Made by a program: the position numbers and the translations under genes
Shown: positions 1-64,000 of the stretch, piece after piece
How the letters are laid out: each line of letters opens with the position of its first letter
Numbering within the stretch: position 1 is the first letter of the stretch
The notes under the pieces: generated by a model
Seen by the model: only the letters and a program-made list of their open reading frames with translations
The model's database searches: none
What the model was told of the DNA's origin: nothing
NCBI RefSeq assembly: GCF_029760915.1
Contig: NZ_CP121685.1
Coordinates: 904,001-968,000, forward strand
Reading direction: 5' to 3'
DNA from: Olleya sp. YS
GTDB taxonomy: Bacteria; Bacteroidota; Bacteroidia; Flavobacteriales; Flavobacteriaceae
DNA length: 64,000 bases

Positions 1-2
1 TA

Positions 3-308
3 CAATTTGATGGAATGTACAACGTAGATACAACAGCATCAAGTCCTTTTAATTATCACAACGGAACAGCAAGAGTAAGTGACGGAGTGTTTGAACAAAA
101 TTTTGCAGTCATTGTATTAGAGACGCCAATTATTATATCAAATGATGCTTCCATAGAAGTTAAAATGAATATTGCAGAGTTCTTTAAAAATCCAAACACA
201 TGGGATTTAAATGTTTTGGATACACCACTAATGCCAAATTATAATGCACAAAAAATGATGCAAAACAATGTGTTGAGTGTGTTTAGTATTGGTGAAATTT
301 CTTTATAA
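3..308 (+). CDS. MbnP-like secreted protein, C-terminal part (5' end outside window)
   Basis: The reading frame is open to the left window edge, so this is the last ~101 residues of a longer protein. The tail resembles the C-terminal part of MbnP-type proteins, which are exported and encoded beside MbnH/MauG-type di-haem enzymes. The segment ends in a beta-rich stretch with an NxWDLN-like turn. Its stop lies 1 nt before the start of a di-haem peroxidase gene, which is the classic pairing and the main reason for the call. The metal-binding residues of the family would lie mostly upstream and cannot be seen. It could be another secreted beta-sandwich protein. Confidence 0.5.
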   Translation, partial: QFDGMYNVDTTASSPFNYHNGTARVSDGVFEQNFAVIVLETPIIISNDASIEVKMNIAEFFKNPNTWDLNVLDTPLMPNYNAQKMMQNNVLSVFSIGEISL

Positions 309-309
309 A

Positions 310-1383
310 ATGAGATATTGGATTACATTATGCAGTATTATATTAGTGGTTTTATCATGTTCTAAAACAGATGAAACGTCTCAGAATGCTTATGTGCCAA
401 TACCTTATCAATTAGAAATCCCTCCTCTTTTTGAAGAAAAATTGATAGACCCAATCATACCAATAAATAATCCTCTAACTGTTGAAGGTGTTTCTTTAGG
501 CAAACGTTTGTTTTTTGACAACATCCTTTCAATAGATAACTCTAAGGCTTGTGCTAGCTGCCATTTACCACAAAATGCGTTTTCAGATCCAAACCAATTA
601 AGTATTGGTGTTTCTGGTGGTTTAGGTAGCAGAAACAGTATGCCATTATTTAACTTAGCGTGGAATTTTGACGATAAATATTTTTGGGATGGTCACGCTT
701 TAGGGCTAGAACAACAAGCATTAGAACCTGTAATTGACCCAAACGAATTGGGTAATCTAGATTGGTCAACAGTCGAACAAAAACTTAATAATCATCCAGA
801 ATATCCCACTTTATTCAATCAAGCGTTTGGAACTTCGACTATAACAAAAGAGTTAGTTTCAAAAGCAATTGCACAATTTGAACGGATTATAATTTCTGCT
901 AATTCTAAATTTGATAAATTTTTAAACGGACAAGCTACACTAACACCTCAAGAGCAAAATGGTTTTGATGTTTTTATGGACGAAGAAAGAGGTGACTGTT
1001 TCCATTGTCACGGAAACCCAAATAATCCCTTATGGACAGATAATCAGTTTCATAACAATGGATTAGATGCTAGTTTTACTGATTTAGGATTAGGTCAAGT
1101 CACTGGTAATCCAAACGATAATGGTAAATTCCGTTCACCGTCACTACGTAATTTAGCATACACAGCGCCTTACATGCACGATGGACGATTTACAACTCTA
1201 GATCAAGTCATAGAGCAATACAGCACAGGGCTTAAAGCTTCTTCAACCATTGACCCATTAATGAAAAAAGTAGATCAAGGCGGAGTTAATCTTTCCAATC
1301 AAGATAAAGCAGATTTAAAAGCCTTCTTATTAACCCTATCTGACCCTTCATTTATTAATAATCCTGCTTTCCTTCCTCAATAA
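310..1383 (+). CDS. Di-haem cytochrome c peroxidase family lipoprotein (MbnH/MauG-like)
   Basis: This is a 357-residue periplasmic di-haem protein. An in-frame start exists 33 nt upstream, but the ATG at 310 is preferred because it gives a clean lipoprotein signal (hydrophobic core ending LSCSK) and avoids overlapping the previous gene. Two haem motifs are visible, CASCH at residues 81-85 and CFHCH at 230-234. A YMHDGRF segment near the C-terminus is typical of the CCP/MauG family. Members reduce peroxide or oxidise tryptophan or tyrosine in a partner protein. Pairing with the MbnP-like gene just upstream favours the MbnH-type role, in which the partner's Trp is oxidised. Family certain; substrate inferred. 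Confidence 0.88.
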   Translation: MRYWITLCSIILVVLSCSKTDETSQNAYVPIPYQLEIPPLFEEKLIDPIIPINNPLTVEGVSLGKRLFFDNILSIDNSKACASCHLPQNAFSDPNQLSIGVSGGLGSRNSMPLFNLAWNFDDKYFWDGHALGLEQQALEPVIDPNELGNLDWSTVEQKLNNHPEYPTLFNQAFGTSTITKELVSKAIAQFERIIISANSKFDKFLNGQATLTPQEQNGFDVFMDEERGDCFHCHGNPNNPLWTDNQFHNNGLDASFTDLGLGQVTGNPNDNGKFRSPSLRNLAYTAPYMHDGRFTTLDQVIEQYSTGLKASSTIDPLMKKVDQGGVNLSNQDKADLKAFLLTLSDPSFINNPAFLPQ

Positions 1384-1448
1384 ACAAAATCAATCAAACC
1401 ATATGCTAATATAATGTTAGTTGATGTGGTAAAAAGCGACTGATGTTG

Positions 1449-1457
1449 TATCTTTGC
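1449..1457 (+). promoter_or_regulatory. -7 promoter element of the suf operon
   Basis: TATCTTTGC matches the Bacteroidota -7 consensus TAnnTTTG and sits 32 nt before the sufA start. A TTG at 1421 is farther upstream than the ideal -33 spacing, so only the -7 element is called. Confidence 0.6.
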
Positions 1458-1488
1458 ACTCAATTTAGATTTAATCTATTTAACAGAT

Positions 1489-1818
1489 ATGATAAAAGTT
1501 TCTGATACAGCTAAAAAAAAGGTCATCGAGCTAATGAACGATGATGGCTTTAACCCAAGCACAGACTACGTTCGCGTGGGTGTCAAAAGTGGTGGTTGTT
1601 CTGGTTTGTCTTACGATTTAAAATTTGACAAACAAAAAGCAGAGGAAGATAAAGTTTTTGAAGATAATGCTATAAAAATTATTGTTGACAAAAAAAGCTT
1701 TTTGTACTTAATAGGAACTACTTTAGAATATTCAGGAGGATTAAACGGAACTGGTTTCGTGTTTAATAATCCTAATGCTAACCGTACTTGCGGTTGTGGT
1801 GAATCGTTTTCATTATAA
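1489..1818 (+). CDS. sufA: Iron-sulfur cluster assembly A-type carrier (SufA/IscA family)
   Basis: This 109-residue protein is a HesB/IscA-fold A-type carrier that accepts Fe-S clusters from the SufBCD scaffold and passes them to apoproteins. The three cluster-ligand cysteines are present: C37 in GGCSG, and C101 and C103 in the C-terminal CGCG. The length is usual for the family. It is first in the SUF gene run, 19 nt before sufB, and follows a good -7 promoter element. The symbol sufA is given by operon context; the sequence alone would also fit iscA or erpA. Confidence 0.93.
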   Translation: MIKVSDTAKKKVIELMNDDGFNPSTDYVRVGVKSGGCSGLSYDLKFDKQKAEEDKVFEDNAIKIIVDKKSFLYLIGTTLEYSGGLNGTGFVFNNPNANRTCGCGESFSL

Positions 1819-1837
1819 TTTAATATAAAGACAAACT

Positions 1838-3286
1838 ATGTCAAAATATACAGAGGATGACCTTAGAGAAGAATTAAAAACCAAAGAATATGAATATGGT
1901 TTTTATACAGATATAGAATCTGAAACTTTTCCTATTGGTCTAAATGAAGATATTGTTCGTGCTATTTCTAAGAAAAAAGAAGAGCCTGAATGGATGACTA
2001 ATTGGAGATTAGAAGCCTTTAGAGGTTGGAAAGACATGGCAGAACCAGAATGGGCTAATGTAAATTATAAAAAGCCAGATTTTCAAGCTATAGCTTATTA
2101 CTCTGCTCCAAAGTCTGTGGATCCAAACAAGACTTTAGACGATGTTGATCCTGATTTATTAGCGATGTATAAAAAATTAGGTATTTCTGTTGACGAACAG
2201 AAAAAGATGAACAACATTGCTATGGATATAGTTGTAGATTCTGTTTCAGTAGCTACAACATTCAAAAAAACACTTGCAGAAAAAGGTATTATTTTTATGA
2301 GTATTTCTGAAGCGATAAAAGAGCATCCAGAACTCGTAAAAAAATACATTGGTACAGTTGTCCCGACAAAAGATAATTTTTATGCTGCTTTAAACAGTGC
2401 AGTTTTTAGTGATGGTTCTTTCTGTTACATTCCAAAAGGGGTACGTTGTCCTATGGAATTATCAACTTATTTCAGAATTAACCAAGCAGGAACAGGTCAG
2501 TTTGAGCGTACATTAGTAATAGCAGATGAAGGTAGTTACGTATCCTATTTAGAGGGATGTACTGCACCAAGTCGAGATGAAAACCAATTACACGCAGCAG
2601 TTGTAGAGCTTATTGCTTTGGAAGATGCAGAGATAAAATATTCTACAGTTCAAAACTGGTTTCCAGGAACTGCAGAAGGAAAAGGTGGTGTTTACAACTT
2701 TGTAACCAAACGTGGTATCTGTGAGAAAAACGCAAAAATCTCTTGGACACAAGTAGAAACTGGTAGTGCTGTGACATGGAAATATCCTAGTTGTATTTTA
2801 AAAGGAGACAATTCTGTGGGCGAGTTTTACTCGATAGCAGTTACCAATAATTTCCAACAAGCAGATACAGGTACTAAAATGATTCACTTAGGAAAAAACA
2901 CTAAGTCAACTATTATTTCAAAAGGTATTTCTGCTGGACAATCACAAAACTCTTATAGAGGGTTAGTACAAATTAGTAGTCGTGCAGAGAACGCACGTAA
3001 TTTTTCACAGTGTGATAGTTTATTAATGGGTAATGATTGCGGTGCACATACCTTCCCATATATTGAAGCTAAAAACAAATCAGCTCAGATAGAACACGAA
3101 GCTACGACCAGTAAAATTGGAGAAGACCAAATTTTTTATTGTAACCAACGTGGTATAGATACAGAAAAAGCTATTGCCTTAATTGTCAATGGGTTTAGTA
3201 AAGATGTATTAAATAAATTACCAATGGAATTTGCAGTAGAAGCTCAAAAACTTCTTGAAATTTCTTTAGAAGGATCAGTTGGATAA
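1838..3286 (+). CDS. sufB: Fe-S cluster assembly scaffold SufB
   Basis: SufB (482 residues) is the scaffold subunit of the cytosolic SufBC2D complex, where iron and sulfide are assembled. The sequence has the long right-handed beta-helix core rich in motifs such as [10 protein letters not shown] and [13 protein letters not shown]. The C-terminal helical region contains FYCNQRGID, with the conserved cysteine near residue 435. The length fits the family. The ATG start is 19 nt after sufA, so the two are almost certainly cotranscribed. Two non-suf genes separate it from sufC. Confidence 0.97.
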
Positions 3287-3298
3287 AACCCATTTAAT

Positions 3299-4162
3299 AT
3301 GAAAAAACTAATCATCATCATTATAACCTTATCGTTTTTTGTGTCTTGTAAGCAAGACAAAAAAGAGACCAAAACTGTTGATACTAAACAACAAGAACCC
3401 GTAAAAATGTTCATGTTTGATGGTGGAACAGTTCAGGTCAACATGTTGGAAATTTTCTCGCAAGGAGATTTGTATAAAGGAGAAACTAAAACGTTTGCAG
3501 ATGCCTTTTATGTAGTTCAACATCCAGAAGGGAATTTGCTTTGGGATGCTGGTTTGGGTGAAGGACTGGTTGGACAAGAACCATTTACAACGCCAAATGG
3601 CGCTTTTACGGTGTCAAGAGAAAAAGGTATTGATGAGCAACTTAAACAAATAGGTTTAACACCAAAAGATTTTAAATATATAGCATTATCACATACACAT
3701 TTTGATCATACTGGATCCGCTTCAAAATTTACTGATGCGACATGGTTGGTTCAAGAAGAAGAACTTGAATTTGTTACCAGCGAAGCACAACAAAAACAAA
3801 ATGCGGATAACTATAATGCTATAAAAGATCTTAAAAATATTAAAAGACTTAATGGCGATTTTGATGTTTTTGGAGATGGTAAGGTTGTGATTAAATTTAC
3901 ACCTGGTCACACACCTGGACATCAATCTTTGTTTATAGATCTAGAACAAGAAGGTCCATTGCTATTAACTGGAGATTTGTATCATTTTGAAGAAAATAGA
4001 AGTGGTGGAGTTGTTCCTAGTTTCAATTTTAATGTCGAAGATACCAAAGCCTCAATGTCTGCATTTGAAGAGTTTGCAGAACAAACAGGAGCGCGTGTTA
4101 TTATACAACACTCGCAAAAAGATTTTAACAGTTTAAATCATGCACCAGAACCAATTCAATAA
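3299..4162 (+). CDS. MBL-fold lipoprotein, N-acyl homoserine lactonase-like
   Basis: This is a 287-residue metallo-beta-lactamase-fold hydrolase with a lipoprotein signal (core ending FVSCKQ). Metal ligands are visible: HTHFDHTG (H132, H134, D136, H137), a later GHTPGHQS, and TGDLYH. The pattern and size resemble the AhlA/AiiA-type lactonase branch, whose members open lactone rings, but many related proteins have unknown substrates. It starts 12 nt after sufB and 9 nt before the next gene, so it appears to be embedded in the suf transcript. A role in Fe-S assembly is not supported by the sequence. Fold confident, substrate unknown. Confidence 0.82.
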   Translation: MKKLIIIIITLSFFVSCKQDKKETKTVDTKQQEPVKMFMFDGGTVQVNMLEIFSQGDLYKGETKTFADAFYVVQHPEGNLLWDAGLGEGLVGQEPFTTPNGAFTVSREKGIDEQLKQIGLTPKDFKYIALSHTHFDHTGSASKFTDATWLVQEEELEFVTSEAQQKQNADNYNAIKDLKNIKRLNGDFDVFGDGKVVIKFTPGHTPGHQSLFIDLEQEGPLLLTGDLYHFEENRSGGVVPSFNFNVEDTKASMSAFEEFAEQTGARVIIQHSQKDFNSLNHAPEPIQ

Positions 4163-4171
4163 GTATTAAAA

Positions 4172-4519
4172 ATGAAAAAAATAGTCACTCTTTTAGTATT
4201 ACTAGCATTTGTAAGTTGTAAAACTGATCAAGGAGAACTTTTAATTGGCGACTTTGTGTATTACGCAGATGCTGCAGTGTTTCAGGTTGGTAATGATATT
4301 CATGGTGTCATTTTAAATGACAAGGTAGATGATATTGCTAAACAGGCTAAAGACCTTCAAAAAGAGCCAACAGATATGGTAAAAATTGAAGTTTTAGGGC
4401 ATTTAATTGCCAAAGATTCACTTGAAGAAGGTTGGCCTTATAAATTGAAAATAAACAAAGTTATAAGCGTAAGCGCTTTAGACTCTAATAGAAACGACGT
4501 TATCAAACTAGGAAAATAA
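4172..4519 (+). CDS. Small lipoprotein of unknown function in the suf operon
   Basis: This is a 115-residue protein with a clear lipoprotein signal (VLLAFVSCK). The rest is a compact alpha/beta domain with no motif I recognise. It starts 9 nt after the MBL-fold lipoprotein gene and ends 5 nt before sufC, so it is part of the same transcript. The preceding gene is also a predicted lipoprotein, so the two may act together in the periplasm. No function is proposed. Confidence 0.75.
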   Translation: MKKIVTLLVLLAFVSCKTDQGELLIGDFVYYADAAVFQVGNDIHGVILNDKVDDIAKQAKDLQKEPTDMVKIEVLGHLIAKDSLEEGWPYKLKINKVISVSALDSNRNDVIKLGK

Positions 4520-4524
4520 TTAGT

Positions 4525-5277
4525 ATGTTAAAAATAAATAATTTGCACGCAAGTGTCGAAGACAAAACAATATTAAGAGGTATTAACCTTGAAGTAAAGG
4601 CTGGAGAAGTACATGCAATCATGGGACCAAATGGTTCTGGTAAAAGTACTTTAGCATCAGTTATTGCTGGAAAAGAAGATTATGAAGTTACAGAAGGTAA
4701 CATCTTTTTAGATGATGAAGATATCGAAGAGTTATCGCCAGAAGAGCGTGCACACAAAGGTGTGTTTTTATCGTTTCAGTATCCAGTAGAAATTCCTGGA
4801 GTTAGCGTAACTAACTTCATGAAAACTGCAATAAACGAAACACGAAAAGCTAAAGGATTAGAAGATATGCCTGCTAACGAAATGCTAAAGCTAATCCGTG
4901 AAAAATCTGAGCTTTTAGAAATTGATCGTAAGTTTTTATCACGTTCTTTAAACGAAGGATTTTCTGGAGGTGAAAAGAAACGTAATGAGATTTTTCAAAT
5001 GGCTATGTTAGAACCTAAATTAGCTATTTTAGATGAAACAGATTCTGGATTAGATATCGATGCGTTACGTATTGTCGCTAATGGTGTAAATAAGCTTAAA
5101 AGCAAAGATAACGCTGTTGTTGTAATTACACATTACCAACGCTTGTTAGACCATATTGTACCAGATTTTGTACATGTATTATACAATGGACGTATAGTTA
5201 AATCTGGTGGTAAAGAATTAGCGCATCAACTAGAAGAAAAAGGTTACGATTGGATTAAAGAAGAAGTAAATGCTTAA
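4525..5277 (+). CDS. sufC: Fe-S cluster assembly ATPase SufC
   Basis: SufC (250 residues) is the ABC-type ATPase of the SufBC2D scaffold and powers a conformational change needed for cluster assembly. Walker A is GPNGSGKST at residues 34-42. The SUF-specific signature is FSGGEKKRNE, and Walker B with the D-loop is LAILDETDSGLD. It has no membrane segment, as expected for a cytosolic ABC protein. It follows the small lipoprotein gene by 5 nt. A 152-nt non-coding stretch carrying repeats separates it from sufD. Confidence 0.98.
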   Translation: MLKINNLHASVEDKTILRGINLEVKAGEVHAIMGPNGSGKSTLASVIAGKEDYEVTEGNIFLDDEDIEELSPEERAHKGVFLSFQYPVEIPGVSVTNFMKTAINETRKAKGLEDMPANEMLKLIREKSELLEIDRKFLSRSLNEGFSGGEKKRNEIFQMAMLEPKLAILDETDSGLDIDALRIVANGVNKLKSKDNAVVVITHYQRLLDHIVPDFVHVLYNGRIVKSGGKELAHQLEEKGYDWIKEEVNA

Positions 5278-5278
5278 A

Positions 5279-5427
5279 TAGTTGACAGTAACAGTCGCAG
5301 TTTTTTAGTACTTACTCGGTTGTGAACATTCAAAATTTTAAAGCATCAATTAATATAAAAATTAGTACAGAATTTTTTCGCTTTTTTATACAACTGAAAA
5401 CTGCGACTGAAAACTGAAAACTGAATA
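5279..5427. repeat. Intergenic repeat block between sufC and sufD
   Basis: The block starts just after the sufC stop with a copy of a dispersed element (GTTGACAGTAACAG..., ending in TTACTC) also found at 11270 and 55965. A 13-nt sequence CAGTCGCAGTTTT (5292-5304) is inverted at 5397-5409. The right end is a run of ACTGAAA-type units (5392-5426) that stops just before the sufD start. No gene is visible. Confidence 0.6.
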
Positions 5428-5429
5428 AT

Positions 5430-6743
5430 ATGAGTTTAAAAGATAAATTAGTGTCATCCTTTTTAGCATTCGAAAATCATGTCGATATCGATTCTAAAGT
5501 GCATGATATTAGAAGCGAAGCTATAAAGACCTTTGAAAATAAAGGGTTTCCAACAAAAAAAGATGAAGCTTGGAAATACACGTCTTTAAATAGTGTTTTA
5601 AAGCACGATTATAGTGTCTTCCCAAAGCAAGAAAATGCATTGGAATATAGTGATGTAAAAAAATATTTTATTCACGATATTGATACTTATAAAATTGTGT
5701 TTATCGATGGTAAATATTCTTCTCATTTGTCTCAAACAACTCATGATGGTATTGATGTATGTTTGATGTCTGCAGCACTAAGCAAGCCTAAGTATCAGTT
5801 AATCATTGAAAATTATTTTAATAAGGTCGCTGTAAAAGATGGGCTAACATCTTTAAATACCGCTTTTTCTAAAGAAGGCGCTTACATACATATTCCAAAA
5901 AACAAAGTTGTTGCAAAACCTATACAAATTGTACATTTTTCAACTGGCAAAGAGTCTGCATTAATGCTTCAACCTCGTAATCTAATTGTAGTTGACGAAA
6001 ACAGTCACGTACAGATTATAGAGCGTCACCAAAGTATTACAGATAATCCAGTATTAACTAATAGTGTCACTGAAATTGTGGCTAACAAACGTGCTATTGT
6101 AGACTATTACAAAGTACAAAATGACAACCTAAATGCGTCTTTAATTGACAATACATTTGTCGAGCAAAAGCGTGAAAGTCACGTCTCTGTTCACACCTTT
6201 AGTTTTGGAGGAAAACTAACACGTAACAATCTTAATTTTTATCAAAACGGAGAGTATATGGACTCTACATTAAATGGTGTAACAATAATTGGCGACAAAC
6301 AACATGTCGATCACAATACATTAGTACACCATATTGAACCAAATTGCGAAAGTCACCAAGATTACAAAGGTATTTTTACAGATAGTGCAACTGGTGTTTT
6401 TAATGGTAAAGTCATCGTTAATAAAGAAGCACAAAAAACCAATGCGTTTCAATCTAACAACAATATATTACTAAGTGATAAAGCTACTATAAACTCTAAG
6501 CCACAATTAGAAATTTTTGCAGATGATGTAAAATGTTCTCATGGATGTACCATTGGACAATTGGATGACAGTGCTTTATTTTATATGAAATCTAGAGGAA
6601 TCCCAGAAAAAGAAGCCAGAGGTTTATTAATGTATGCATTTAGTAATAATGTCCTTAACTCTGTTAAAATACCAGAGTTAAAGCAAAGAATCACCAAGCT
6701 AATAGCCAATAAATTGGGTGTAAATATTGGTTTTGACCTATAG
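5430..6743 (+). CDS. sufD: Fe-S cluster assembly protein SufD
   Basis: SufD (437 residues) is the SufB paralogue that completes the SufBC2D complex and is needed for iron entry. The N-terminus has the DEAWKYTSL motif. The beta-helix core includes HQDYKGIFTDSATGVFNGK, and the C-terminus has CSHGCTIGQLDDSALFYMKSR, all hallmark SufD segments. The length is usual. It follows the repeat-bearing gap after sufC and precedes a small membrane protein by 8 nt. Confidence 0.96.
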   Translation: MSLKDKLVSSFLAFENHVDIDSKVHDIRSEAIKTFENKGFPTKKDEAWKYTSLNSVLKHDYSVFPKQENALEYSDVKKYFIHDIDTYKIVFIDGKYSSHLSQTTHDGIDVCLMSAALSKPKYQLIIENYFNKVAVKDGLTSLNTAFSKEGAYIHIPKNKVVAKPIQIVHFSTGKESALMLQPRNLIVVDENSHVQIIERHQSITDNPVLTNSVTEIVANKRAIVDYYKVQNDNLNASLIDNTFVEQKRESHVSVHTFSFGGKLTRNNLNFYQNGEYMDSTLNGVTIIGDKQHVDHNTLVHHIEPNCESHQDYKGIFTDSATGVFNGKVIVNKEAQKTNAFQSNNNILLSDKATINSKPQLEIFADDVKCSHGCTIGQLDDSALFYMKSRGIPEKEARGLLMYAFSNNVLNSVKIPELKQRITKLIANKLGVNIGFDL

Positions 6744-6751
6744 TAAAAGCT

Positions 6752-7072
6752 ATGGATATTTTAAATTTATCGTCAAAGACTTTTATTAAAATAATTTGTA
6801 TTTGCTTATTAATCGCAACCCTAACTGGATTAACTTACTATTTTACTAAAGGTGGTTTTTTTGATGGTATATTATTAACCTGTGTTGGGTTATCCTGTAC
6901 TTACTTAATTCTAGTATTATCGCTTTTAATATTTAAAAGCATAACTAATGTCTTAGCCAAAAATACCATAAAAGTGTGGATGGTCATTCTTTCATTTGTC
7001 GCTACAGTTAGTATCTGTGGCTATTTGTTTCTGTTTCTTTTTAATAGGATAGCAGGAGAATTTAAAGTGTAA
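6752..7072 (+). CDS. Small membrane protein of unknown function
   Basis: This 106-residue protein is mostly hydrophobic, with about three predicted transmembrane segments (around residues 10-30, 35-60 and 75-98). No conserved motif is recognised. It lies 8 nt after sufD and 6 nt before sufS, so it is cotranscribed with them. It is not a known part of the SUF machinery and may be lineage-specific. Confidence 0.72.
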   Translation: MDILNLSSKTFIKIICICLLIATLTGLTYYFTKGGFFDGILLTCVGLSCTYLILVLSLLIFKSITNVLAKNTIKVWMVILSFVATVSICGYLFLFLFNRIAGEFKV

Positions 7073-7078
7073 TAAATT

Positions 7079-8293
7079 ATGTTTGATGTTAACAAAATAC
7101 GTAAAGACTTTCCAATACTTTCAAGACAAGTAAATGGAAAACCTTTGGTGTATTTTGACAATGCAGCAACGTCACAAACACCACAACAAGTCATTGATGT
7201 TATTGTAGATTATTACTCTAATTATAATGCTAACATCCACAGAGGTGTTCATACCTTAAGTCAGGAAGCTACAGATAAGTATGAAGCTGCAAGACATACC
7301 ATACAACAACACTTTAATGCTAAACACGCTTATGAGATTATTCTAACCTCTGGGACAACTCATAGTGTAAATTTAGTTGCAAATGGCTTTGTTTCATTAT
7401 TAAATAAAGGAGATGAGTTAATTGTTTCAGCTTTAGAGCATCACAGTAATATTGTCCCTTGGCAAATGTTATGTGAAAAAACAGGAGCTATTCTTAAAGT
7501 TATTCCAATGACTTTAGAAGGTGAGTTGGATATGGATACTTATTCTAAATTATTGTCTGATAAAACAAAACTAGTTTTTGTCAATCATATTTCTAATGCA
7601 TTAGGAACTATTAACCCAATTGAGCGTATAATTAATCAAGCACATCAAGTAGGAGCAGCTGTACTAATAGATGGTGCACAAGCCTGTCCACATATCAAAC
7701 CAGATGTCCAAGCACTAGATGTTGATTTTTATGTCACCTCAGCACATAAAATATGTGGTCCAACAGGTGTTGGAATGCTATACGGAAAAGAAGTATGGCT
7801 TAATAAAATGCAACCGTATCAAGGAGGCGGAGAGATGATAGACCAGGTTTCTTTTGAGAAAACAACATACGCAGGATTACCTCATAAATTTGAAGCAGGC
7901 ACACCCAATATTTGTGGAGGCATCGCTTTTGGAGCTGCAATAGATTATATGAATGCTATTGGTTTTGACCAAATTGCAGCTTACGAGCATGAACTTTTAG
8001 AATACGGAACAAAAAAATTATTAGATATTGAGGGTTTAAAACTCTATGGTACATCCAAAAACAAAACCTCGGTCATCTCTTTTAACTTAGAAGGTATTCA
8101 CCCATATGATGTCGGTACTTTACTAGACAAAATGGGTATTGCAGTGCGTACTGGACACCATTGTGCACAACCAATCATGGATTTTTATAATATCCCTGGA
8201 ACTATTCGTGCCTCTTTTGCATTTTACAACACCAAAGAAGAAATTGACGCTTTGGTAGAAGGTGTTAAAAAAGCCAAACTAATGCTCTCTTAA
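7079..8293 (+). CDS. sufS: Cysteine desulfurase SufS
   Basis: SufS (404 residues) is a PLP-dependent group II cysteine desulfurase that removes sulfur from cysteine and hands it to SufE. The PLP lysine is K224 in SAHKICGPTG, and the persulfide-carrying cysteine is C362 in RTGHHCAQP. The N-terminal YFDNAATSQTPQ and ALEHHSNIVPW segments are typical. A rho-independent terminator follows at 8316, closing this part of the suf run. Confidence 0.97.
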   Translation: MFDVNKIRKDFPILSRQVNGKPLVYFDNAATSQTPQQVIDVIVDYYSNYNANIHRGVHTLSQEATDKYEAARHTIQQHFNAKHAYEIILTSGTTHSVNLVANGFVSLLNKGDELIVSALEHHSNIVPWQMLCEKTGAILKVIPMTLEGELDMDTYSKLLSDKTKLVFVNHISNALGTINPIERIINQAHQVGAAVLIDGAQACPHIKPDVQALDVDFYVTSAHKICGPTGVGMLYGKEVWLNKMQPYQGGGEMIDQVSFEKTTYAGLPHKFEAGTPNICGGIAFGAAIDYMNAIGFDQIAAYEHELLEYGTKKLLDIEGLKLYGTSKNKTSVISFNLEGIHPYDVGTLLDKMGIAVRTGHHCAQPIMDFYNIPGTIRASFAFYNTKEEIDALVEGVKKAKLMLS

Positions 8294-8315
8294 GACCTTA
8301 CATACATAACAAAAT

Positions 8316-8354
8316 AAACGCTCAGCCAGTTGTCTAATTGGTTGAGCGTTTTTA
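8316..8354 (+). terminator. Intrinsic terminator after sufS
   Basis: AAACGCTCA pairs with TGAGCGTTT around a loop, followed by a T-run. It sits 22 nt after the sufS stop. Confidence 0.85.
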
Positions 8355-8459
8355 TTTATTATACATCTTATCGAAAAAGTGCCAAATAAATTTATATCTC
8401 TTAATTTATTTGTTGATTTTGCTTATTTTCAACAAATCTTTAACAAAATTATAACAAAT

Positions 8460-9524
8460 ATGAAAAAATTATTCCTAAGTATGGCTGTTGTGGCCTTACT
8501 ATTCTCATCATGTAGTGATGACAAATCAGAAGTTATAAATGACGACCAATCTAAAGTTGATATGTCTGATTTTTACGTTTACACAGATGCAGATGTAGAC
8601 GAAACCGCTAGACAAGCTCAAGGAAAAACGGTGTGTCATAGTATGGTTAACTTAAATAGACTACTTAATGAAAATCCAGGTTTAGAAAAGAAAATGTATG
8701 ATATTGAATATGATACCAGGTCTTTTCTTGCAAATGCTAAAAAACCAGGTAAAGGAAACGGTAATGGTGGAGGACCTGGAGGAGGTGGCTCTGGTGGTGG
8801 AGACCCAATAGATAACTTAGGTGTTGTAAATATTCCTGTATACGTACACGTTGTGTATAGCAACTCTCAAGAGAATGTAAGCGATCAAAAAATAAACGCT
8901 CAAATTTCAGTGTTAAACAACGACTTTAGAGCTTCAAATAATGATGTAAACCAAGTTCCTTCTGAGTTTGCTGGATTGGTAGCAGATACAGAAATTAACT
9001 TTACACTAGCTGGTACGTTTAGACATGCTAACTCAACATCTGCTTGGAGCACTAATGACGCAGTAAAAGCTGCTTATCCACCTGTGACACCTTCAACTCA
9101 CTTAAATATTTGGGTATGTAACATTAGTGGTGGTATTTTAGGATATGCACAATTTCCTGGTGGTCCATCTGCAACAGATGGAGTTGTTGTATTATATTCT
9201 AGTTTACCTGGTGGCTCTGCAGCACCTTATAATCAAGGTAGAACATTAACTCATGAAGTAGGTCATTATTTAAACCTGCGTCATATTTGGGGAGACGGAA
9301 GATGTAAGCAAGACGATTTTGTTGCTGACACACCATCTTCAGATGGACCAAACTACGGTTGCCCATCATATCCTACAGTTAATTGTCGTTCAAATGACAT
9401 GACAATGAACTACATGGATTATGTTAACGATGACTGTATGTATATGTTCTCAACTGGTCAAAAGTCTAGAATGAGAACTATTTTCCAATCAGGAGGCTCA
9501 AGAGCAGCACTAGTAGGAAACTAA
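8460..9524 (+). CDS. Secreted M43-family (pappalysin-type) zinc metalloprotease
   Basis: This is a 354-residue lipoprotein (signal ending LFSSCSDD). An earlier in-frame start exists 81 nt upstream, but the ATG at 8460 begins the signal peptide directly. A Gly-rich linker lies at about residues 95-120. The catalytic motif HEVGHYLNLRH (H265, H269, H275) and a downstream MNYMDY Met-turn identify the metzincin fold, M43B type. The cytophagalysin/pappalysin consensus has Gly in the middle of the zinc motif, where this protein has Asn. It lies between two terminators and is probably monocistronic. The substrate is unknown. Confidence 0.88.
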   Translation: MKKLFLSMAVVALLFSSCSDDKSEVINDDQSKVDMSDFYVYTDADVDETARQAQGKTVCHSMVNLNRLLNENPGLEKKMYDIEYDTRSFLANAKKPGKGNGNGGGPGGGGSGGGDPIDNLGVVNIPVYVHVVYSNSQENVSDQKINAQISVLNNDFRASNNDVNQVPSEFAGLVADTEINFTLAGTFRHANSTSAWSTNDAVKAAYPPVTPSTHLNIWVCNISGGILGYAQFPGGPSATDGVVVLYSSLPGGSAAPYNQGRTLTHEVGHYLNLRHIWGDGRCKQDDFVADTPSSDGPNYGCPSYPTVNCRSNDMTMNYMDYVNDDCMYMFSTGQKSRMRTIFQSGGSRAALVGN

Positions 9525-9543
9525 TATTTTATTGATTTTATAT

Positions 9544-9573
9544 AAAAAGACGCCAACTTTGGCGTCTTTTTTG
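9544..9573 (+). terminator. Intrinsic terminator after the M43 protease gene
   Basis: GACGCCAA pairs with TTGGCGTC over a 2-nt centre, flanked by A- and T-runs, so it could work in both directions. Confidence 0.88.
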
Positions 9574-9603
9574 TATTATTAAGTTAAAGAAACAAATTTT
9601 ACA

Positions 9604-10428
9604 ATGAAAACAATTACTATATTTCTATTTTCAATACTATTAAATGGTTGTGGAAGTACAAACCAAGCTAATGCTACTACAGATATGAAGCAAAATATAA
9701 GCGATAATCTAAATGGCTCTTTTGTTGTAAGTAAATTAGGAGAAAGCACCTCTGTACAAAACGACTTGACTATAAAATTTGATGATGCCACCAAAAGAGT
9801 ATCTGGTTTTTCTGGTTGCAATAATTTTTCAGGTAGTTATCAAATTAAAGATAAAAAAATAGCTATTCTTAATCTAATTTCGACAGAAAAAGCATGTTTA
9901 GACGATACAAACATGGTAGAAAGTAAATTCTTACAATCGTTAACAAAAGCTAACAATTTTAAAATTAAAAACAATGAAATTGTTTTTTTAAATGACTCTA
10001 AACAATTGTTTAATGCTAAACCTAATACGATTACAGATACTGCTAAACAAAGTCAAGATAACTCAATGATTATTGAATATACAGCAATAACAAGAGGGAC
10101 TTACAAGATGGTTAAAGTTGACCAAAATAGTATTAAGTCACAATTAAGTAGAACTGCACAAGAAGAAACAACTGCTTGCAGCAAAGACAATTGGGACACT
10201 TTAAAGAGCTTAGTAGAACCTATTAATTTAAAAGCTTTAAAAACCTTAGAACCGCCTAGTAAAGCTCATCAACATGATGGTGCTGCAATAGCAAATTTGA
10301 CTATCATAGTTAATGGTGAAACTTATCAAACACCAGCTTTTGATCATGGAAATCCTCCAAAAGAAATTGCAGATTTAGTAAATAAACTTCTAGATTTAAC
10401 AACACCTGAAACAAAAAAAGAAAACTAA
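9604..10428 (+). CDS. META-domain lipoprotein
   Basis: This is a 274-residue lipoprotein (signal ending LNGCGST). Residues ~30-125 form a META/HslJ-like domain with the typical FSGCNNFSGSY and STEKACLD segments. The C-terminal half (~140-274) is a separate domain. It contains TTACSKDNWDTL and a Gly-His-rich stretch (PPSKAHQHDGA) and is not assigned to a family. HslJ-type domains occur in envelope stress and antibiotic-tolerance proteins. It lies alone between a terminator and sufE. Confidence 0.8.
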   Translation: MKTITIFLFSILLNGCGSTNQANATTDMKQNISDNLNGSFVVSKLGESTSVQNDLTIKFDDATKRVSGFSGCNNFSGSYQIKDKKIAILNLISTEKACLDDTNMVESKFLQSLTKANNFKIKNNEIVFLNDSKQLFNAKPNTITDTAKQSQDNSMIIEYTAITRGTYKMVKVDQNSIKSQLSRTAQEETTACSKDNWDTLKSLVEPINLKALKTLEPPSKAHQHDGAAIANLTIIVNGETYQTPAFDHGNPPKEIADLVNKLLDLTTPETKKEN

Positions 10429-10482
10429 AACAGCTAACACTATCTTTAAGACTTCTTTAGTAGTAAATCATTGGATATTGAT

Positions 10483-10490
10483 TAATTTTG
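10483..10490 (+). promoter_or_regulatory. -7 promoter element of sufE
   Basis: TAATTTTG matches TAnnTTTG and lies 21 nt before the sufE ATG. No well-spaced -33 TTG was found. Confidence 0.5.
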
Positions 10491-10511
10491 TAGCCGAATT
10501 AAATTTGAAAA

Positions 10512-10937
10512 ATGAAGACGATTAAAGAAATACAAGACGACATTATTGATGAGTTTTCAATGTTTGAAGATTGGGAAGAGCGCTATCAGTATATGATAGA
10601 TTTGGGTAAAACACTTCCGTTAATAGCTCCAGAATATAAAACTGAAGACAATATTATTAAAGGTTGCCAAAGTAAAGTTTGGGTACACGCAGAGCTAAAC
10701 GACGATACAATTGCTTTTACAGCAGATAGTGATGCTATAATAACAAAAGGGATTATTGCCATTTTAATCCGTGTATTTTCCAACCAACACCCTAAAGACA
10801 TAATTGAAGCTAATACCGATTTTATTGATGCTATAGGATTAAAAGAACATTTATCACCTACCAGAGCTAATGGCTTAGTTAGTATGATAAAACAAATAAA
10901 AATGTATGCAATTGCATACCAAACACAATTACAATAA
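10512..10937 (+). CDS. sufE: Sulfur acceptor protein SufE
   Basis: SufE (141 residues) takes persulfide sulfur from SufS and delivers it to the SufB scaffold. The active cysteine is C52 in IKGCQSKVWV. The sequence includes the expected N-terminal FEDWEERYQYMIDLGK segment. It has its own promoter element and is 2 nt before the sufT-like gene, so the two form a second suf transcript separated from sufABCDS. Confidence 0.96.
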   Translation: MKTIKEIQDDIIDEFSMFEDWEERYQYMIDLGKTLPLIAPEYKTEDNIIKGCQSKVWVHAELNDDTIAFTADSDAIITKGIIAILIRVFSNQHPKDIIEANTDFIDAIGLKEHLSPTRANGLVSMIKQIKMYAIAYQTQLQ

Positions 10938-10939
10938 TT

Positions 10940-11266
10940 ATGAGTGACACTACAATAGATACAGCAGAATTAGGTGAGAAAATAGTACGCGTATTAAAAA
11001 CTATTTTTGATCCAGAAATACCAGTAGACATCTACGAACTAGGGTTAATTTATGATGTTTTTGTTAATGAAGATTACGATGTCAAAATATTAATGACCTT
11101 AACCACTCCTAATTGTCCAGTAGCCGAAACTTTACCTTTGGAAGTAGAAGAAAAGGTAAAATCTTTAAACGATGTAAAAGATGCAGAAGTAGAAATTACT
11201 TTTGATCCACCTTGGACGCAAGACTTAATGAGTGAAGAAGCTAAACTTGAATTAGGAATGCTTTAA
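10940..11266 (+). CDS. sufT: SufT/MIP18-type Fe-S assembly protein (DUF59)
   Basis: This 108-residue DUF59/MIP18-family protein helps Fe-S cluster maturation of target proteins. The hallmark segments DPEIPVDIYELGLIYD and TTPNCPVAETLP are present, the latter carrying the conserved cysteine. It starts 2 nt after sufE. The same family includes PaaD and the eukaryotic CIA factor MIP18, but the SUF context makes a SufT-like role most likely. Confidence 0.9.
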   Translation: MSDTTIDTAELGEKIVRVLKTIFDPEIPVDIYELGLIYDVFVNEDYDVKILMTLTTPNCPVAETLPLEVEEKVKSLNDVKDAEVEITFDPPWTQDLMSEEAKLELGML

Positions 11267-11269
11267 TCC

Positions 11270-11308
11270 AGTTGGCAATGTCCAGTTGCAGTTGGCAGTG
11301 CTTACTCT
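11270..11308. repeat. Dispersed intergenic repeat (copy 2 of CAGTTGrCAAT family)
   Basis: CAGTTGGCAATGTCCAGTT and the following CAGTTGGCAGT...TTACTC align with the elements at 5281 and 55965. As in those copies, it begins within a few bases of a stop codon. Confidence 0.6.
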
Positions 11309-11355
11309 GCTTTGATTACTCAAATGTAATACGCATATCCTAAAACTAAACTAAA

Positions 11356-11382
11356 TGTCACACTGAGCGCAGTCGAAGTGTC
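11356..11382. repeat. Small hairpin repeat of the CTGAGCGCAGTCGAAG type
   Basis: A short element, TGTCACACTGAGCGCAGTCG followed by AAGTGTC, has CACT...AGTG arms. The same motif is, from general knowledge, a frequent dispersed repeat in Flavobacteriaceae genomes. Only one copy is in this window. Confidence 0.45.
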
Positions 11383-11410
11383 TTGTTAGTAAAACTTAAC
11401 AACCTAAAAA

Positions 11411-11914
11411 TTGAAAGACGAAATCATAAATCGCGTCGCGAATAGCAAATTGGTCACCATAGACCTTGAGGACTTCTATCCTGAAGGGAAACGTGTACTT
11501 TTTGATATTAAAGATTGGTTGTTTCAAGAGTTGGTTTTAAAAGAGAAAGACTTTAGAGATTATATAAAAAATCACGACTGGAGCCAATATAAAAATCAGT
11601 ACGTTGCTATCACTTGTTCGGCAGATGCTATCATTCCTGATTGGGCTTTTATGCTATTGGTCGTTAATTTAGAGCCTTTTGTCGAAAAATGCCATATTGG
11701 CTCATTGGAGGATTTAGAGACTTCGATTTATCAAGATATCATTAATGACATTGATGGTACAATATACCAAGATAAACCCGTCATTATAAAAGGGTGTAGT
11801 AATAAGCCAGTGCCTGTAAATGCTTATGTTTTGCTAACAAATAAGCTTAAACCTTATGCTAAATCCATCATGTATGGTGAAGCGTGCTCTTTTGTTCCTT
11901 TATTTAAACGTTAA
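11411..11914 (+). CDS. DUF2480 family protein
   Basis: This 167-residue cytosolic protein belongs to the Bacteroidota family DUF2480. Typical segments are FYPEGKRVLFDIKDWL, AIIPDWAFMLL and the closing YGEACSFVPLFKR. The start is a TTG at 11411, chosen because no ATG gives a family-length product. The family is often found near suf genes in this phylum (from memory, not checked). Three cysteines (in ITCSADA, IKGCSNK and GEACSF) could bind metal or a cluster, but this is inference. Confidence 0.82.
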   Translation: MKDEIINRVANSKLVTIDLEDFYPEGKRVLFDIKDWLFQELVLKEKDFRDYIKNHDWSQYKNQYVAITCSADAIIPDWAFMLLVVNLEPFVEKCHIGSLEDLETSIYQDIINDIDGTIYQDKPVIIKGCSNKPVPVNAYVLLTNKLKPYAKSIMYGEACSFVPLFKR

Positions 11915-11975
11915 CAACTCTGTTAATTATTTAATTGATTGATTTCTAAATATTTATGTTTCTGTTATATTTTTA

Positions 11976-12004
11976 TTGAAATTATAGCGATACGTTATAT
12001 TTGC
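11976..12004 (+). promoter_or_regulatory. Promoter of the DUF3078 gene
   Basis: TTG at 11976 and TATATTTGC at 11996 are separated by 17 nt, a good match to the Bacteroidota -33/-7 arrangement, 27 nt before the ATG. Confidence 0.75.
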
Positions 12005-12030
12005 AACCGTTTTATTAAAACTTAAAATTT

Positions 12031-12936
12031 ATGAAGAAAATAGTATTATTAGGAGCATTTTTTATTGGATTGGTATCAATGAATGCTCAAACAAAAGAAG
12101 AGTTACAAGCTCAAAAAGCAGAAAAACAAGCAGCAGCAGATGCACTTCAAAGTGAAGCTGATGCACTACAAGCACAAATAGATGCACTTCCAGGATGGCG
12201 TAAAGGTATGTTTGGTACTATTGGTGGAAGTATTTCAGAATTTAGCAACTGGTACTCTCAAGGAGCTGCTAACAATGCTTCTGGTAACATTGGTTTTACG
12301 GTTAATGGTTTTGCAAATTTAATTGAAGACAAATTTTTCTGGAGAAATAATCTTAATGTTAATTTAGGTTGGGTTAAGTTAGACAATAAAGACATTGCAA
12401 CAGATAGCGAAGATTTTAACGCTACTACAGATGTATTTAATATTTCTTCTTTATATGGAAGAAACATTGCTAAAAATTTAGCAGTTTCTGGATTAGCAGA
12501 ATACAGAACAACTATTCTAGATAATTTAAATGATCCAGGGTATTTAGATGTTGGTGTTGGTTTAACTTGGACACCAATTGAAAACTTAGTAGTAGTAGCA
12601 CACCCTTTAAACTACAATTTTGTTTTCGCAAAAAATGATGCTGTTTTTCAGTCTAGTTTAGGTGCTAAAATAGTAGCAGATTACACGCGTCAAATAGGAT
12701 CAGTTAGTTTTAAATCTAACTTCTCTACTTTCCAATCATATGAAAATGGAGATTTATCTAACTTTACTTGGATAAATAGTTTTGGATATAACTTATGGAA
12801 AATGATTGGTGTTGGTTTTGACTTTGGCTTAAGAAGTAACAGACAAGAGGCTGCTAACTTCCAAGGGACAACCTTATCTGCAGCAGATAATAAATTACAA
12901 TCGTACTGGTTAGTTGGATTAAACTATCAATTGTAA
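12031..12936 (+). CDS. DUF3078 outer-membrane protein
   Basis: This is a 301-residue secreted protein. The signal peptide (residues 1-19, ending MNAQ) is followed by a short Ala/Gln/Glu-rich coiled coil (~21-52). The remainder is a beta-barrel-like domain with alternating aromatic residues and a C-terminal Leu (LVGLNYQL), as in outer-membrane barrels. Its GTIGGSISEFSNWYSQGAAN segment is characteristic of DUF3078. Strong promoter and terminator signals suggest a well-expressed single gene. Its function is unknown. Confidence 0.85.
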   Translation: MKKIVLLGAFFIGLVSMNAQTKEELQAQKAEKQAAADALQSEADALQAQIDALPGWRKGMFGTIGGSISEFSNWYSQGAANNASGNIGFTVNGFANLIEDKFFWRNNLNVNLGWVKLDNKDIATDSEDFNATTDVFNISSLYGRNIAKNLAVSGLAEYRTTILDNLNDPGYLDVGVGLTWTPIENLVVVAHPLNYNFVFAKNDAVFQSSLGAKIVADYTRQIGSVSFKSNFSTFQSYENGDLSNFTWINSFGYNLWKMIGVGFDFGLRSNRQEAANFQGTTLSAADNKLQSYWLVGLNYQL

Positions 12937-12958
12937 TATCTAGAATATACAATATCAT

Positions 12959-12989
12959 AAAAAAAGCACCTTAATTAAGGTGCTTTTTT
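12959..12989 (+). terminator. Intrinsic terminator after the DUF3078 gene
   Basis: A perfect inverted repeat (AAAAAAGCACCTT / AAGGTGCTTTTTT) with an AATT centre gives a bidirectional terminator. Confidence 0.9.
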
Positions 12990-12991
12990 AT

Positions 12992-13079
12992 GCGTTAAGG
13001 ATAGGAGTGACATCCTTTTTTTGCTGCCACATATGGCAAAAAAAGATATAACGGATAGCCTGACCCTTTAGGGTAACGC
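12992..13079. ncRNA. Multi-arm structured element, copy 1 (possible small RNA)
   Basis: The outer arms GCGTTA and TAACGC enclose three internal hairpins: GGAT/ATCC, TTTTTTTGC/GCAAAAAAA, and ACCC/GGGT. A second copy at 62792-62939 keeps the same order of arms but with different bases in the stems. The element lies between the DUF3078 terminator and the 3' end of hflX. It may be a structured RNA or a repeated DNA element. It could match an Rfam family such as Flavo-1, but this was not tested. The strand is undetermined. Confidence 0.5.
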
Positions 13080-13089
13080 CCAAATCAAA

Positions 13090-14319
13090 CTACTCCTCTT
13101 CTCCCATATTCTCATAATCGTAATCTGGATATAGAAAGTGATTATAAGGAAAGCGTGTTACATGAATTTCTCTAACCTCATCATACACTCGTTTTTTGAA
13201 ATCTTCAAGATTTTTCTTGTTTAATGCAGATATAAATAAAGCATTATCCTCTCCTACTCTATTCATCCAAGTTTTTTTCCACTCGCCTAAAGTATAGTGT
13301 TCTTTTGTTCGCACTTCTTGTAAATTTGAAGGATCAAAAGGTTCTGGCTTATAAGCATCTATTTTATTAAAAACCATAATCACAGGTTTGTCTGCACTAT
13401 CAATTTCGCCTAAAATTTTATTTACTGACGCTATATGGTCTTCAAAATTAGGATGTGAGATATCTACGACATGTAATAACAAATCGGCTTCTCTTACCTC
13501 ATCTAATGTGCTTTTAAAACTTTCTACCAATTGCGTTGGTAGCTTACGTATAAATCCAACAGTGTCTGTTAATAAAAAAGGTAGGTTTTGTATCACTACC
13601 TTTCTAACAGTGGTGTCTAGAGTTGCAAATAATTTGTTTTCGGCAAAGACGTTGCTTTTGCTAATGGTGTTCATTAATGTAGATTTACCAACGTTAGTAT
13701 AACCTACTAAGGCTACACGTACCATTTTACCACGATTACCACGTTGCACAGACATTTGCTTGTCTATAGTCTTGATTTTAGCTTTTAATAAGGCTATTTT
13801 GTCACGTACAATACGTCTATCTGTTTCAATTTCTGTTTCTCCAGGTCCACGCATTCCGATACCTCCTTTTTGACGTTCAAGGTGCGTCCACATACCTCTA
13901 AGTCTTGGTAGAAGATATTCGCATTGCGCCAATTCTACTTGCGTTCTTGCAGAACTGGTTTGTGCGCGCTGCGCAAAAATATCTAGTATTAAATTAGTAC
14001 GATCTAGTACTTTTATATTTAATATTTTACTAATGTTTCGCTCTTGAGATGCAGATAACTCGTCATCAAAAATAGCGGTACTTATGTCATTATCTTCTAC
14101 ATATTGTCTTACTTCCTCCATTTTACCAGTCCCTAAAAAAGTTTTAGGATTAGGCATCTCCATTTTTTGGGTAAAACGTTTTTTTACATCTCCTCCTGCT
14201 GTGTAGGTTAAAAACTCAAGCTCATCCAAATACTCTTTAGATCTATCTTCATCTTGATCTTTGGTTACAACACCTATTAAAACTGCTTTTTCAAGCTCTG
14301 TATCTTTTTTTTCTAACAT
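13090..14319 (-). CDS. hflX: GTPase HflX
   Basis: HflX (409 residues) is a ribosome-binding GTPase that splits or rescues stalled 70S ribosomes under stress. The N-terminal HflX domain contains TFLGTGKMEE. The linker has the RGPGETEIETDRR motif. The GTPase domain has G1 GYTNVGKST, G3 DTVGFI and G4 NKID. The length is slightly below the E. coli protein. A -7 box lies upstream on the minus strand. Confidence 0.96.
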   Translation of the reverse strand: MLEKKDTELEKAVLIGVVTKDQDEDRSKEYLDELEFLTYTAGGDVKKRFTQKMEMPNPKTFLGTGKMEEVRQYVEDNDISTAIFDDELSASQERNISKILNIKVLDRTNLILDIFAQRAQTSSARTQVELAQCEYLLPRLRGMWTHLERQKGGIGMRGPGETEIETDRRIVRDKIALLKAKIKTIDKQMSVQRGNRGKMVRVALVGYTNVGKSTLMNTISKSNVFAENKLFATLDTTVRKVVIQNLPFLLTDTVGFIRKLPTQLVESFKSTLDEVREADLLLHVVDISHPNFEDHIASVNKILGEIDSADKPVIMVFNKIDAYKPEPFDPSNLQEVRTKEHYTLGEWKKTWMNRVGEDNALFISALNKKNLEDFKKRVYDEVREIHVTRFPYNHFLYPDYDYENMGEEE

Positions 14320-14334
14320 ATAATTATTTATACT

Positions 14335-14343
14335 GCAAAGTTA
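14335..14343 (-). promoter_or_regulatory. -7 promoter element of hflX
   Basis: On the minus strand this reads TAACTTTGC, matching TAnnTTTG, 16 nt before the hflX start. Confidence 0.6.
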
Positions 14344-14398
14344 CATAATTGTAACCATAATAAATTTGCTATTTTTAAACCTCTAAAATTAGTGATAA

Positions 14399-15361
14399 TT
14401 GAAATTTAATCTCTTTAAATCCAAGACCAATAAACAAACTGTTGCATTTTACAACATAGAGAACCTGTTTGATATTTATAAAGACGAATTGACACGGGAC
14501 TTAGATTTTAATCCAACTTCAGAAAAACGTTGGACTATAAAACGTTACAATAATAAATTGCGTAAAATTGGCTATGCAGTATCCAATATTGGACGTAAAG
14601 AAACTAATACGCATCCTGCCATTATTGGATTAGCAGAAATAGAAAATGAAGCAGTAATTAAAGATTTGTTAGCCTCAAAACATCTTAAGGAATACCCTTA
14701 CAGTTATGTACATTATGATAGTAAAGACGAACGTGGAATTGATGTCGCTTTATTATACGACCGCAAAAAATTTAGTGTTTTACATTCTGAAATCTTTGAG
14801 TTTTCGTTTCATACTGAAGGCTATATAGATCATACTAGAGATATTTTGTGGGTTAAAGGGTTATTTTTAAACGAAGAGATAAATTTTATTGTCAACCATT
14901 GGCCATCAAGACGATCAGGTAATAACGAAACAGAACACAAACGAAAAGCTGCTGCTGCATACGTAGAAATGATTATATCTAAAATAAAAGTAGACAAACC
15001 AGATGCTAAAATTATAATCATGGGTGATTTTAATGATGATCCATCTAGTAAAAGTGTACGACAATTAGTTAATAATCAAGGATTATTTAATCCAATGGAA
15101 ACTTTAATTTCTATAGACAGAGGGACTACTGTTCATAATTTTGAGTGGAATTTATTTGACCAAATAATTATTACTCATAATTTTTTTGAACGTAAAGCCA
15201 AAAGCCTGCGCTACGTTAAAGCCGATATTTATGATGCTGATTTCCTAAAGCAATTTGATGGTAAATATAAAGGCACTCCTTACAGAACTTATGTTGGTAA
15301 ACACTATAAAGGTGGTTATAGTGATCATTTTCCTGTATATATGATTTTAAATAAAAAATGA
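14399..15361 (+). CDS. Endonuclease/exonuclease/phosphatase family protein
   Basis: This is a 320-residue EEP-fold protein without an obvious signal peptide. Motifs of the fold are visible: FYNIENLFD near the N-terminus, GLAEIENE (metal-binding Glu), NHWPSRRSG, MGDFNDDPSS and SDHFPVYM (catalytic His near the C-terminus). Members cleave phosphodiester or phosphoester bonds. The start is a TTG at 14399; no in-frame ATG lies before the first core motif. It is divergent from hflX. The substrate is unknown. Confidence 0.85.
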   Translation: MKFNLFKSKTNKQTVAFYNIENLFDIYKDELTRDLDFNPTSEKRWTIKRYNNKLRKIGYAVSNIGRKETNTHPAIIGLAEIENEAVIKDLLASKHLKEYPYSYVHYDSKDERGIDVALLYDRKKFSVLHSEIFEFSFHTEGYIDHTRDILWVKGLFLNEEINFIVNHWPSRRSGNNETEHKRKAAAAYVEMIISKIKVDKPDAKIIIMGDFNDDPSSKSVRQLVNNQGLFNPMETLISIDRGTTVHNFEWNLFDQIIITHNFFERKAKSLRYVKADIYDADFLKQFDGKYKGTPYRTYVGKHYKGGYSDHFPVYMILNKK

Positions 15362-15456
15362 CTTTAATTATGTAAGCTTTTGTAAAAATTATATAAAGCT
15401 AATTGCTTATTGATCCTGTAATTTTGTTGTGCATTTAATTATAAATCTTAAAAATC

Positions 15457-15906
15457 ATGATACAATATCAAGTGGGCAGTGCTGCAATACAAAACATACT
15501 TGCAATGAGTTATGATTTGGAACGCTCTTTACAATATTTAAAATCTCAAACCAATACTATTGCTATACAATCATGGATTGATGAAAAATTGTCTCATACT
15601 TTGGCTTTTAAACTTAAAAGTTTAAGTCTTTTAAATAACATGACAATAGAACAAAAAAAGCGTTCTAACTTAAAAACTTCATTGCGTTTTTTCTGGTTCG
15701 ATTTTAAAAGATTATTTTATAAAAATGAAGATAGAAAAATCATTAAAGAGTGTATGGAATTAAGTGCTTCATTTATAAACGAAATTAATAAAGAGATTGG
15801 CTCTGGTATACATTGTGAAACAACTTACAGCTTATTGAATGACTTAAAGACTAAGGTGTTTAGCAACAAAGACCATCTAAACTTAAATAAATTAATACCT
15901 AATTAA
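15457..15906 (+). CDS. Divergent DUF2383/PA2169-like four-helix protein
   Basis: This 149-residue helical protein has the layout of the PA2169/DUF2383 family: helix pairs and a segment resembling LKTSLRFFWFDFKRLF in the position of the family's RGWINIKS region. It is a diverged paralogue of the 152-residue protein at 22741. Ferritin-like four-helix proteins of this kind are associated with stress responses. Its last 15 bases overlap the end of the convergent DUF3095 gene. Family membership is moderately certain. Confidence 0.6.
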   Translation: MIQYQVGSAAIQNILAMSYDLERSLQYLKSQTNTIAIQSWIDEKLSHTLAFKLKSLSLLNNMTIEQKKRSNLKTSLRFFWFDFKRLFYKNEDRKIIKECMELSASFINEINKEIGSGIHCETTYSLLNDLKTKVFSNKDHLNLNKLIPN

Positions 15907-17073
15907 TTTTAATTTTTCCTTAAACATTATAGCTGCACTTGTATAACCACCTTCACTACCATCAACAAAATGAATGTGTTTTTCTTCTCTATCTTCAATA
16001 TAACAAGACATGATGGACGCGTGTGTACTATGCAATCCATAGATAATAAGCTTTTTAGACTCTAAATCATCTAGTAAAAGCTTAAGCTTACTAAGTTGCT
16101 TATTAGTACCTGCAATAACTGTATTAATTGATCCATCCAACATTATGGTATCAGATAGTTGAGTTACTCTGTAAACATATAATTTTCCAGCTTTAGAGAA
16201 TTTAAAATAATACTTACCAAATACCGTAATTAGCCAATTGTTAATCAAATAACTCCTTTTGTATTTACCTAATCTAGTATACATCTCTCTTCTAATTTTC
16301 TCAATAGAAGTATTTAATTTTAACTTTAATGCAGATATAGGATTTCGTTGGTTTAATTCGCCAAAAACAAAATTAATTTCGTTCATAATCATTCCGTAGA
16401 TCTCTGCTTGTTTTTTTTCGTCATGACAACTAACTAAAAGACATATTACTTTTTTTTCTGGTTTATCTGGGAAAATTTCGTCCCATCGACATTCCATTCC
16501 AGTAAGGTTTAAAGATTCAAATTTAGGTAACGCTGTGTTTTGATCTACAAAAGTCCCTTTTATGATTTGCTCTGCATATTTTAGCCCATTACCTAATACA
16601 ATTGGTGTTGTAAGGTATTGATTGTGTCTTAGCTTAGTAATTCTAACAGAATAATTGTTGTTGTAAACCTCTTCTAAAGATAAAGAACCAATGCGCAAAA
16701 CCAAGTTTAAAGTTTTTTCAATATGGTAACTATAATTGTGTAAAGCATTTAAAACATCTTCTAAAACCGTATTGGGTATTAACAAAGTAGAACCATCACC
16801 TCCAAAAAAATAAGGTATTTCAATGTTTTTATTAATTTTTTTTAGGGTATTTAATACGGTAATAATGCTTCCTGTGGCACTTAAATTAACATCGTTATGT
16901 TGACCTTTAGCTACTGCTGCAGTTGAGTTTTCAACATCTGTTACTACGACAGACCAATTTTTAGGGACACCAACAAATAAACTTTCATCGTTTAAAAGTT
17001 GGGATAGAGGCATGTTGTTTTTAGGGATATTATTATAAAAATTTAAATCATCTTTCATTAACCTCATTTTCAA
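15892..17073 (-). CDS. DUF3095 family protein (nucleotide-cyclase-like fold)
   Basis: This 393-residue cytosolic protein matches DUF3095. The N-terminal half contains VVTDVENSTAAVAKGQH and FFGGDGSTLLIP, which resemble the metal- and substrate-binding loops of class III nucleotide cyclases. The family is uncharacterised; a second-messenger role is possible but unproven. It is transcribed opposite to its neighbours in the stress block and overlaps the preceding gene tail to tail by 15 nt. Confidence 0.8.
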   Translation of the reverse strand: MKMRLMKDDLNFYNNIPKNNMPLSQLLNDESLFVGVPKNWSVVVTDVENSTAAVAKGQHNDVNLSATGSIITVLNTLKKINKNIEIPYFFGGDGSTLLIPNTVLEDVLNALHNYSYHIEKTLNLVLRIGSLSLEEVYNNNYSVRITKLRHNQYLTTPIVLGNGLKYAEQIIKGTFVDQNTALPKFESLNLTGMECRWDEIFPDKPEKKVICLLVSCHDEKKQAEIYGMIMNEINFVFGELNQRNPISALKLKLNTSIEKIRREMYTRLGKYKRSYLINNWLITVFGKYYFKFSKAGKLYVYRVTQLSDTIMLDGSINTVIAGTNKQLSKLKLLLDDLESKKLIIYGLHSTHASIMSCYIEDREEKHIHFVDGSEGGYTSAAIMFKEKLKLIRY

Positions 17074-17252
17074 GTTAGCCTGTAAATATAACCTTAATAA
17101 AGCTATCCACTGTCCGTAATTAATAAATTATATAACGTTTATAAAAAATTATGTAATGCCTAAAGCGGTGTTGTGTATTAATTTAGCAGTGTAAACTTAT
17201 TATAACAATCAATCACCAATCAACTAATTAAAAAACCTATTAAAAAATAATC

Positions 17253-17468
17253 ATGAAGGCATTAAAAAACATATTAATTATACTAGCAATTGTTTTTTGG
17301 GCATTGGGTTATATTTTTTTTGGAGGTCAAATTGCACACACATTTAAAATCTTGTGTTTTACAGCAATATTAGTTAGAATGATTGTGTATGCTAAATATG
17401 AATTTTATCCAAATAAAAGGACACCAAAAAACCCAAAAGATTTAAGAGAACAACAGTCCAACGATTAA
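17253..17468 (+). CDS. Tiny two-helix membrane protein
   Basis: This 71-residue protein has two transmembrane segments (about residues 5-25 and 30-47) followed by a basic, polar tail with several Pro-Lys. Its N-terminus (ILIILAIVFWALGYIFFGG) resembles the small membrane protein at 22056, so the two may be related. It precedes the hypothetical gene at 17518. No function is known. Confidence 0.65.
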   Translation: MKALKNILIILAIVFWALGYIFFGGQIAHTFKILCFTAILVRMIVYAKYEFYPNKRTPKNPKDLREQQSND

Positions 17469-17517
17469 TAAAACTTCATTATTAGATTATCGATTAATAT
17501 TAACTAAAACCAAAAAA

Positions 17518-17859
17518 ATGAATCCTAATAAATTATTATCAATTATTGTTATTTTATGCATCTTACCACTAATAGTAATGACTGCAAATTCTGGTGTAGA
17601 GGTTGTAGATAATTTAGAACCATTACATAATAACAATCAAGCTGAACAATCAATAAACAAAACTTTAAAAGTAGGTGATGCCTATTTTGACGTTAAAGTT
17701 AAAGTGCCTAATTATAAAATTGTAAAAACTGTAAATAAACCTATAGTTATTAGCACTAATAAATTAACTATTGAGTTAGATGAAGTTGCCACTAATAATA
17801 CTACTAAATACAACATTTCTAACAACTCAAAAATAACCAAGATTAAACCAATCAAGTAA
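17518..17859 (+). CDS. Small exported protein of unknown function
   Basis: A 113-residue protein with an N-terminal signal or anchor (~1-22, rich in Ile and Leu) followed by a short polar domain rich in Asn, Lys and Val. No motif is recognised. It lies 49 nt after a tiny membrane protein and 72 nt before the AraC-type regulator. Its place in the stress block suggests a cell-envelope role, but nothing more can be said. Confidence 0.6.
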   Translation: MNPNKLLSIIVILCILPLIVMTANSGVEVVDNLEPLHNNNQAEQSINKTLKVGDAYFDVKVKVPNYKIVKTVNKPIVISTNKLTIELDEVATNNTTKYNISNNSKITKIKPIK

Positions 17860-17931
17860 TCTTTAGCCTCAATAAACTGTAGTCATATAATAATTAACTG
17901 TAATGTATTATTTTTACAATAAAATTATTAT

Positions 17932-18495
17932 ATGACTTTATTTTTTAAATTTAATTTCAATTCACTTTGTCAAAAAATTTTAGATGAAGTTCTAATTAAT
18001 CAAGGTATCAAATATAATGTCATTGCGTTTGGAGAAATTGAATTATTAGAAAAATTAAGCAAACAAAGACAAGAAGATTTACAACAGGCTCTAGAAAATT
18101 ACCATATAGAGGTTGTAGAAAACCAAAAAAGCATTTTAGTTCAAAAAATCAAGGACACTATTATAGATATGGTTTTTAACGAAAACACTACTGTAAACGT
18201 CAAAAGCTCTGTATATCTTGCAGAAAAATTAGGACATAGCTATGGTTATTTATCAAACTTGTTTTCAGAAGTTACCTACACTTCTATAGAACATTTTATA
18301 ATACTTCAAAAAATAGAACACGCCAAACAACTTATTATTAAAGAAGATTTAAGCTTAACAGAAATTGCTTTTAGGCTTAACTATTCTAGCGTAGCTCACC
18401 TAAGTACACAGTTTAAAAATACAACAGGAATTACACCTTCAGCTTTTCAGCGAATCATTGCTAAAAGAAGAGAATTTAATCAAAATAACAACTAA
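17932..18495 (+). CDS. Short AraC-family transcriptional regulator
   Basis: This is a 187-residue regulator. The C-terminal ~100 residues carry a double helix-turn-helix of the AraC type (SLTEIAFRLNYSSVAHLSTQFKNTTG). The small N-terminal part (~1-80) is an alpha/beta unit of the kind seen in compact Bacteroidota AraC proteins rather than a large sugar-binding domain. It is followed after 5 nt by a response regulator gene and then a histidine kinase gene, so the three probably form one signalling operon. Confidence 0.85.
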   Translation: MTLFFKFNFNSLCQKILDEVLINQGIKYNVIAFGEIELLEKLSKQRQEDLQQALENYHIEVVENQKSILVQKIKDTIIDMVFNENTTVNVKSSVYLAEKLGHSYGYLSNLFSEVTYTSIEHFIILQKIEHAKQLIIKEDLSLTEIAFRLNYSSVAHLSTQFKNTTGITPSAFQRIIAKRREFNQNNN

Positions 18496-18500
18496 CTAAT

Positions 18501-18947
18501 ATGCAGGAAGACTATATATCTATAGCATTAGCAGATGATGACGAAGATGACAGAATGTTTTTTACAGATGCGTTTGAAGATCTAAAAATAAAAAGTAAAG
18601 TTAGCACCTTTAACGATGGTGTGTACTTAATGGATTATCTTAACAGTGAAGGAGCAACATTGCCAAACGTCTTGTTTCTTGATTTAAATATGCCAAGAAA
18701 ATCTGGATTAGAATGTTTAAAAGAGATTAAGAAAAATACTAAGTTTAAAGATATAGCTATCGCAATTTATTCGACTTCTGCATCAGAGGAAGATATTGAA
18801 AACACGTTTATCCAAGGAGCTAACATTTATATAAAAAAGCCTAGTGACTTTAAAACTTTAAAAAAAGTGTTATCAGATGTGGTTACTATTAATTGGCAGT
18901 ACCATACTAACAGCATGAATAAAGATAATTTTTTATTACGTTTTTAA
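18501..18947 (+). CDS. Single-domain response regulator
   Basis: This 148-residue CheY-like receiver has no output domain. The acidic pocket is DDDEDD (residues 12-17), the phospho-acceptor is D61 in FLDLNMP, and the conserved Lys is in IKKPSD. It matches Rcp1-like receivers often encoded beside sensor kinases. It starts 5 nt after the AraC gene and ends 3 nt before the kinase gene. It probably exchanges phosphate with that kinase. Confidence 0.92.
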   Translation: MQEDYISIALADDDEDDRMFFTDAFEDLKIKSKVSTFNDGVYLMDYLNSEGATLPNVLFLDLNMPRKSGLECLKEIKKNTKFKDIAIAIYSTSASEEDIENTFIQGANIYIKKPSDFKTLKKVLSDVVTINWQYHTNSMNKDNFLLRF

Positions 18948-18950
18948 ATC

Positions 18951-20738
18951 ATGATAAAAACATTAAACAACAATATTAATTTTTTTAAAACACTACTTTA
19001 CATTAGTGCTTTTTTTATTTTACTACTTGGTGCTTTATCCTACAGAAGTGTGAGCGATCTAACAAAATCTGGTGAGCTAGTTACACATACCTACCGTGTA
19101 AATGTAGAATTAGAACAAATATTATCTTATTTAAAAGATGCCGAAACTGGACATCGTGGATTTTTAGTTACAAAAGACTCTATTTTTCTAGAACCCTACT
19201 TAAATAGTCGCGAAAGGATAAATAATAATTTTGCAGAACTAAAATCACTAACTAGCGATAATCCGACATATCAATCCAATCTAAAAAACCTAAATTTATT
19301 AATAAGCAATAGGCTAGAAACCTTCAAAACAACTCTAGAATATGAAAATCCTGAAGATTACTTTGATAGTAAAAAATTTAGTGATGAATTAAAAAAGGGA
19401 AGAAAAGAAATGGATACCATCAGAAATCATATAAATAATATGATTAGTACTGAAAACCAACTTTTAGAACAAAGAAAATCAGATTATCAAAGTAATTTAA
19501 GCGCTACACCACTACTACTATTTACATTACTATTACTAACATTGGCGATCATGTTTTTAGCATACTTAAAAATTTCTAAAAACATGAAAAAATTAAAAGA
19601 GGCAAACGAATCTTTAGAACTCTTTAAAGAATCTGCTAATCAATCTGAAATTGTAAGTAAACATGGTAATTGGACTTGGCATGTAGAAAGTAACACCTTT
19701 AAGTATTCTGATAATTTATATAGATTATTAGGTGAGCAACCACAGTCTTTTGAACCTACTCTAGAAAATTTTATGCAATTTGTACATCCTGAAGATGTAG
19801 ACCAATTAGCACATCAAGTAGAGCAAATGATGAAAAACGTGGAACTACCTTTTATTAACTATAGAGTTGTACACAAAAACGGAACTATAAAACATTTAAA
19901 AGCTTACGGAAAATCATTAGTTAATGACGACGATGAGTTGATACTATTAGGGACAACTGCAGATATCACAGACGAAATTACTAGCTACAAAGCACTAGAA
20001 GAACGTAATACAGAGTTAGAACGTAGTAATAAAGAACTCTCTTCCTTTAACCATGTAGCCAGTCATGATTTGCAAGAGCCACTTAGAAAAATTCAAACAT
20101 TTTTATCAAGACTTGAAGATGAAGAAGCTGAAAAATTATCTGAAAAAGGTTTAAAATATATAGACAGAATCCAAAACGCAGCAACCAGAATGCGCGTATT
20201 AATAGATGATTTATTGCAATTCTCCAGATCTAATAAAGCGGATAAAGTTTTTGAAGAATCCAACATCAATATACTACTAGAAGCAGCCAAACAAGACTTA
20301 GCAGAAGTGATCTCTGAAGAAAATGCTATTATTGAAGCTGACACATTCCCAACAATTAGAGTCATTCCGTTTCAAATACAACAACTATTTGTTAACATCA
20401 TTGGTAATGCTATCAAGTATAAAACTAATAACAGGGTACCAAAAATTAAAATATCGCATCAAATTGTAGATGCCAATGAGGATGAGAATTTAAAAAAAGC
20501 TAAAAAACCTTACTATCATAAAATTACATTTGAAGATAATGGTATTGGTTTTGATAACCAGTACGCAGAACAAATTTTTATATTATTTAGTAGACTACAC
20601 AATAAAGACGAGTATTCTGGTACTGGAATAGGACTATCAATCTGTAAAAAAATAACCGATAACCACAAAGGAATTATAAAAGCAGTTGGTAGACCTAGTG
20701 AAGGAGCCACATTTTTAGTCTATCTACCCATAGACTAA
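18951..20738 (+). CDS. CHASE3-PAS sensor histidine kinase
   Basis: This is a 595-residue membrane sensor kinase. Transmembrane segments at about 12-30 and 181-205 flank a CHASE3 sensor domain containing LKDAETGHRGFLVT. A PAS domain (~225-345) follows, then HisKA with the phospho-accepting H372 in ASHDLQEPLR, and a HATPase_c domain (NIIGNAIKYK, DNGIGFD, GTGIGLSI). The HisKA-HATPase part resembles bacteriophytochrome-like kinases that signal to Rcp1-type receivers, fitting the receiver gene 3 nt upstream. The signal sensed is unknown. Confidence 0.92.
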   Translation: MIKTLNNNINFFKTLLYISAFFILLLGALSYRSVSDLTKSGELVTHTYRVNVELEQILSYLKDAETGHRGFLVTKDSIFLEPYLNSRERINNNFAELKSLTSDNPTYQSNLKNLNLLISNRLETFKTTLEYENPEDYFDSKKFSDELKKGRKEMDTIRNHINNMISTENQLLEQRKSDYQSNLSATPLLLFTLLLLTLAIMFLAYLKISKNMKKLKEANESLELFKESANQSEIVSKHGNWTWHVESNTFKYSDNLYRLLGEQPQSFEPTLENFMQFVHPEDVDQLAHQVEQMMKNVELPFINYRVVHKNGTIKHLKAYGKSLVNDDDELILLGTTADITDEITSYKALEERNTELERSNKELSSFNHVASHDLQEPLRKIQTFLSRLEDEEAEKLSEKGLKYIDRIQNAATRMRVLIDDLLQFSRSNKADKVFEESNINILLEAAKQDLAEVISEENAIIEADTFPTIRVIPFQIQQLFVNIIGNAIKYKTNNRVPKIKISHQIVDANEDENLKKAKKPYYHKITFEDNGIGFDNQYAEQIFILFSRLHNKDEYSGTGIGLSICKKITDNHKGIIKAVGRPSEGATFLVYLPID

Positions 20739-20762
20739 ATTTAAAAGTTTTAACCATGTATT

Positions 20763-20790
20763 AGCCTTACTTATATGTAAGGCTTTTTTT
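20763..20790 (+). terminator. Intrinsic terminator after the kinase gene
   Basis: AGCCTTAC pairs with GTAAGGCT around TTATAT, followed by six T. Confidence 0.88.
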
Positions 20791-21005
20791 ATGCCTTGAT
20801 TTAATGTTTACATATTAAAATCTTGTAATCCAATTTAAAAATCATGTAACATATCAAGCACCAAATTACTGTTACTTTGTAAAGTGTTACGCTTAAAGGC
20901 TTACAAACATTATAAAAATGAGAATTCTATAACTAATGTTTAAAATGTTGTAAAACAATAACGCTTAAGCCTTAGCATATTTGTAGTAATAAATTAGAAA
21001 CGAAA

Positions 21006-21569
21006 ATGAAGTATTTAAAAAATAGAAGAATAATCGTGTTAATGCTATTAATAGCTGTATTAGCTATCAACTTTAGTTCATGCGATAAGTTTATAAAAAA
21101 CGAAAAATCTGAAATAACTAAAAACGAAGAAACTATAGAAGATATTAACGATAGTAAAAACGAAGCAAAATTATTACTAATGCTTTCAAAAGATAACCAA
21201 GATGCAATTACATTAAGTCAAATTTTAAAAGACAAATTAGAGAAAGACAGTATTGCAGAGTTAGCAAAAACCATTGAGGATACACATATTTACGTTGCAA
21301 AAACTTATAATGATGTGGCTTCAAAAGCATTAATTTCTATACCAAATTATTCAGAATTATCAGAGAAACAAACTATCGAAAATGATAACGTTAAGATAGC
21401 TAGCCAATTAAAATCTAAAATAGACAGCCAATTATTTTTATTAGAACAATTATCAAAAACCACTAAAAATAAAGAGTTTAAAAAATTAGTAAATACTACA
21501 AACTCTAAATTAAAAAGTAGTCTAAATAAAACTAAAAACATAATTAACAACCTAAATACTAACAGTTAA
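21006..21569 (+). CDS. Helical lipoprotein, DUF4142-like
   Basis: This 187-residue protein has a lipoprotein signal (VLAINFSSCDK). The rest is almost entirely helical and charged, with a layout resembling the DUF4142 ferritin-like family, although sequence support is weak. A long AT-rich upstream region (20800-21005) precedes it. It appears to be the first gene of a run of small stress-type genes to 23453. Confidence 0.55.
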   Translation: MKYLKNRRIIVLMLLIAVLAINFSSCDKFIKNEKSEITKNEETIEDINDSKNEAKLLLMLSKDNQDAITLSQILKDKLEKDSIAELAKTIEDTHIYVAKTYNDVASKALISIPNYSELSEKQTIENDNVKIASQLKSKIDSQLFLLEQLSKTTKNKEFKKLVNTTNSKLKSSLNKTKNIINNLNTNS

Positions 21570-21593
21570 AATTAACAATCAAACTTTAAAACT

Positions 21594-22034
21594 ATGAAAA
21601 AATCAATATTTACTTTAGGACTTATAGCTTCAAGTATATTCTTTGCTAATGCAGCAGAACTAGACTTATTAGACAACCAATTATTAGATAGTAACAACCC
21701 AAAAGTTGTTGTTGCAAAAACGCAAGTGTATCAATGGACAGTCAGAACTACATCAGGTGTTTTTACAGGAACTTCGGACACTTTTGAAGAAGCAAACAAT
21801 AACATAGAAACACTAAGTAAAAACTCTACAATCTTAGAAAAAGACGTGACCGGAATTGTATTAAAAAACGAAAAAAACCCAGAGCGTGTGTACACTTGGG
21901 GAATCGCAACAGATCGTGGATATGCAACAGGAGTTGCAACCTCTTTAGAGCAAGCACAAAAAATGGTGAAATTAATGGGTAATGTAGAGGTTGCTAAATC
22001 AAATATCATTGAATCATTTAAAACCACAAAATAA
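21594..22034 (+). CDS. Exported protein with two tandem ~45-residue units
   Basis: A 146-residue protein with a cleavable signal (residues 1-20, ending FANAAE). Two similar units follow: VYQWTVRTTSGVFTGTSDTF... (~44-88) and VYTWGIATDRGYATGVATSL... (~99-143). Both have a Y-x-W, G-x-x-x-G and E/A-rich helix pattern, so the gene contains an internal duplication. No family is recognised. It is 24 nt after the lipoprotein gene and 21 nt before a tiny membrane protein gene. Confidence 0.7.
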   Translation: MKKSIFTLGLIASSIFFANAAELDLLDNQLLDSNNPKVVVAKTQVYQWTVRTTSGVFTGTSDTFEEANNNIETLSKNSTILEKDVTGIVLKNEKNPERVYTWGIATDRGYATGVATSLEQAQKMVKLMGNVEVAKSNIIESFKTTK

Positions 22035-22055
22035 ATCATCAAAACCAATTCTGTT

Positions 22056-22208
22056 ATGAGAAGCCTACTATATATAATAGCTGTAATATTAGTAATCGGC
22101 TGGGCACTTGGATTTTTTGTCTACAGTGCAAGTGGATTAATCCATACACTTTTAGTGATAGCAGTAATTGCTGTATTACTTAGACTAATTGGTGGTAAAG
22201 GAGTATAA
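22056..22208 (+). CDS. lmo0937-family small membrane protein
   Basis: This 50-residue ORF starts MRSLLYIIAVILVIGWALGF and ends RLIGGKGV. Two hydrophobic helices separated by a short FVYSASG loop match the lmo0937/DUF5670 family of tiny membrane proteins. These are widespread and often linked to stress regulons. Tight spacing with its neighbours (21 nt and 32 nt) supports it being real. Confidence 0.85.
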   Translation: MRSLLYIIAVILVIGWALGFFVYSASGLIHTLLVIAVIAVLLRLIGGKGV

Positions 22209-22240
22209 ACTAACAAATAATAAACTTTAAAACAATTAAC

Positions 22241-22711
22241 ATGAAAAAATTATTCTTTTCAATTTTAGCAATCACTATAGCAACATTTACAATTAATGCT
22301 CAGGACATTTCAAGTAATGCAATCGGATTAAGATTTGGAGATAATAACGGTTTAGGAACCGAGATTTCTTACCAAAGATATTTAAAAGAAAATAACAGAT
22401 TAGAATTTAACTTAGGCTGGAGAGATTCAGATAATGTGGACATCATTAAAATAGTTGGTTTATACCAATGGGTTATGCCTTTAGATACTAATTTTAATTG
22501 GTATGTTGGTGCTGGAGGAGGTTTTGGATCCTTTGATGCGGGAAATGTTGATGGAACTTACGGATTAATTGCTGGAGACATTGGAATTGAATATAATTTT
22601 AATATTCCTTTACAACTATCATTAGACTTTAGACCAGAATTAGGTTTTAACGATGACTTTAGTGATGACGTCGATTTCGATATCGCATTAGCATTACGTT
22701 ACCGATTCTAA
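22241..22711 (+). CDS. Small outer-membrane beta-barrel protein
   Basis: A 156-residue protein with a signal peptide (1-20, ending INAQ) and an OmpW/OmpA-like eight-strand barrel pattern: alternating polar and hydrophobic residues, Gly-rich turns (YVGAGGGFGSFDAG) and a C-terminal aromatic (ALRYRF) typical of outer-membrane insertion. It sits within the run of stress-type genes. It is likely structural or a small-solute pore; the substrate is unknown. Confidence 0.8.
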   Translation: MKKLFFSILAITIATFTINAQDISSNAIGLRFGDNNGLGTEISYQRYLKENNRLEFNLGWRDSDNVDIIKIVGLYQWVMPLDTNFNWYVGAGGGFGSFDAGNVDGTYGLIAGDIGIEYNFNIPLQLSLDFRPELGFNDDFSDDVDFDIALALRYRF

Positions 22712-22740
22712 AAATTACTAACAATTTAAAGCATAAAACT

Positions 22741-23199
22741 ATGAAAACTACACAATCAAATCAAGATACAGTAAATGCACTACAAGATTTACTACAAAAA
22801 AACTACGACGCAGAAGCAGGTTATAAGCAAGTAATGACTAAAACAGACAATCAGCCATTAAAAAACTGGTTACAACAAAAGGCATTACAACGCAATACGT
22901 TTGCTACAGAATTAGACCATCAAATTAGAAAGCACAATGCAGAACCTAAAGCAGATGGAACTTTAAAAGGAGACTTACACAGAGGTTGGATTAATATAAA
23001 ATCTACTTTATCTAAAGATACTGATGAAGCATTATTAGAAGAGTGCATTAGAGGTGAAAAAGCTAGTATTGCTGAATATGAATCTCAGTTAGAAAAATTT
23101 AACAATAATCCAGAAATTAAAACAATAGTACAGTCTCAATTAACGACTGTTAAGTCTGCACTAAACACTGTAAAAAGACTTGAAGACATAATAGACTAA
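22741..23199 (+). CDS. PA2169 family four-helix-bundle protein (DUF2383)
   Basis: This 152-residue protein clearly fits PA2169/DUF2383: an N-terminal NALQDLLQKNYDAEAGYK helix, a DLHRGWINIKS centre and ECIRGEKASIAEYE. These ferritin-like proteins are induced by stress in several bacteria, but their activity is unknown. It lies 29 nt after the barrel gene and 41 nt before a small lipoprotein gene. A diverged relative is at 15457. Confidence 0.88.
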   Translation: MKTTQSNQDTVNALQDLLQKNYDAEAGYKQVMTKTDNQPLKNWLQQKALQRNTFATELDHQIRKHNAEPKADGTLKGDLHRGWINIKSTLSKDTDEALLEECIRGEKASIAEYESQLEKFNNNPEIKTIVQSQLTTVKSALNTVKRLEDIID

Positions 23200-23240
23200 T
23201 TATATATTATATCAACACATTAACCATTAAAATAATACTC

Positions 23241-23453
23241 ATGAAAAAAATAATATTCACAATATTGGCACTAACTTTTATAACTACTTCTTTTACGTCT
23301 TGTAGAGAAGAATCTGAAAAAGAAAAAGTTATTCAAGAAATGAAAGACGAAGGTGCAGAAATTAAAGTTAAAGACGATAAAATTAAGATGGAAACCGAAG
23401 ATAAAAAGGTTAAAATCACAGACGACGAAATAAAAATAAAAGAAGAAGATTAA
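23241..23453 (+). CDS. Small highly charged lipoprotein
   Basis: A 70-residue protein with a lipoprotein signal (TTSFTSCREE) followed by a short tail of alternating Lys and Asp/Glu. The tail repeats the pattern DDKIKMETEDKKVKITDDEI. No fold can be named. It is the last gene of the stress-type run, closed by a terminator 11 nt downstream. Confidence 0.65.
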   Translation: MKKIIFTILALTFITTSFTSCREESEKEKVIQEMKDEGAEIKVKDDKIKMETEDKKVKITDDEIKIKEED

Positions 23454-23463
23454 TTATTTAAAT

Positions 23464-23494
23464 AAAAAAGGCTCGCAAATGCGAGTCTTTTTTT
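23464..23494 (+). terminator. Intrinsic terminator before the ThiF gene
   Basis: GGCTCGC pairs with GCGAGTC (one G-T pair) over an AAAT loop, flanked by A- and T-runs. It is nearly identical to the terminator at 32520. Confidence 0.88.
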
Positions 23495-23556
23495 ATTAGG
23501 CTTATTATAGCTTTAGATTTACATCAGTTAAAATATCTTTAATTAAAATTTAAAAC

Positions 23557-23601
23557 TACCCTTTTGTTTAAGTATTAGCTTTACTTTCTGGCTTATTTTT
23601 G
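23557..23601 (+). promoter_or_regulatory. Promoter region of the ThiF gene with TACCCTT heptamer
   Basis: A -7 element TATTTTTG (23594-23601) is followed by GTAGTAT. A TACCCTT heptamer (23557-23563) lies about 37 nt upstream. The acyltransferase promoter has a similar arrangement. See the finding on the shared regulon. Confidence 0.5.
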
Positions 23602-23618
23602 TAGTATATCTTTAAATA

Positions 23619-24374
23619 ATGGACAATAGATACAGTAGAAATAGAATATACTTAACTCCAGAAGAACAAGAAGCTATTAAAAATTATCCTATTATTTTAG
23701 GAGGTTGTGGTATTGGTAGTGTCATTGCAGAATGTGCATTACGTTTGGGTTTTGAAAATATAACCATAATTGATGGCGATCAAGTTGAACTTTCAAATCT
23801 AAATAGACAAAACTACACAGAAGACGATATTGATACAGATAAAGTTAGCGCTATAAAAAAAAGACTGTTATCTATTAATAACAAAGCAAACATTACAGTC
23901 CACAATTGTTTTTTAACAAAAGACAATGTAGAAACATTAGTTGAAGGCCATAAAATTGCTATTAACGCTTTAGATTTTACCTCAGACATCCCTTTACATT
24001 TTGATAAAATATGTCAACAAAAAGGAATCCCTGTTTTACATCCATATAACCTAGGTTGGGGAGGATTAGTAACTATTATCACTCCAGAAGGACTGCTATT
24101 AGACTCAATAGAAAAACCTAACGAAAAATTTAATGAACTTAAGATGGTAGAATATGCTACCAGCTATTTAAAGTTTTGGCAAACACCACATGATTGGATT
24201 GATGAGTGTATAGAAAAGTACCTGAAAGAAAAAGAAGTGTTACCACCACCTCAATTGCCAATAGCCTCTTGGACTGTAGCTGCAATGTGTACGCATTTGC
24301 TGTACAATATTGCAACAAATAAGAACATTAAAAGGTTTCCTGAATTTTATTTATCTACTATAATGAATAGTTAA
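23619..24374 (+). CDS. ThiF/MoeB/HesA-like E1 adenylyltransferase
   Basis: This is a 251-residue stand-alone E1-like domain. The nucleotide-binding loop is GGCGIGS (28-34), followed by the ATP-contact residues D54, N60, R63 and Q64 in IDGDQVELSNLNRQ, and K75. No zinc CxxC pair typical of MoeB/ThiF is visible. Members activate a C-terminal carboxylate by adenylation. No ThiS/MoaD-like partner or thiamine gene is nearby. Its stop is 1 nt from the stop of the convergent LuxR gene, and its promoter shares a motif with the acyltransferase. A role in peptide modification is a plausible inference. Confidence 0.85.
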   Translation: MDNRYSRNRIYLTPEEQEAIKNYPIILGGCGIGSVIAECALRLGFENITIIDGDQVELSNLNRQNYTEDDIDTDKVSAIKKRLLSINNKANITVHNCFLTKDNVETLVEGHKIAINALDFTSDIPLHFDKICQQKGIPVLHPYNLGWGGLVTIITPEGLLLDSIEKPNEKFNELKMVEYATSYLKFWQTPHDWIDECIEKYLKEKEVLPPPQLPIASWTVAAMCTHLLYNIATNKNIKRFPEFYLSTIMNS

Positions 24375-24375
24375 A

Positions 24376-25134
24376 CTAGATTAACTTATTATTTGTAGCG
24401 TAGGCAATAGCTTCAGAGATATTGGTTACCTCTAATTTTTCAAACAGTTTTTTTCTGTGAAACTTAACCGTATCTGGCGAAACAAATATTGCTTCTGCCA
24501 CTTCGTTAATAGTAAATCCTCTAGAAGAATATTGTAAAATTTCTTTCTCTCTACTAGTCAATTTTACAGCTTCTGTTTCTTTCCAAAAATCACCATCTAA
24601 ATCGTAAGTAAAAATTGTATTACTCCCTTTTTTAGACACTATTATATTCCCAGATTTATTTTCTGAAGACAGAGAAACAATTGCAATAGCCTTCCATAAT
24701 TTACCATCTGAGGTTAAAAATAAAGGCGTCATTTTATGATTAATTAACGTTTTTTCTCCGTCTTTATTAATTAAATGAAAGTCATAAGATATTGTGTAAT
24801 CTTTCCGCTCTTCAACTGGCACTTTATCATAAAAATCAAACCCGATTCTATTTATTTTTAAAAGAAGATTTAAATCAGATTCTATCACGTGTTTGAAGTA
24901 AAATGCGTATCCCATTTCTTTAACTTCTTCTGCTGTATTACCACATAAAAACAGAGGGTTCTCAGATACGTAGTCAAACCCTTTCTCTTTATAATCAACT
25001 ATATAAAGGCTTTTATAAGTAGTCCTAGCTAAGGCATCGATTGATTCTAGGTAGTTAATGGCTTGTTTCTGATCTTCTTCTGAAACATCGTTAAGACTGT
25101 TTTTAAAAGAAAAAAAATCATTTACATCAGGCAT
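24376..25134 (-). CDS. PAS-like / LuxR-type HTH transcriptional regulator
   Basis: This is a 252-residue regulator. The N-terminal ~170 residues form a PAS-like sensory region with an IINKDGE-like stretch (HLINKDGEKTLINHKMTPLF). The C-terminal ~65 residues are a LuxR/NarL HTH (LTSREKEILQYSSRGFT, then VSPDTVKFHRKKL). It has no acyl-homoserine-lactone binding domain and no receiver Asp. It is divergent from the acyltransferase gene, and identical sequence lies around both -7 boxes, which suggests it regulates both genes. Confidence 0.88.
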   Translation of the reverse strand: MPDVNDFFSFKNSLNDVSEEDQKQAINYLESIDALARTTYKSLYIVDYKEKGFDYVSENPLFLCGNTAEEVKEMGYAFYFKHVIESDLNLLLKINRIGFDFYDKVPVEERKDYTISYDFHLINKDGEKTLINHKMTPLFLTSDGKLWKAIAIVSLSSENKSGNIIVSKKGSNTIFTYDLDGDFWKETEAVKLTSREKEILQYSSRGFTINEVAEAIFVSPDTVKFHRKKLFEKLEVTNISEAIAYATNNKLI

Positions 25135-25142
25135 AACAGTGG

Positions 25143-25304
25143 TTTATACTCAAATATAATATTTTTTTAAATAGGGTATCATCTTTTTTCAATTTTACTA
25201 AACCTAAAATACCTACCCTTAAGTGTGGTTTTTTTGTAACTGCCTCACTACCACCTTTTTGTGTAACAATATTGCTTAATCATCTAAATAGCTTTGAGTA
25301 TAAA
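25143..25304. promoter_or_regulatory. Divergent promoter region of the LuxR and acyltransferase genes
   Basis: The sequence TTTGAGTATAAA occurs at 25293-25304 and, inverted, at 25143-25154. Each is part of a -7 box pointing at its gene: TAGCTTTG (25289-25296, plus) and TATATTTG (25151-25158, minus). TACCC-type heptamers are at 25214 (TACCCTT), 25249 (TACCACC) and 25172-25178 (TACCCTA on the minus strand). These resemble sites of NarL-type HTH proteins, which commonly recognise TACYY-like heptamers. Confidence 0.55.
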
Positions 25305-25315
25305 ACTTATATATT

Positions 25316-25993
25316 ATGATACTCACAAAAAACTATTTAGAAAAGCTTCAAAAAAATCAATTATTAAATCTTGCAGAATTTGTTGTTAAAGAAAACTTTA
25401 AACATCACTCTAACAATAACTTGCCCAAAGACTATAAAGATGATGTAAATGCTATTTATAAAGAAGAATTAAGCTTTTATGAAAACTCAGAAATTTACGC
25501 TTCAAAGAACTACTCTGGATCTATCTTAGGTGCCATTCGTGTTCTAAAATGGAATTACATTGATGTTTTACCGCTTCAGAAAATTTTTGGAATTAATCCA
25601 CTTCTAGCAATTAACAAACCTAGTGTAAACCATATTTATCATGTAGGCAGATTTGCAGTAAAAAAAGAGGTACGCGATATTAGCTTATTTAAAGAATTGT
25701 TGGTTTGTGTGGCAAAACTAATCTGTAACCATAAAGATAATATTGCATTTGCAGAATGTGATAGCAAACTATTAAGAATATTAAATCTGCTAGGTGTAAA
25801 AACTAACATCCTTGGAGAATCTGTAAACTACTTAGGGTCTGAAACTATACCAATTGCTATGACCTATGATGGTGTGTTAGGTTTTTATAATAACAACAAA
25901 CATTTAATAGATAAAAACTTAGAGAACACCACAGAAGTGTATACACTACCTAAAAGTGTAGTTTTAAATACTTCCAGACATACTACTCTTTAG
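25316..25993 (+). CDS. FeeM/LuxI-like GNAT acyltransferase
   Basis: This 225-residue protein has the layout of N-acyl amino acid or N-acyl homoserine lactone synthases (GNAT fold). Segments include GSILGAIRVLKW (beta-strand pair), IYHVGRFAVKKEVR (acyl-donor binding strand and following Arg) and a C-terminal FAECDSKLLRILNLLG helix. Relatives move a fatty acyl chain from acyl-ACP to an amine. It precedes the tandem Cys-rich peptides. Whether the acyl acceptor is an amino acid, a lactone or the peptide itself is not shown by the sequence. Confidence 0.65.
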   Translation: MILTKNYLEKLQKNQLLNLAEFVVKENFKHHSNNNLPKDYKDDVNAIYKEELSFYENSEIYASKNYSGSILGAIRVLKWNYIDVLPLQKIFGINPLLAINKPSVNHIYHVGRFAVKKEVRDISLFKELLVCVAKLICNHKDNIAFAECDSKLLRILNLLGVKTNILGESVNYLGSETIPIAMTYDGVLGFYNNNKHLIDKNLENTTEVYTLPKSVVLNTSRHTTL

Positions 25994-26020
25994 GGTAGCG
26001 TAATCTTCTATCTAAGTAAC

Positions 26021-26028
26021 TAATTTTG
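26021..26028 (+). promoter_or_regulatory. -7 element upstream of the first Cys-rich peptide
   Basis: TAATTTTG is followed by AATATGA, similar to the TTTGAGTATAA context of the LuxR and acyltransferase promoters. TAGGGTA (25991-25997, the inverted heptamer TACCCTA) lies 24 nt upstream of the box and overlaps the acyltransferase stop codon. Confidence 0.5.
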
Positions 26029-26051
26029 AATATGATATTGCAACATCTTCT

Positions 26052-26107
26052 AGGCGGAAACTGAAAAGCCTTTAAAAGAGTAAGTAAAATACTAATAATT
26101 AAATATT
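26052..26107 (+). promoter_or_regulatory. Conserved 56-nt leader, copy 1
   Basis: This non-coding sequence ends at the start codon of the first peptide. It begins with AGGCGGAAACTGAAAAGCCT, where AGGC can pair with GCCT. A second copy precedes the second peptide with exactly the same 56-nt distance to ATG, although a 1-nt indel occurs inside. Confidence 0.65.
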
Positions 26108-26329
26108 ATGAAAATTAATTTAAAAGACAGCTCAAATAAGAGTCAAATTTCAAGTATTAGAGGTCAAATTAAAGACGCAGGTGATTTAAAAAAGTTTGAT
26201 GCGTTTTTAGCACAACATGATTCGTTTGATTTTAACGATGAAACAGATTTAAAGGCAGCCAAAGGTTGTTGCGGTGGTGACAAATGCTGTACTATTACTA
26301 TAGAGGTTCCTTCTCTTAAGGCAAACTAA
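26108..26329 (+). CDS. Cys-rich 73-residue peptide, possible RiPP precursor 1
   Basis: The N-terminal ~52 residues are a charged, leader-like helix region (for example KKFDAFLAQHDSFDFND). The C-terminal 20 residues carry G53, C54-C55-G-G-D-K-C60-C61 and end in PSLKAN. It has 59 of 73 residues identical to the next ORF. Small size, tandem duplication, a conserved untranslated leader and neighbouring acyltransferase, protease and AAA+ genes suggest a precursor of a modified peptide. No known RiPP leader family was recognised. A small metal-binding protein is the alternative. Confidence 0.75.
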   Translation: MKINLKDSSNKSQISSIRGQIKDAGDLKKFDAFLAQHDSFDFNDETDLKAAKGCCGGDKCCTITIEVPSLKAN

Positions 26330-26372
26330 TTTAAGATAGGAAACTAAACAGGTAACTCTGTAAAAGTAATAG

Positions 26373-26428
26373 AGGCGAAAACCGAAAAGCCTTAAAAGAG
26401 TAGGTACAAATTTCTAACAAATAATATT
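26373..26428 (+). promoter_or_regulatory. Conserved 56-nt leader, copy 2
   Basis: It begins AGGCGAAAACCGAAAAGCCT and matches copy 1 at most positions. The AGGC/GCCT arms are unchanged. No promoter is evident directly upstream, so the element may act in the RNA (translation, stability or processing). Confidence 0.65.
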
Positions 26429-26650
26429 ATGAAAATTAATTTAAATGACAAATCTAATAAGAGTCAAATCTCTAATGTCAGAAGTCAAATTAAAGATGCT
26501 GGCGATTTAAAAAAGTTTGACGCTTTTTTAGCAAAACACGATTCATTTGATTTTAATGATGATAATGACCTGAAAGCTGCTAAAGCTTGTTGTGGTGGTG
26601 ACGAATGCTGTACTATTATAATTAGTATGCCTAGCTTAAAAGCTATGTAG
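26429..26650 (+). CDS. Cys-rich 73-residue peptide, possible RiPP precursor 2
   Basis: A tandem paralogue of the preceding peptide (about 81% identity, same length). The core CCGGDECC keeps all four cysteines at 54, 55, 60 and 61, and the tail ends PSLKAM. Differences cluster in the last 21 residues as well as at a few leader positions. It lies 99 nt after the first peptide's stop, and those 99 nt include the conserved leader. A strong hairpin follows. Confidence 0.75.
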   Translation: MKINLNDKSNKSQISNVRSQIKDAGDLKKFDAFLAKHDSFDFNDDNDLKAAKACCGGDECCTIIISMPSLKAM

Positions 26651-26697
26651 TATTGATTTTAAAAATCAAGTACACTTCAAATTTAGTAATCCAATTT

Positions 26698-26758
26698 ACT
26701 TACTGTATTTTTTGATTAACAATCTATTAGATAGGTTAATTTTTAAAATACAGTAAGT
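26698..26758 (+). promoter_or_regulatory. Long inverted repeat between peptide genes and the maturation operon
   Basis: A perfect 14-bp inverted repeat (ACTTACTGTATTTT / AAAATACAGTAAGT) encloses a 33-nt loop that itself contains ATTAAC/GTTAAT. No T-run follows the right arm, so it is not a standard terminator. It may limit read-through or stabilise the upstream mRNA 3' end. A smaller palindrome lies at about 26653-26669. Confidence 0.6.
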
Positions 26759-26786
26759 TAAAATTAATCTTTAAAAATATAATCCT

Positions 26787-27980
26787 ATGGACTTAAATAT
26801 AAACAACAAACAGACTTATTTTGAAACTATAAATAAAACTAAAGCGGATATTTATCAAACAAAATTTGATGAGATCGAGAGTATGGGACTTTTAGGTATG
26901 TATTTAATGATGTCAGCTAATTTATCAACGTTTATTCCTGGATTAAAAGATGAGAATCACTACAAAACTATTCAAGATATCCAACTTCACCGTTCACTAT
27001 CTGCTATAGATCAATACTACTTTCATCTTTTGGATGAATTAAAAGTGACAGACAATTCAAACATTCTTAAAAATTGCCATAAAGAAGGGCATATTTTTGT
27101 TACATACCATACAGGATCTTACAGACTATTTATTCAAAAATTAAACCAAGAGAACATCCCTTTTTGTTTAGTTACAGAAGGAAACTACATAAAAGAACAG
27201 GGAAGTGAAACACATAAGCTTTTTAAGGAATTAAACAATAATACAAGAGACCTAGAAATATTACCTGCCGAAAATCCAAGACTAATATTTGAGTTAATAA
27301 AAAGATTAAAACAAGGTAAATCTATTGTGTTTTACATTGATGGTAATAAAGGAGCTACTGACAAAAATTTAAACGAAAACAAGAATTTATTAAAAATAAA
27401 TTTTTTAAACAATCATATATACGCTAGACAAGGTATCGCATTTCTTTCATATTTATCAAAAGCACCTCTTGCAACAGCTATTACAAAAAGAGATCAAGAT
27501 TTAAATAACTATATATCTATAAAGCCTGTCAATACAAAAAGCTTAATAGAAAAAAACACTAGGAATGATTTTATAAATATAGTTACCAAAAAATTATATA
27601 GCGAATTGGAAGTCCTTTTAAATAAGCATCCAGAACAATGGGAAGGTTGGTTTTACATAGATAAATTTTTTCAACAAGAAAATACTGTAACTGAAGAAGC
27701 TGAACATGTTACAAGTTTTAAACCTAATAAAATAACAACATTAGCTGTAAATCAATTTGTGCACTTGATAAAACATAGTGAAGATAAAATGTTCTTAGTC
27801 AGCAAGAAAGATTACAAAATTATGAAAATAACAGACTTCTTGTTTAATGTGTTGTCCTATTTTAAAATTCCAAAAACAATTGATCCAGGAAAAATTTTAA
27901 AGATAGGTAACAATGAAGTTAACTGGAATGTATTAGAGGAACTTGTTGAGATGAAATTTTTAAAACCAATTACTAAATGA
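26787..27980 (+). CDS. Lysophospholipid acyltransferase-like protein (LpxL/LABLAT type) with extra C-terminal domain
   Basis: This is a 397-residue protein. Residues ~80-300 resemble the LpxL/HtrB acyltransferase family: HTGSYR (H108 onward) at the HX4D/E site, IDGNKGAT, and YARQGIAFLSYLSKAPL. The usual acidic residue of the catalytic dyad is replaced by Arg (HTGSYR instead of H-x-G-x-W-E). Residues ~314-397 form an added domain with strands then helices (KMFLVSKKDYKIMKI ... WNVLEELVEMKFLKPI), similar in layout to PqqD-type peptide-recognition domains. It starts the operon that continues to 32473, and its stop overlaps the next start (ATGA). Confidence 0.68.
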   Translation: MDLNINNKQTYFETINKTKADIYQTKFDEIESMGLLGMYLMMSANLSTFIPGLKDENHYKTIQDIQLHRSLSAIDQYYFHLLDELKVTDNSNILKNCHKEGHIFVTYHTGSYRLFIQKLNQENIPFCLVTEGNYIKEQGSETHKLFKELNNNTRDLEILPAENPRLIFELIKRLKQGKSIVFYIDGNKGATDKNLNENKNLLKINFLNNHIYARQGIAFLSYLSKAPLATAITKRDQDLNNYISIKPVNTKSLIEKNTRNDFINIVTKKLYSELEVLLNKHPEQWEGWFYIDKFFQQENTVTEEAEHVTSFKPNKITTLAVNQFVHLIKHSEDKMFLVSKKDYKIMKITDFLFNVLSYFKIPKTIDPGKILKIGNNEVNWNVLEELVEMKFLKPITK

Positions 27981-29353
27981 GACATTATCTTAAATATTTA
28001 ATGATACTTTTTGTTTTTACTGGTAGTGCAAAAGCACAAGACAATGAACAAATTTGGGAAAGCGAATTTAATTTTGGTGGAAATTTTGTGCTCACAACTT
28101 TTTTAAAAGTAAACCAATCTCAAAACCAATTTACAATCACTTCTCCAGAAAATGCAGATAAGAGAATGTTTGGAAATTTTAAATCCAAATTAGGAAGAGC
28201 TACCGGTAAATTACCAAAAAAAGGAATATTTATAACCATCAATGGTACAATTGAAGGTAATGATCTAGTTGGAGTAGTAAATACACCATTGCTAGGTGAT
28301 TTAACATTTGAAGGTGTTCTTGAAAAGGACCTGCTTACAGGAAACCTTTTAAAAAATGATACTTTAGTTATAGGTAACTTAAAAGCTATAAAAAGTAAAA
28401 AAAATCAAATTAGCTACAAGCATTTACATGCAAAACTAATAGATCTAACAGAATCAAACATCTATTCTAAAGATGTTTTAAAAACTAAATCTTGGAAAAA
28501 ATTTAATAAGTCATTAAAACGAATTTTAAATAAAGCTGAGGATGATATAGAACTATTTGTCGGTTTTAATATGATTAGCCAAAATCTAGGTTTTAGTCAT
28601 TATAATTTAATGTTATCTGGAGAAAACACAACAATACCTGAGGAGGAAGATAATGATACCACGCAATCTAAAGAAGTAACGTTTGAAGAAAAAAACGCTA
28701 CTACTGCTTACTTGAAAATTGACAACTTTAGTTCAACACAAGAAGAGTTGGCTAAAGTATTACCAAAAGTAGTTGAGAATAAAAATTATGAAAACCTAAT
28801 AATTGATTTAAGAAATAATGGAGGTGGTGGTATAGAGGCAGCTTTTGAACTGGCGCAGCATTTAATAAGTCAATCTACCAATGTAGGGTATTTTATTACC
28901 AAAAATTTAGAATACTCTGGATTTGATAAAAAACTGTTTGAAAACCTTAACGAGATTAATCCAAGCACCACAGACCAATTTATAGAATATCTAAAAAATA
29001 ATACAGGAGCCAAGTTGGTATTTCATGAGACTGACACGTCTGTCTTTAAAGGGAATTTATACGTCCTAACAAATAATAATACAGCAAGCACATGCGAACC
29101 AATAGTTTACATTTTAAAAAACAATTTAGGAGCAACAATTATTGGAGAACAAACAGCTGGCGCCATGCTAAGCGCTGCACCTTTTGATATTGAAGAAAAA
29201 TATAAATTAATACTTCCTATTGCAGACTTTTATACTTCTGATGGCGTCAGGCTAGATCAAAATGGAGTACTCCCAAATGTAGTAATAGAATCAGAAAAAG
29301 CACTTGATAAAGCGCTAGAAATAATAAACAATAACACTATAAAAAACTATTAA
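27977..29353 (+). CDS. Exported S41-family protease
   Basis: This is a 458-residue protein with a signal peptide (ending GSAKAQD). Residues ~235-450 match the S41 tail-specific protease catalytic domain: NLIIDLRNNGGGG, YVLTNNNTASTCEP with catalytic Ser at ~371, and GEQTAGA. The Lys of the CtpA-type Ser/Lys dyad is not at its usual place, as in other S41 subfamilies. The N-terminal ~150 residues are a beta-rich domain, and no PDZ domain was seen. ATG overlaps the previous stop. It could trim the exported peptide; that is inference. Confidence 0.82.
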   Translation: MRHYLKYLMILFVFTGSAKAQDNEQIWESEFNFGGNFVLTTFLKVNQSQNQFTITSPENADKRMFGNFKSKLGRATGKLPKKGIFITINGTIEGNDLVGVVNTPLLGDLTFEGVLEKDLLTGNLLKNDTLVIGNLKAIKSKKNQISYKHLHAKLIDLTESNIYSKDVLKTKSWKKFNKSLKRILNKAEDDIELFVGFNMISQNLGFSHYNLMLSGENTTIPEEEDNDTTQSKEVTFEEKNATTAYLKIDNFSSTQEELAKVLPKVVENKNYENLIIDLRNNGGGGIEAAFELAQHLISQSTNVGYFITKNLEYSGFDKKLFENLNEINPSTTDQFIEYLKNNTGAKLVFHETDTSVFKGNLYVLTNNNTASTCEPIVYILKNNLGATIIGEQTAGAMLSAAPFDIEEKYKLILPIADFYTSDGVRLDQNGVLPNVVIESEKALDKALEIINNNTIKNY

Positions 29354-29354
29354 A

Positions 29355-30860
29355 ATGGATTTATTAAAAGGAGGAGCTGTACTAGCAGTTATAGTAGGTT
29401 TTTGGGATAAAATTAAAACATTTTTATGGATGGGTTTATCTACTTTTATTCAAAAAGCAGAAATTAAAACAGAGGATATTCATAATGAAGTAATAGGTCA
29501 CTTAATAAAAAATAATAAAAAATTTAAAGGCTATGACAAGGTTTTTGCTTCTCAATATGAATCCTTCAGAAATGGAAAATACGGTTTAGTACCATATGAG
29601 AAGTTTGGAGATTCTTTAATGATTTTCTTAACTCAAAAAAAATATTTTTTTAAACTTTTTAGAATTCCCTTTGTATTTACTACAAATAGTGAGTCCTCAA
29701 CAAAAAAGGAAGGTAATAACGAGCAAAACGTAAAGGCTAAAAGTTTTTCATTTATAATCTCGTTACGTGGTACAATAGATGTTGCAAAAATAGTAGAAGA
29801 AGCTACAATAAGAAGAAACCAAATAAGTTGGGATATTGAAGAAGCAGAAGAAAAAACAAACAGATTTGACATCTACTATTTTCCTGAAAGAGATCAAGAT
29901 GATAATTCTAAAAAAAATTATGGTTTTGGTTATTCATGGTTTATGCAAAGCCAATATAAACTTATAGGAGTTAACCATAACGATTTAGGAAGAGAACTAA
30001 AAAATAAAGGTAACGCTTTAGATAATTTATTTTTCCCAAAAGAAATAGAAAAGCTAATCAATATAATTAGCCTATGGGTTAAAAGTAAAGATTGGTATAA
30101 TCAAAAAAATATCCCTTGGAAAAGAGGATGGCTTTTGTACGGTATTCCTGGTACTGGAAAAACAGCTTTGGCAAGAGCTTTTGCAGAGGATTTAGACTTA
30201 CCCATTTATTTTTTCTCGCTTGCTCAAATGTCAAATGACGAACTGATTAAAGCCTGGCAAAGTATGCAACTAAATGTGCCTTGTATAGCTTTAATAGAAG
30301 ACATTGACAACGTTTTTGATAAAAGAAAAAATATTGCTCAAATTTCTCCATTTCAATTTGGACATCAATTTAATCAGAATAATAATGGAGGCTCAGAATC
30401 TAAAAATCGAGTTCAGACGCCTTTAACCTTTGACACTCTATTAAATTGTATTGATGGTGTAGATAAAACAGATGGTGTTTTTACAATTATTACAACCAAT
30501 GATATTAGTAAAATTGACGAAGCAATTGGGCAGCCAAGAATATTAGAAGATGGTACTCAAGAGTTTGTTTCTACTAGACCAGGTAGAATAGACAGAGCAA
30601 TAGAGCTTAGCTATATGAGCAATGAAAACAAGATTAAGATGGCAGAAAAAATATTGTTTGAATTCCCTAACAAAATTGAAGACATCAAATTACACATCCT
30701 TAAAAATTTAAAAGAAACGCCTGCACAATTTCAAGAATATTGTTCTCAAATAGCTTTGGAAGAATACTGGAATAAAACAGGAAAGCAAATACCGTTAAAT
30801 AATAACAAAAATAATATCGAATACGATATTGTTTCTAAAAATGGAACATACGATTTTTAA
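29355..30860 (+). CDS. BCS1-like AAA+ ATPase
   Basis: This is a 501-residue AAA+ protein. An N-terminal membrane segment (~6-28) is followed by a BCS1-type N-domain, then Walker A GIPGTGKT (263-270), Walker B IALIEDID (311-318), sensor-1 TTND (380-383) and the Arg-finger region RPGRIDR (408-414). BCS1 relatives are membrane-anchored AAA+ machines that move or remodel folded protein; bacterial versions are mostly uncharacterised. It starts 1 nt after the S41 gene, so they are translationally coupled. A role in export or handling of the peptide is inferred. Confidence 0.85.
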   Translation: MDLLKGGAVLAVIVGFWDKIKTFLWMGLSTFIQKAEIKTEDIHNEVIGHLIKNNKKFKGYDKVFASQYESFRNGKYGLVPYEKFGDSLMIFLTQKKYFFKLFRIPFVFTTNSESSTKKEGNNEQNVKAKSFSFIISLRGTIDVAKIVEEATIRRNQISWDIEEAEEKTNRFDIYYFPERDQDDNSKKNYGFGYSWFMQSQYKLIGVNHNDLGRELKNKGNALDNLFFPKEIEKLINIISLWVKSKDWYNQKNIPWKRGWLLYGIPGTGKTALARAFAEDLDLPIYFFSLAQMSNDELIKAWQSMQLNVPCIALIEDIDNVFDKRKNIAQISPFQFGHQFNQNNNGGSESKNRVQTPLTFDTLLNCIDGVDKTDGVFTIITTNDISKIDEAIGQPRILEDGTQEFVSTRPGRIDRAIELSYMSNENKIKMAEKILFEFPNKIEDIKLHILKNLKETPAQFQEYCSQIALEEYWNKTGKQIPLNNNKNNIEYDIVSKNGTYDF

Positions 30861-30872
30861 AACTTAAAAGAC

Positions 30873-31310
30873 ATGAAAAATTTACTTTACACTTTAATTA
30901 TAACACTGTTTATACCTTATCATTCGTTTTCTCAAGAAACTAATGATCCAGTAGATGTTAACGCTAACTGGAGTGGTAGAGGTTGCAGAGGAACTAATGG
31001 GTTATGTAATATTGATATTACAAACAATAACATGACCAATGCTAGAATACATTATGATAGTTACGATTTAATTCTTGTAATAGATAGATCAAAACTAACT
31101 CAAGAAGACGAGTCTAATTTAGTAAGCGTAAGATTAAATAAAGACTCTAATGAGAGTGAACTTATTTTTATAATGGATGATGACTTTGAATTAGAAGCAG
31201 AAACTAAAACCATATTAAATATACCTGAAAATTTAAGCACTATTACTAAAGGTGAATATCCTCTGGAAGTTACTTCAGACTCCATAATTATAACTCTTAA
31301 AATAGAATAG
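30873..31310 (+). CDS. Small exported protein of unknown function
   Basis: A 145-residue protein with a signal peptide (ending FSQ). The mature part is beta-rich and contains CRGTNGLC near residue 37, a likely disulfide loop, then an acidic region. No family is recognised. It starts 12 nt after the AAA+ gene and ends 2 nt before the next gene, so it belongs to the same operon. Confidence 0.72.
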   Translation: MKNLLYTLIITLFIPYHSFSQETNDPVDVNANWSGRGCRGTNGLCNIDITNNNMTNARIHYDSYDLILVIDRSKLTQEDESNLVSVRLNKDSNESELIFIMDDDFELEAETKTILNIPENLSTITKGEYPLEVTSDSIIITLKIE

Positions 31311-31312
31311 TT

Positions 31313-32473
31313 ATGAAAACATTTATATACATAATTGTATTTAGTATTATAAGTTTTCCCTTTAAGGGTTATGCTAATACAAACAATCCAAATATCGAAA
31401 TAGAAACTATTTTGTATGAGTTAATTATCGAAACTAATACTATTTTAGACACTTATAGAAGTAAGAATAACAAGTTGTATCAAAAGCTTAAAAAATTAAA
31501 AATAAAGCTAAGTAATACTAATATCTCAAAAGAACAAATTCAACTTTTAATAAAAAAAGAAGAAGTAAAAGAAAAGCTACTCTATAATTCTATGTCTGAA
31601 GCTAGTGAGATTAGTAAAGTGCGTTATTTAAAGGGTCTTCAGATTATTAAAATTTTATACGAAAAAACATTAAGCTTAGATCATCATTTTGCAACTGTGG
31701 CTACTTTTAATGAAATTAACAACCTTAGTAATCCAAATAATTACCCAGAATTTATCAAATTAAAAGACAATATTTCCTCTTCAAAAGATAAAAAATCAGG
31801 ATTCAGTTTGTCAGGAATTTTAGGTGAAAATATATATACTTCAGTAGTGTATTCTATAGTATCATTGTTTACTAATTCAAATACAAGTCGATTAGAAAAG
31901 GAGGAAAACATAAAAGACGTAGAGTGTATTTTAGACTTTACCTTACGTATGCACAATGATTTAAATACTATTTATTTTGAAACAGCTTTCCTACAAAAAA
32001 GTAATGATAATGTCATTAAAGAATTAGAACAACTTTTTGTAGATTTTACCAAACCCATTAAGTACAAGATTTCTATAAAAGATTGTAGAAATTCTGATGA
32101 TTGGGATACGGTTAGAGAAAACTTAAATAAGTATATAGAAGAATTAAAAAAATCAATAGAAGACGATTCTAAACGTTATAAAGCACATAAAATGCAAATA
32201 GATTTAGAATTTCCAATAGATCGTCTTTTACAATTTATAACTCTATACAATTCGCATATAGACCAAGGTGCTAAATTTTATGAAAAATTTGGAATCATGC
32301 TTGGTAGCTACGAAAACGAAGCTCAATGTGCAACCAAAATTCCATTAGAGTATTCTAATTTAAAAGACAACATAAATACCAGCATTGATAAATTTAATAC
32401 GGCTTACAAACCTGTAGAAATAAACGGTAGCAAGATGAAGCAAGTTTTGTATGGTATTAACGAATATGACTAA
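31313..32473 (+). CDS. Exported helical protein of unknown function
   Basis: A 386-residue protein with a signal peptide (residues 1-21, ending GYANT). The rest is largely alpha-helical, Lys/Glu/Asn-rich, with probable coiled coils (~60-120 and ~250-290). No motif is recognised. A hydrophobic stretch around IYTSVVYSIVSLF (~180-195) could be a membrane-inserting helix. It is the last gene of the operon and is followed by a terminator at 32520. Confidence 0.7.
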   Translation: MKTFIYIIVFSIISFPFKGYANTNNPNIEIETILYELIIETNTILDTYRSKNNKLYQKLKKLKIKLSNTNISKEQIQLLIKKEEVKEKLLYNSMSEASEISKVRYLKGLQIIKILYEKTLSLDHHFATVATFNEINNLSNPNNYPEFIKLKDNISSSKDKKSGFSLSGILGENIYTSVVYSIVSLFTNSNTSRLEKEENIKDVECILDFTLRMHNDLNTIYFETAFLQKSNDNVIKELEQLFVDFTKPIKYKISIKDCRNSDDWDTVRENLNKYIEELKKSIEDDSKRYKAHKMQIDLEFPIDRLLQFITLYNSHIDQGAKFYEKFGIMLGSYENEAQCATKIPLEYSNLKDNINTSIDKFNTAYKPVEINGSKMKQVLYGINEYD

Positions 32474-32519
32474 TTCATATATATCAGGAATTATTGATTC
32501 CTTTAAATTGATTAATAGC

Positions 32520-32550
32520 AAAAAAGGCTCGCAAATGCGAGCCTTTTTTT
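32520..32550 (+). terminator. Intrinsic terminator at the end of the peptide-locus operon
   Basis: GGCTCGC and GCGAGCC pair over AAAT, with A- and T-runs. It differs by one base from the stem of the terminator at 23464. Confidence 0.9.
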
Positions 32551-32569
32551 AACAAACTAACAATTAATG

Positions 32570-32902
32570 TTATTTCCCTAGCATTAATAACTCGTTACAA
32601 ACTACTTCTGTAATGTAACGTTTCATTCCATCTTTATCTTCCCACGTTCTGGTTGTCAGCTTCCCTTCTACTGCAACCTCTTTTCCTTTAATAACATACT
32701 TTTCAATAATGTCTGCAGTCTTACCCCAAGCCACTATATTATGCCAGTCCGTTTTGGTTTGTTTTGTACCATTAGCATCTTTATAACTCTCGTTAGTTGC
32801 TAAAGAAAATTTTGCCAATTTTTTTCCTGATTCTAAATTGATGATTTCTGGATCTTGTCCTAAGTTTCCAATCAACTGTACTTTGTTTCTAAGTGTGTTC
32901 AT
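32570..32902 (-). CDS. ssb: Short single-stranded DNA-binding protein (SSB)
   Basis: This 110-residue SSB consists only of the OB fold (MNTLRNKVQLIGNLGQDPE ... WHNIVAWGK ... EVAVEGKL). It lacks the Gly-rich linker and acidic DxIPF tip that normally recruits partner proteins, so it is probably an accessory SSB rather than the replication SSB. It lies alone, converging with the peptide-locus operon. Confidence 0.9.
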   Translation of the reverse strand: MNTLRNKVQLIGNLGQDPEIINLESGKKLAKFSLATNESYKDANGTKQTKTDWHNIVAWGKTADIIEKYVIKGKEVAVEGKLTTRTWEDKDGMKRYITEVVCNELLMLGK

Positions 32903-33010
32903 AATTTTAAATTTTTAATGTTAAACAGTTAATGCAATCGAGTTGTTATGTTTCGACACTGCAAAGATGAAGCAGCTCACAAATTTTATTCGGTAGTTAC
33001 ACATTTAATG

Positions 33011-33043
33011 TCGGTTGTAAACGTTTGTTGTCGTTTGTAAACG
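33011..33043 (+). promoter_or_regulatory. Two direct repeats upstream of the DUF6265 gene
   Basis: TCGGTTGTAAACG (33011) and TCGTTTGTAAACG (33031) are 20 bp apart, about two DNA turns, a common layout for a regulator binding as a dimer. The region also lies upstream of ssb. Confidence 0.35.
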
Positions 33044-33076
33044 AATAATTTGTATCTTAGCTTCAAATCACAAATC

Positions 33077-33571
33077 ATGAAAAACCTAGTAATCATAGTC
33101 TTCTTAATAGCTTTAACAAGTTGTAAAGCACAAACCAACACGATACAATTTAAAGAAGGTATGACCTCACCAAAAGCCGATTTATCTCAAGTCGCTTGGA
33201 TACAAGGTCACTGGAAAGGGGAAGCTTTTGGCGGAATTACAGAAGAAATTTGGAGTCCTCCATTAGGCGATTCTATGATGTTTAGTTTTAAATTGGTAAG
33301 CAATGGGCAAGTTGTTTTTTACGAACTTGGAGGTATAAGACAAGTAGATGACACACTTCTTTTTCAGTTAAAACATTTTGGAAATGACTTTAAAGGTTGG
33401 GAAGACAAAGACGAAACTGTTGATGCTAAATTGGTCAAAATTGAAAATAATCGAGTCTATTTTGATCAATTCACTTTTGAAAAAATAAGTGATTCTGAAA
33501 TCAATATCTATGTCGTCATTGAAGATAACGGTGAAACCGAAGAAGTTGCATTTAATTACAAAAAACAATAA
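33077..33571 (+). CDS. DUF6265 family lipoprotein
   Basis: A 164-residue lipoprotein (signal ending LTSCKAQ). The ATG at 33077 is chosen over one 27 nt upstream because it begins the signal peptide. The domain matches DUF6265: WIQGHWKGEAFGG, TEEIWSPPLGDSMMF and FKGWEDKDE. The function is unknown. It overlaps the GNAT start by 1 nt, and four genes from here to 35553 run close together. Confidence 0.82.
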   Translation: MKNLVIIVFLIALTSCKAQTNTIQFKEGMTSPKADLSQVAWIQGHWKGEAFGGITEEIWSPPLGDSMMFSFKLVSNGQVVFYELGGIRQVDDTLLFQLKHFGNDFKGWEDKDETVDAKLVKIENNRVYFDQFTFEKISDSEINIYVVIEDNGETEEVAFNYKKQ

Positions 33572-34107
33572 TGACCTTTCATATTGAAACCAAAAGATTA
33601 CTACTACGCGAGCTTAGAGATAGTGATTTAGATGGTATGTTTGAGTTAGATTCTAACCCAAACGTACACAGATACTTAGGTAATAAACCAATAAAAACAA
33701 AAGCTGAAGCACAAAAAATATTAGATAGCGTAAAACAACAATATCAAGAACATGGTATTGGCAGATTTGCTGTTATAGAAAAAGACAGTGGTGACTTTAT
33801 TGGATGGTCTGGTTTAAGATTAAACACAGAGTACAACATGAATGGTTTTACCAAATATTACGATGTTGGTTATAGATTAATTGAACGTTTTTGGGGAAAA
33901 GGATATGCTACAGAATCTGGTAAAGCTGCTGTAGATTATGCTTTTAATGTTATGAATCTTGCAGAATTATATGCAACTACAGAGGTTGGCAACCAAGCAT
34001 CACATAACGCACTTTTAAAAATTGGATTACATTATGTTAACGATTTTTATTTTGAAGAAGAAAAACTAGACCTAAGATGGTACACAATAAAAAACCCGAA
34101 CTTATGA
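33571..34107 (+). CDS. GNAT N-acetyltransferase (RimJ/RimL-like)
   Basis: This 178-residue acetyltransferase has TKRLLLRELRDSDLDGMFEL at its N-terminus, IGWSGLRL, the acetyl-CoA loop region RFWGKGYATESGKA and TEVGNQASHNALLKIG. That pattern is typical of ribosomal-protein-type or small-molecule acetyltransferases. It overlaps the preceding and following genes by 1 and 4 nt. The substrate is unknown. Confidence 0.88.
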   Translation: MTFHIETKRLLLRELRDSDLDGMFELDSNPNVHRYLGNKPIKTKAEAQKILDSVKQQYQEHGIGRFAVIEKDSGDFIGWSGLRLNTEYNMNGFTKYYDVGYRLIERFWGKGYATESGKAAVDYAFNVMNLAELYATTEVGNQASHNALLKIGLHYVNDFYFEEEKLDLRWYTIKNPNL

Positions 34108-34451
34108 CTAAAACTTGTCCAGAATGTGGCGATAAAATAGTAGGTAGAATTGATAAAAAATTCTGTAGCGATGGATGCAGAAATGCCTACAACAATAAAG
34201 TAAATAAAGATGGTAAAAACCTTATCCGTAACATTAATAACCGCTTACGTAAAAATTGGCGCATCTTAGAAAGTTTAAATCCTGACCAAAAAACAAAAAC
34301 CACTAAAACAAAATTAGAAGCCAAAGGGTTCGATTTTAATTATTTTACTAGTATTTACACCACCAAAGCTGGTACAGTGTATTACTTTGTTTACGACCAA
34401 GGATATTTACCTTTAGACAACGATTTTTATGCACTTGTAAAACGCCAATAA
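34104..34451 (+). CDS. Small zinc-ribbon protein
   Basis: A 115-residue protein with a short zinc-finger-like N-terminus: C-P-E-C-G-D ... FCSDGCRNAYNN (two CxxC/CxxxC pairs). The remainder is a conserved alpha/beta domain. The ATG at 34104 overlaps the GNAT stop (ATGA). No specific function is known; such proteins occur widely in Flavobacteriaceae. Confidence 0.75.
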   Translation: MTKTCPECGDKIVGRIDKKFCSDGCRNAYNNKVNKDGKNLIRNINNRLRKNWRILESLNPDQKTKTTKTKLEAKGFDFNYFTSIYTTKAGTVYYFVYDQGYLPLDNDFYALVKRQ

Positions 34452-34455
34452 TGTT

Positions 34456-35553
34456 ATGAAATACTTATACCTAATACTTATACTATTCTGCTTAGGTTGT
34501 AACAATACAACAGAGACGACCAAAGTTTCCAAAACGGTTGAGGATAACGTTACTCCTATTCCGCTTGACGGAAAAAAAGCTAACTATTTGTATCATTTTG
34601 CTTTTGACTGTGTGGACCAAGAATATCCCAATAAATTAGGTCAAGTTTTAGGAGATGCTACGTATTTAAAAACACCACAAGAATTGCATCCTGCGTTTTA
34701 TGGGTGTTTTGATTGGCACAGTTCTGTACATGGACATTGGACCTTAGTAAACTTACTAAAAGATTTTCCCAATTTTGAGCATCGTGAAGCCATTTTAGCA
34801 AAGCTAAAATTAACCTTAACTAAAGACAATATTTTAAAGGAAGTTGCATATTTTGACGATGTCTATAACAATACGTTTGAACGTACTTACGGTTGGGCTT
34901 GGTTATTAAAATTAGCCGAAAGTTTAAACGAATGGAATACACCAGAAGGTCAAGAGTTTTCTAAAAATCTTGCTCCTTTAACCCAACTTATTGAGGAAAA
35001 ATGTATTGAGTTTTTTAACAAGTTAAACTATCCAATCCGAGTTGGAGAACATCCAAACACAGCTTTTGGGATGAGTTTTGCTTTAGATTATGCCAAAAAA
35101 TATAGTCCAGAATTAGAGCAGGTCATTATTGAAAAAGCAAAAATGTTTTACTTAAATGATGAAGACTGTCCATTAACTTGGGAACCTGGAGGATTTGACT
35201 TTTTATCACCTTGTTTACAAGAAGCCTCTTTAATGGCTAAAGTACTACCAAAAGAAGACTATACTAAATGGTTAGACCTCTTTTTACCTGACTTTAAAAA
35301 TAATCCATCTAAGTATATTAGTACTGTGGAAGTCGTCGATAAATCGGACGGAAAAATGGCGCATTTAGATGGTTTAAATTTTAGTCGTGCGTGGTGTTTG
35401 TTTGAAATAGGATACATTTTAAATAATCAAAACATGATAGCTTTAGCTAATACACATTTTGAAGCTAGTTATAGTAAAATGGATACTGGAGAATATGCAG
35501 GAGCACATTGGTTAGCGTCTTTTGCGTTGTATGCGTTAAAAGCTGAAGAATAA
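34456..35553 (+). CDS. DUF2891 family lipoprotein
   Basis: A 365-residue protein with a lipoprotein signal (LILFCLGCNN). It matches DUF2891, with HPAFYGCFDWHSSVHGHW, TYGWAWLLKLAE, RVGEHPNTAFGM and the C-terminal GAHWLASFALYAL. The helical-barrel-like pattern with conserved His and Trp residues resembles (alpha/alpha) glycosidase-type folds. Its activity is unknown. Confidence 0.85.
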   Translation: MKYLYLILILFCLGCNNTTETTKVSKTVEDNVTPIPLDGKKANYLYHFAFDCVDQEYPNKLGQVLGDATYLKTPQELHPAFYGCFDWHSSVHGHWTLVNLLKDFPNFEHREAILAKLKLTLTKDNILKEVAYFDDVYNNTFERTYGWAWLLKLAESLNEWNTPEGQEFSKNLAPLTQLIEEKCIEFFNKLNYPIRVGEHPNTAFGMSFALDYAKKYSPELEQVIIEKAKMFYLNDEDCPLTWEPGGFDFLSPCLQEASLMAKVLPKEDYTKWLDLFLPDFKNNPSKYISTVEVVDKSDGKMAHLDGLNFSRAWCLFEIGYILNNQNMIALANTHFEASYSKMDTGEYAGAHWLASFALYALKAEE

Positions 35554-35619
35554 TAATTGTAACAAGTCTTATGGTTTTAATACTTATTAGTATCAACCTA
35601 TTTAATTAACCTTTACATA

Positions 35620-36312
35620 ATGACCAAACCAATTATAATTGCACTTATTGTTTTAACCATAGTAGTGTTTGCTTTTTTGATCTATTTTTTTAGTCCCAAA
35701 ACCATCATTTTAAGACGTTTAAAACAATTACCTTACAGTAGAATTGGTAGTCTGCAAAATAACAAATTTTCAAAAATTGAAGGGACTGCTCTAAATATTG
35801 AAAACCCTTTAATAGCGCCTTTAAGTCAACGCAAGTGTGTGTTTTATAAAATGAAAATTCAAAAAAAAGTGAGTACTGGAAAAAGCTCGCATTGGAAAAC
35901 TATTGTTAATGAGGAAGTGATTCAGGATTTTTTTGTAGAGCAAACTGGTGAACGTGTTATAGTTTTTCCAACTAAATCTCCAAAAAACTATTACGATTAT
36001 TTAGTAACTGATGGTAAAACTAGCTCTGGAACGTTTAAAGACCCAACTCCAGAATTTAAAAAATTATTAAACCATTATAATATTGAAACCGAAGGGTTAT
36101 TTGGGTTTAACAAACAACTACGTTACACCGAAGCAATAGTAGAAGTTGGAGAACGCATTACCATAGCTGGCTACGTTAAATGGATGAAATTAGAAAACCC
36201 TGTTGCAGATTATAGCTACTCTAGTATAGCATCAATTACCGCTAGAGGAAAACATAAAATATTAATTACAGACCATCCAGATGCTTTAAGACCAAAACAT
36301 GGACGTGTCTAG
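35620..36312 (+). CDS. Membrane protein with GIDE-type domain
   Basis: A 230-residue protein with one N-terminal transmembrane helix (~5-25). Residues ~45-215 match the GIDE domain, the intermembrane-space domain of eukaryotic MUL1/MAPL E3 ligases: EGTALNIENPLIAPLSQRKCVFYKM and EAIVEVGERITIAGYV. No RING finger follows, so it is not a ubiquitin ligase. Prokaryotic GIDE proteins are of unknown function. Its stop abuts the convergent CBS gene. Confidence 0.75.
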   Translation: MTKPIIIALIVLTIVVFAFLIYFFSPKTIILRRLKQLPYSRIGSLQNNKFSKIEGTALNIENPLIAPLSQRKCVFYKMKIQKKVSTGKSSHWKTIVNEEVIQDFFVEQTGERVIVFPTKSPKNYYDYLVTDGKTSSGTFKDPTPEFKKLLNHYNIETEGLFGFNKQLRYTEAIVEVGERITIAGYVKWMKLENPVADYSYSSIASITARGKHKILITDHPDALRPKHGRV

Positions 36313-36780
36313 TTACTTCCAATTCTGACTTTTTAAATCTATTGTTGCTTTTAAAATATCTTTCTGACTGATTTGACCCACTAATTTTCCATCTTCTACT
36401 ATAGGAAAACGTCTACGCTTAGACTCTAAAAATTTATTTGCTGCGTCAAAAATATTTAAGTTGCCATCAATGGTTTCTACATTTTTTACCATGTGTCGTT
36501 CAACACTATTATTTTGTGCTGGCGAGTTATAATATCTACTCTCACTGATTTGTTTAATACAATCCCCTTCAGATATAATTCCAATTAGCTCATTTTTATC
36601 ATTAACTACTGGTCCACCAGAAATTTTCTTTTTTATCAAGGTGTCAATAACTTCTTCTACACTTTGTGATGCTTTAAAAGTTATTAAATCTCTAGTCATA
36701 TAATCACTAACCTTTAACGATTGATTATGTACTACCTGCTGTTGTCCTTTACGTGGACCTTCAAAACTTTTAATTCCCAT
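36313..36780 (-). CDS. CBS-domain-pair protein
   Basis: This 155-residue cytosolic protein has two CBS domains (~25-80 and ~92-150): YMTRDLITFKASQSVEE, ISGGPVVND and KRRRFPIVEDGKLVGQIS. CBS pairs bind adenine nucleotides and act as energy or ion sensors. It has no output domain. It converges with the GIDE gene with no gap. Confidence 0.9.
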   Translation of the reverse strand: MGIKSFEGPRKGQQQVVHNQSLKVSDYMTRDLITFKASQSVEEVIDTLIKKKISGGPVVNDKNELIGIISEGDCIKQISESRYYNSPAQNNSVERHMVKNVETIDGNLNIFDAANKFLESKRRRFPIVEDGKLVGQISQKDILKATIDLKSQNWK

Positions 36781-36890
36781 TGCTATTAATTTTAGTGTAC
36801 TTAAAGTTACTGATTTTTAATTAGTTATCCTAAATCATTAGTGCAAGTAATAATTTACTACATTTATATCAATCAATAAACCATCCTGAC

Positions 36891-39191
36891 ATGTTAAAAA
36901 AAGCAATTGCTATCCTTACGCTGTGTCTTTCTATATACTTAAGTTTTAATGCTTTATTACCTAACAAAATTTCAGATTTAGAGACGCCTTTAGAGCAATT
37001 TTCCACAGATCGTGCTTTACTACAACTTGCTGAAATTTCAAAAAAACCACATTATACTGGTAGCGAAGAAAACACAAGGGTTAGACATTATATCATTTCA
37101 GAATTAGAAAAACTTGGGCTTAAAACACAAATTCAGGAAGGATATACTATTAGTAAATGGGGAAATATAGCTAAACCTATTAATATTTTGGCTAGAATTA
37201 AAGGGACTGCAAACACCAAAGCATTAATGCTTTTAACGCATTATGATAGTAATCCGCATAGCGCAATTGGTGCAAGTGATGCAGGTTCTGGAGTGGTTAC
37301 TATTTTGGAAGGATTACGTGCTTTTCTAGCAGCTGGTCATCCACCAAAAAACGACATTATTATTGGTATTACAGATGCTGAAGAATTAGGATTAAATGGT
37401 GCGGATCTATTTGTCAATAAACACGAATGGTCAAAAGATGTAGGATTGGTCTTAAATTTTGAAGCACGAGGTAGTGGTGGACCAAGTTATATGCTTATTG
37501 AAACAAATGGTGGTAATGCTAATTTAATGAAAGAGTTTGTGGCTGCTAATCCGCAATTTCCAGTTGCTAATTCGTTAGCTTATAGTATCTATAAAATGCT
37601 TCCAAATGATACTGATTTAACGGTCTTTAGACGCGATGGAGATATTGAAGGCTTCAATTTTGCATTTATAGATGACCATTTTGATTACCATACTGTGATG
37701 GATAATTATGCTCGACTAGACAGAAATACTTTAGAGCATCAAGGCAGTTATATTATGCCATTATTACATCATTTTAGTCAAGCTAATTTAGCTAATATTA
37801 AAAGTACAGAAGATTATATTTATTTTAATATTCCGATTTTTAAAACTGTTATTTATCCTTTTGGTTGGGTACTTCCTATGCTACTAATTGCCATATTTAT
37901 ATTTATTGGATTACTTGTTTATGGATTTAGAAATAAAATCTTAAACTTTAAAGCTATTGGTAACGGGTTTGTAGCTTTTATTTTTAGCTTATTAAGTTGC
38001 GGACTATTAGGCTTTTTTGGATGGGAATTTTTAAACATTTTGTATCCAAAATATGGTGAGATGCTTCATGGATTTACCTATAATGGTCATACTTATATTT
38101 GGTTATTTGCATTACTAAGTTTAGGTCTTAGTTTTTTATTATACAGTAAAGTATATAAAGCAAATAATACTGCTAGTTTACTGGTGGCTCCTCTAACCTT
38201 TTGGTTAATTATTTGTACAGTAATTGCTTTACAATTAAAAGGCGCTAGCTTTTTTATTATACCTGTTTATTTCGGGCTTATTGCATTATTTGTCTTGCTA
38301 AGACAGAAGCAACCTAACTTAATTTTAATGGCTGTTTTATGCATTCCTGCGTTATTTATTTTGTCACCTTTAGTCAAAATGTTTCCTGTTGGATTGGGAC
38401 TAAAATTACTAGTTGTAAGTACTGTTTTTGTGGTGTTGATTTTTGGATTATGTTTACCTGTCTTAGGGTTTTTAAAACATAAAAGACGCTGGAGTTATTT
38501 GTTTTTTTTCTTAGGAATTATTGCCTTTTTTATAGCACATTTACATTCTGATTTTAAACCAGACACACCAAAACCTAACAGTTTAGTCTATACTTTAAAC
38601 GCAGATAAAAACTCAGCGCTTTGGGCAACCTACGATAATGTATTAGATACTTACACTAAAAACTTTCTAGGAGAATCGCCAAGCGAAGCTTCAGCATTAA
38701 ACAAAAATACTTTTGGTAGTAAATATGCTTCAGGATTTACTTATGCTTCTAATGCACCTATAAAGGATATTCCATTACCAAAAATTGAAATTTCTAATGA
38801 CACTATTATTGGAGAGACCAGACATTTTAATATTTGTGTGATACCTCAACGTGAGGTACAACGCATAGAAGTGTTTTCGGACTCGACAAACCACTTCAAA
38901 TCATTTAAAATTAATGGTGTTGACGCCTACCGTAAAAAAGGAGACAGTCTCGTGTTTGTAAATCGTTGGAAAAACAGATTATTTAGTTTTTTTGTTAGTA
39001 AAAACGACCTGTTAGACCTTCAAATTAGTGTACCAAAAAACCAAAAAACAAGTCTACAACTATTTGAAGCTTCGTTTGATTTACTAGACAATAAACTGTT
39101 TAGCATTCCTCCTAGAGAAAGACATATGATACCTAAACCGTTTGTTTTAAATGATGCAGTTTTGGTTAATAAAACTATTATTATTGAATAA
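36891..39191 (+). CDS. M28-family peptidase with multiple membrane segments
   Basis: This is a 766-residue protein. An N-terminal anchor helix (~1-23) precedes the M28 zinc-peptidase domain (~50-310) with ligand motifs LLTHYDSNPHS, ASDAGSG, GITDAEELGL and DHFDYHTVMDN. About eight hydrophobic segments (~325-550) follow, then a soluble C-terminal domain. The arrangement resembles the Fxna/ERMP1-like and bacterial YfbL-type aminopeptidases. It has its own upstream region and stands alone. Substrates are unknown. Confidence 0.88.
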   Translation: MLKKAIAILTLCLSIYLSFNALLPNKISDLETPLEQFSTDRALLQLAEISKKPHYTGSEENTRVRHYIISELEKLGLKTQIQEGYTISKWGNIAKPINILARIKGTANTKALMLLTHYDSNPHSAIGASDAGSGVVTILEGLRAFLAAGHPPKNDIIIGITDAEELGLNGADLFVNKHEWSKDVGLVLNFEARGSGGPSYMLIETNGGNANLMKEFVAANPQFPVANSLAYSIYKMLPNDTDLTVFRRDGDIEGFNFAFIDDHFDYHTVMDNYARLDRNTLEHQGSYIMPLLHHFSQANLANIKSTEDYIYFNIPIFKTVIYPFGWVLPMLLIAIFIFIGLLVYGFRNKILNFKAIGNGFVAFIFSLLSCGLLGFFGWEFLNILYPKYGEMLHGFTYNGHTYIWLFALLSLGLSFLLYSKVYKANNTASLLVAPLTFWLIICTVIALQLKGASFFIIPVYFGLIALFVLLRQKQPNLILMAVLCIPALFILSPLVKMFPVGLGLKLLVVSTVFVVLIFGLCLPVLGFLKHKRRWSYLFFFLGIIAFFIAHLHSDFKPDTPKPNSLVYTLNADKNSALWATYDNVLDTYTKNFLGESPSEASALNKNTFGSKYASGFTYASNAPIKDIPLPKIEISNDTIIGETRHFNICVIPQREVQRIEVFSDSTNHFKSFKINGVDAYRKKGDSLVFVNRWKNRLFSFFVSKNDLLDLQISVPKNQKTSLQLFEASFDLLDNKLFSIPPRERHMIPKPFVLNDAVLVNKTIIIE

Positions 39192-39271
39192 TATATAAAC
39201 TATTAATTAGTACTATTTTAAGACTTTAAGTCAATAATTTTTATAGTTTTGGCGCAATTAAAATTATAAAA

Positions 39272-39970
39272 ATGAAAAATCTACTTTACTTAATTATTTT
39301 TTGTTTCAGCTTTAGTAGTGTTGCACAAAATAATGATGCTTTGATTAAACATTACGAAGCATTTTACAAACAAATGAAAGCCCAAGGAGATATCCAAGGA
39401 GTTATTAATGCATTAACGCATCTTAATGTGTTAAAACCATCTCAAGCAAGAAAAGACACCTTAGCGTATGTGTATTTAAATGATGGTAAGTACACCCAAG
39501 CTTTAAATACTATTGGTATAGATTATAAAGCAACAGATTCTGATTTAGCTTTAGAAGTTAAAGCAGTTGCATTAAAGTCTCTTGGAGAATTAGAACGCTC
39601 TTTACCATTTTTTGAAGCAATTTTTAATACCTCTAAAAATGCTCAAGTTGCCTATGAGTTGGCAGAGATTAATTTAAATTTAAATAAATTAACAGAAGCA
39701 AAGAAGTATATTGATTTAGGGATGGCTCAAGTTAAAGATACACAAGGTAAAAGCTTTTATGAAACGCAACAACCTTATACAGTGCCTCTAAAAGCTGCTT
39801 TTTACTATTTAGATGCTTTAGTTAAATTTAATGAGAATAAAGAGACTAATAAAGCAGCTGCAATTGTATTATTAGATAAAGCTTTAGCTTTAGAACCACA
39901 ATTTAATATGGCGTTAATTGCTAAAAACGCATTGTCACCAAAAGCAACATCAACAGAAACAAAAAACTAA
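39272..39970 (+). CDS. Exported TPR-type repeat protein
   Basis: A 232-residue protein with a signal peptide (ending SVAQNN). The mature part consists of degenerate TPR helices (QGDIQGVINALTHLNVL, VAYELAEINLNLNKLTEAKKYID, AAIVLLDKALALEPQFNMAL). It probably acts as a periplasmic scaffold. It ends before a bidirectional terminator shared with the convergent M13 gene. Confidence 0.78.
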   Translation: MKNLLYLIIFCFSFSSVAQNNDALIKHYEAFYKQMKAQGDIQGVINALTHLNVLKPSQARKDTLAYVYLNDGKYTQALNTIGIDYKATDSDLALEVKAVALKSLGELERSLPFFEAIFNTSKNAQVAYELAEINLNLNKLTEAKKYIDLGMAQVKDTQGKSFYETQQPYTVPLKAAFYYLDALVKFNENKETNKAAAIVLLDKALALEPQFNMALIAKNALSPKATSTETKN

Positions 39971-39987
39971 GACGTATTATTATATTA

Positions 39988-40022
39988 TAAAAAAAGCCTT
40001 CCAGAATATGGAAGGCTTTTTT
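39988..40022. terminator. Bidirectional terminator between TPR and M13 genes
   Basis: AAAAAAGCCTTCCA pairs with TGGAAGGCTTTTTT over GAATA. It serves convergent genes. Confidence 0.9.
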
Positions 40023-40038
40023 ATTTACTATTTGGTAA

Positions 40039-42135
40039 TTACCAAATTCTAACTCTATCTTCTGGAGCAATATACATTTTGTCTCCTTCTTTAATATCAA
40101 ACGCTTCGTAGAACGCATCAATATTTAATAAAGGTTGTACCGCTCTTGTCATTCCTGGAGAATGTGGATCCGTTTTAATTCTAGTTTTTAAAGCATCATC
40201 ACGCATTTTTGTTCTCCATACCGTTGCCCAACTCATAAAAAAGCGTTGCTCTGGTGTAAAACCATCAATATTTTCTGGTCTACCGTTTTCTTCAAAGCTT
40301 AATTGCAACGCATCATAAGCTGCTAAAACACCTCCTAAATCTCCAATGTTTTCTCCTAAGGTAAATTTACCATTGATATTAGTTTCTGGTAAAACTTCAA
40401 TTGCAGAATATTGGTCAGCTAACGCAGCACCTAAAGCTTCAAATTGTTTTAAATCTTCGTCTGTCCACCAGTTGTTTAAGTTACCATCTTTGTCATATCG
40501 TGCACCAGAATCGTCAAAACTGTGAGAAATCTCATGTCCAATAACAGCTCCTATTCCTCCATAATTTACAGCATCATCTGCATTAAAATTATAGAATGGT
40601 GGTTGTAAAATAGCTGCTGGGAAAACAATTTCGTTATAAGCTGGGTTAAAGTAAGCATTCACAATTTGTGGAGCCATGTACCATTCTGACTTGTCTACTG
40701 GTTTTCCTAACTTATCAATATCGTCTTTAAAATTCCATGCTTGAGCATTTAAAGCATTTTGTAAATAAGACCCTCCATCTTCAACACTAGCTATTTCTAA
40801 TTCGGAATAATCTTTCCACTTATCTGGATAAGCTATTTTTACTTTGGTCGCTCTTAATTTTTCAATAGCTTTTTGTTTAGTTTCTGGACTCATCCAATCC
40901 AGTTTATTAATTCTGTTTTCGAAAGCTAAAATGACATTTTTAATCATTTTTTCAGCTTTTATCTTAGCTTCTGGTGGAAACTTTTTATCTACATATAATT
41001 TACCTAACGCTTCACCAATGGTTCTATTTAAAGATCCTAAAGCACGCTCGTCTCTTGGACGTTGTGCTTTAGCCCCATTAAGTTCTTTACCGTAAAACTC
41101 CCAGTTTGCAGTTTCGATATCTGTGCTTAAATACCTTGCAGCGCCATTAAAAGTATTCCATTTTAAATACGCTTTCCAATCATCTACATTTCCATCTGCT
41201 AAAACGTCTTGTAATCTTTTGAAGTAACCTAAATCACCAATTATTACAGTATCTAGTTTTTTGACACCAATCCCAGATAAGTAGTTTCTCCAATTAATAG
41301 CTGGCACCATTTTTTGAACATCTTCAATGGATCTAGGATTGTAACGTTTACGTGCGTCACGACGGTCTACTTTGTCCATTTTCGCCTCTTCTAATCTAGT
41401 TTCGAACGCTAAAATTTGTTCTGCTTGTGCTTTAGCTTCTGCTTCACTATCACCCAAACGCTGAAGCATTGATGTAATGAAAGCTACATATTTTGCTCTT
41501 TTTTCTTTAGAATCTGCATCATCTTTTACATAGTAATCTCTGTCAGGTAAACCTGTACTTCCACCTCCTAAGTAAGCAACATTACGGTTACTGTCCTTCG
41601 GGTCTGCTCCAACTCCAAAACCATATAAACCTCCACCACCTTTTGGCTCCATTTCTATCATATAAGCTTGTAAGTCGTCTAAGTTTTCTATTGCTTCTAT
41701 TTTTGCTAGATACGGTTTAACAGGGTCTATACCTAATTTATTACGTCCAACAGTGTCCATAATAGTTTGGTAATAGTGGACCGCTTTTTCTTGATCAGAA
41801 CCTGGAAGTACTTGAATGTTTTCAAGATCTTTATTGTCTGACATGGCAGCTTTTAAAATTCCTAAAGCATCTGCATCAGTTTTTTTACGTAATTCTTGGA
41901 AACTTCCCCAAGTGGACTGGTCATCTGGAATCTCGTTAGTATCTATCCATTTACCATTGACATATCTAAAGAAATCGTCTTTTGGCTCAGTAGTTTTATC
42001 CATATAATCAAGATTGATTCCTGGAACTACTTCTAATTGTGCAGTTGATTTGGCTGGCTTGTCATCTTTACATCCAAGAATAGTCAAGCATCCAACTATA
42101 CCAATTACAGTTGTTTTTTTTAAGTTGAGTTTCAT
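40039..42135 (-). CDS. M13-family zinc endopeptidase (neprilysin-like) lipoprotein
   Basis: A 698-residue lipoprotein (signal ending LGCKDDK). The C-terminal third has the zinc motif HEISH in GHEISHSFDDSGARYD, then GENIGDLGG with the third ligand, and a closing CxxxW-free IAPEDRVRIW tail as in bacterial PepO-type enzymes. The N-terminal two thirds form the helical cap. M13 enzymes cleave short peptides in the periplasm or outside the cell. It is monocistronic. Confidence 0.95.
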   Translation of the reverse strand: MKLNLKKTTVIGIVGCLTILGCKDDKPAKSTAQLEVVPGINLDYMDKTTEPKDDFFRYVNGKWIDTNEIPDDQSTWGSFQELRKKTDADALGILKAAMSDNKDLENIQVLPGSDQEKAVHYYQTIMDTVGRNKLGIDPVKPYLAKIEAIENLDDLQAYMIEMEPKGGGGLYGFGVGADPKDSNRNVAYLGGGSTGLPDRDYYVKDDADSKEKRAKYVAFITSMLQRLGDSEAEAKAQAEQILAFETRLEEAKMDKVDRRDARKRYNPRSIEDVQKMVPAINWRNYLSGIGVKKLDTVIIGDLGYFKRLQDVLADGNVDDWKAYLKWNTFNGAARYLSTDIETANWEFYGKELNGAKAQRPRDERALGSLNRTIGEALGKLYVDKKFPPEAKIKAEKMIKNVILAFENRINKLDWMSPETKQKAIEKLRATKVKIAYPDKWKDYSELEIASVEDGGSYLQNALNAQAWNFKDDIDKLGKPVDKSEWYMAPQIVNAYFNPAYNEIVFPAAILQPPFYNFNADDAVNYGGIGAVIGHEISHSFDDSGARYDKDGNLNNWWTDEDLKQFEALGAALADQYSAIEVLPETNINGKFTLGENIGDLGGVLAAYDALQLSFEENGRPENIDGFTPEQRFFMSWATVWRTKMRDDALKTRIKTDPHSPGMTRAVQPLLNIDAFYEAFDIKEGDKMYIAPEDRVRIW

Positions 42136-42180
42136 ATTAAAAGTGTTTATATAAGCTAGTTAATAATGGTTCAAGATATA

Positions 42181-42219
42181 AAAAAAGCGCCTTTCAAGTG
42201 ATGAAGAGGCGCTTTTTTT
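42181..42219 (-). terminator. Terminator of the T9SS cargo gene
   Basis: AAAAAAGCGCCT pairs with AGGCGCTTTTTT. It lies 17 nt after the stop of the minus-strand T9SS gene. Confidence 0.88.
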
Positions 42220-42235
42220 AAGTTTAAATTAACTA

Positions 42236-45200
42236 TTATTTAACAATTAACTTTTTAGCTATTTTATTGCTACTAGATTCTAAATTTAGAAAGTAAACTC
42301 CTGTAGAATAATTACTTAGGTCTAATTGATAAATTGTATTAGTTGTTTTTACATCTAATTGCGTGTAGATTATTTTTCCTGTAATGTCATAAACACTTAA
42401 GTTGAATGTTTGATTTCTGTTAGTCTTGATGTTAAATACGCCTTTAGACGGATTAGGATACACTGAGAAACTGTTGGTGTTAAAATCTTCAACACTCAAC
42501 ACTGGGTTGCTAGCAACTACTAGGTTATCTACAATAACACCTTCCTCTACTACAGATTGATCTGAATGAAAAACAAATCTAAACATGATACTTGTTTCTG
42601 AATTTAATGGAGTTAAATCATAACTATACTCTGTTAAATTAGCATACTGTGGATCTTTTCCTGTCCACTGTGCTCCAGGACAATTATAACAGGTGTTGTT
42701 TTCTCCTTGGGTTGTGTCACTATTATACCAATTAGCATCTGTTGTAGATCCTAATATACTCCAAGATACACCTTGATCTATTGAGTATTCCATGTAAACA
42801 ATATCCCAATCTTGTTCAAGCTCAAATGCCATATCAAATTTTAGCTCTGGATTTGCTAAAGTAGATAAATCAAAACATTGAGAAATTAGATAACTTTTTG
42901 TGTTATTGGCATGGTCTCCAGCAAGATTAGTCCCATAAACTTGATTTGACAAGTTGTTATTAGGGTTATTTAAAACTGCTCCTGTTGGAATACCTCTTTG
43001 CCAGTATTGCGATGACGCACTTTCGTCAAGTACCAACAATTCTTCTTGAGGTGTTTCAAAGGTATTAACTACATCTTCAGTACCACTTTCGTTTGCATAT
43101 ATTGTTTTTGGTTCTGAGCTATTATTAAAACTATAAGCATCATTGGCAATCGTAGAACTAACTTCAAAAGTATGTTGTCCCTTAGGCAATGAAAATTGAG
43201 GTAAAGTAACCGTTGTAATAGCTTCAGATACCAAGTTACCAGTCCAAGTAAAAGTGTTTGGCACACCATCTATTAGATAAGTGAAGTCTACTGAAGTAAT
43301 GGTATTGACTCCATTGTTTTCAATATCTATTAGTGCTGAAATATTCGTGTTGCAATCTATTGCATTACTAATTCCGTTGACTGCAAGTAGTCTAACATCA
43401 GAAGGTTCTAGCTCAGTCGGAATCTCTGATTGCCATATACCTCTTCCATACGTTGCAGCAGTAATTTTATCATCAAATAAATTAATTTCTACATCTCTAA
43501 CCGATACGTTTGGTAATCCGTTATTAAATAATTCCCAAGTAAGGGTATCATCATCATATCTATATACTCCTAGACTAGTTCCTAAATATAAAGGGTTTTT
43601 AGAGTGTAGTGCTTGATGCTTAATGCTATTTTTAGTTACACTTGGTAAACCACTTGAAATGTTAGTAAAAGTAATTCCACCATCTACAGATTTGTAAACA
43701 CTTCCACTCAATCCAGCTGTAGTCACATAAATTATATTATTATTAGTATTATTTACTTCTATAGAAGTTATATTAGAGCCATTTCCATTAGAATAAGTAA
43801 ACGATTCAGTGATTGTAAAAGACGTTCCGCCATTAGTACTTTTTCTTAAATTAGAATTTGTAGCAACATAAATATTATTAGGATTGATTTCATCAATTTC
43901 TAGAACATCAATATTAGTCCCAAAAGAGGATGATACTGGTGACCAACTATTATTTTGTAGTTTATATAATCTTGAATAACCTGCGTAAAGTTCACTGTTG
44001 CTATTCATGATTAGTGGAGTAATCCAATTACCACTCTCTCCAGAAGGTTGACTAATACTCGCAGAAGAACTAGCACCTGCAGTGCTAGAATAATATAATC
44101 CTCCACCATTTTGAATAAATCCGTAATAGGCATTTGAGTTAGCAGGATCTATTGCAGTATCCATACCATCTGCTCCATAATAATTTTGCCACTGTCCATT
44201 GCTGTAACCGTGTCCACCATTATCTTGTAGACCACCAACCATTTTGTTAGATGTTTGTTTGGATACAGATATACGATAAAATTGGCTAATTTGCATACCT
44301 GCTGTCAAATCTGTAAAGCTGGTTCCTCCATTTGAAGATTTATAAAATCCTCCATCTGTTCCTGCATATAATTCGCCATTAAAAAATCTTAAATAATGAA
44401 TATCTGCATGAGAATAAGACGAAGAAAATGGAGCACTCCAACTATTTAATTTTGTAAATATTGATTGATTTCCACTAACAGTACCCTTCCAAATGTTTAA
44501 TACACCTGTGTATATTTCGTTTTCATTAGTATCTGATACTGCAAAAGCTAGATCATACCATGACTGGGTAGACTCGAAAATATCACCATTATTAGCTAAA
44601 GACGCTACTTGTGTAAATGTTAAACCTGAATTTGTAGATTTAAAAACACCTGCAAATCCATAAGAATTATTAGAAGCTAAAACATAAACTACATTAGGAT
44701 TAGCTGGTGTAACATCAATGACATATCTAGATATTCCGCTTGTAGGTAATCCTGTTCCTGCTAACGTGAAAGATTCTCCACCATTAGTAGATCTGTAAAA
44801 GCGATTACTTGAAACAGCATATAATGTATTAGGATTATTGGGTTTAATTTTTATATCTCTAATGTTTAACCCTACTGTACCATTTGATCCGCCTGAAACG
44901 TTTTGATTAGACCAATTTACACCAGCATTAGAGGTTTTATATACACCATTGTTTGTCGCAACCCATAATATATTTGAGTTAGTAGGATGGATGTAAATAT
45001 CATTCATTGAATCTGGCGAATTATTCGGATTTAGACCAGTCGTATTCCAAGTTACACCACCATCTGTAGACTTCATAACTCCAACACTGTAAGAGTCTCC
45101 AGCATCATCATCACCAGTTGCAATGTATATTGTATTTGAGTTGTTGTTGTCTATTGCTATTCCAGATACACCTATTTGAGGTAAGTTATCTGTAGTGGTT

Positions 45201-45715
45201 ATCCAATTAGCTCCAGAGTCTGTTGACTTCCACAATCCACCAGCTGGAGCACCAGCATAAATGGTTGAAGCGTTATTAGGGTCTTGAACAACAACATTTA
45301 CTCGACCTTGACCAGAAGACCATGACCCTGTATTACTATGTGTAAAAGGTCCAACTGGAATCCAATTACTTTCATCAATCATACTATTACTACTTCTAGA
45401 ATTAGTTTTTTTATCAACTACTTCTAGGTATGTGTTCCACAACTCTAATGCGGTTGGAAGTGTTCCGTCTTGATTCACAAAATTGGACCAATAGGCTTCC
45501 CATCTTTTAAACGGTTTATATCCACTACCTTTTACATTAGGATCTTTAGTTTCCCAATAGGTATTAAATGCATTGACTATGTCTTGAAATTTAACAGGAT
45601 TTGAAGTTGTTCTTGATTCTAGATTTAATTGCTTCATCCAAGGTGCGTCTTGATTGAACTGAGCTAAAGCTAATGTACTAAACAGTACAAAAACTAAAAG
45701 AAGTATTTTTTTCAT
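42236..45715 (-). CDS. Large secreted BNR/VPS10-repeat protein with type IX sorting domain
   Basis: This is a 1159-residue protein with a signal peptide (1-18). Residues ~110-790 contain many BNR/sortilin-like repeats of the form KSTDGGxTW (STDSGANW, KSTDGGVTW, KTSNAGVNW and others), which build beta-propellers. A domain rich in beta-strands (~800-1070) contains CFDLS and CYNCPG. The last ~75 residues are a type A T9SS sorting domain (SVYPNPSKGVFNIK ... GVYFLNLES ... KLIVK). It is therefore secreted by the Por system. It may bind or act on a polymer; no catalytic residues were identified. Confidence 0.93.
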   Translation of the reverse strand: MKKILLLVFVLFSTLALAQFNQDAPWMKQLNLESRTTSNPVKFQDIVNAFNTYWETKDPNVKGSGYKPFKRWEAYWSNFVNQDGTLPTALELWNTYLEVVDKKTNSRSSNSMIDESNWIPVGPFTHSNTGSWSSGQGRVNVVVQDPNNASTIYAGAPAGGLWKSTDSGANWITTTDNLPQIGVSGIAIDNNNSNTIYIATGDDDAGDSYSVGVMKSTDGGVTWNTTGLNPNNSPDSMNDIYIHPTNSNILWVATNNGVYKTSNAGVNWSNQNVSGGSNGTVGLNIRDIKIKPNNPNTLYAVSSNRFYRSTNGGESFTLAGTGLPTSGISRYVIDVTPANPNVVYVLASNNSYGFAGVFKSTNSGLTFTQVASLANNGDIFESTQSWYDLAFAVSDTNENEIYTGVLNIWKGTVSGNQSIFTKLNSWSAPFSSSYSHADIHYLRFFNGELYAGTDGGFYKSSNGGTSFTDLTAGMQISQFYRISVSKQTSNKMVGGLQDNGGHGYSNGQWQNYYGADGMDTAIDPANSNAYYGFIQNGGGLYYSSTAGASSSASISQPSGESGNWITPLIMNSNSELYAGYSRLYKLQNNSWSPVSSSFGTNIDVLEIDEINPNNIYVATNSNLRKSTNGGTSFTITESFTYSNGNGSNITSIEVNNTNNNIIYVTTAGLSGSVYKSVDGGITFTNISSGLPSVTKNSIKHQALHSKNPLYLGTSLGVYRYDDDTLTWELFNNGLPNVSVRDVEINLFDDKITAATYGRGIWQSEIPTELEPSDVRLLAVNGISNAIDCNTNISALIDIENNGVNTITSVDFTYLIDGVPNTFTWTGNLVSEAITTVTLPQFSLPKGQHTFEVSSTIANDAYSFNNSSEPKTIYANESGTEDVVNTFETPQEELLVLDESASSQYWQRGIPTGAVLNNPNNNLSNQVYGTNLAGDHANNTKSYLISQCFDLSTLANPELKFDMAFELEQDWDIVYMEYSIDQGVSWSILGSTTDANWYNSDTTQGENNTCYNCPGAQWTGKDPQYANLTEYSYDLTPLNSETSIMFRFVFHSDQSVVEEGVIVDNLVVASNPVLSVEDFNTNSFSVYPNPSKGVFNIKTNRNQTFNLSVYDITGKIIYTQLDVKTTNTIYQLDLSNYSTGVYFLNLESSSNKIAKKLIVK

Positions 45716-45815
45716 TTATAGCGTTTTTTTGAAAATCAAAAATAGAATTTTTTTGCATAACTCATGACGAATTAACAAAAACATCGACGAAATGCATGTT
45801 AGAAACTACTGTATT

Positions 45816-46331
45816 TTAGTGCTTTAACATTTTTGATTTTAATATACTGTCGTTTTTTTTCTTTAAGCTTACAACCTCTTTTACATTATCATTAGGTATT
45901 GCTATGGATAACACATAATGTTTAACCTTCCAGTCTCCATCAACTTTTTTAATAACTCCAGAGCCTCTACAAATTTCCATTTGCGTATCCAACAACTCAT
46001 CAAACCATGCTATTTTCTGGTCATGGTACACATAAATATTGCGCTCTAAAGCTGTAAAACTCCACGCTTTCCCTTTGTCAAAATAAGGTTTTGAAAAGGA
46101 CTTGAAGTCTTCTAACTGCCAATTTTCGGTAGCATCTGTACCTAAAAAAACACCATCTTTTGTCATCAAGTTAAAGTAGGCTTTAAAATCGGCATTTGAT
46201 GCAGCCTTGTGCCAATCGTCTAGACTTGTATTTATGTTGTTTTTAATAGTTGTAATGTCTAATTTCTCTTCTTTTTTTTCACAAGAAAAAAGAACCACAA
46301 TGAAAATAACACATACTTTTAGATATTTCAT
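45816..46331 (-). CDS. NTF2/SnoaL-like lipoprotein
   Basis: A 171-residue lipoprotein (signal ending LFSCEKK). The domain resembles the NTF2/SnoaL cone fold used by nuclear-transport-factor-like and ketosteroid-isomerase-like proteins: LDDWHKAASNADFKAYFNLM, DGVFLGTDATENW and WKVKHYVLSIAIPND. No catalytic role can be assigned. It starts 1 nt after the stop of the next upstream gene (46333-46854), so they are cotranscribed. Confidence 0.8.
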   Translation of the reverse strand: MKYLKVCVIFIVVLFSCEKKEEKLDITTIKNNINTSLDDWHKAASNADFKAYFNLMTKDGVFLGTDATENWQLEDFKSFSKPYFDKGKAWSFTALERNIYVYHDQKIAWFDELLDTQMEICRGSGVIKKVDGDWKVKHYVLSIAIPNDNVKEVVSLKKKNDSILKSKMLKH

Positions 46332-46332
46332 T

Positions 46333-46854
46333 TTAATAAGGTTTTATAATGGTTTGGTTATCTTTTTCTATTTTTTTATTGATTTGTAAGTTTAAATTAG
46401 AAAGCGCAACGAATACTTGTTGAATGGCTAAAAGCTTCTCTTGTTTAGTGCTTGTTTGTAAAGATTCTATCTCCTGAAATTTATACAACATAGTTTTTAA
46501 AACTAATACTCTAGCTCTTACAGGCTCTGTGTTTATGTCTTCAGGAATAGTTTCCTCAAAATCTTTTACAGAAGAGTTAAACAAATCTACATCTGCATTA
46601 AAAAAAGTAAAATCAGGCGTTTTAATTTTTTCTACACCATTTACGATGTTTAAATAAGCTTGCCAGTTGGAAATTATAGGATTGGTATTTACGTCCAAAC
46701 CAATGTCTTTGTAATTTACTAATGAAATATCTTTTTTGGTTAATTTTAAAGAGTCTGTTACACTGATATTTTCCTCAGGTTGTATTTGTACCTCTTCTTT
46801 TTTACAAGCGGTAAATAATAATGCTATAATTACTAAATAGTTAAAAAACTTCAT
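46333..46854 (-). CDS. Helical lipoprotein of unknown function
   Basis: A 173-residue lipoprotein (signal ending LFTACKKE). The mature part is mainly helical with a conserved SNWQAYLNIVNGVEKI-like stretch. No family is named with confidence. It is first in a two-gene unit with the NTF2-like lipoprotein gene. Confidence 0.7.
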   Translation of the reverse strand: MKFFNYLVIIALLFTACKKEEVQIQPEENISVTDSLKLTKKDISLVNYKDIGLDVNTNPIISNWQAYLNIVNGVEKIKTPDFTFFNADVDLFNSSVKDFEETIPEDINTEPVRARVLVLKTMLYKFQEIESLQTSTKQEKLLAIQQVFVALSNLNLQINKKIEKDNQTIIKPY

Positions 46855-47013
46855 AATGTATTCTAAATCTTTGATTCACAAATATATTAGATTAAAGAGT
46901 TAAATTTTATTAAATATAAAATTGTTTTTTACCACCATTTTATAAAAATATTATTAATAAATCTTTAAAATGTTATTACTTTTGATAGACTATTTTATGC
47001 ATAATTCAAAAAA

Positions 47014-47958
47014 ATGAGCGAAAAAATATTAATTATTGGTGCTGCAGGTCAAATAGGTTCTGAATTAACCTACAAGTTAAGATCAATCCACGGAGACTCT
47101 AATGTCATAGCTAGTGATTTAAATTACAATAATTTAGAATTAGTAAATTCTGGTACGTTTGAAATTATTGATGCAATGGATTATGCGTCCATCAAGATAT
47201 GTTGCGAAAAGCATAATATTGATACTATTTATTTAATGGCTGCCATATTAAGTGCAACTGGAGAAAAATATCCAATGAAAGCTTGGGATTTAAACATGCA
47301 GTCTTTATTTCATGTTTTAAATTTAGCTAAAGCTAAAGCTATAAAAAAAGTATTCTGGCCATCAAGTATTGCAGTTTTTGGACCTACAACTCCTAAAGAA
47401 AGCACACCTCAACACACCATAATGGAACCAACTACAGTGTACGGAATTACAAAACAAGTTGGTGAGCGATGGTGCCAATATTATCATGAAAAATATGATG
47501 TAGATGTTAGAAGTCTACGTTATCCAGGAATAATCAGCTGGAAAACATTACCAGGTGGTGGAACTACAGATTATGCAGTAGAAATCTACCACGAAGCCTT
47601 AAAACATAAAAAATACACGTGTTTTTTAAGTGAAAACACTGCACTTCCAATGATGTATATGGAAGACGCTATTAATGCGACTGTAAAATTAATGTCTGCT
47701 GATGCAGATAAAATAAAGATAAGATCGTCTTATAATTTATCAGGAATTAGCTTTACACCAAAAGAAGTAGCAGCTTCAATCAAAAAGCAAATTCCAGATT
47801 TTGAAATCACCTATAATCCAGATTTTAGACAACACATTGCCGATTCTTGGCCAAGTAGTATTAATGATAATGAAGCTAGACAAGATTGGAATTGGAAGCA
47901 CCAATTTGATTTAGATCAAATTACAAAGGATATGCTTAAAAATTTAAGCACTAAATGA
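47014..47958 (+). CDS. NAD-dependent L-threonine 3-dehydrogenase (SDR type)
   Basis: This 314-residue enzyme is an extended short-chain dehydrogenase. The Rossmann motif is IIGAAGQIGSEL near the N-terminus and the catalytic pair is in VYGITKQVGE (Tyr and Lys). The segments FWPSSIAVFGP, RYPGIISW and GGGTTDYAVEIYHEAL are characteristic of the epimerase-like threonine dehydrogenases of Bacteroidota and eukaryotes. It oxidises threonine to 2-amino-3-ketobutyrate. It is monocistronic. Confidence 0.9.
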   Translation: MSEKILIIGAAGQIGSELTYKLRSIHGDSNVIASDLNYNNLELVNSGTFEIIDAMDYASIKICCEKHNIDTIYLMAAILSATGEKYPMKAWDLNMQSLFHVLNLAKAKAIKKVFWPSSIAVFGPTTPKESTPQHTIMEPTTVYGITKQVGERWCQYYHEKYDVDVRSLRYPGIISWKTLPGGGTTDYAVEIYHEALKHKKYTCFLSENTALPMMYMEDAINATVKLMSADADKIKIRSSYNLSGISFTPKEVAASIKKQIPDFEITYNPDFRQHIADSWPSSINDNEARQDWNWKHQFDLDQITKDMLKNLSTK

Positions 47959-47964
47959 TTGTTT

Positions 47965-48303
47965 TTATAACTTTCTATTAAAGTCTAAAGCTTTTTCTAT
48001 CCAAAAATCCAAATCTTTATCAGAATCAAACCCATCTGGTGTAATAAATAAAAAGCCTCTCATGACTTTTCCCGTAAAGTCCATAACTGTACTTCCTTTT
48101 TTAAAAATAAGTAGGTCATGAGCTGCTTTGCCCACTCTTACCATTAATCTATCTTGGTTAGTTGCTTTATTAATATCTATTCCAATACACATTTTATTAT
48201 TAACCATAAAGATTAATCCACCCATCATTTTTTTCTCTTCAATAGTATTTACTTTATTAAGTCTATGTCTAACACGCTCTGCTAAATAGTCGTTATAAGC
48301 CAT
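47965..48303 (-). CDS. TfoX/Sxy N-terminal-domain protein
   Basis: A 112-residue protein matching the TfoX/Sxy N-terminal domain: MAYNDYLAERVRHRLN, KKMMGGLIFMVNNKMCIGI and RPGFL-like GKVMRGFLFITPDG. In proteobacteria such proteins link to competence regulation, but stand-alone domains in Bacteroidota are uncharacterised. It converges with the threonine dehydrogenase gene. Confidence 0.85.
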   Translation of the reverse strand: MAYNDYLAERVRHRLNKVNTIEEKKMMGGLIFMVNNKMCIGIDINKATNQDRLMVRVGKAAHDLLIFKKGSTVMDFTGKVMRGFLFITPDGFDSDKDLDFWIEKALDFNRKL

Positions 48304-48362
48304 GATTTTGATTATTTAGCTTACAAAGTATTGATATTTAGGTAGATTTTATAAAAAAACGC

Positions 48363-48395
48363 AAAAAAAATCCGACACACATAATGTATCGGATT
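48363..48395 (-). terminator. Terminator downstream of tRNA-Asn
   Basis: AATCCGA and TCGGATT form a stem, with an A-run at 48363-48370 that is a T-run on the minus strand. Confidence 0.75.
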
Positions 48396-48404
48396 TATAA
48401 CTTG

Positions 48405-48478
48405 CTCCTCCTCTTAGGCTCGAACTAAGGACCCTCTGATTAACAGTCAGATGCTCTAACCAACTGAGCTAAGGAGGA
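48405..48478 (-). tRNA. tRNA-Asn (anticodon GTT)
   Basis: On the minus strand a 74-nt cloverleaf can be drawn. The acceptor arms are TCCTCCT and AGGAGGA with discriminator G. The D-loop contains AGCTCAGTTGGTTAGAGC. The anticodon loop CTGTTAA lies between TCTGA and TCAGA, and the T-arm contains GTTCGAGCC. CCA is not encoded. The anticodon GTT specifies asparagine. Confidence 0.97.
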
Positions 48479-48547
48479 GTGTTTTTCGCTGTTGCGAGCG
48501 CAAATATAAATTGTTTTTTATTTTCTACAAAACAATAATTAATTTTT

Positions 48548-49888
48548 TTAATTAAAAATTGCTTTAAAAATATCGTTTCCGTTGGCAAACAACACTAAAG
48601 CTATTAGTAGAAAGAAACCAACAATCTGTGCCTTTTCTAAAAAGTTTTCGCTTGGCTTACGTCCAGATATCATTTCATATAACAAAAACATAACGTGTCC
48701 ACCATCTAATGCTGGTATTGGTAATAAGTTAAGCACTCCTAACATAATAGATAAAAAGGCTGTTAAGCTCCAAAAACGCTCCCAACTCCAATTGCTAGGG
48801 AAAATATCGTAAATAGCTTTAAAACCACCTACACCTTTGTAAGCTCCTGTACTTGGATTAAAGATTGCTTTAAGTTGTCCAAAGTATGAACTTATAGTGC
48901 CTGTAAATTTGTTTGCACCAACACCAAAACTTTCAATAAAACCATACTCTTTAGTGACTATATCTAAAAAACCTAGTTTTTCAAATTCGTTAAGACTTGT
49001 TTCAGAATGGATACCTAGTTTTCCATTCTTGTCAATCACTAAATTTCTTTCAATAGTTTGATTGCCTCTTATAAAAGTTGTAGTAATAGTTTGTCCTTTT
49101 AAGCTATCTAAAATTGGAGTAATTTGATCATAATACGTAGCTGGCAAACCATTAATGGTATTAAATACATCACCTTGCTTTAATTCAACACCTTTATTTA
49201 AGGACGTATCTGCCACTTTTTCGACTACAAATGGTTGGCGTAATCCAAATAAGCTTCTCTTTTTACTTGAAGATAATTGACCTAAAAAGTCTACTGGTAA
49301 TTCTATGGTTTTAACTTCTCCATTTCTTTGGATAGTCACACTATTTGCACCAATAATATGTTGTCTAATATCAGATTCGTTAACAATTTTAGTGTCATCG
49401 ACTTTTAAAATTTGATCACCTGTTTTAAATCCAATATCTTGTAACAATGGATTATCTATTAAAAACCCTCCTTTTATACTAGATACAGTAATGTCAGTAT
49501 CTCCATAAGCAAATGCAGCTAAAATGTAGATGACTAAAGCCAAAACAAAATTAACAAAAACACCACCTAACATAATTATTAAACGTTGCCAAGCTGGCTT
49601 AGATCTAAACTCCCAAGGTTGTGGTGGTTGTGCCATTTGTTCCTTATCCATGCTCTCATCTATCATTCCAGAGATTTTTACGTAACCTCCTAAGGGTAAC
49701 CAACCAATACCATAAACGGTTTCGCCAATTTTCTTTTTAAATAATGAAAACTTTACATCAAAAAATAAATAGAATTTTTCAACTCGTGTTTTAAACGCTT
49801 TTGCAGGAATAAAATGTCCTAACTCGTGTAAAACTATTAATAATGACAGACTTAGTAAAAACTGTCCAATTTTTATAACAAACTCCAT
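48548..49888 (-). CDS. rseP: RIP site-2 metalloprotease RseP
   Basis: This 446-residue membrane protease cleaves transmembrane anti-sigma factors and signal peptides within the membrane. The zinc motif HELGH is at residues 21-25 and the third ligand lies in PIPALDGGH near the C-terminus. One or two PDZ domains lie between (~130-290). There are about four membrane segments. The length and motif order fit RseP of Bacteroidota. It is upstream of the tRNA-Asn on the same strand. Confidence 0.95.
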   Translation of the reverse strand: MEFVIKIGQFLLSLSLLIVLHELGHFIPAKAFKTRVEKFYLFFDVKFSLFKKKIGETVYGIGWLPLGGYVKISGMIDESMDKEQMAQPPQPWEFRSKPAWQRLIIMLGGVFVNFVLALVIYILAAFAYGDTDITVSSIKGGFLIDNPLLQDIGFKTGDQILKVDDTKIVNESDIRQHIIGANSVTIQRNGEVKTIELPVDFLGQLSSSKKRSLFGLRQPFVVEKVADTSLNKGVELKQGDVFNTINGLPATYYDQITPILDSLKGQTITTTFIRGNQTIERNLVIDKNGKLGIHSETSLNEFEKLGFLDIVTKEYGFIESFGVGANKFTGTISSYFGQLKAIFNPSTGAYKGVGGFKAIYDIFPSNWSWERFWSLTAFLSIMLGVLNLLPIPALDGGHVMFLLYEMISGRKPSENFLEKAQIVGFFLLIALVLFANGNDIFKAIFN

Positions 49889-50022
49889 GTAGTGTTTCTA
49901 TTCTTTTTAATAATCGCCAAAAGTAAGTATTTAGACTTAGTTTAAAAAGCAATAGCTGTAATGCTTTTAAGAATTAACAAATTTTATGAGTCATGTCATA
50001 AGACTAGCTAAAGTTTTCATCG

Positions 50023-50030
50023 TATTTTTG
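50023..50030 (+). promoter_or_regulatory. -7 element of the SCO gene
   Basis: TATTTTTG matches TAnnTTTG, 23 nt before the ATG. Confidence 0.5.
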
Positions 50031-50053
50031 TATTTAAATTTAAATGTTCTAAA

Positions 50054-50722
50054 ATGCTTTCTTTTTTTAAAGATTATAAATGGTTTGCTATCGTTTTTGG
50101 CATCATTTCTATAATTATAATTTTTATTTTTTATAACATTTTAAATGTTGAAAAACCTTTACCTGTTTTGCAGCCTGCCAACTTTGAACCTAAATTGGTA
50201 GATAGTACAATTCAACACGTCAAAAAATACCATACTGTTGCTAATTTTAAGTTAGTTAACCAAAATGGAGATACCATCACAGAAAAAAATTATGAAGACA
50301 AAATCTATATCGCAGATTTCTTCTTTACCACGTGTCAAACCATTTGTCCTGTAATGACAGATAATATGGTCAGAATTCAAAATACTATTTTAAATGATGA
50401 TGACGTCCTTTTATTGTCCCACTCAGTAACACCAGAAATTGATAGCGTTGCACAACTTAAACGCTATGCAATCAAAAAAAAGGTGAATGATGATAAATGG
50501 AATTTAGTTACAGGAGATCGCAAACAAATTTACGATTTAGCACGTAAATCTTATTTGGTAGTTGAAGATGATGGAAGTGTTGATTACGGAATGATACATA
50601 CCGAAAATTTTGCATTAATAGACAAAAAAAAACAAATTAGAGGTGTATATAACGGAATAAGTAAAGCAGGAATAGACTCACTTTTGCACGATCTAAAAAC
50701 GTTAAAAAAAGAATACGAGTAA
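50054..50722 (+). CDS. SCO1/SenC family copper chaperone-like protein
   Basis: A 222-residue protein anchored by an N-terminal helix (~11-30) with a thioredoxin-like domain outside. The copper-site motif CQTIC (C94, C98) and a later conserved His in IHTENFALID are present. SCO proteins insert copper into the CuA site of cytochrome oxidase. No oxidase genes are adjacent. Confidence 0.92.
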   Translation: MLSFFKDYKWFAIVFGIISIIIIFIFYNILNVEKPLPVLQPANFEPKLVDSTIQHVKKYHTVANFKLVNQNGDTITEKNYEDKIYIADFFFTTCQTICPVMTDNMVRIQNTILNDDDVLLLSHSVTPEIDSVAQLKRYAIKKKVNDDKWNLVTGDRKQIYDLARKSYLVVEDDGSVDYGMIHTENFALIDKKKQIRGVYNGISKAGIDSLLHDLKTLKKEYE

Positions 50723-50763
50723 TACTTTTAGACGGAGCATTTTTTTAGCCTAATTATTTCTCT

Positions 50764-50772
50764 TATTTTTGC
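50764..50772 (+). promoter_or_regulatory. -7 promoter element of feoA-feoB
   Basis: TATTTTTGC fits TAnnTTTG and ends 25 nt before the feoA start. No Fur box was recognised by eye. Confidence 0.55.
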
Positions 50773-50797
50773 TTCTTTAAAATCAATCTAAATAAGC

Positions 50798-51031
50798 TTG
50801 AGCCAAACACTTAACACTTTAAAACGAGGAGAACGAGCAATAATAATTGACGTTTCTTCGGAAGAAATTCCGCTAAAACTACTAGAAATGGGTTGTTTAC
50901 CTGGTAATAGTGTCGAGTTGGTACAAGTTGCACCTTTTGCAGACCCAATGTATCTTAACATTAACGGTAGTCACTTAGCTATTAGAAAAGAAACTGCTAT
51001 TCATATAATTATTGAAAAAGACATTATATGA
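50798..51031 (+). CDS. feoA: Ferrous iron transport protein FeoA
   Basis: A 77-residue SH3-like cytosolic partner of the FeoB iron transporter: TLKRGERAIIIDV, LLEMGCLPGNSVELV and ISIRKETA-like AIRKETAIHI. The start is a TTG at 50798 with no usable ATG. Its stop overlaps the feoB start by 4 nt (ATGA), giving coupled translation. Confidence 0.95.
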   Translation: MSQTLNTLKRGERAIIIDVSSEEIPLKLLEMGCLPGNSVELVQVAPFADPMYLNINGSHLAIRKETAIHIIIEKDII

Positions 51032-53130
51032 GTAAACAAATAAATATTGCCTTAATAGGTAATCCAAATACCGGAAAAACCTCAGTTTTTAATGCGCTTA
51101 CTGGTTTAAACCAAAAAGTTGGTAATTATCCAGGAATTACTGTCGAAAAAAAAGAAGGGATTTGCAAGCTACCTAGAGGAGTTAAAGCTCACATCATTGA
51201 TTTACCTGGTACGTACAGTCTTAATGCGTCTTCTTTAGATGAAAATGTGGTTATTGAGTTATTACTTAATAAAAACGATAAAGATTTTCCCGATGTTGCA
51301 GTGGTCGTTAGTGATGTTGAAAATTTGAAACGAAACTTACTTCTATTTACACAAATAAAAGACTTAGAAATCCCAACCATTCTAGTTATTAATATGGCAG
51401 ACAGAATGAAATATAAAGGGATTTCATTAGATATTGATTTTTTAGAACAAGAATTAAAAACCAAAATTGCTGTTGTTAGTACTAGGAAAAAAGAAGGTAT
51501 AGATAATTTAAAACACTTAATATCTAATTATAAAGACATCTCTACTGCACCTTGCTTAAATGCTTCTGCTATAGATAATGACTATTTTGATAAGCTAAGA
51601 AAAGCCTTCCCAAATCAGTTACTTTATAAACTTTGGTTAGTGATTACTCAAGATGTTAATTTTGGTAAAACAGACAGAAACCAGATTGAAGCTATAGCCA
51701 GTTTTAAAACAAAATCTAAAAGTGATTTAAAGCGTCTGCAACAAAAAGAAACTATTAAACGTTACCAATTTATCAATAATACGCTTAAAAAAGGTCAAAC
51801 TATTGATGTGTCTCAAGCTAAGGATTTGCGCACTAAATTTGACCGAATATTAACCCATAAGGTTTGGGGTTACCTTATATTCTTTTTGATATTATTGACA
51901 ATTTTCCAAGCTATTTATGATTGGTCTACGGTACCAATGGATTTTATTGATGGCATCTTTGCTGATTTAAGTAATTGGGTAAAAGCAACCTTTCCAGAAG
52001 GTGGAAAAGTAACTAATTTAGTTGCAGAAGGTATTATTTCTGGATTAGGAGGAATCGTTATTTTCATCCCTCAAATTGCCTTCCTATTCTTATTTATAGC
52101 CATCTTAGAAGAAAGTGGCTACATGAGTCGCGTAGTGTTCTTAATGGACCGTATTATGCGTCGTTTTGGTTTGAGCGGTAAAAGTATTGTGCCACTAATT
52201 TCTGGTACTGCTTGTGCTATTCCAGCTATTATGGCTACTCGTAATATTGAGAGTTGGAAAGAGCGTTTAATAACTATTTTAGTGACTCCTTTTACAACCT
52301 GTTCGGCAAGATTACCTGTGTATTTAATTATTATTGCCTTAGTTATTCCAGAAGGTCGTTTTTTAGGCTTAAGTTATCAAGCATTAACTTTAATGTTATT
52401 GTATTTAATCGGGTTTGGAGCTGCAGTTATATCTGCATATATTTTAAATAAAGTCCTAAAAATAAAAAGTAAGACCTTTTTTGTGGTTGAAATGCCAAAC
52501 TATAAACTGCCATTATTTAAAAACGTAATATTAACAGTTATAGAAAAAACAAAATCCTTTGTTTTTGGTGCTGGTAAAATAATATTAGCCATTTCCATTG
52601 TGCTTTGGTTTTTGGCATCTTATGGTCCAGGTCAACAGTTTAATAATGCAGAAAATATTGTAAAAAATGAGTATGCTTCACAGAATTTAGACGTAGATCA
52701 ACTCAACCAAAAAATAGCGTCACATAAACTAGAACATTCGTTTATTGGTATAGCTGGTCATGCAATAGAACCTGTGATTAGACCTTTAGGTTATGACTGG
52801 AAAATTGGTATTGCAATTGTTAGTTCTTTCGCAGCACGTGAAGTTTTTGTTGGGACCTTAGCTACTATTTATAGTGTTGGTAGCGATGATGAAGACACCA
52901 TTAAAAATAGGATGGCTGGTGAAGTTAATCCTATTTTAGGTGGACCATTATTTAATTTTGCTTCAGGGATAAGTTTACTCCTGTTTTATGCTTTTGCGAT
53001 GCAATGCATGAGTACTCTTGCTATTGTAAAAAAAGAAACTAATAGTTGGAAATGGCCAATTCTGCAATTAGTGATTATGACAGCAATTGCGTATATTACA
53101 GCTTTGATTGCCTTTCAATTTTTAAAATAA
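51028..53130 (+). CDS. feoB: Ferrous iron transporter FeoB
   Basis: FeoB (700 residues) imports Fe2+ across the inner membrane. An N-terminal G-domain has G1 GNPNTGKT (11-18), G3 DLPGTYSL and G4 NMAD. A GDI helical region (~170-250) follows, then about eight transmembrane segments with the core LISGTACAIPAIMATR and SFAAREVFVGTLA. The length fits the family. It is followed by a small Cys-rich protein gene. Confidence 0.97.
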   Translation: MSKQINIALIGNPNTGKTSVFNALTGLNQKVGNYPGITVEKKEGICKLPRGVKAHIIDLPGTYSLNASSLDENVVIELLLNKNDKDFPDVAVVVSDVENLKRNLLLFTQIKDLEIPTILVINMADRMKYKGISLDIDFLEQELKTKIAVVSTRKKEGIDNLKHLISNYKDISTAPCLNASAIDNDYFDKLRKAFPNQLLYKLWLVITQDVNFGKTDRNQIEAIASFKTKSKSDLKRLQQKETIKRYQFINNTLKKGQTIDVSQAKDLRTKFDRILTHKVWGYLIFFLILLTIFQAIYDWSTVPMDFIDGIFADLSNWVKATFPEGGKVTNLVAEGIISGLGGIVIFIPQIAFLFLFIAILEESGYMSRVVFLMDRIMRRFGLSGKSIVPLISGTACAIPAIMATRNIESWKERLITILVTPFTTCSARLPVYLIIIALVIPEGRFLGLSYQALTLMLLYLIGFGAAVISAYILNKVLKIKSKTFFVVEMPNYKLPLFKNVILTVIEKTKSFVFGAGKIILAISIVLWFLASYGPGQQFNNAENIVKNEYASQNLDVDQLNQKIASHKLEHSFIGIAGHAIEPVIRPLGYDWKIGIAIVSSFAAREVFVGTLATIYSVGSDDEDTIKNRMAGEVNPILGGPLFNFASGISLLLFYAFAMQCMSTLAIVKKETNSWKWPILQLVIMTAIAYITALIAFQFLK

Positions 53131-53132
53131 AT

Positions 53133-53264
53133 ATGAATCCAATTCTCCAAAATATTATCGTTTTTAGCATCTTAGGCTTTGCTTTGTTTTTTCTATGGAA
53201 AAAGTATTTTTTTAAGAAAAAATCTAAGAAAGCTTGTGGAACAGATGATTGTGGTTGTCACTGA
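53133..53264 (+). CDS. FeoB-associated Cys-rich membrane protein
   Basis: A 43-residue protein: one transmembrane helix (~7-23), a basic stretch (KKYFFKKKSKK), and a C-terminal ACGTDDCGCH with three Cys and a final His. This matches the small Cys-rich membrane proteins commonly encoded after feoB. They may help pass iron. The ATG at 53133 is preferred over a start inside feoB. Confidence 0.85.
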   Translation: MNPILQNIIVFSILGFALFFLWKKYFFKKKSKKACGTDDCGCH

Positions 53265-53266
53265 TC

Positions 53267-53491
53267 ATGGCAGCAATATTTATTATAATAGCATTTTATC
53301 TTGATTATAAGTCGCAAAAACAGGCTTTTAAAAACGACTTGTTAGGAGGTCTCTTCATTTTTTCCGTATTTATTATCGTAGGAATTTTACAATTGTCTTT
53401 ATTTAACTTTCATATTCTAACCATTATTTTTTCTTTAGGTATAGAAATTATTCTAATTTTTAGTTTCAAAGCCTTAATCAATAAAAAATAA
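53267..53491 (+). CDS. Small membrane protein of unknown function
   Basis: A 74-residue protein with about three hydrophobic segments and little else. The ATG at 53267, 2 nt after the previous stop, is preferred over an upstream TTG. It ends before the DtxR promoter region. No family is named. Confidence 0.6.
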   Translation: MAAIFIIIAFYLDYKSQKQAFKNDLLGGLFIFSVFIIVGILQLSLFNFHILTIIFSLGIEIILIFSFKALINKK

Positions 53492-53527
53492 GCTTTATTA
53501 AAATTGTTTTGATTAAAGTTTTTTAAT

Positions 53528-53565
53528 TACTTTTGATTAAATATTTAAGCTTACTTAAATATTTA
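53528..53565 (+). promoter_or_regulatory. Promoter and palindromic operator of the DtxR-type gene
   Basis: TACTTTTG (53528-53535) is a -7 box. Immediately downstream, TAAATATTTAAG (53538-53549) is inverted as CTTAAATATTTA (53554-53565) around CTTA, a 12-bp perfect inverted repeat. A repressor bound here would cover the start of transcription. The downstream gene encodes a DtxR-type repressor, so autoregulation is likely. Confidence 0.7.
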
Positions 53566-53581
53566 TTAAAGTTATATAAAA

Positions 53582-54241
53582 ATGTCAGTAGCAACAGAAA
53601 ATTTTGTAAAAGCCATTTACAAAAGTAAAGTAAACGATGTCACCAATACTAAGCCTGGAAACATTGCCAAATTATTAGGCGTCTCTAATGCTGCTGCAAC
53701 AGATATGGCTAAAAACTTAGCTGCCAAAAATTTAATAAATTACGAAAAGTATAAAGCTTTAGAATTAACTTCTGAAGGTGAGAAGTTAGCTTTAAAAGTA
53801 ATTCGTAAGCATAGACTCTGGGAAGCATTTTTACATAAAACCTTTGACATGTCACTTCATGAAATACATCGTGAAGCAGAACTTTTAGAGCATGAAACTT
53901 CAGATTTTTTAGCTAATAAAATTAGTGCGTATTTAGGTAATCCTAAATTTGATCCGCATGGTGACCCAATACCAAACGGTAATGGTGAAATAACAACTCA
54001 AGACACCTCAATTGCCTTATCAAAAACTAAAGAGGATTGCACTTACATCATATCTAGATTGATGAGTGATGACAAAGAGTTTTTTGATTTTTGCGCTTCA
54101 AATTATATTAAATACGGAAACGAAATAAAAGTCATCAAACAATTTCAAAAAAACAAGATGACACAAATACAAATCAATAGTAATACTATTCTTTTAAACG
54201 AAGAATTTTCAAAAATTATTTACGTCAATGAAGCCAATTAA
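53582..54241 (+). CDS. DtxR/MntR-type metal-dependent repressor
   Basis: A 219-residue regulator. The N-terminal wHTH has VATENFVKAIYK and ISNAAATDMAKNL-like GVSNAAATDMAKNLAAK. The dimerisation and metal-binding domain follows (HRLWEAFLHKTFDMSLHEIHREAE, LEHETSDFL). The C-terminal SH3/FeoA-like region (~145-219) includes FDPHGDPIPN and TILLNEEFSKII. It senses Mn2+ or Fe2+. It overlaps the next gene by 14 nt and heads the operon with the metal ABC transporter. Confidence 0.93.
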   Translation: MSVATENFVKAIYKSKVNDVTNTKPGNIAKLLGVSNAAATDMAKNLAAKNLINYEKYKALELTSEGEKLALKVIRKHRLWEAFLHKTFDMSLHEIHREAELLEHETSDFLANKISAYLGNPKFDPHGDPIPNGNGEITTQDTSIALSKTKEDCTYIISRLMSDDKEFFDFCASNYIKYGNEIKVIKQFQKNKMTQIQINSNTILLNEEFSKIIYVNEAN

Positions 54242-55016
54242 ACATTTTCTAGCAGTAGCTGCAACATTTACTTTTGGTTTGCTAACTGCTCAAGAAACCC
54301 AAAACCTAGGTCCTTTGGTAACCGATCGACCAGATGCAACAGAAGCACCTAGCGTAGTGCCTAAAAATTATATTCAAGTAGAAACTGGTGCGTTTTACGA
54401 AAGTTTTGAAGACAACAACTTGAAAACTGAAGACTTTACTTATAACACCACCTTAATCAGATATGGATTATTAGATAATCTAGAATTAAGATTAGGTTGG
54501 AATCTAACCGATAGTAAAGCCTTTTTAAACAATACAGAAACAAGTCAAATTTCTAGTTTTTCGCCTTTATTATTAGGTGTAAAAATTGCAATTACCCAAG
54601 AAGATGGATTACTTCCAGAAATTGGCTTTATCGGACATTTAAATCTACCTTTTTCTGTAAAAGAAGCTATTAGACCACAAACCACAGGTGTTGATTTTAG
54701 ATTTTCTTTTGCCCACACCCTTAGTGAGCGTTCCAGTTTTTCTTATAATTTGGGTGCTGCTTGGGGAGGAGATTCACCAGAAGCTAATTATTTATATACC
54801 ATGGCTTATGGTTATAGTATCACAGAAAAATTTGGTGCATATGCAGAATTATATGGTGACTTCCCAGAAAACAGTAAAGCCAATCACCTTTGGGATGCTG
54901 GTCTAACCTATTTGCTATCAAACAATGTACAATTAGACGCAACTGTTGGTTCTAGGATTACTAAGGGTCAAGATATTTTACTAAGTGCAGGAATTAGCTT
55001 CAGATTACCTAATTAA
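54228..55016 (+). CDS. Outer-membrane transporter-like protein (PF13557 type)
   Basis: A 262-residue protein with a signal peptide (ending LLTAQE) and a barrel-like pattern: LVTDRPDATEAPSVVPKNY, a typical start of the phenol-MetA-degradation-type outer-membrane family, and a C-terminal LLSAGISFRLPN. It overlaps the DtxR-type gene and is 35 nt before the metal-binding lipoprotein gene. It may allow metal passage across the outer membrane; this is inference. Confidence 0.75.
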   Translation: MKPIKHFLAVAATFTFGLLTAQETQNLGPLVTDRPDATEAPSVVPKNYIQVETGAFYESFEDNNLKTEDFTYNTTLIRYGLLDNLELRLGWNLTDSKAFLNNTETSQISSFSPLLLGVKIAITQEDGLLPEIGFIGHLNLPFSVKEAIRPQTTGVDFRFSFAHTLSERSSFSYNLGAAWGGDSPEANYLYTMAYGYSITEKFGAYAELYGDFPENSKANHLWDAGLTYLLSNNVQLDATVGSRITKGQDILLSAGISFRLPN

Positions 55017-55051
55017 AACTATGTCGCTTTCGCGGAAATAAAATAATTAAA

Positions 55052-55963
55052 ATGAAAAAAAACAGCTTAATCTTAATAGCAATTTTAGTCTTAATAGGTT
55101 GTAAAAATAATAATCAAGCAGACGGAAAACTAAACATCGTAACAACCACAACCATGATTACTGATTTAGTAAAACATATTGGTGGTGATCGTGTTAATAT
55201 TAACGGATTAATGGGTAGTGGTGTAGATCCGCATTTATACAAAGCTAGTGAAGGAGATGTCACTAAACTAGTTAACGCAGACATCATTTTTTATAATGGT
55301 TTACACCTTGAAGGGAAATTGGTAGAAGTTTTTGAAAAAATGGGAAGCAAAACTAAAACACCAATAGCTTTAGGTGAAGTCCTAGATAAATCCACTTTAA
55401 TTGGGTCAGATTATTTTGCCTCAAATTACGATCCGCATGTCTGGTTTAATATTGAGTATTTTAAACAATTTGCTCAAAAAGTAACTTCAGTTTTAGCAGA
55501 AAAAGATATCGAAAATACAGCATATTATAAAGCAAACGAAGCAGCCTATCTAGCAAAGCTTGACGTCCTTCAAAATACAATTAATGCTAAAATTGAGACG
55601 CTTCCAAAAGACAAACGAATTTTAGTTACAGCACATGATGCGTTTAATTACTTCGGAAAAAATTACGGTTTTGAAGTGGTAGGTTTACAAGGCTTATCCA
55701 CTGCAACCGAAGCTGGTGTAAAAGATGTACAAAATTTAGCTAATTTTATTATCCAGAAGCAAGTCAAAGCCATTTTTGTGGAGAGTTCAGTCCCAAAACG
55801 CACCATTGAAGCATTGCAAGAAGCAGTAAAATCTAAAGGATTTGATGTACAAATTGGTGGTACATTATACTCTGATGCATTGGGTAGTGCAGACACTATC
55901 GAAGGTACTTATACTGGCATGTTTGAGTATAATGTAAACACGATTGTTAATGCGTTAAAATAA
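55052..55963 (+). CDS. Zinc/manganese ABC transporter substrate-binding lipoprotein
   Basis: A 303-residue cluster A-I binding lipoprotein (signal ending LIGCKNN). Metal ligands of the TroA/ZnuA/MntC family are visible: GSGVDPHLYKAS (His), DPHVWFN (His), AHDAFNYFG and a C-terminal TLYSDALG with Asp. There is no His-rich loop between helices, so manganese or iron is more likely than zinc. It is second in the operon after the outer-membrane gene. Confidence 0.9.
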   Translation: MKKNSLILIAILVLIGCKNNNQADGKLNIVTTTTMITDLVKHIGGDRVNINGLMGSGVDPHLYKASEGDVTKLVNADIIFYNGLHLEGKLVEVFEKMGSKTKTPIALGEVLDKSTLIGSDYFASNYDPHVWFNIEYFKQFAQKVTSVLAEKDIENTAYYKANEAAYLAKLDVLQNTINAKIETLPKDKRILVTAHDAFNYFGKNYGFEVVGLQGLSTATEAGVKDVQNLANFIIQKQVKAIFVESSVPKRTIEALQEAVKSKGFDVQIGGTLYSDALGSADTIEGTYTGMFEYNVNTIVNALK

Positions 55964-55964
55964 A

Positions 55965-56256
55965 TTGACAATGTTCAGTTACAGTTGACAATCGTTACTC
56001 AATTGTAAAAAAAATAAATATGAAATCCAAAATACTAATCAAACTTGGAATTCCGACACAGTCGGAAACATCAAAATTCAGAAATAATGAGTGAAGGAAT
56101 GTAGATGCTAAGCGAAGCTTTAAGCACGAAATTCCGATAACGATTGATGCTTTAGCAAATGCGAAGCATTCACGAATACATTATTATAAAAATTAAAATA
56201 AATGAGTAACTCCTAATTTTGATATGATTTTTTGGTTCGTTTTGTATCAAGACAAA
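55965..56256. repeat. Gap with dispersed repeats between metal-transport genes
   Basis: This stretch of about 290 nt has no gene. It starts 2 nt after a stop with AATTGACAATGTTCAGTTA, homologous to elements at 5281 and 11270. Beyond it lie several small inverted repeats: TTCCGAC/GTCGGAA (56052-56068), and ATGCTT/AAGCAT arms near 56148-56170. A -7 box (TAATTTTG, 56214-56221) lies at its right end. Confidence 0.55.
56214..56221 (+). promoter_or_regulatory. -7 promoter element of the metal ABC ATPase gene
   Basis: TAATTTTG fits TAnnTTTG. Transcription would begin near 56228, excluding the ATG at 56224 and supporting one of the later ATGs. Confidence 0.5.
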
Positions 56257-56277
56257 ATGAACATAAATAAACATAAA

Positions 56278-57015
56278 ATGAAACAAAAAATAGCAGTAAA
56301 AGTAGACGACCTTACAGTTGCGTACAACTACAAACCAGTACTTTGGGATATCGATCTAGAGATACCTGAAGGTGTGCTTATGGCTATTGTTGGACCAAAT
56401 GGCGCAGGAAAATCGACATTAATTAAAGCCATTTTAGGGATTTTAAAACCTATAGCAGGTAGTGTTTCTATTTATGATAAACCATATGACAAACAACGTC
56501 AATTAGTTGCATACGTACCACAAAAGGGAAGTGTCGATTGGGATTTTCCAACTACAGCATTAGATGTGGTTACTATGGGAACTTATGGTAGTTTAGGTTG
56601 GATTAAACGTCCAGGACAGAAACAAAAAAAAGCTGCTTTAGAAGCTTTAGAAAAAGTAGGCATGTTGGCTTTTAAAGGTCGACAAATTAGTCAGTTGTCT
56701 GGAGGACAACAACAACGTATTTTTTTAGCACGTGCTTTAGTGCAAAATGCGTCTATCTATTTTATGGACGAACCCTTCCAAGGTGTAGATGCTACTACAG
56801 AAATTGCCATTATTAATATTTTAAAAGAATTACGTAAAGCAGGTAAAACAGTAATTGTAGTTCACCACGATTTACAAACTGTTCCCGAGTATTTTGATTG
56901 GGTCACCTTTTTAAACGTAAAGAAAATTGCAACTGGTCCAGTCAAAGATATTTTTAATGATGATAATTTAACTAAAACCTACGGAATTAATTATAAAGTA
57001 AGTATACAGGAATAG
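56278..57015 (+). CDS. Metal ABC transporter ATP-binding protein
   Basis: A 245-residue ABC ATPase (start at 56278; 56257 is also possible, giving 252 residues). Walker A is [10 protein letters not shown]-loop [10 protein letters not shown], signature LSGGQQQRI, and Walker [11 protein letters not shown]. The MntA/ZnuC-type [14 protein letters not shown] segment is typical of manganese and zinc importers. It powers the two permeases downstream. Confidence 0.93.
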
Positions 57016-57050
57016 TGATAAGTGAGTTAAAAAACTAAAGCAATAAATTA

Positions 57051-57075
57051 GATTCCTCCTTTCGCTGGAATAACA
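57051..57075 (+). repeat. GATTCCT-type hairpin repeat, copy 1
   Basis: GATTCCTCCTTTCGCTGGAA resembles the copy at 61825 (GATTCCTGCTTTCGCAGGAA). In this copy a base change weakens the arms. It lies just before the permease start. Confidence 0.5.
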
Positions 57076-57078
57076 AAT

Positions 57079-58206
57079 ATGGATATAGCAGAATATTTTA
57101 GACTAGTCTTTACAGACTATACGTTAAGAACCATCACGCTTGGTACTGCCATTTTAGGAGCAGTCACTGGTATGTTAGGTAGTTTTGCTGTACTAAGAAA
57201 ACAAAGTCTACTAGGTGATGCTATATCTCATGCAGCATTACCAGGTATTGCAATAGCCTTTTTAATTACTGGAGCAAAAGACAGCAACACATTACTTTTA
57301 GGTGCTTTAATTAGCGGATTGATTGGCACCTTTTGGATTAGAGGTATCGTTAAAAAAACACACCTAAAAAGCGATACTGCTTTAGGGTTAATCTTGTCCT
57401 TATTCTTTGGATTTGGGATGTTATTGCTCACTTTTATCCAAAAACAACCCAATGCTAATCAAGCTGGATTGGATAAATATTTATTTGGTCAAGCTGCTAC
57501 TTTAGTAGAAAGTGATGTGTGGTTAATGGCTATAATCACAGGATTATGTTTATTTGTTTTACTACTATTTTGGAAAGAGTTTAAAATCTTATTATTTGAT
57601 GCAGATTACACCAAAACATTAGGATTTAATACCAAAACCATCGATATTTTAATTACTAGTTTTATAGTATTAGCTATTGTTTTAGGATTACAAACCGTTG
57701 GTGTTGTTTTAATGAGTGCTATGTTATTGGCTCCTGCAGCTGCTGCAAGACAATGGACTAATAGTTTATCTAAAATGGTGTTTTTAGCAGCTATTTTTGG
57801 TGCTTTTTCTGGTGTATTTGGTACAGCAATTAGTGCTAGCCAAACTAACCTATCAACAGGTCCAGTCATTGTTTTAGTGGCTGCTGTATTTGTAATCATT
57901 TCTTTTGTGTTTTCCCCAAGTCGAGGTTTGTTATTTAAACAAATTAGATTTATAAAAAACAGACGTGATTTAGAGCTTCATAAAACCTTAGCGTTAATGC
58001 ATCATATTGCAGAAACGCATGACGATATTTCGCATCCACATGCTATTAAATTACTCAACAATTTTCAAGGGTTTACCCGTAAAACCCTTCAGAAGTTAGT
58101 CGAAAAAAACTACGTGACATTGGAAGGTAATATGTGGAGTTTAACCAAAACTGGTTTTGAAACCGCAAAAAATTTATATACTAAACAAACCACTGAGGAT
58201 GAATAG
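57079..58206 (+). CDS. Metal ABC transporter permease with C-terminal winged-helix domain
   Basis: A 375-residue protein. The first ~290 residues are an ABC-3 family permease (TroC/MntB/ZnuB type) with about eight membrane segments and motifs GDAISHAALPGIA and VGVVLMSAMLLAPAAAARQW. The final ~80 residues (HKTLALMHHIAETHDD ... LQKLVEKNYVTLEGNMWSLTKTG) are a winged-helix domain like that of DtxR-type regulators. It overlaps the next gene by 8 nt. Confidence 0.9.
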   Translation: MDIAEYFRLVFTDYTLRTITLGTAILGAVTGMLGSFAVLRKQSLLGDAISHAALPGIAIAFLITGAKDSNTLLLGALISGLIGTFWIRGIVKKTHLKSDTALGLILSLFFGFGMLLLTFIQKQPNANQAGLDKYLFGQAATLVESDVWLMAIITGLCLFVLLLFWKEFKILLFDADYTKTLGFNTKTIDILITSFIVLAIVLGLQTVGVVLMSAMLLAPAAAARQWTNSLSKMVFLAAIFGAFSGVFGTAISASQTNLSTGPVIVLVAAVFVIISFVFSPSRGLLFKQIRFIKNRRDLELHKTLALMHHIAETHDDISHPHAIKLLNNFQGFTRKTLQKLVEKNYVTLEGNMWSLTKTGFETAKNLYTKQTTEDE

Positions 58207-59359
58207 TGCACAAATAGAAATACAACTTATTGCAAGTTTAGTTGCTATTGCATGCGCTATTCCAGGCACCTTTCTGGTGCTTCGCAAAATGGCCATGATA
58301 AGTGATGCTATTAGTCATTCTATCCTACCAGGAATAGTGATTGGATTTTTCATAACACAAGATTTAAATTCGCCTTTACTAATTGTATTAGCTGCTTTTA
58401 CAGGAATTATTACTGTGGTTTTAGTAGAATATATTCAAAAAACAGGTTTGGTAAAAGAAGATACAGCAATTGGCTTAGTCTTTCCTGCTTTGTTTAGTAT
58501 TGGTGTTATTTTAATTGCAAAAAACGCAAACGATGTCCATTTAGATGTCGATGCAGTTTTGGTTGGTGAACTCGCTTTGGCACCTTTTGACCGACTACTA
58601 ATTTCTGGAGTAGATGTTGGCCCAAAATCGATGTGGATTATTGGTGTTATTTTGCTAACAACCATCACTTTGCTAGTTGCCTTTTTCAAAGAACTTAAAA
58701 TAAGTACGTTTGACAAAGGTTTAGCAGCTTCGTTAGGGTTTTCTCCAGCCATTATTCATTATGGATTAATGACTGTGTCGTCAGTAACAACAGTTGGCGC
58801 ATTTGATGCTGTAGGTGCTATTTTAGTCGTCGCCTTGATGATTGCACCAGCTGCTACTGCATATTTATTGACCACAGATTTAAAAAAGATGCTGGGCTTA
58901 TCTGTGTTTTTTGGTGTATTTAGTGCTATTTCTGGCTATTGGTTAGCACATGTTTTAGATGCCTCAATTGCTGGATCTATCACAACCGTTTTAGGTCTAG
59001 TCTTCTTATTGGTCTATTTATTTGCTCCAAGCAAAGGTGTAATAGCAGTTATGTATCGCGAAAAACAACAACGTACAGAAGTCAGTTTATTAACTTTTTT
59101 ACTACATTTAAAAAACCATAACGAGGTTGAAGAAAGACATGTTAATCATTTACGAGAGCATATAAATTGGCAAAAAGTAAGAGCTAAAACTGTTTTAGAA
59201 TTAGCTCAAAAAAACAATATGATTGTTATTGATAATAATGTGGTGTCATTAACCGAAAAAGGAGACACCTTTACCTCTAAAGCTATTGATTATATTATTA
59301 CTAACGAAGATGCACAGATTGAAGACATGAAGGATGATTTCTTTTTGTTTAGAGGATAA
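58199..59359 (+). CDS. Second metal ABC transporter permease with C-terminal winged-helix domain
   Basis: A 386-residue paralogue of the previous permease. The ATG at 58199 is preferred over an upstream start that lies deeper in the preceding gene. It has the membrane core with DAISHSILPGIV and VGAILVVALMIAPAATAYL, then a C-terminal wHTH-like region (~285-375: TEVSLLTFLLHLKNHNEVEE ... VVSLTEKG). The two permeases probably form a heterodimer. Confidence 0.9.
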   Translation: MNSAQIEIQLIASLVAIACAIPGTFLVLRKMAMISDAISHSILPGIVIGFFITQDLNSPLLIVLAAFTGIITVVLVEYIQKTGLVKEDTAIGLVFPALFSIGVILIAKNANDVHLDVDAVLVGELALAPFDRLLISGVDVGPKSMWIIGVILLTTITLLVAFFKELKISTFDKGLAASLGFSPAIIHYGLMTVSSVTTVGAFDAVGAILVVALMIAPAATAYLLTTDLKKMLGLSVFFGVFSAISGYWLAHVLDASIAGSITTVLGLVFLLVYLFAPSKGVIAVMYREKQQRTEVSLLTFLLHLKNHNEVEERHVNHLREHINWQKVRAKTVLELAQKNNMIVIDNNVVSLTEKGDTFTSKAIDYIITNEDAQIEDMKDDFFLFRG

Positions 59360-59362
59360 TAG

Positions 59363-61201
59363 CTAATCAAAATTAGGGTTCAATTTTTGTAATTCAGATT
59401 TTAATTCGTCTAAACTCACTTCTTTATAATCAAATTGAAGCTCTGATATTTGTTTAGTTGTAGCATTTTTAACACCTAAAAACAATTTGTCATCAATCAT
59501 CTTTATGGCTACTAAAATAACTTCTTCATTTACAGCTACAGTACCAAAATCGTAGTTATCATTATTTCTTTTACTTGGCAGAATAGAGTTATAGGATTTA
59601 AATACCATTTTGACATCTGCTCCATTTGCATCCTTAATTTTTAGCTTAAATTTTATTGCATTTGTATTGCTTCTAATAAATCGATCGCAATTAATCCAAC
59701 CTAATTTAGAGCCATAAAACACATACCTAGAAACCGATTTGGCAGTAATAACATTTGTTGAAGTACTATTTACAGAGTCTCTATTTTTTAATTGTGCTTC
59801 AAATTTTTTCTCAAAAGATGTTTTATCTTTTACAGTAATAAGACTTGGATTATTTTTTGTGCTTCCTGCTACAGTAAAATTAATAGGTAACCAATAAGGA
59901 ACAATAACTGCTTTACCTCTTTGTATTCCTGGTTTTAGTTTTGGTATTAATTTTAAAACTCTAATGGCTTCATTGGCTAACTCAGTATTAGCAGCTCTAG
60001 CTTGAATATCTACTACGTCTCCATTTGTATCAATTTTAAATGAGGCTCTAATTTTATGTTTTCCTGTTAAATTTAAGTCTTCAGCTAAACTAGTATTAAA
60101 GTTTTTCAAGATTAGTTTTGAAAGGGCTTTATCAAAACATTGCTTTTTTTCTGTATTTGTACCTGTATCACAACCAGGAAATACAGGTACTTCTTCTATA
60201 ATGTTTATTGGTACTTCTACAATCTCTTCTTCTACGAACCTTACCTCGTGGACTTCTGTAGTTGTAGTTGTTGGCTCTACTTGTTTATCTAAAGTCCAGT
60301 TAACTCTATCTTTATTTTCCTCACCTAAAAAAAGCTGCATATCTCTTTTTTTACTGTTATTGGAAGAGAATTTGTAACGGATTGAATTACCAGATTTTAA
60401 CCTTAATTCTTTACCTTTTTTATTAGCTTTTACAAACAACATGCCTCCAGTTTCCAATTGTTTATCATCAGACATAGTAGTTAAATTAGCTAATAACATA
60501 TCTGATAGTTGATAATATTCTGTAACTTCTATATTAATATTCCCTCTAGCTAATTTACCATTTGTGTCTATAAAACATTTTGCAGGTATGTTTAAAACTG
60601 TTCCTTCTTTAAACGTTATTGTTGTTTCTTTTTCGTTATTAATCGTTTTGATTACTGGTTGTTTTTTTACTGAATTGTAAAATGATTTTAAATCTTGTCC
60701 TGAAATAATATTTTTATCTTCAACTTGTTTTACAACTGATGATTTTTCTTGAAATTCTTCTTTTTTATCTTCTCTATTATTAATAATTTTTGGTCTTAAA
60801 CTATCTTTTATTACGATTCTTTTTTTTGTTATTTTTTGTTTGTCATTGTTTATTAAATCAATATTCGTTTCAATTAAATTTTGATTTTTATGTTCTAAAT
60901 TTGGAGTTGTTTCTGTTTTTAAAAGCAAGTTATAAGTTAAGATTGAAACTAAAACAACAACACTTATTAAACCAATAATTTTAATCCATTTTAATTGAAT
61001 ATAACTAATTTTTGCAGACGTAATTTCAGCTTTAAGCTGTGTGCGTTTTATTCCTTCTAAGATTATTAAATGCTCTTGGTAAACAGTATTAAATTCTGCA
61101 TCAGTTTTAAGCTTGTTTTCAAAAACTAAAACCTCTGTTTTTGATAATTCTTTATTTAAATATTGATTAATTAAGTCTATATGTTGTGTGTGATTGTCCA
61201 T
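59363..61201 (-). CDS. Anti-sigma-like membrane protein with TonB-like C-terminal domain
   Basis: A 612-residue protein. Residues 1-58 resemble anti-sigma N-termini (LINQYLNKELSKTEVLVFENKL). A single membrane helix follows (~72-92). Further on are a beta-rich domain (~190-300) with VNIPAKCFID, a TonB-like C-terminal domain (~360-450: FPGCDTG and LIPKLKPGIQRGKAVIVPYWLPI), and a final domain (~470-612). It starts 12 nt after the sigma factor gene, so it probably controls that sigma factor. Confidence 0.78.
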   Translation of the reverse strand: MDNHTQHIDLINQYLNKELSKTEVLVFENKLKTDAEFNTVYQEHLIILEGIKRTQLKAEITSAKISYIQLKWIKIIGLISVVVLVSILTYNLLLKTETTPNLEHKNQNLIETNIDLINNDKQKITKKRIVIKDSLRPKIINNREDKKEEFQEKSSVVKQVEDKNIISGQDLKSFYNSVKKQPVIKTINNEKETTITFKEGTVLNIPAKCFIDTNGKLARGNINIEVTEYYQLSDMLLANLTTMSDDKQLETGGMLFVKANKKGKELRLKSGNSIRYKFSSNNSKKRDMQLFLGEENKDRVNWTLDKQVEPTTTTTEVHEVRFVEEEIVEVPINIIEEVPVFPGCDTGTNTEKKQCFDKALSKLILKNFNTSLAEDLNLTGKHKIRASFKIDTNGDVVDIQARAANTELANEAIRVLKLIPKLKPGIQRGKAVIVPYWLPINFTVAGSTKNNPSLITVKDKTSFEKKFEAQLKNRDSVNSTSTNVITAKSVSRYVFYGSKLGWINCDRFIRSNTNAIKFKLKIKDANGADVKMVFKSYNSILPSKRNNDNYDFGTVAVNEEVILVAIKMIDDKLFLGVKNATTKQISELQFDYKEVSLDELKSELQKLNPNFD

Positions 61202-61213
61202 GTCTGTCCCGAA

Positions 61214-61747
61214 TTAAGATTGATAATTTTGATGAAAGATGTCTTTTGCTTTTTTCAAGCATTTATACTTCTGGTTTTTAGCAATTTTTTCAGATTTAAA
61301 TTGCATTGTAACTGCTATCTCTTTAAAAGAAATTCTTTTTAAATAAAATAGCTGAAGTAATTGTTGGCATCGTTCTCCTAATTCGCGAAAGGCGTTTTCG
61401 GCAAACCGATATTTTTTTTCTTCTAAAACATGATGAAAATTTGAGACCTCATCATCTTTTAAATCATGAAGCTCTTGGGTAGAAAATTTGTTTTGCATAT
61501 CCTTCCAAACAAATCTTGATACAGAATATAAATAGGTGTAAAATGAAGCAGTTAACTTAAAGTCTGACTTTTCTAAATTTCGGTTTAAGATAATTAATGC
61601 TTCCTGAAATACATCTTGTGCATCAGAAGGTTTTCCTCCTTTAGATAAAACTAATTTCTCTATTCTTGGATATAATCTATAAAGCGCTTTAAAAGCTTTT
61701 TGACGTTGTCCTATTTTAAAGAATTCTAATATTTTTTTGTCATTCAT
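61214..61747 (-). CDS. RNA polymerase sigma-70 family factor (ECF-like)
   Basis: A 177-residue sigma factor with region 2 (DAQDVFQEALIILNRNL ... YSVSRFVWKDMQ) and region 4 (ELGERCQQLLQLFYLKRISFKEIAVTM). It has the size of extracytoplasmic-function factors. Its partner, an anti-sigma-like membrane protein, is encoded directly downstream. Confidence 0.92.
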   Translation of the reverse strand: MNDKKILEFFKIGQRQKAFKALYRLYPRIEKLVLSKGGKPSDAQDVFQEALIILNRNLEKSDFKLTASFYTYLYSVSRFVWKDMQNKFSTQELHDLKDDEVSNFHHVLEEKKYRFAENAFRELGERCQQLLQLFYLKRISFKEIAVTMQFKSEKIAKNQKYKCLKKAKDIFHQNYQS

Positions 61748-61824
61748 AAAATATCTTTATTCTTTAATGGTCAAAACATTAAAAGGTCTCCTCTATTTTT
61801 TTGATATTAATTTGACTAATTGTG

Positions 61825-61845
61825 GATTCCTGCTTTCGCAGGAAT
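61825..61845. repeat. GATTCCT-type hairpin repeat, copy 2
   Basis: ATTCCTGC and GCAGGAAT form a perfect stem over TTTC. It lies between the sigma factor and DnaJ-type genes. A related, less perfect copy is at 57051. Confidence 0.55.
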
Positions 61846-61898
61846 GACAAACGTATTAAACGCATTCGATTAAGTGCTGATTACTTAGTATTACTAAT

Positions 61899-62705
61899 TT
61901 AAAACCCTCTCTCCTTTTGCAAATACTCGTATGCTTTTTGGACTTGCTTAAATTTATCTTCTGCACCTTTTTTATGCTCGTCTCCTAAATGCTCTACACG
62001 ATCTGGATGGTATTTTTTAGCCATAGTTCGGTAAGCCTTTTTTATTTGATCTACAGTTGCAGTTTTATTAATTTCTAAAATCTTATACGCATTGTCACTA
62101 CTGTTATAAAACATAGCTTTAATACTAGTATAATCACGACTACTAATGCCTAAATAATTAGAAATACGGTTAATCTCTGCTTCTTCATCGTCTGTCACCA
62201 TTTGGTCTGCTTTTGCAATACCAAATAAAAAGTGAAGTAATTGTAAACGCGCTGCATGATCCATCATTTGTTGGATTTGTCTACAAACATCTCTAGTAGA
62301 TATAGTTTGTTTACTAACACTTTTAAAGAGTTTAAACGCTTTGTTGGCTCTGTCTTTACCATATAATTCTACAAACTTATTACGAACAAAATCCAGCTCG
62401 CGTTGGTCTTGACTTCCGTCTGCTTTTATAACTACAGATGCTAAGATTAATAAACTAACTTCAAAGTCTCCAGAAGTGGTTTGAGCACGACGTTGTTGTT
62501 GGGTTCTGTAGTTTGGTCTGGTTCTATAATTAGGTTGTCTACGTTGTTGTCTTTGCTGGTTTTTAGGGTTTCCATCACCTAACAAAAAACCGCCTTTACT
62601 TGACATGGCATCACCTAAGCTACCTATTGCTAATCCAATAATTGCACCTATTGGTCCACCTAAAGACCAACCTAAAGTGGCACCAATCCATTTTAATCCG
62701 CTCAT
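61899..62705 (-). CDS. TerB-DnaJ protein (DjlA-like)
   Basis: A 268-residue protein. A Gly-rich hydrophobic N-terminus (~8-32) is followed by an Arg/Gln-rich linker (~50-75). A TerB domain (~85-190: [20 protein letters not shown] and [15 protein letters not shown]) precedes a C-terminal J-domain (~205-268) with the HPD motif in KKYHPDRV. It is a co-chaperone likely to work with DnaK near the membrane. Confidence 0.9.
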
Positions 62706-62966
62706 AAATTTTAATCTTATTTTAAAAAGTAAATATACTACTTTGTTAGTACACTTTAAATGGGTTTTGTTACTACTGTTGGTGGATTAGTGCGTTAAGG
62801 ATTACTCATACATGTTATTTTGAAAGAAATAGTAAGTGCTGCGCAATTGTAACGACATCCTTTTTTGTGCGCGCTTATACGCAAAAAAGATATAGTGAAT
62901 AGTCTGACCTTATGGCACCATAGTGACATAAGGTAATGTTAAAATATAAATTGCATGGTTTTTGAT
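62706..62966. other. Gap between DnaJ-type and bacilliredoxin genes
   Basis: No gene is seen in this stretch. Most of it is copy 2 of the multi-arm element (62792-62939), listed separately. The right end adjoins the bacilliredoxin promoter. Confidence 0.6.
62792..62939. ncRNA. Multi-arm structured element, copy 2 (possible small RNA)
   Basis: The element begins GCGTTAAGGAT like copy 1 at 12992. Outer arms GCGTTA/TAATGT pair with G-T wobbles. The first arm (GGAT/ATCC) is longer here. The second is TTTTTTG/CAAAAAA. The third is ACCTTATG/CATAAGGT, different bases from copy 1 but still fully paired. Compensatory changes support a conserved structure. Strand is undetermined. Confidence 0.5.
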
Positions 62967-62975
62967 TATCTTTGC
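62967..62975 (+). promoter_or_regulatory. -7 promoter element of the bacilliredoxin gene
   Basis: TATCTTTGC lies 35 nt before the ATG at 63010. It overlaps an alternative in-frame ATG at 62962, which argues against that upstream start. Confidence 0.65.
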
Positions 62976-63009
62976 ACGAGATAGATTTATAAACATAAAA
63001 TTACAATAT

Positions 63010-63420
63010 ATGTATCCAGCAGAATTAGTAAAACCAATGCGTGAAGACTTAACTAACGTAGGTTTTGAAGAATTACATACAGCAGAAGCAGTAAACGAAG
63101 CAATAGCAAAAGAAGGCACGACATTAGTGGTTGTAAACTCGGTTTGTGGTTGTGCAGCAGCTAATGCAAGACCAGGAGCTAGAATGAGTTTGCAAAATGA
63201 CAAAAAACCATCAAATATTGTGACGGTTTTTGCAGGTGTAGATAAAGAAGCAACAGACCAAGCTAGAGCACACATGGTACCATTTCCTCCAAGCTCACCA
63301 AGTATGGCTTTATTTAAAAACGGAGAATTAGTACACATGTTAGAGCGTCATCATATTGAAGGTCGTCCAGCAGAACTAATTGCTGAAAATCTAATTGATG
63401 CTTACAACGAGCATTGCTAG
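63010..63420 (+). CDS. BrxA/BrxB family bacilliredoxin
   Basis: A 136-residue thioredoxin-like protein. The start at 63010 gives MYPAELVKPMREDL, the usual N-terminus of the YphP/YqiW family. The CGC active site (C46, C48) is in VCGCAAANARPG. In Firmicutes these proteins remove bacillithiol from proteins. Bacteroidota members are common, and some flavobacteria make bacillithiol, but this organism's thiol was not determined. Confidence 0.93.
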   Translation: MYPAELVKPMREDLTNVGFEELHTAEAVNEAIAKEGTTLVVVNSVCGCAAANARPGARMSLQNDKKPSNIVTVFAGVDKEATDQARAHMVPFPPSSPSMALFKNGELVHMLERHHIEGRPAELIAENLIDAYNEHC

Positions 63421-63444
63421 AAGACACTAAAAAGTATTTAATTT

Positions 63445-63473
63445 AAACCACGATTTTTATCGTGGTTTTTTTA
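63445..63473 (+). terminator. Intrinsic terminator after the bacilliredoxin gene
   Basis: AAACCACGAT pairs with ATCGTGGTTT over TTTT, followed by a T-run. Confidence 0.9.
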
Positions 63474-63498
63474 TTTTTGAATACTATTAATCTTAACC

Positions 63499-64000
63499 AT
63501 GAGAAAGCTTTTAGCTTATCCTTTAACTTGTATATATTACCTTTTTTTTGGGTTAAGCTTGCTTGTATTTCATCCCATACAATGGATTTGTTTTAACGTA
63601 TTTGGTTACCAAGCTCATAAAAAAAGTGTGGATTATTTAAACTTTTGTTTGACACGTTGTTTGCATATTTTAGGGATTAGATTTAGCTTTAAAGTCCCAA
63701 AAGACTTGCCTAAAAATGTTCCTATTATCTTAGTTGCAAATCATCAAAGTATGAACGACATACCACCAATAATTTGGTTTATGCGTCGTTTTCATGTAAA
63801 ATTTGTAAGTAAAAAAGAATTAGGTAAAGGTATACCAAGCGTGTCTTATAATTTACGTCATGGTGGCTCTGTTTTAATAGATAGAAAAAATCCTAAACAA
63901 GCTGTTGAGAAAATAAAAGAGATGGCTTATTATATTGAAACCCATAATAGAGGTGTTGTTATTTTCCCAGAAGGTACACGTAGTCGTGATGGTCATCCAA
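63499..64000 (+). CDS. plsC: 1-acyl-sn-glycerol-3-phosphate acyltransferase, N-terminal part (3' end outside window)
   Basis: The first ~167 residues of an acyltransferase that makes phosphatidic acid in membrane lipid synthesis. Residues ~10-27 form a membrane helix. The catalytic HX4D motif is HQSMND (H82, D87), and the substrate motif FPEGTRSR is near the right edge. No stop codon appears, so the gene continues beyond the window. A different substrate, such as an ornithine lipid precursor, cannot be excluded. Confidence 0.88.
   Translation, partial: MRKLLAYPLTCIYYLFFGLSLLVFHPIQWICFNVFGYQAHKKSVDYLNFCLTRCLHILGIRFSFKVPKDLPKNVPIILVANHQSMNDIPPIIWFMRRFHVKFVSKKELGKGIPSVSYNLRHGGSVLIDRKNPKQAVEKIKEMAYYIETHNRGVVIFPEGTRSRDGHP

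Follow-up and report, generated by a model that had tools for sequence, protein, structure and literature searches.

The locus lies at positions 23619–32473 of a 64-kb stretch of the Olleya sp. YS genome (the window). An earlier reading of the letters alone (the sequence-only reading) had listed genes for a ThiF, a LuxR, a GNAT, two peptides, an LpxL-like protein, an S41 protease, an AAA ATPase and two exported proteins. An ORF check of the window found all of them at the coordinates listed there. Loci of other genomes are given as L numbers. The features are:

23554–23573, no strand: lux-box-like operator upstream of the ThiF gene (score 16.2, fourth-best match in the window)
23619–24374, + strand: ThiF/E1-like adenylating enzyme, 251 aa (Pfam ThiF, 3e-32)
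24376–25134, − strand: LuxR-type regulator, PAS-like N-terminus and GerE HTH (Pfam GerE, 1.6e-16)
25211–25230, no strand: lux-box-like operator in the LuxR–GNAT gap (score 21.7)
25249–25268, no strand: possible second box, 38 bp past the first (score 11.7, not above background; proposed from spacing only)
25316–25993, + strand: FeeM/LuxI-fold GNAT, proposed acyl-signal synthase (AlphaFold2 model, pLDDT 85)
25944–25963, no strand: lux-box-like operator inside the GNAT 3′ end (score 22.2, best match in the window)
25981–26000, no strand: lux-box-like operator 127 bp before peptide 1 (score 19.7; 37 bp past the previous one)
26051–26086, + strand: DUF805b RNA before peptide 1 (Rfam RF02914, 43.7 bits)
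26108–26329, + strand: precursor peptide 1, 73 aa, core ...GCCGGDKCC...
26372–26406, + strand: DUF805b RNA before peptide 2 (Rfam RF02914, 48.4 bits)
26429–26650, + strand: precursor peptide 2, 73 aa, core ...ACCGGDECC...
26787–27980, + strand: LpxL/LpxM-fold acyltransferase with C-terminal RRE-like domain (Foldseek of the predicted model)
27741–27968, + strand: the RRE-like domain, residues 319–394, bbb-aaa topology
27977–29353, + strand: S41 protease, N-terminal signal-like segment by eye (Pfam, 1.7e-29)
29355–30860, + strand: BCS1-like AAA ATPase, candidate translocase (Pfam AAA, 3.5e-16; phmmer BCS1, 3.7e-18)
30873–31310, + strand: small exported protein (match in L044, 2.9e-4)
31313–32473, + strand: exported protein of 386 aa (homologue in L031, 65% identical)

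The two peptides were 82% identical, and dN and dS between the copies were 0.13 and 1.52. Homologues with a conserved leader were found in three other genomes. These results indicated that the peptides behave as coding genes. Among the homologues the leader was kept and the core varied, the pattern of an encoded RiPP precursor; the CC..CC arrangement was lost in L032 (SCSNSCG). Searching with the peptides alone, 60 relatives at E ≤ 1 returned the window's own copies and marginal matches only, and 299 family genomes at E ≤ 0.01 returned three other genomes with marginal values (9e-4 to 9e-3). Peptide 2 had no match in plasmids. Both DUF805b RNAs exceeded the Rfam RF02914 cut-off (35.6 bits). 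Two other genes of the same genome were also preceded by this RNA above the cut-off, so it is not peptide-specific; it also precedes peptide 2 of L031.

The CCGGDxCC core, with no convincing family match in Pfam or NCBIfam, would also suit a metal-binding (metallothionein-like) or Cys-rich stress protein. The sequence-only reading had named metallothionein as a known function that would count against its idea. At E ≤ 1, neither Pfam nor NCBIfam gave a metallothionein match, and the Cys array is not kept in L032, so that identity was rejected. The conserved leader beside a varying core, the tandem copies and the genetic tie of three precursor groups to LpxL-like enzymes also argue against metal binding, which we consider highly improbable.

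The order peptide(s)–LpxL–S41–AAA recurred in L031 and L032, both MAGs of other Flavobacteriaceae (L032 ends inside the AAA gene at a contig end). The gene order is not unique to one genome; the sequence-only reading had set such uniqueness as grounds for dropping the idea of one system. L033 carried peptide–LpxL–S41 only, and L044 a decayed or misassembled operon copy without a peptide. That reading had also proposed looking for peptides together with the LpxL-like gene across genomes, and they did co-occur. Profiles detected short Cys-bearing precursors near LpxL-like relatives in 54 of 64 loci and in 39 of the 49 LpxL-like loci which had supplied no profile seed, and matched 0 of 1082 unrelated ORFs. 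On the opposite strand they matched a six-copy array in L045 only. No same-strand precursor was found by profile in 10 of the 64 loci, among them L089, which has one by eye; no precursor was apparent in L028 and L030. Cys was present in all of the distinct precursor ORFs near LpxL-like relatives (98/98). In 11 of the 64 loci, the LpxL-like gene had a ketosynthase (KS) gene in its vicinity, a raw count with no chance control; KR and in some loci ACP genes accompanied the KS gene. The precursor and KS neighbourhoods together supported a new type of lipidated RiPP.

The LpxL-like protein matched Lip_A_acyltrans under the Pfam cut-off (E 6.7e-4), and PF03279 matched 28 of 52 members at E ≤ 0.05. 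Foldseek with the predicted model returned LpxM (5kn7, 5.7e-11) and PatA (7.1e-10). On this model the protein has the LPLAT/LpxL fold of PF03279, and its LpxL-like identity is upheld by fold, though the Pfam match fell short. In 52 aligned members, H108 and G110 were the only invariant residues, and DG and QWEGW-like motifs were kept in at least 90%. HX4(D/E) is the LPLAT catalytic motif. Here the His is kept and the acid at H+5 is missing, being R113 in the Olleya protein and R, K, I, L or P in the other seven members of A2; acyl transfer is therefore not assured. The protein might instead be a leader binder or another Cys-directed catalyst without acyltransfer activity, as the acid lacking in 8 of 8 A2 members and the invariance of H108 and G110 alone would allow. 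We regard this as unlikely. The His is conserved throughout, the DG and QWEGW-like motifs suggest a working pocket, and the nearby KS genes, with KR and some ACP genes, also speak against it. We infer that the LpxL-like enzyme acylates.

The "extra domain" that had been noticed in this protein corresponds to residues ~319–394. The whole model matched the lasso RRE TbiB1 (5v1u/5v1v; prob 1.00, TMt 0.58–0.60, E 0.03), a match that has no residue range and was placed on the C-terminal part by size and topology. The pLDDT of this part was 54–70. No PqqD Pfam match was found in the 52 members, and the profile–profile comparison (hhalign) was weak, with probabilities of 4.2% and 0.5% against 0.3% and 0.07% for controls. 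As modeled, the C-terminal part resembles a RiPP leader-binding domain.

An S41 homologue followed the LpxL gene in L031, L032, L033 and L044, and a weaker one in L034. BCS1 is the mitochondrial Rieske-protein translocase, and the ATPase had its best PDB matches among mitochondrial BCS1 proteins (3.7e-18), in agreement with the earlier "BCS1-like" label. The ATPase has an N-terminal hydrophobic segment (by eye). It was 71–72% identical in L031, L032 and L044; a search of 299 family genomes at E ≤ 1e-20 found it in its own genome only. L031 also has a 140-aa ORF similar to the small exported protein (by eye).

Comparison with other genomes split the locus. Judged from sequence, it is made of two modules, the peptide operon (26108–32473) and ThiF–LuxR–GNAT (23619–25993), and both halves recur in other bacteria. 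Of 299 family genomes, 10 had the GNAT and 3 had the LpxL-like gene; Olleya sp. YS was the only one with both. PADLOC gave partial matches for ThiF (E1-E2) and the AAA ATPase (IetA) and no assembled defence system here. A promoter scan found sites no more numerous than in shuffles, and a search of 25000–33000 for + strand terminators returned none; both results carry little weight. In a literature search, neither module was described in the titles or abstract openings of the matches listed.

ThiF has close solved relatives (9egc, 9egd and 9egb; 401.6 bits), and its presumed adenylation-site residues were invariant in 15 sequences. A paper search with these PDB codes found none. With such a close relative in the PDB, the module may be under study elsewhere. 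LuxR relatives contained GerE in 17 of 17 cases, PAS_3 weakly in 4 and PAS_9 in 1, and none of the 17 had an autoinducer-binding Pfam domain at E ≤ 0.05. For the GNAT, Foldseek with the predicted model gave TofI (1.2e-8), FeeM (2.4e-8) and LasI (2.9e-8), and ordinary acetyltransferases matched almost equally well. The only Pfam match was FeeM at 0.094. The FeeM/LuxI-like assignment therefore holds for the predicted fold, though the Pfam match is under the cut-off. No LuxI family match was found by sequence in Pfam or, with 11 members, in NCBIfam, where TIGR03694 (exosortase-linked acyltransferase) alone matched 9 of 11, under the cut-off. A PDB sequence search with the GNAT gave no match.

Box matches were scored with a matrix built without window sites, and boxes scoring at least 14 were counted. 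A lux-box-like palindrome lay at the proposed synthase promoter, in the LuxR–GNAT gap, in all 17 LuxR-bearing loci, including 7 of 7 loci (L131–L137) that contributed no matrix site. The box upstream of ThiF was found in 12 of 13 loci with both ThiF and LuxR, and the GNAT 3′-end box, mostly overlapping coding sequence, in 12 of 17 LuxR-bearing loci. In the 16 LuxR-bearing loci outside the window (244 kb), 59 of 59 matches lay within the module or at its edge; 1.38 Mb of other loci held three matches scoring at least 15. The top three scores in the window were 22.2, 21.7 and 19.7, against a maximum of 17.8 over 30 random 64-kb windows; one of these 30 (17.8) exceeded the ThiF box (16.2). A strict pattern, picked after the window matches were known, matched twice in the 3.0-Mb genome, both times before the peptides (25944 and 25981), and 0 times in the control. 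With one mismatch it was no commoner than the control (25 vs 33). No boxes were found in the examined stretches of the L031 and L032 peptide operons.

The sequence-only reading had joined all these genes in one peptide-making system. In that pathway the GNAT would N-acylate the peptide, ThiF would activate its carboxylate and LuxR would merely regulate. Adjacency and the boxes before thiF, the GNAT gene and the peptides fit this, as does the ThiF–LuxR–GNAT set ahead of an LpxL/CCC-peptide cluster in L088; GNATs lipidate RiPPs in selidamides and microvionin (excerpt of PMC13060382). However, the two nearest peptide operons, L031 and L032, had neither GNAT nor ThiF in the stretches examined. The module adjoins NRPS-, NHLP- and lanthipeptide-like genes elsewhere without an LpxL-type peptide operon, and it or its LuxR–GNAT part precedes NRPS-sized genes in L109 and L135, besides loci whose type is not clear. 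A separate promoter that carries a box and diverges from luxR serves the GNAT. The GNAT was thus set aside as an unlikely peptide acyltransferase, and we rate the single pathway as improbable. What stands of the earlier idea is a RiPP-type locus with an acyltransferase and a recurring gene order; GNAT and ThiF as peptide modifiers have less support. Together with LuxR and the boxes, they resemble a signal-like module of their own. The box positions and the recurrence apart from the peptide operon make it more likely that they produce a signal than that they modify the peptide. Against this, ThiF is missing from the vicinity of the GNAT in 4 of 17 LuxR-bearing loci. An N-acyl-cyclolysine, reportedly a published type of signal, is conceivable as their product.

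We therefore favor, as the fairly probable reading, a ribosomal-peptide operon controlled by a signal-like circuit of its own, with a peptide that is probably fatty-acyl-tagged. The GNAT would couple an amino acid to a fatty acyl group, and ThiF would adenylate the carboxylate of this product, perhaps for cyclisation. The LuxR-type protein would sense the product and bind the 20-bp palindromes, which, lying before thiF, the GNAT gene and the peptide operon, would give positive feedback. In the operon, the LpxL-like enzyme would hold the two 73-aa precursors through its RRE-like domain and, with its LpxM-fold domain, place an acyl chain onto the core, most probably on a Cys or a residue beside it. 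The BCS1-like ATPase may then carry the peptide through the inner membrane, after which the exported S41 protease may trim it.

A wider, more tentative proposal is that LpxM-fold acyltransferases with built-in leader binding define a new lipidated-RiPP class acylated on a Cys of the core or the residue next to it, here with a two-peptide product and BCS1-type export. A LuxI/LuxR-like circuit of Bacteroidota, with its signal made by the FeeM-fold GNAT and ThiF, would switch on production here and would also control NRPS, NHLP and lanthipeptide-like clusters. Fusion of an LPLAT-fold enzyme with a leader-binding domain would be a new route to lipidate ribosomal peptides, and it offers a way to search for dozens of clusters, so far uncharacterised, in Spirosoma, Larkinella, Runella, Chryseobacterium and Flavobacteriaceae. 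The ThiF–LuxR–GNAT set with a defined operator makes a LuxI/LuxR-type signalling of Bacteroidota's own testable, and the operator points to genes that the circuit may control. Bacteroidetes carry LuxR genes without a known synthase, and an unidentified one is still considered possible (excerpt of PMC6000730). If the proposal is true, the circuit would supply this "missing synthase".

Among known systems, the GNAT-lipidated RiPPs kamptornamide, phaeornamide, microvionin and goadvionins (selidamides and relatives; excerpt of PMC13060382) share with this locus a ribosomal precursor and, as predicted here, a fatty-acyl transferase in one cluster. Compared with that excerpt, the acyltransferase here has an LpxM/PatA fold and a fused RRE-like domain, and the operon carries S41 and the BCS1-like ATPase but neither a lanthionine synthetase gene nor an ABC exporter. 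The chryseobasin-type DAG-RiPPs are, like the proposed product here, lipidated Cys-containing RiPPs of Bacteroidota, and they depend on a type II signal peptide and on Lgt/LspA/Lnt (excerpt of PMC12636315). By eye, the window peptides start hydrophilic (MKINLKDSS... and MKINLNDKS...), not as a type II signal peptide, and a DAG-RiPP identity was rejected. With LpxL/LpxM/PatA (PF03279) the LpxL-like protein shares the fold and the conserved His, but it lacks the HX4(D/E) acid and has an RRE-like domain and peptide-gene neighbours. The ATPase has the AAA domain and the N-terminal hydrophobic segment in common with BCS1, whereas only about residues 220–462 are alignable and its N-terminal part was not found outside this operon type. 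Like LuxI/LuxR and the FeeM N-acyl amino acid synthase, the module combines a GNAT fold as in LasI, TofI and FeeM with a divergent LuxR-type regulator and a palindromic box in the shared promoter. It differs from LuxI/LuxR in having no Pfam LuxI or autoinducer-binding match, and in its PAS-like sensor, its additional ThiF and its Bacteroidota hosts.

The window lies at positions 904001-968000 of a single-contig 3.0-Mb genome. Its locus is real and not ordinary, with two conserved modules meeting in it. The gene positions given by the sequence-only reading were borne out, and its family assignments were broadly upheld. The features are as follows.

23619-25993: ThiF-LuxR-GNAT module
26108-32473: peptide operon with two 73-aa peptides, an LpxL-like acyltransferase, an S41 protease, a BCS1-like AAA ATPase, and two exported proteins
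26051-26086 and 26372-26406: DUF805b RNA (RF02914), each just 5' of a precursor gene, as also in locus L031 (8895-8929)
12986-13069 (+): Flavo-1 RNA (RF01705), 60.6 bits

Four DUF805b copies in the genome scored above the cut-off; the remaining two precede unrelated genes.

The same 299 family genomes were searched for both modules. The GNAT was found in 10 and the LpxL-like gene in 3, and only the window's genome had both. The AAA protein was found in none of the other genomes at E<=1e-20. In phylum-wide profile searches, the LpxL-like protein was present in 6 of 395 genomes (own included) and the GNAT in 10 of 340, of which three had already been seen (own, G010, and G159) and two came from another family. 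A scan covering 84,980 species genomes yielded 64 LpxL-like loci. L088 was the sole other fetched locus with both genes. The closest relatives of the LpxL-like locus were all Flavobacteriaceae MAGs.

L031: LpxL-like protein 72% identical; order two peptides, LpxL, S41, AAA; homologue of the 386-aa exported protein (window 31313-32473) upstream
L032: LpxL-like protein 48% identical; one peptide, LpxL, S41, AAA as far as the contig end
L033: 3.3-kb contig; peptide, LpxL, S41
L044: C-terminal 140 aa of LpxL only, split S41, AAA, and a relative of the small exported protein p145 (window 30873-31310); no peptide

The LpxL fragment, split S41, and missing peptide indicated that the L044 copy is decayed or misassembled. 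The fetched stretches of L031 and L032 contained neither GNAT nor ThiF, and no lux-box-like palindrome scoring 15 or more. Of five new phylum loci inspected by eye, L026, L027, and L029 had a Cys-bearing small ORF adjoining the LpxL-like gene, and L028 and L030 had none. LpxL-like relatives also occurred under proteobacterial labels (L089, Thalassotalea; L055, Lysobacter MAG; L074, Thalassovita MAG), by transfer or mis-binning. A Saprospiraceae MAG (L046, 8810-11158) carried a tandem pair of LpxL-like genes with four precursors; next to the pair were ketosynthase genes and genes judged by eye to be dehydratase-like.

Three precursor profiles were run against the short ORFs in these 64 loci (fetched flank up to 10 kb). 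A same-strand match lay near the LpxL-like gene in 54 loci (37 group S, 14 group E, and 3 group F). Fifteen loci had supplied profile seeds and matched by construction; 39 of the 49 non-seed loci also matched, some of them through sequences the same as, or almost the same as, a seed. The profiles matched 0 of 1082 ORFs from 19 unrelated loci. No same-strand match was found in L034, L044, L045, L055, L063, L072, L081, L087, L089, and L093. On the strand opposite to its LpxL-like gene, L045 (Pedobacter sp. PAMC26386) had a tandem array of six equally scoring ELEERLEM-type precursor ORFs (13422-14700, -). In L089, a candidate Cys-bearing ELEQRLEM peptide was seen by eye downstream of the LpxL-like gene. 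Group S (Spirosoma, Larkinella, Runella, and relatives) had one to three peptides of ~50-67 aa, ending ~4-40 bp 5' of the LpxL-like gene in the examples read. Group E peptides had an ELEERLEM-like leader and mostly lay 1-7 kb from the LpxL-like gene; 12 of these 14 loci had an M50 protease gene. Across all 64 loci, tblastn (E<=1e-6) gave matches to M50 (15 loci), arginase (12), and radical SAM (5).

Cys was present in all 98 distinct precursor ORFs, a set in which a few entries are longer-start versions of another entry and two have masked letters. Within the last 28 residues (n=98), Cys occurred in 97, Asp in 92, Ser in 90, Glu in 88, Thr in 88, Lys in 61, and Tyr in 17. A ketosynthase gene lay inside the flank of 11 of 64 loci, a raw count with no chance control. 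The Cys in the precursors and the ketosynthase genes near the LpxL-like gene together point to acylation at or near Cys. In arginase clusters ornithine would be an alternative acyl acceptor, because Arg often precedes Cys there. The earlier idea of peptide acylation gained strong comparative support, every chemical step at the locus being a prediction.

The two window peptides differed by dN 0.13 and dS 1.52, indicating that they behave as coding genes. Each has a core-motif counterpart in L031 (shared motif GCCGGDKCC for peptide 1, ACCGGDECC for peptide 2), and the pair may thus be distinct partners that have both been kept. Across its full length, peptide 2 was no nearer to its L031 counterpart than to the other L031 peptide.

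The AlphaFold2 model of the LpxL-like protein (mean pLDDT 73; C-terminal part 54-70) matched LpxM 5kn7 (5.7e-11) and PatA (7.1e-10). H108 and G110 were invariant across 52 members, and the acid of the HX4(D/E) motif was missing. The model also matched TbiB1, a lasso-peptide RRE (prob 1.00, TMt 0.58-0.60, E 0.03); the match table has no ranges, and we assigned the match, on size and bbb-aaa topology, to residues 319-394. This RRE-like (candidate leader-binding) domain had no PqqD match in Pfam. Its profile-profile similarity to the N-termini of arginases and M50 proteins encoded nearby was weak (4.2% and 0.5%, against 0.3% and 0.07% for controls). Its predicted RRE identity rests on fold. BCS1 was the nearest PDB relative of the AAA ATPase, and signal-like segments were seen by eye at the N-termini of the S41 protease and both downstream proteins. 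The peptide would also be translocated and trimmed.

The other module was examined in 19 GNAT loci (window, L088, L105-L113, and L131-L138). LuxR adjoined the GNAT in 17, and ThiF was within the fetched stretch in 15 (absent in L111, L135, L136, and L137). In L113 (6752-8162) and L138 (4950-6426), a divergent GNAT was followed directly by ThiF; both loci lacked LuxR and boxes. These pairs are possibly a receptor-less version of the module.

Genes downstream of the GNAT module, classified by eye and not by profile
L109, L135: NRPS-sized genes and a NusG-like gene
L106, L111, L136: NHLP-type peptides and exporters
L110, L132, L137: GG-leader or lanthipeptide-like genes
L088: rSAM/CCC-peptide/LpxL
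Window: peptide operon, after ThiF-LuxR-GNAT
L105, L107, L108, L112, L131, L133, L134: unclear type

Cys-bearing, GG-leader lanthipeptide-like precursors were seen by eye at L132 8547-9237 and L137 15565-15732, 3' of the ThiF-LuxR-GNAT or LuxR-GNAT module.

The GNAT sequence matched no PDB chain. The three best PDB matches of its model (pLDDT 85) were TofI, FeeM, and LasI, with ordinary acetyltransferases close behind. In NCBIfam its best model was TIGR03694, an exosortase-linked acyltransferase, matched below cut-off by 9 of 11 members. The LuxR N-terminus was PAS-like. Residues that we take to form the adenylation site were kept in 15 of 15 ThiF sequences. A close ThiF relative has been solved (9EGB-9EGD), for which we found no paper. 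We read the GNAT as an acyl-signal synthase, ThiF as its carboxylate-activating partner, and LuxR as the receptor. Signalling is a better reading than the peptide-modifying role first proposed for GNAT and ThiF. The circuit would depend on its signal and on density.

A palindrome, ~AACTACCCTTTTGTGTAGTG, was common to LuxR-GNAT gaps, often doubled at 37-39 bp spacing. A matrix was built from 15 sites in nine other loci, all in LuxR-GNAT gaps. One box scan was leave-one-locus-out with two window sites added; two others used the 15-site matrix. The top window matches were at 25944 (22.2), 25211 (21.7), and 25981 (19.7). Across 30 first-order random windows the highest scores reached were 17.8 and 15.5. 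The fourth match (23554, 16.2), 65 bp 5' of thiF, therefore rests on its position. The second GNAT-promoter box (25249, 11.7) was not over background. A box scoring at least 14 occurred in every one of the 17 LuxR-GNAT gaps. Of 13 loci with both ThiF and LuxR, 12 had one upstream of ThiF (exception L108), and 12 of the 17 loci had one at the GNAT stop codon or shortly beyond it (exceptions L106, L107, L111, L136, and L137). No matrix drew on sites from L131-L137 or on any ThiF site, and these are thus independent of every one. In 16 non-window LuxR-bearing loci (244 kb), all 59 matches of at least 14 fell within the module or on its border; 3 matches reached 15 in 1.38 Mb of other loci. A strict pattern, picked after the window matches were known, occurred twice in the genome, both times 5' of the peptides (control, 0); with one mismatch it gave 25 matches versus 33 in the control. 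Because the 3'-end boxes overlapped the last GNAT codons in 11 of 12 loci, their recurrence could partly reflect conservation of the protein. The GNAT tail had pLDDT <50, which counts against this cause, as does a box pair in L108 just outside the GNAT gene (37 bp spacing).

In the part of a Flavobacteriaceae cluster survey covered (PMC10734526), the words 'quorum' and 'LuxR' were absent. Absence from the literature covered, which includes few subscription papers, is weak evidence of novelty. Other papers describe GNAT-lipidated RiPPs (PMC13060382), lipoprotein-pathway RiPPs (PMC12636315), LuxR without a synthase in Bacteroidetes (PMC6000730, PMC11069264), and the resemblance of FeeM to AHL synthases (PMC9654057).
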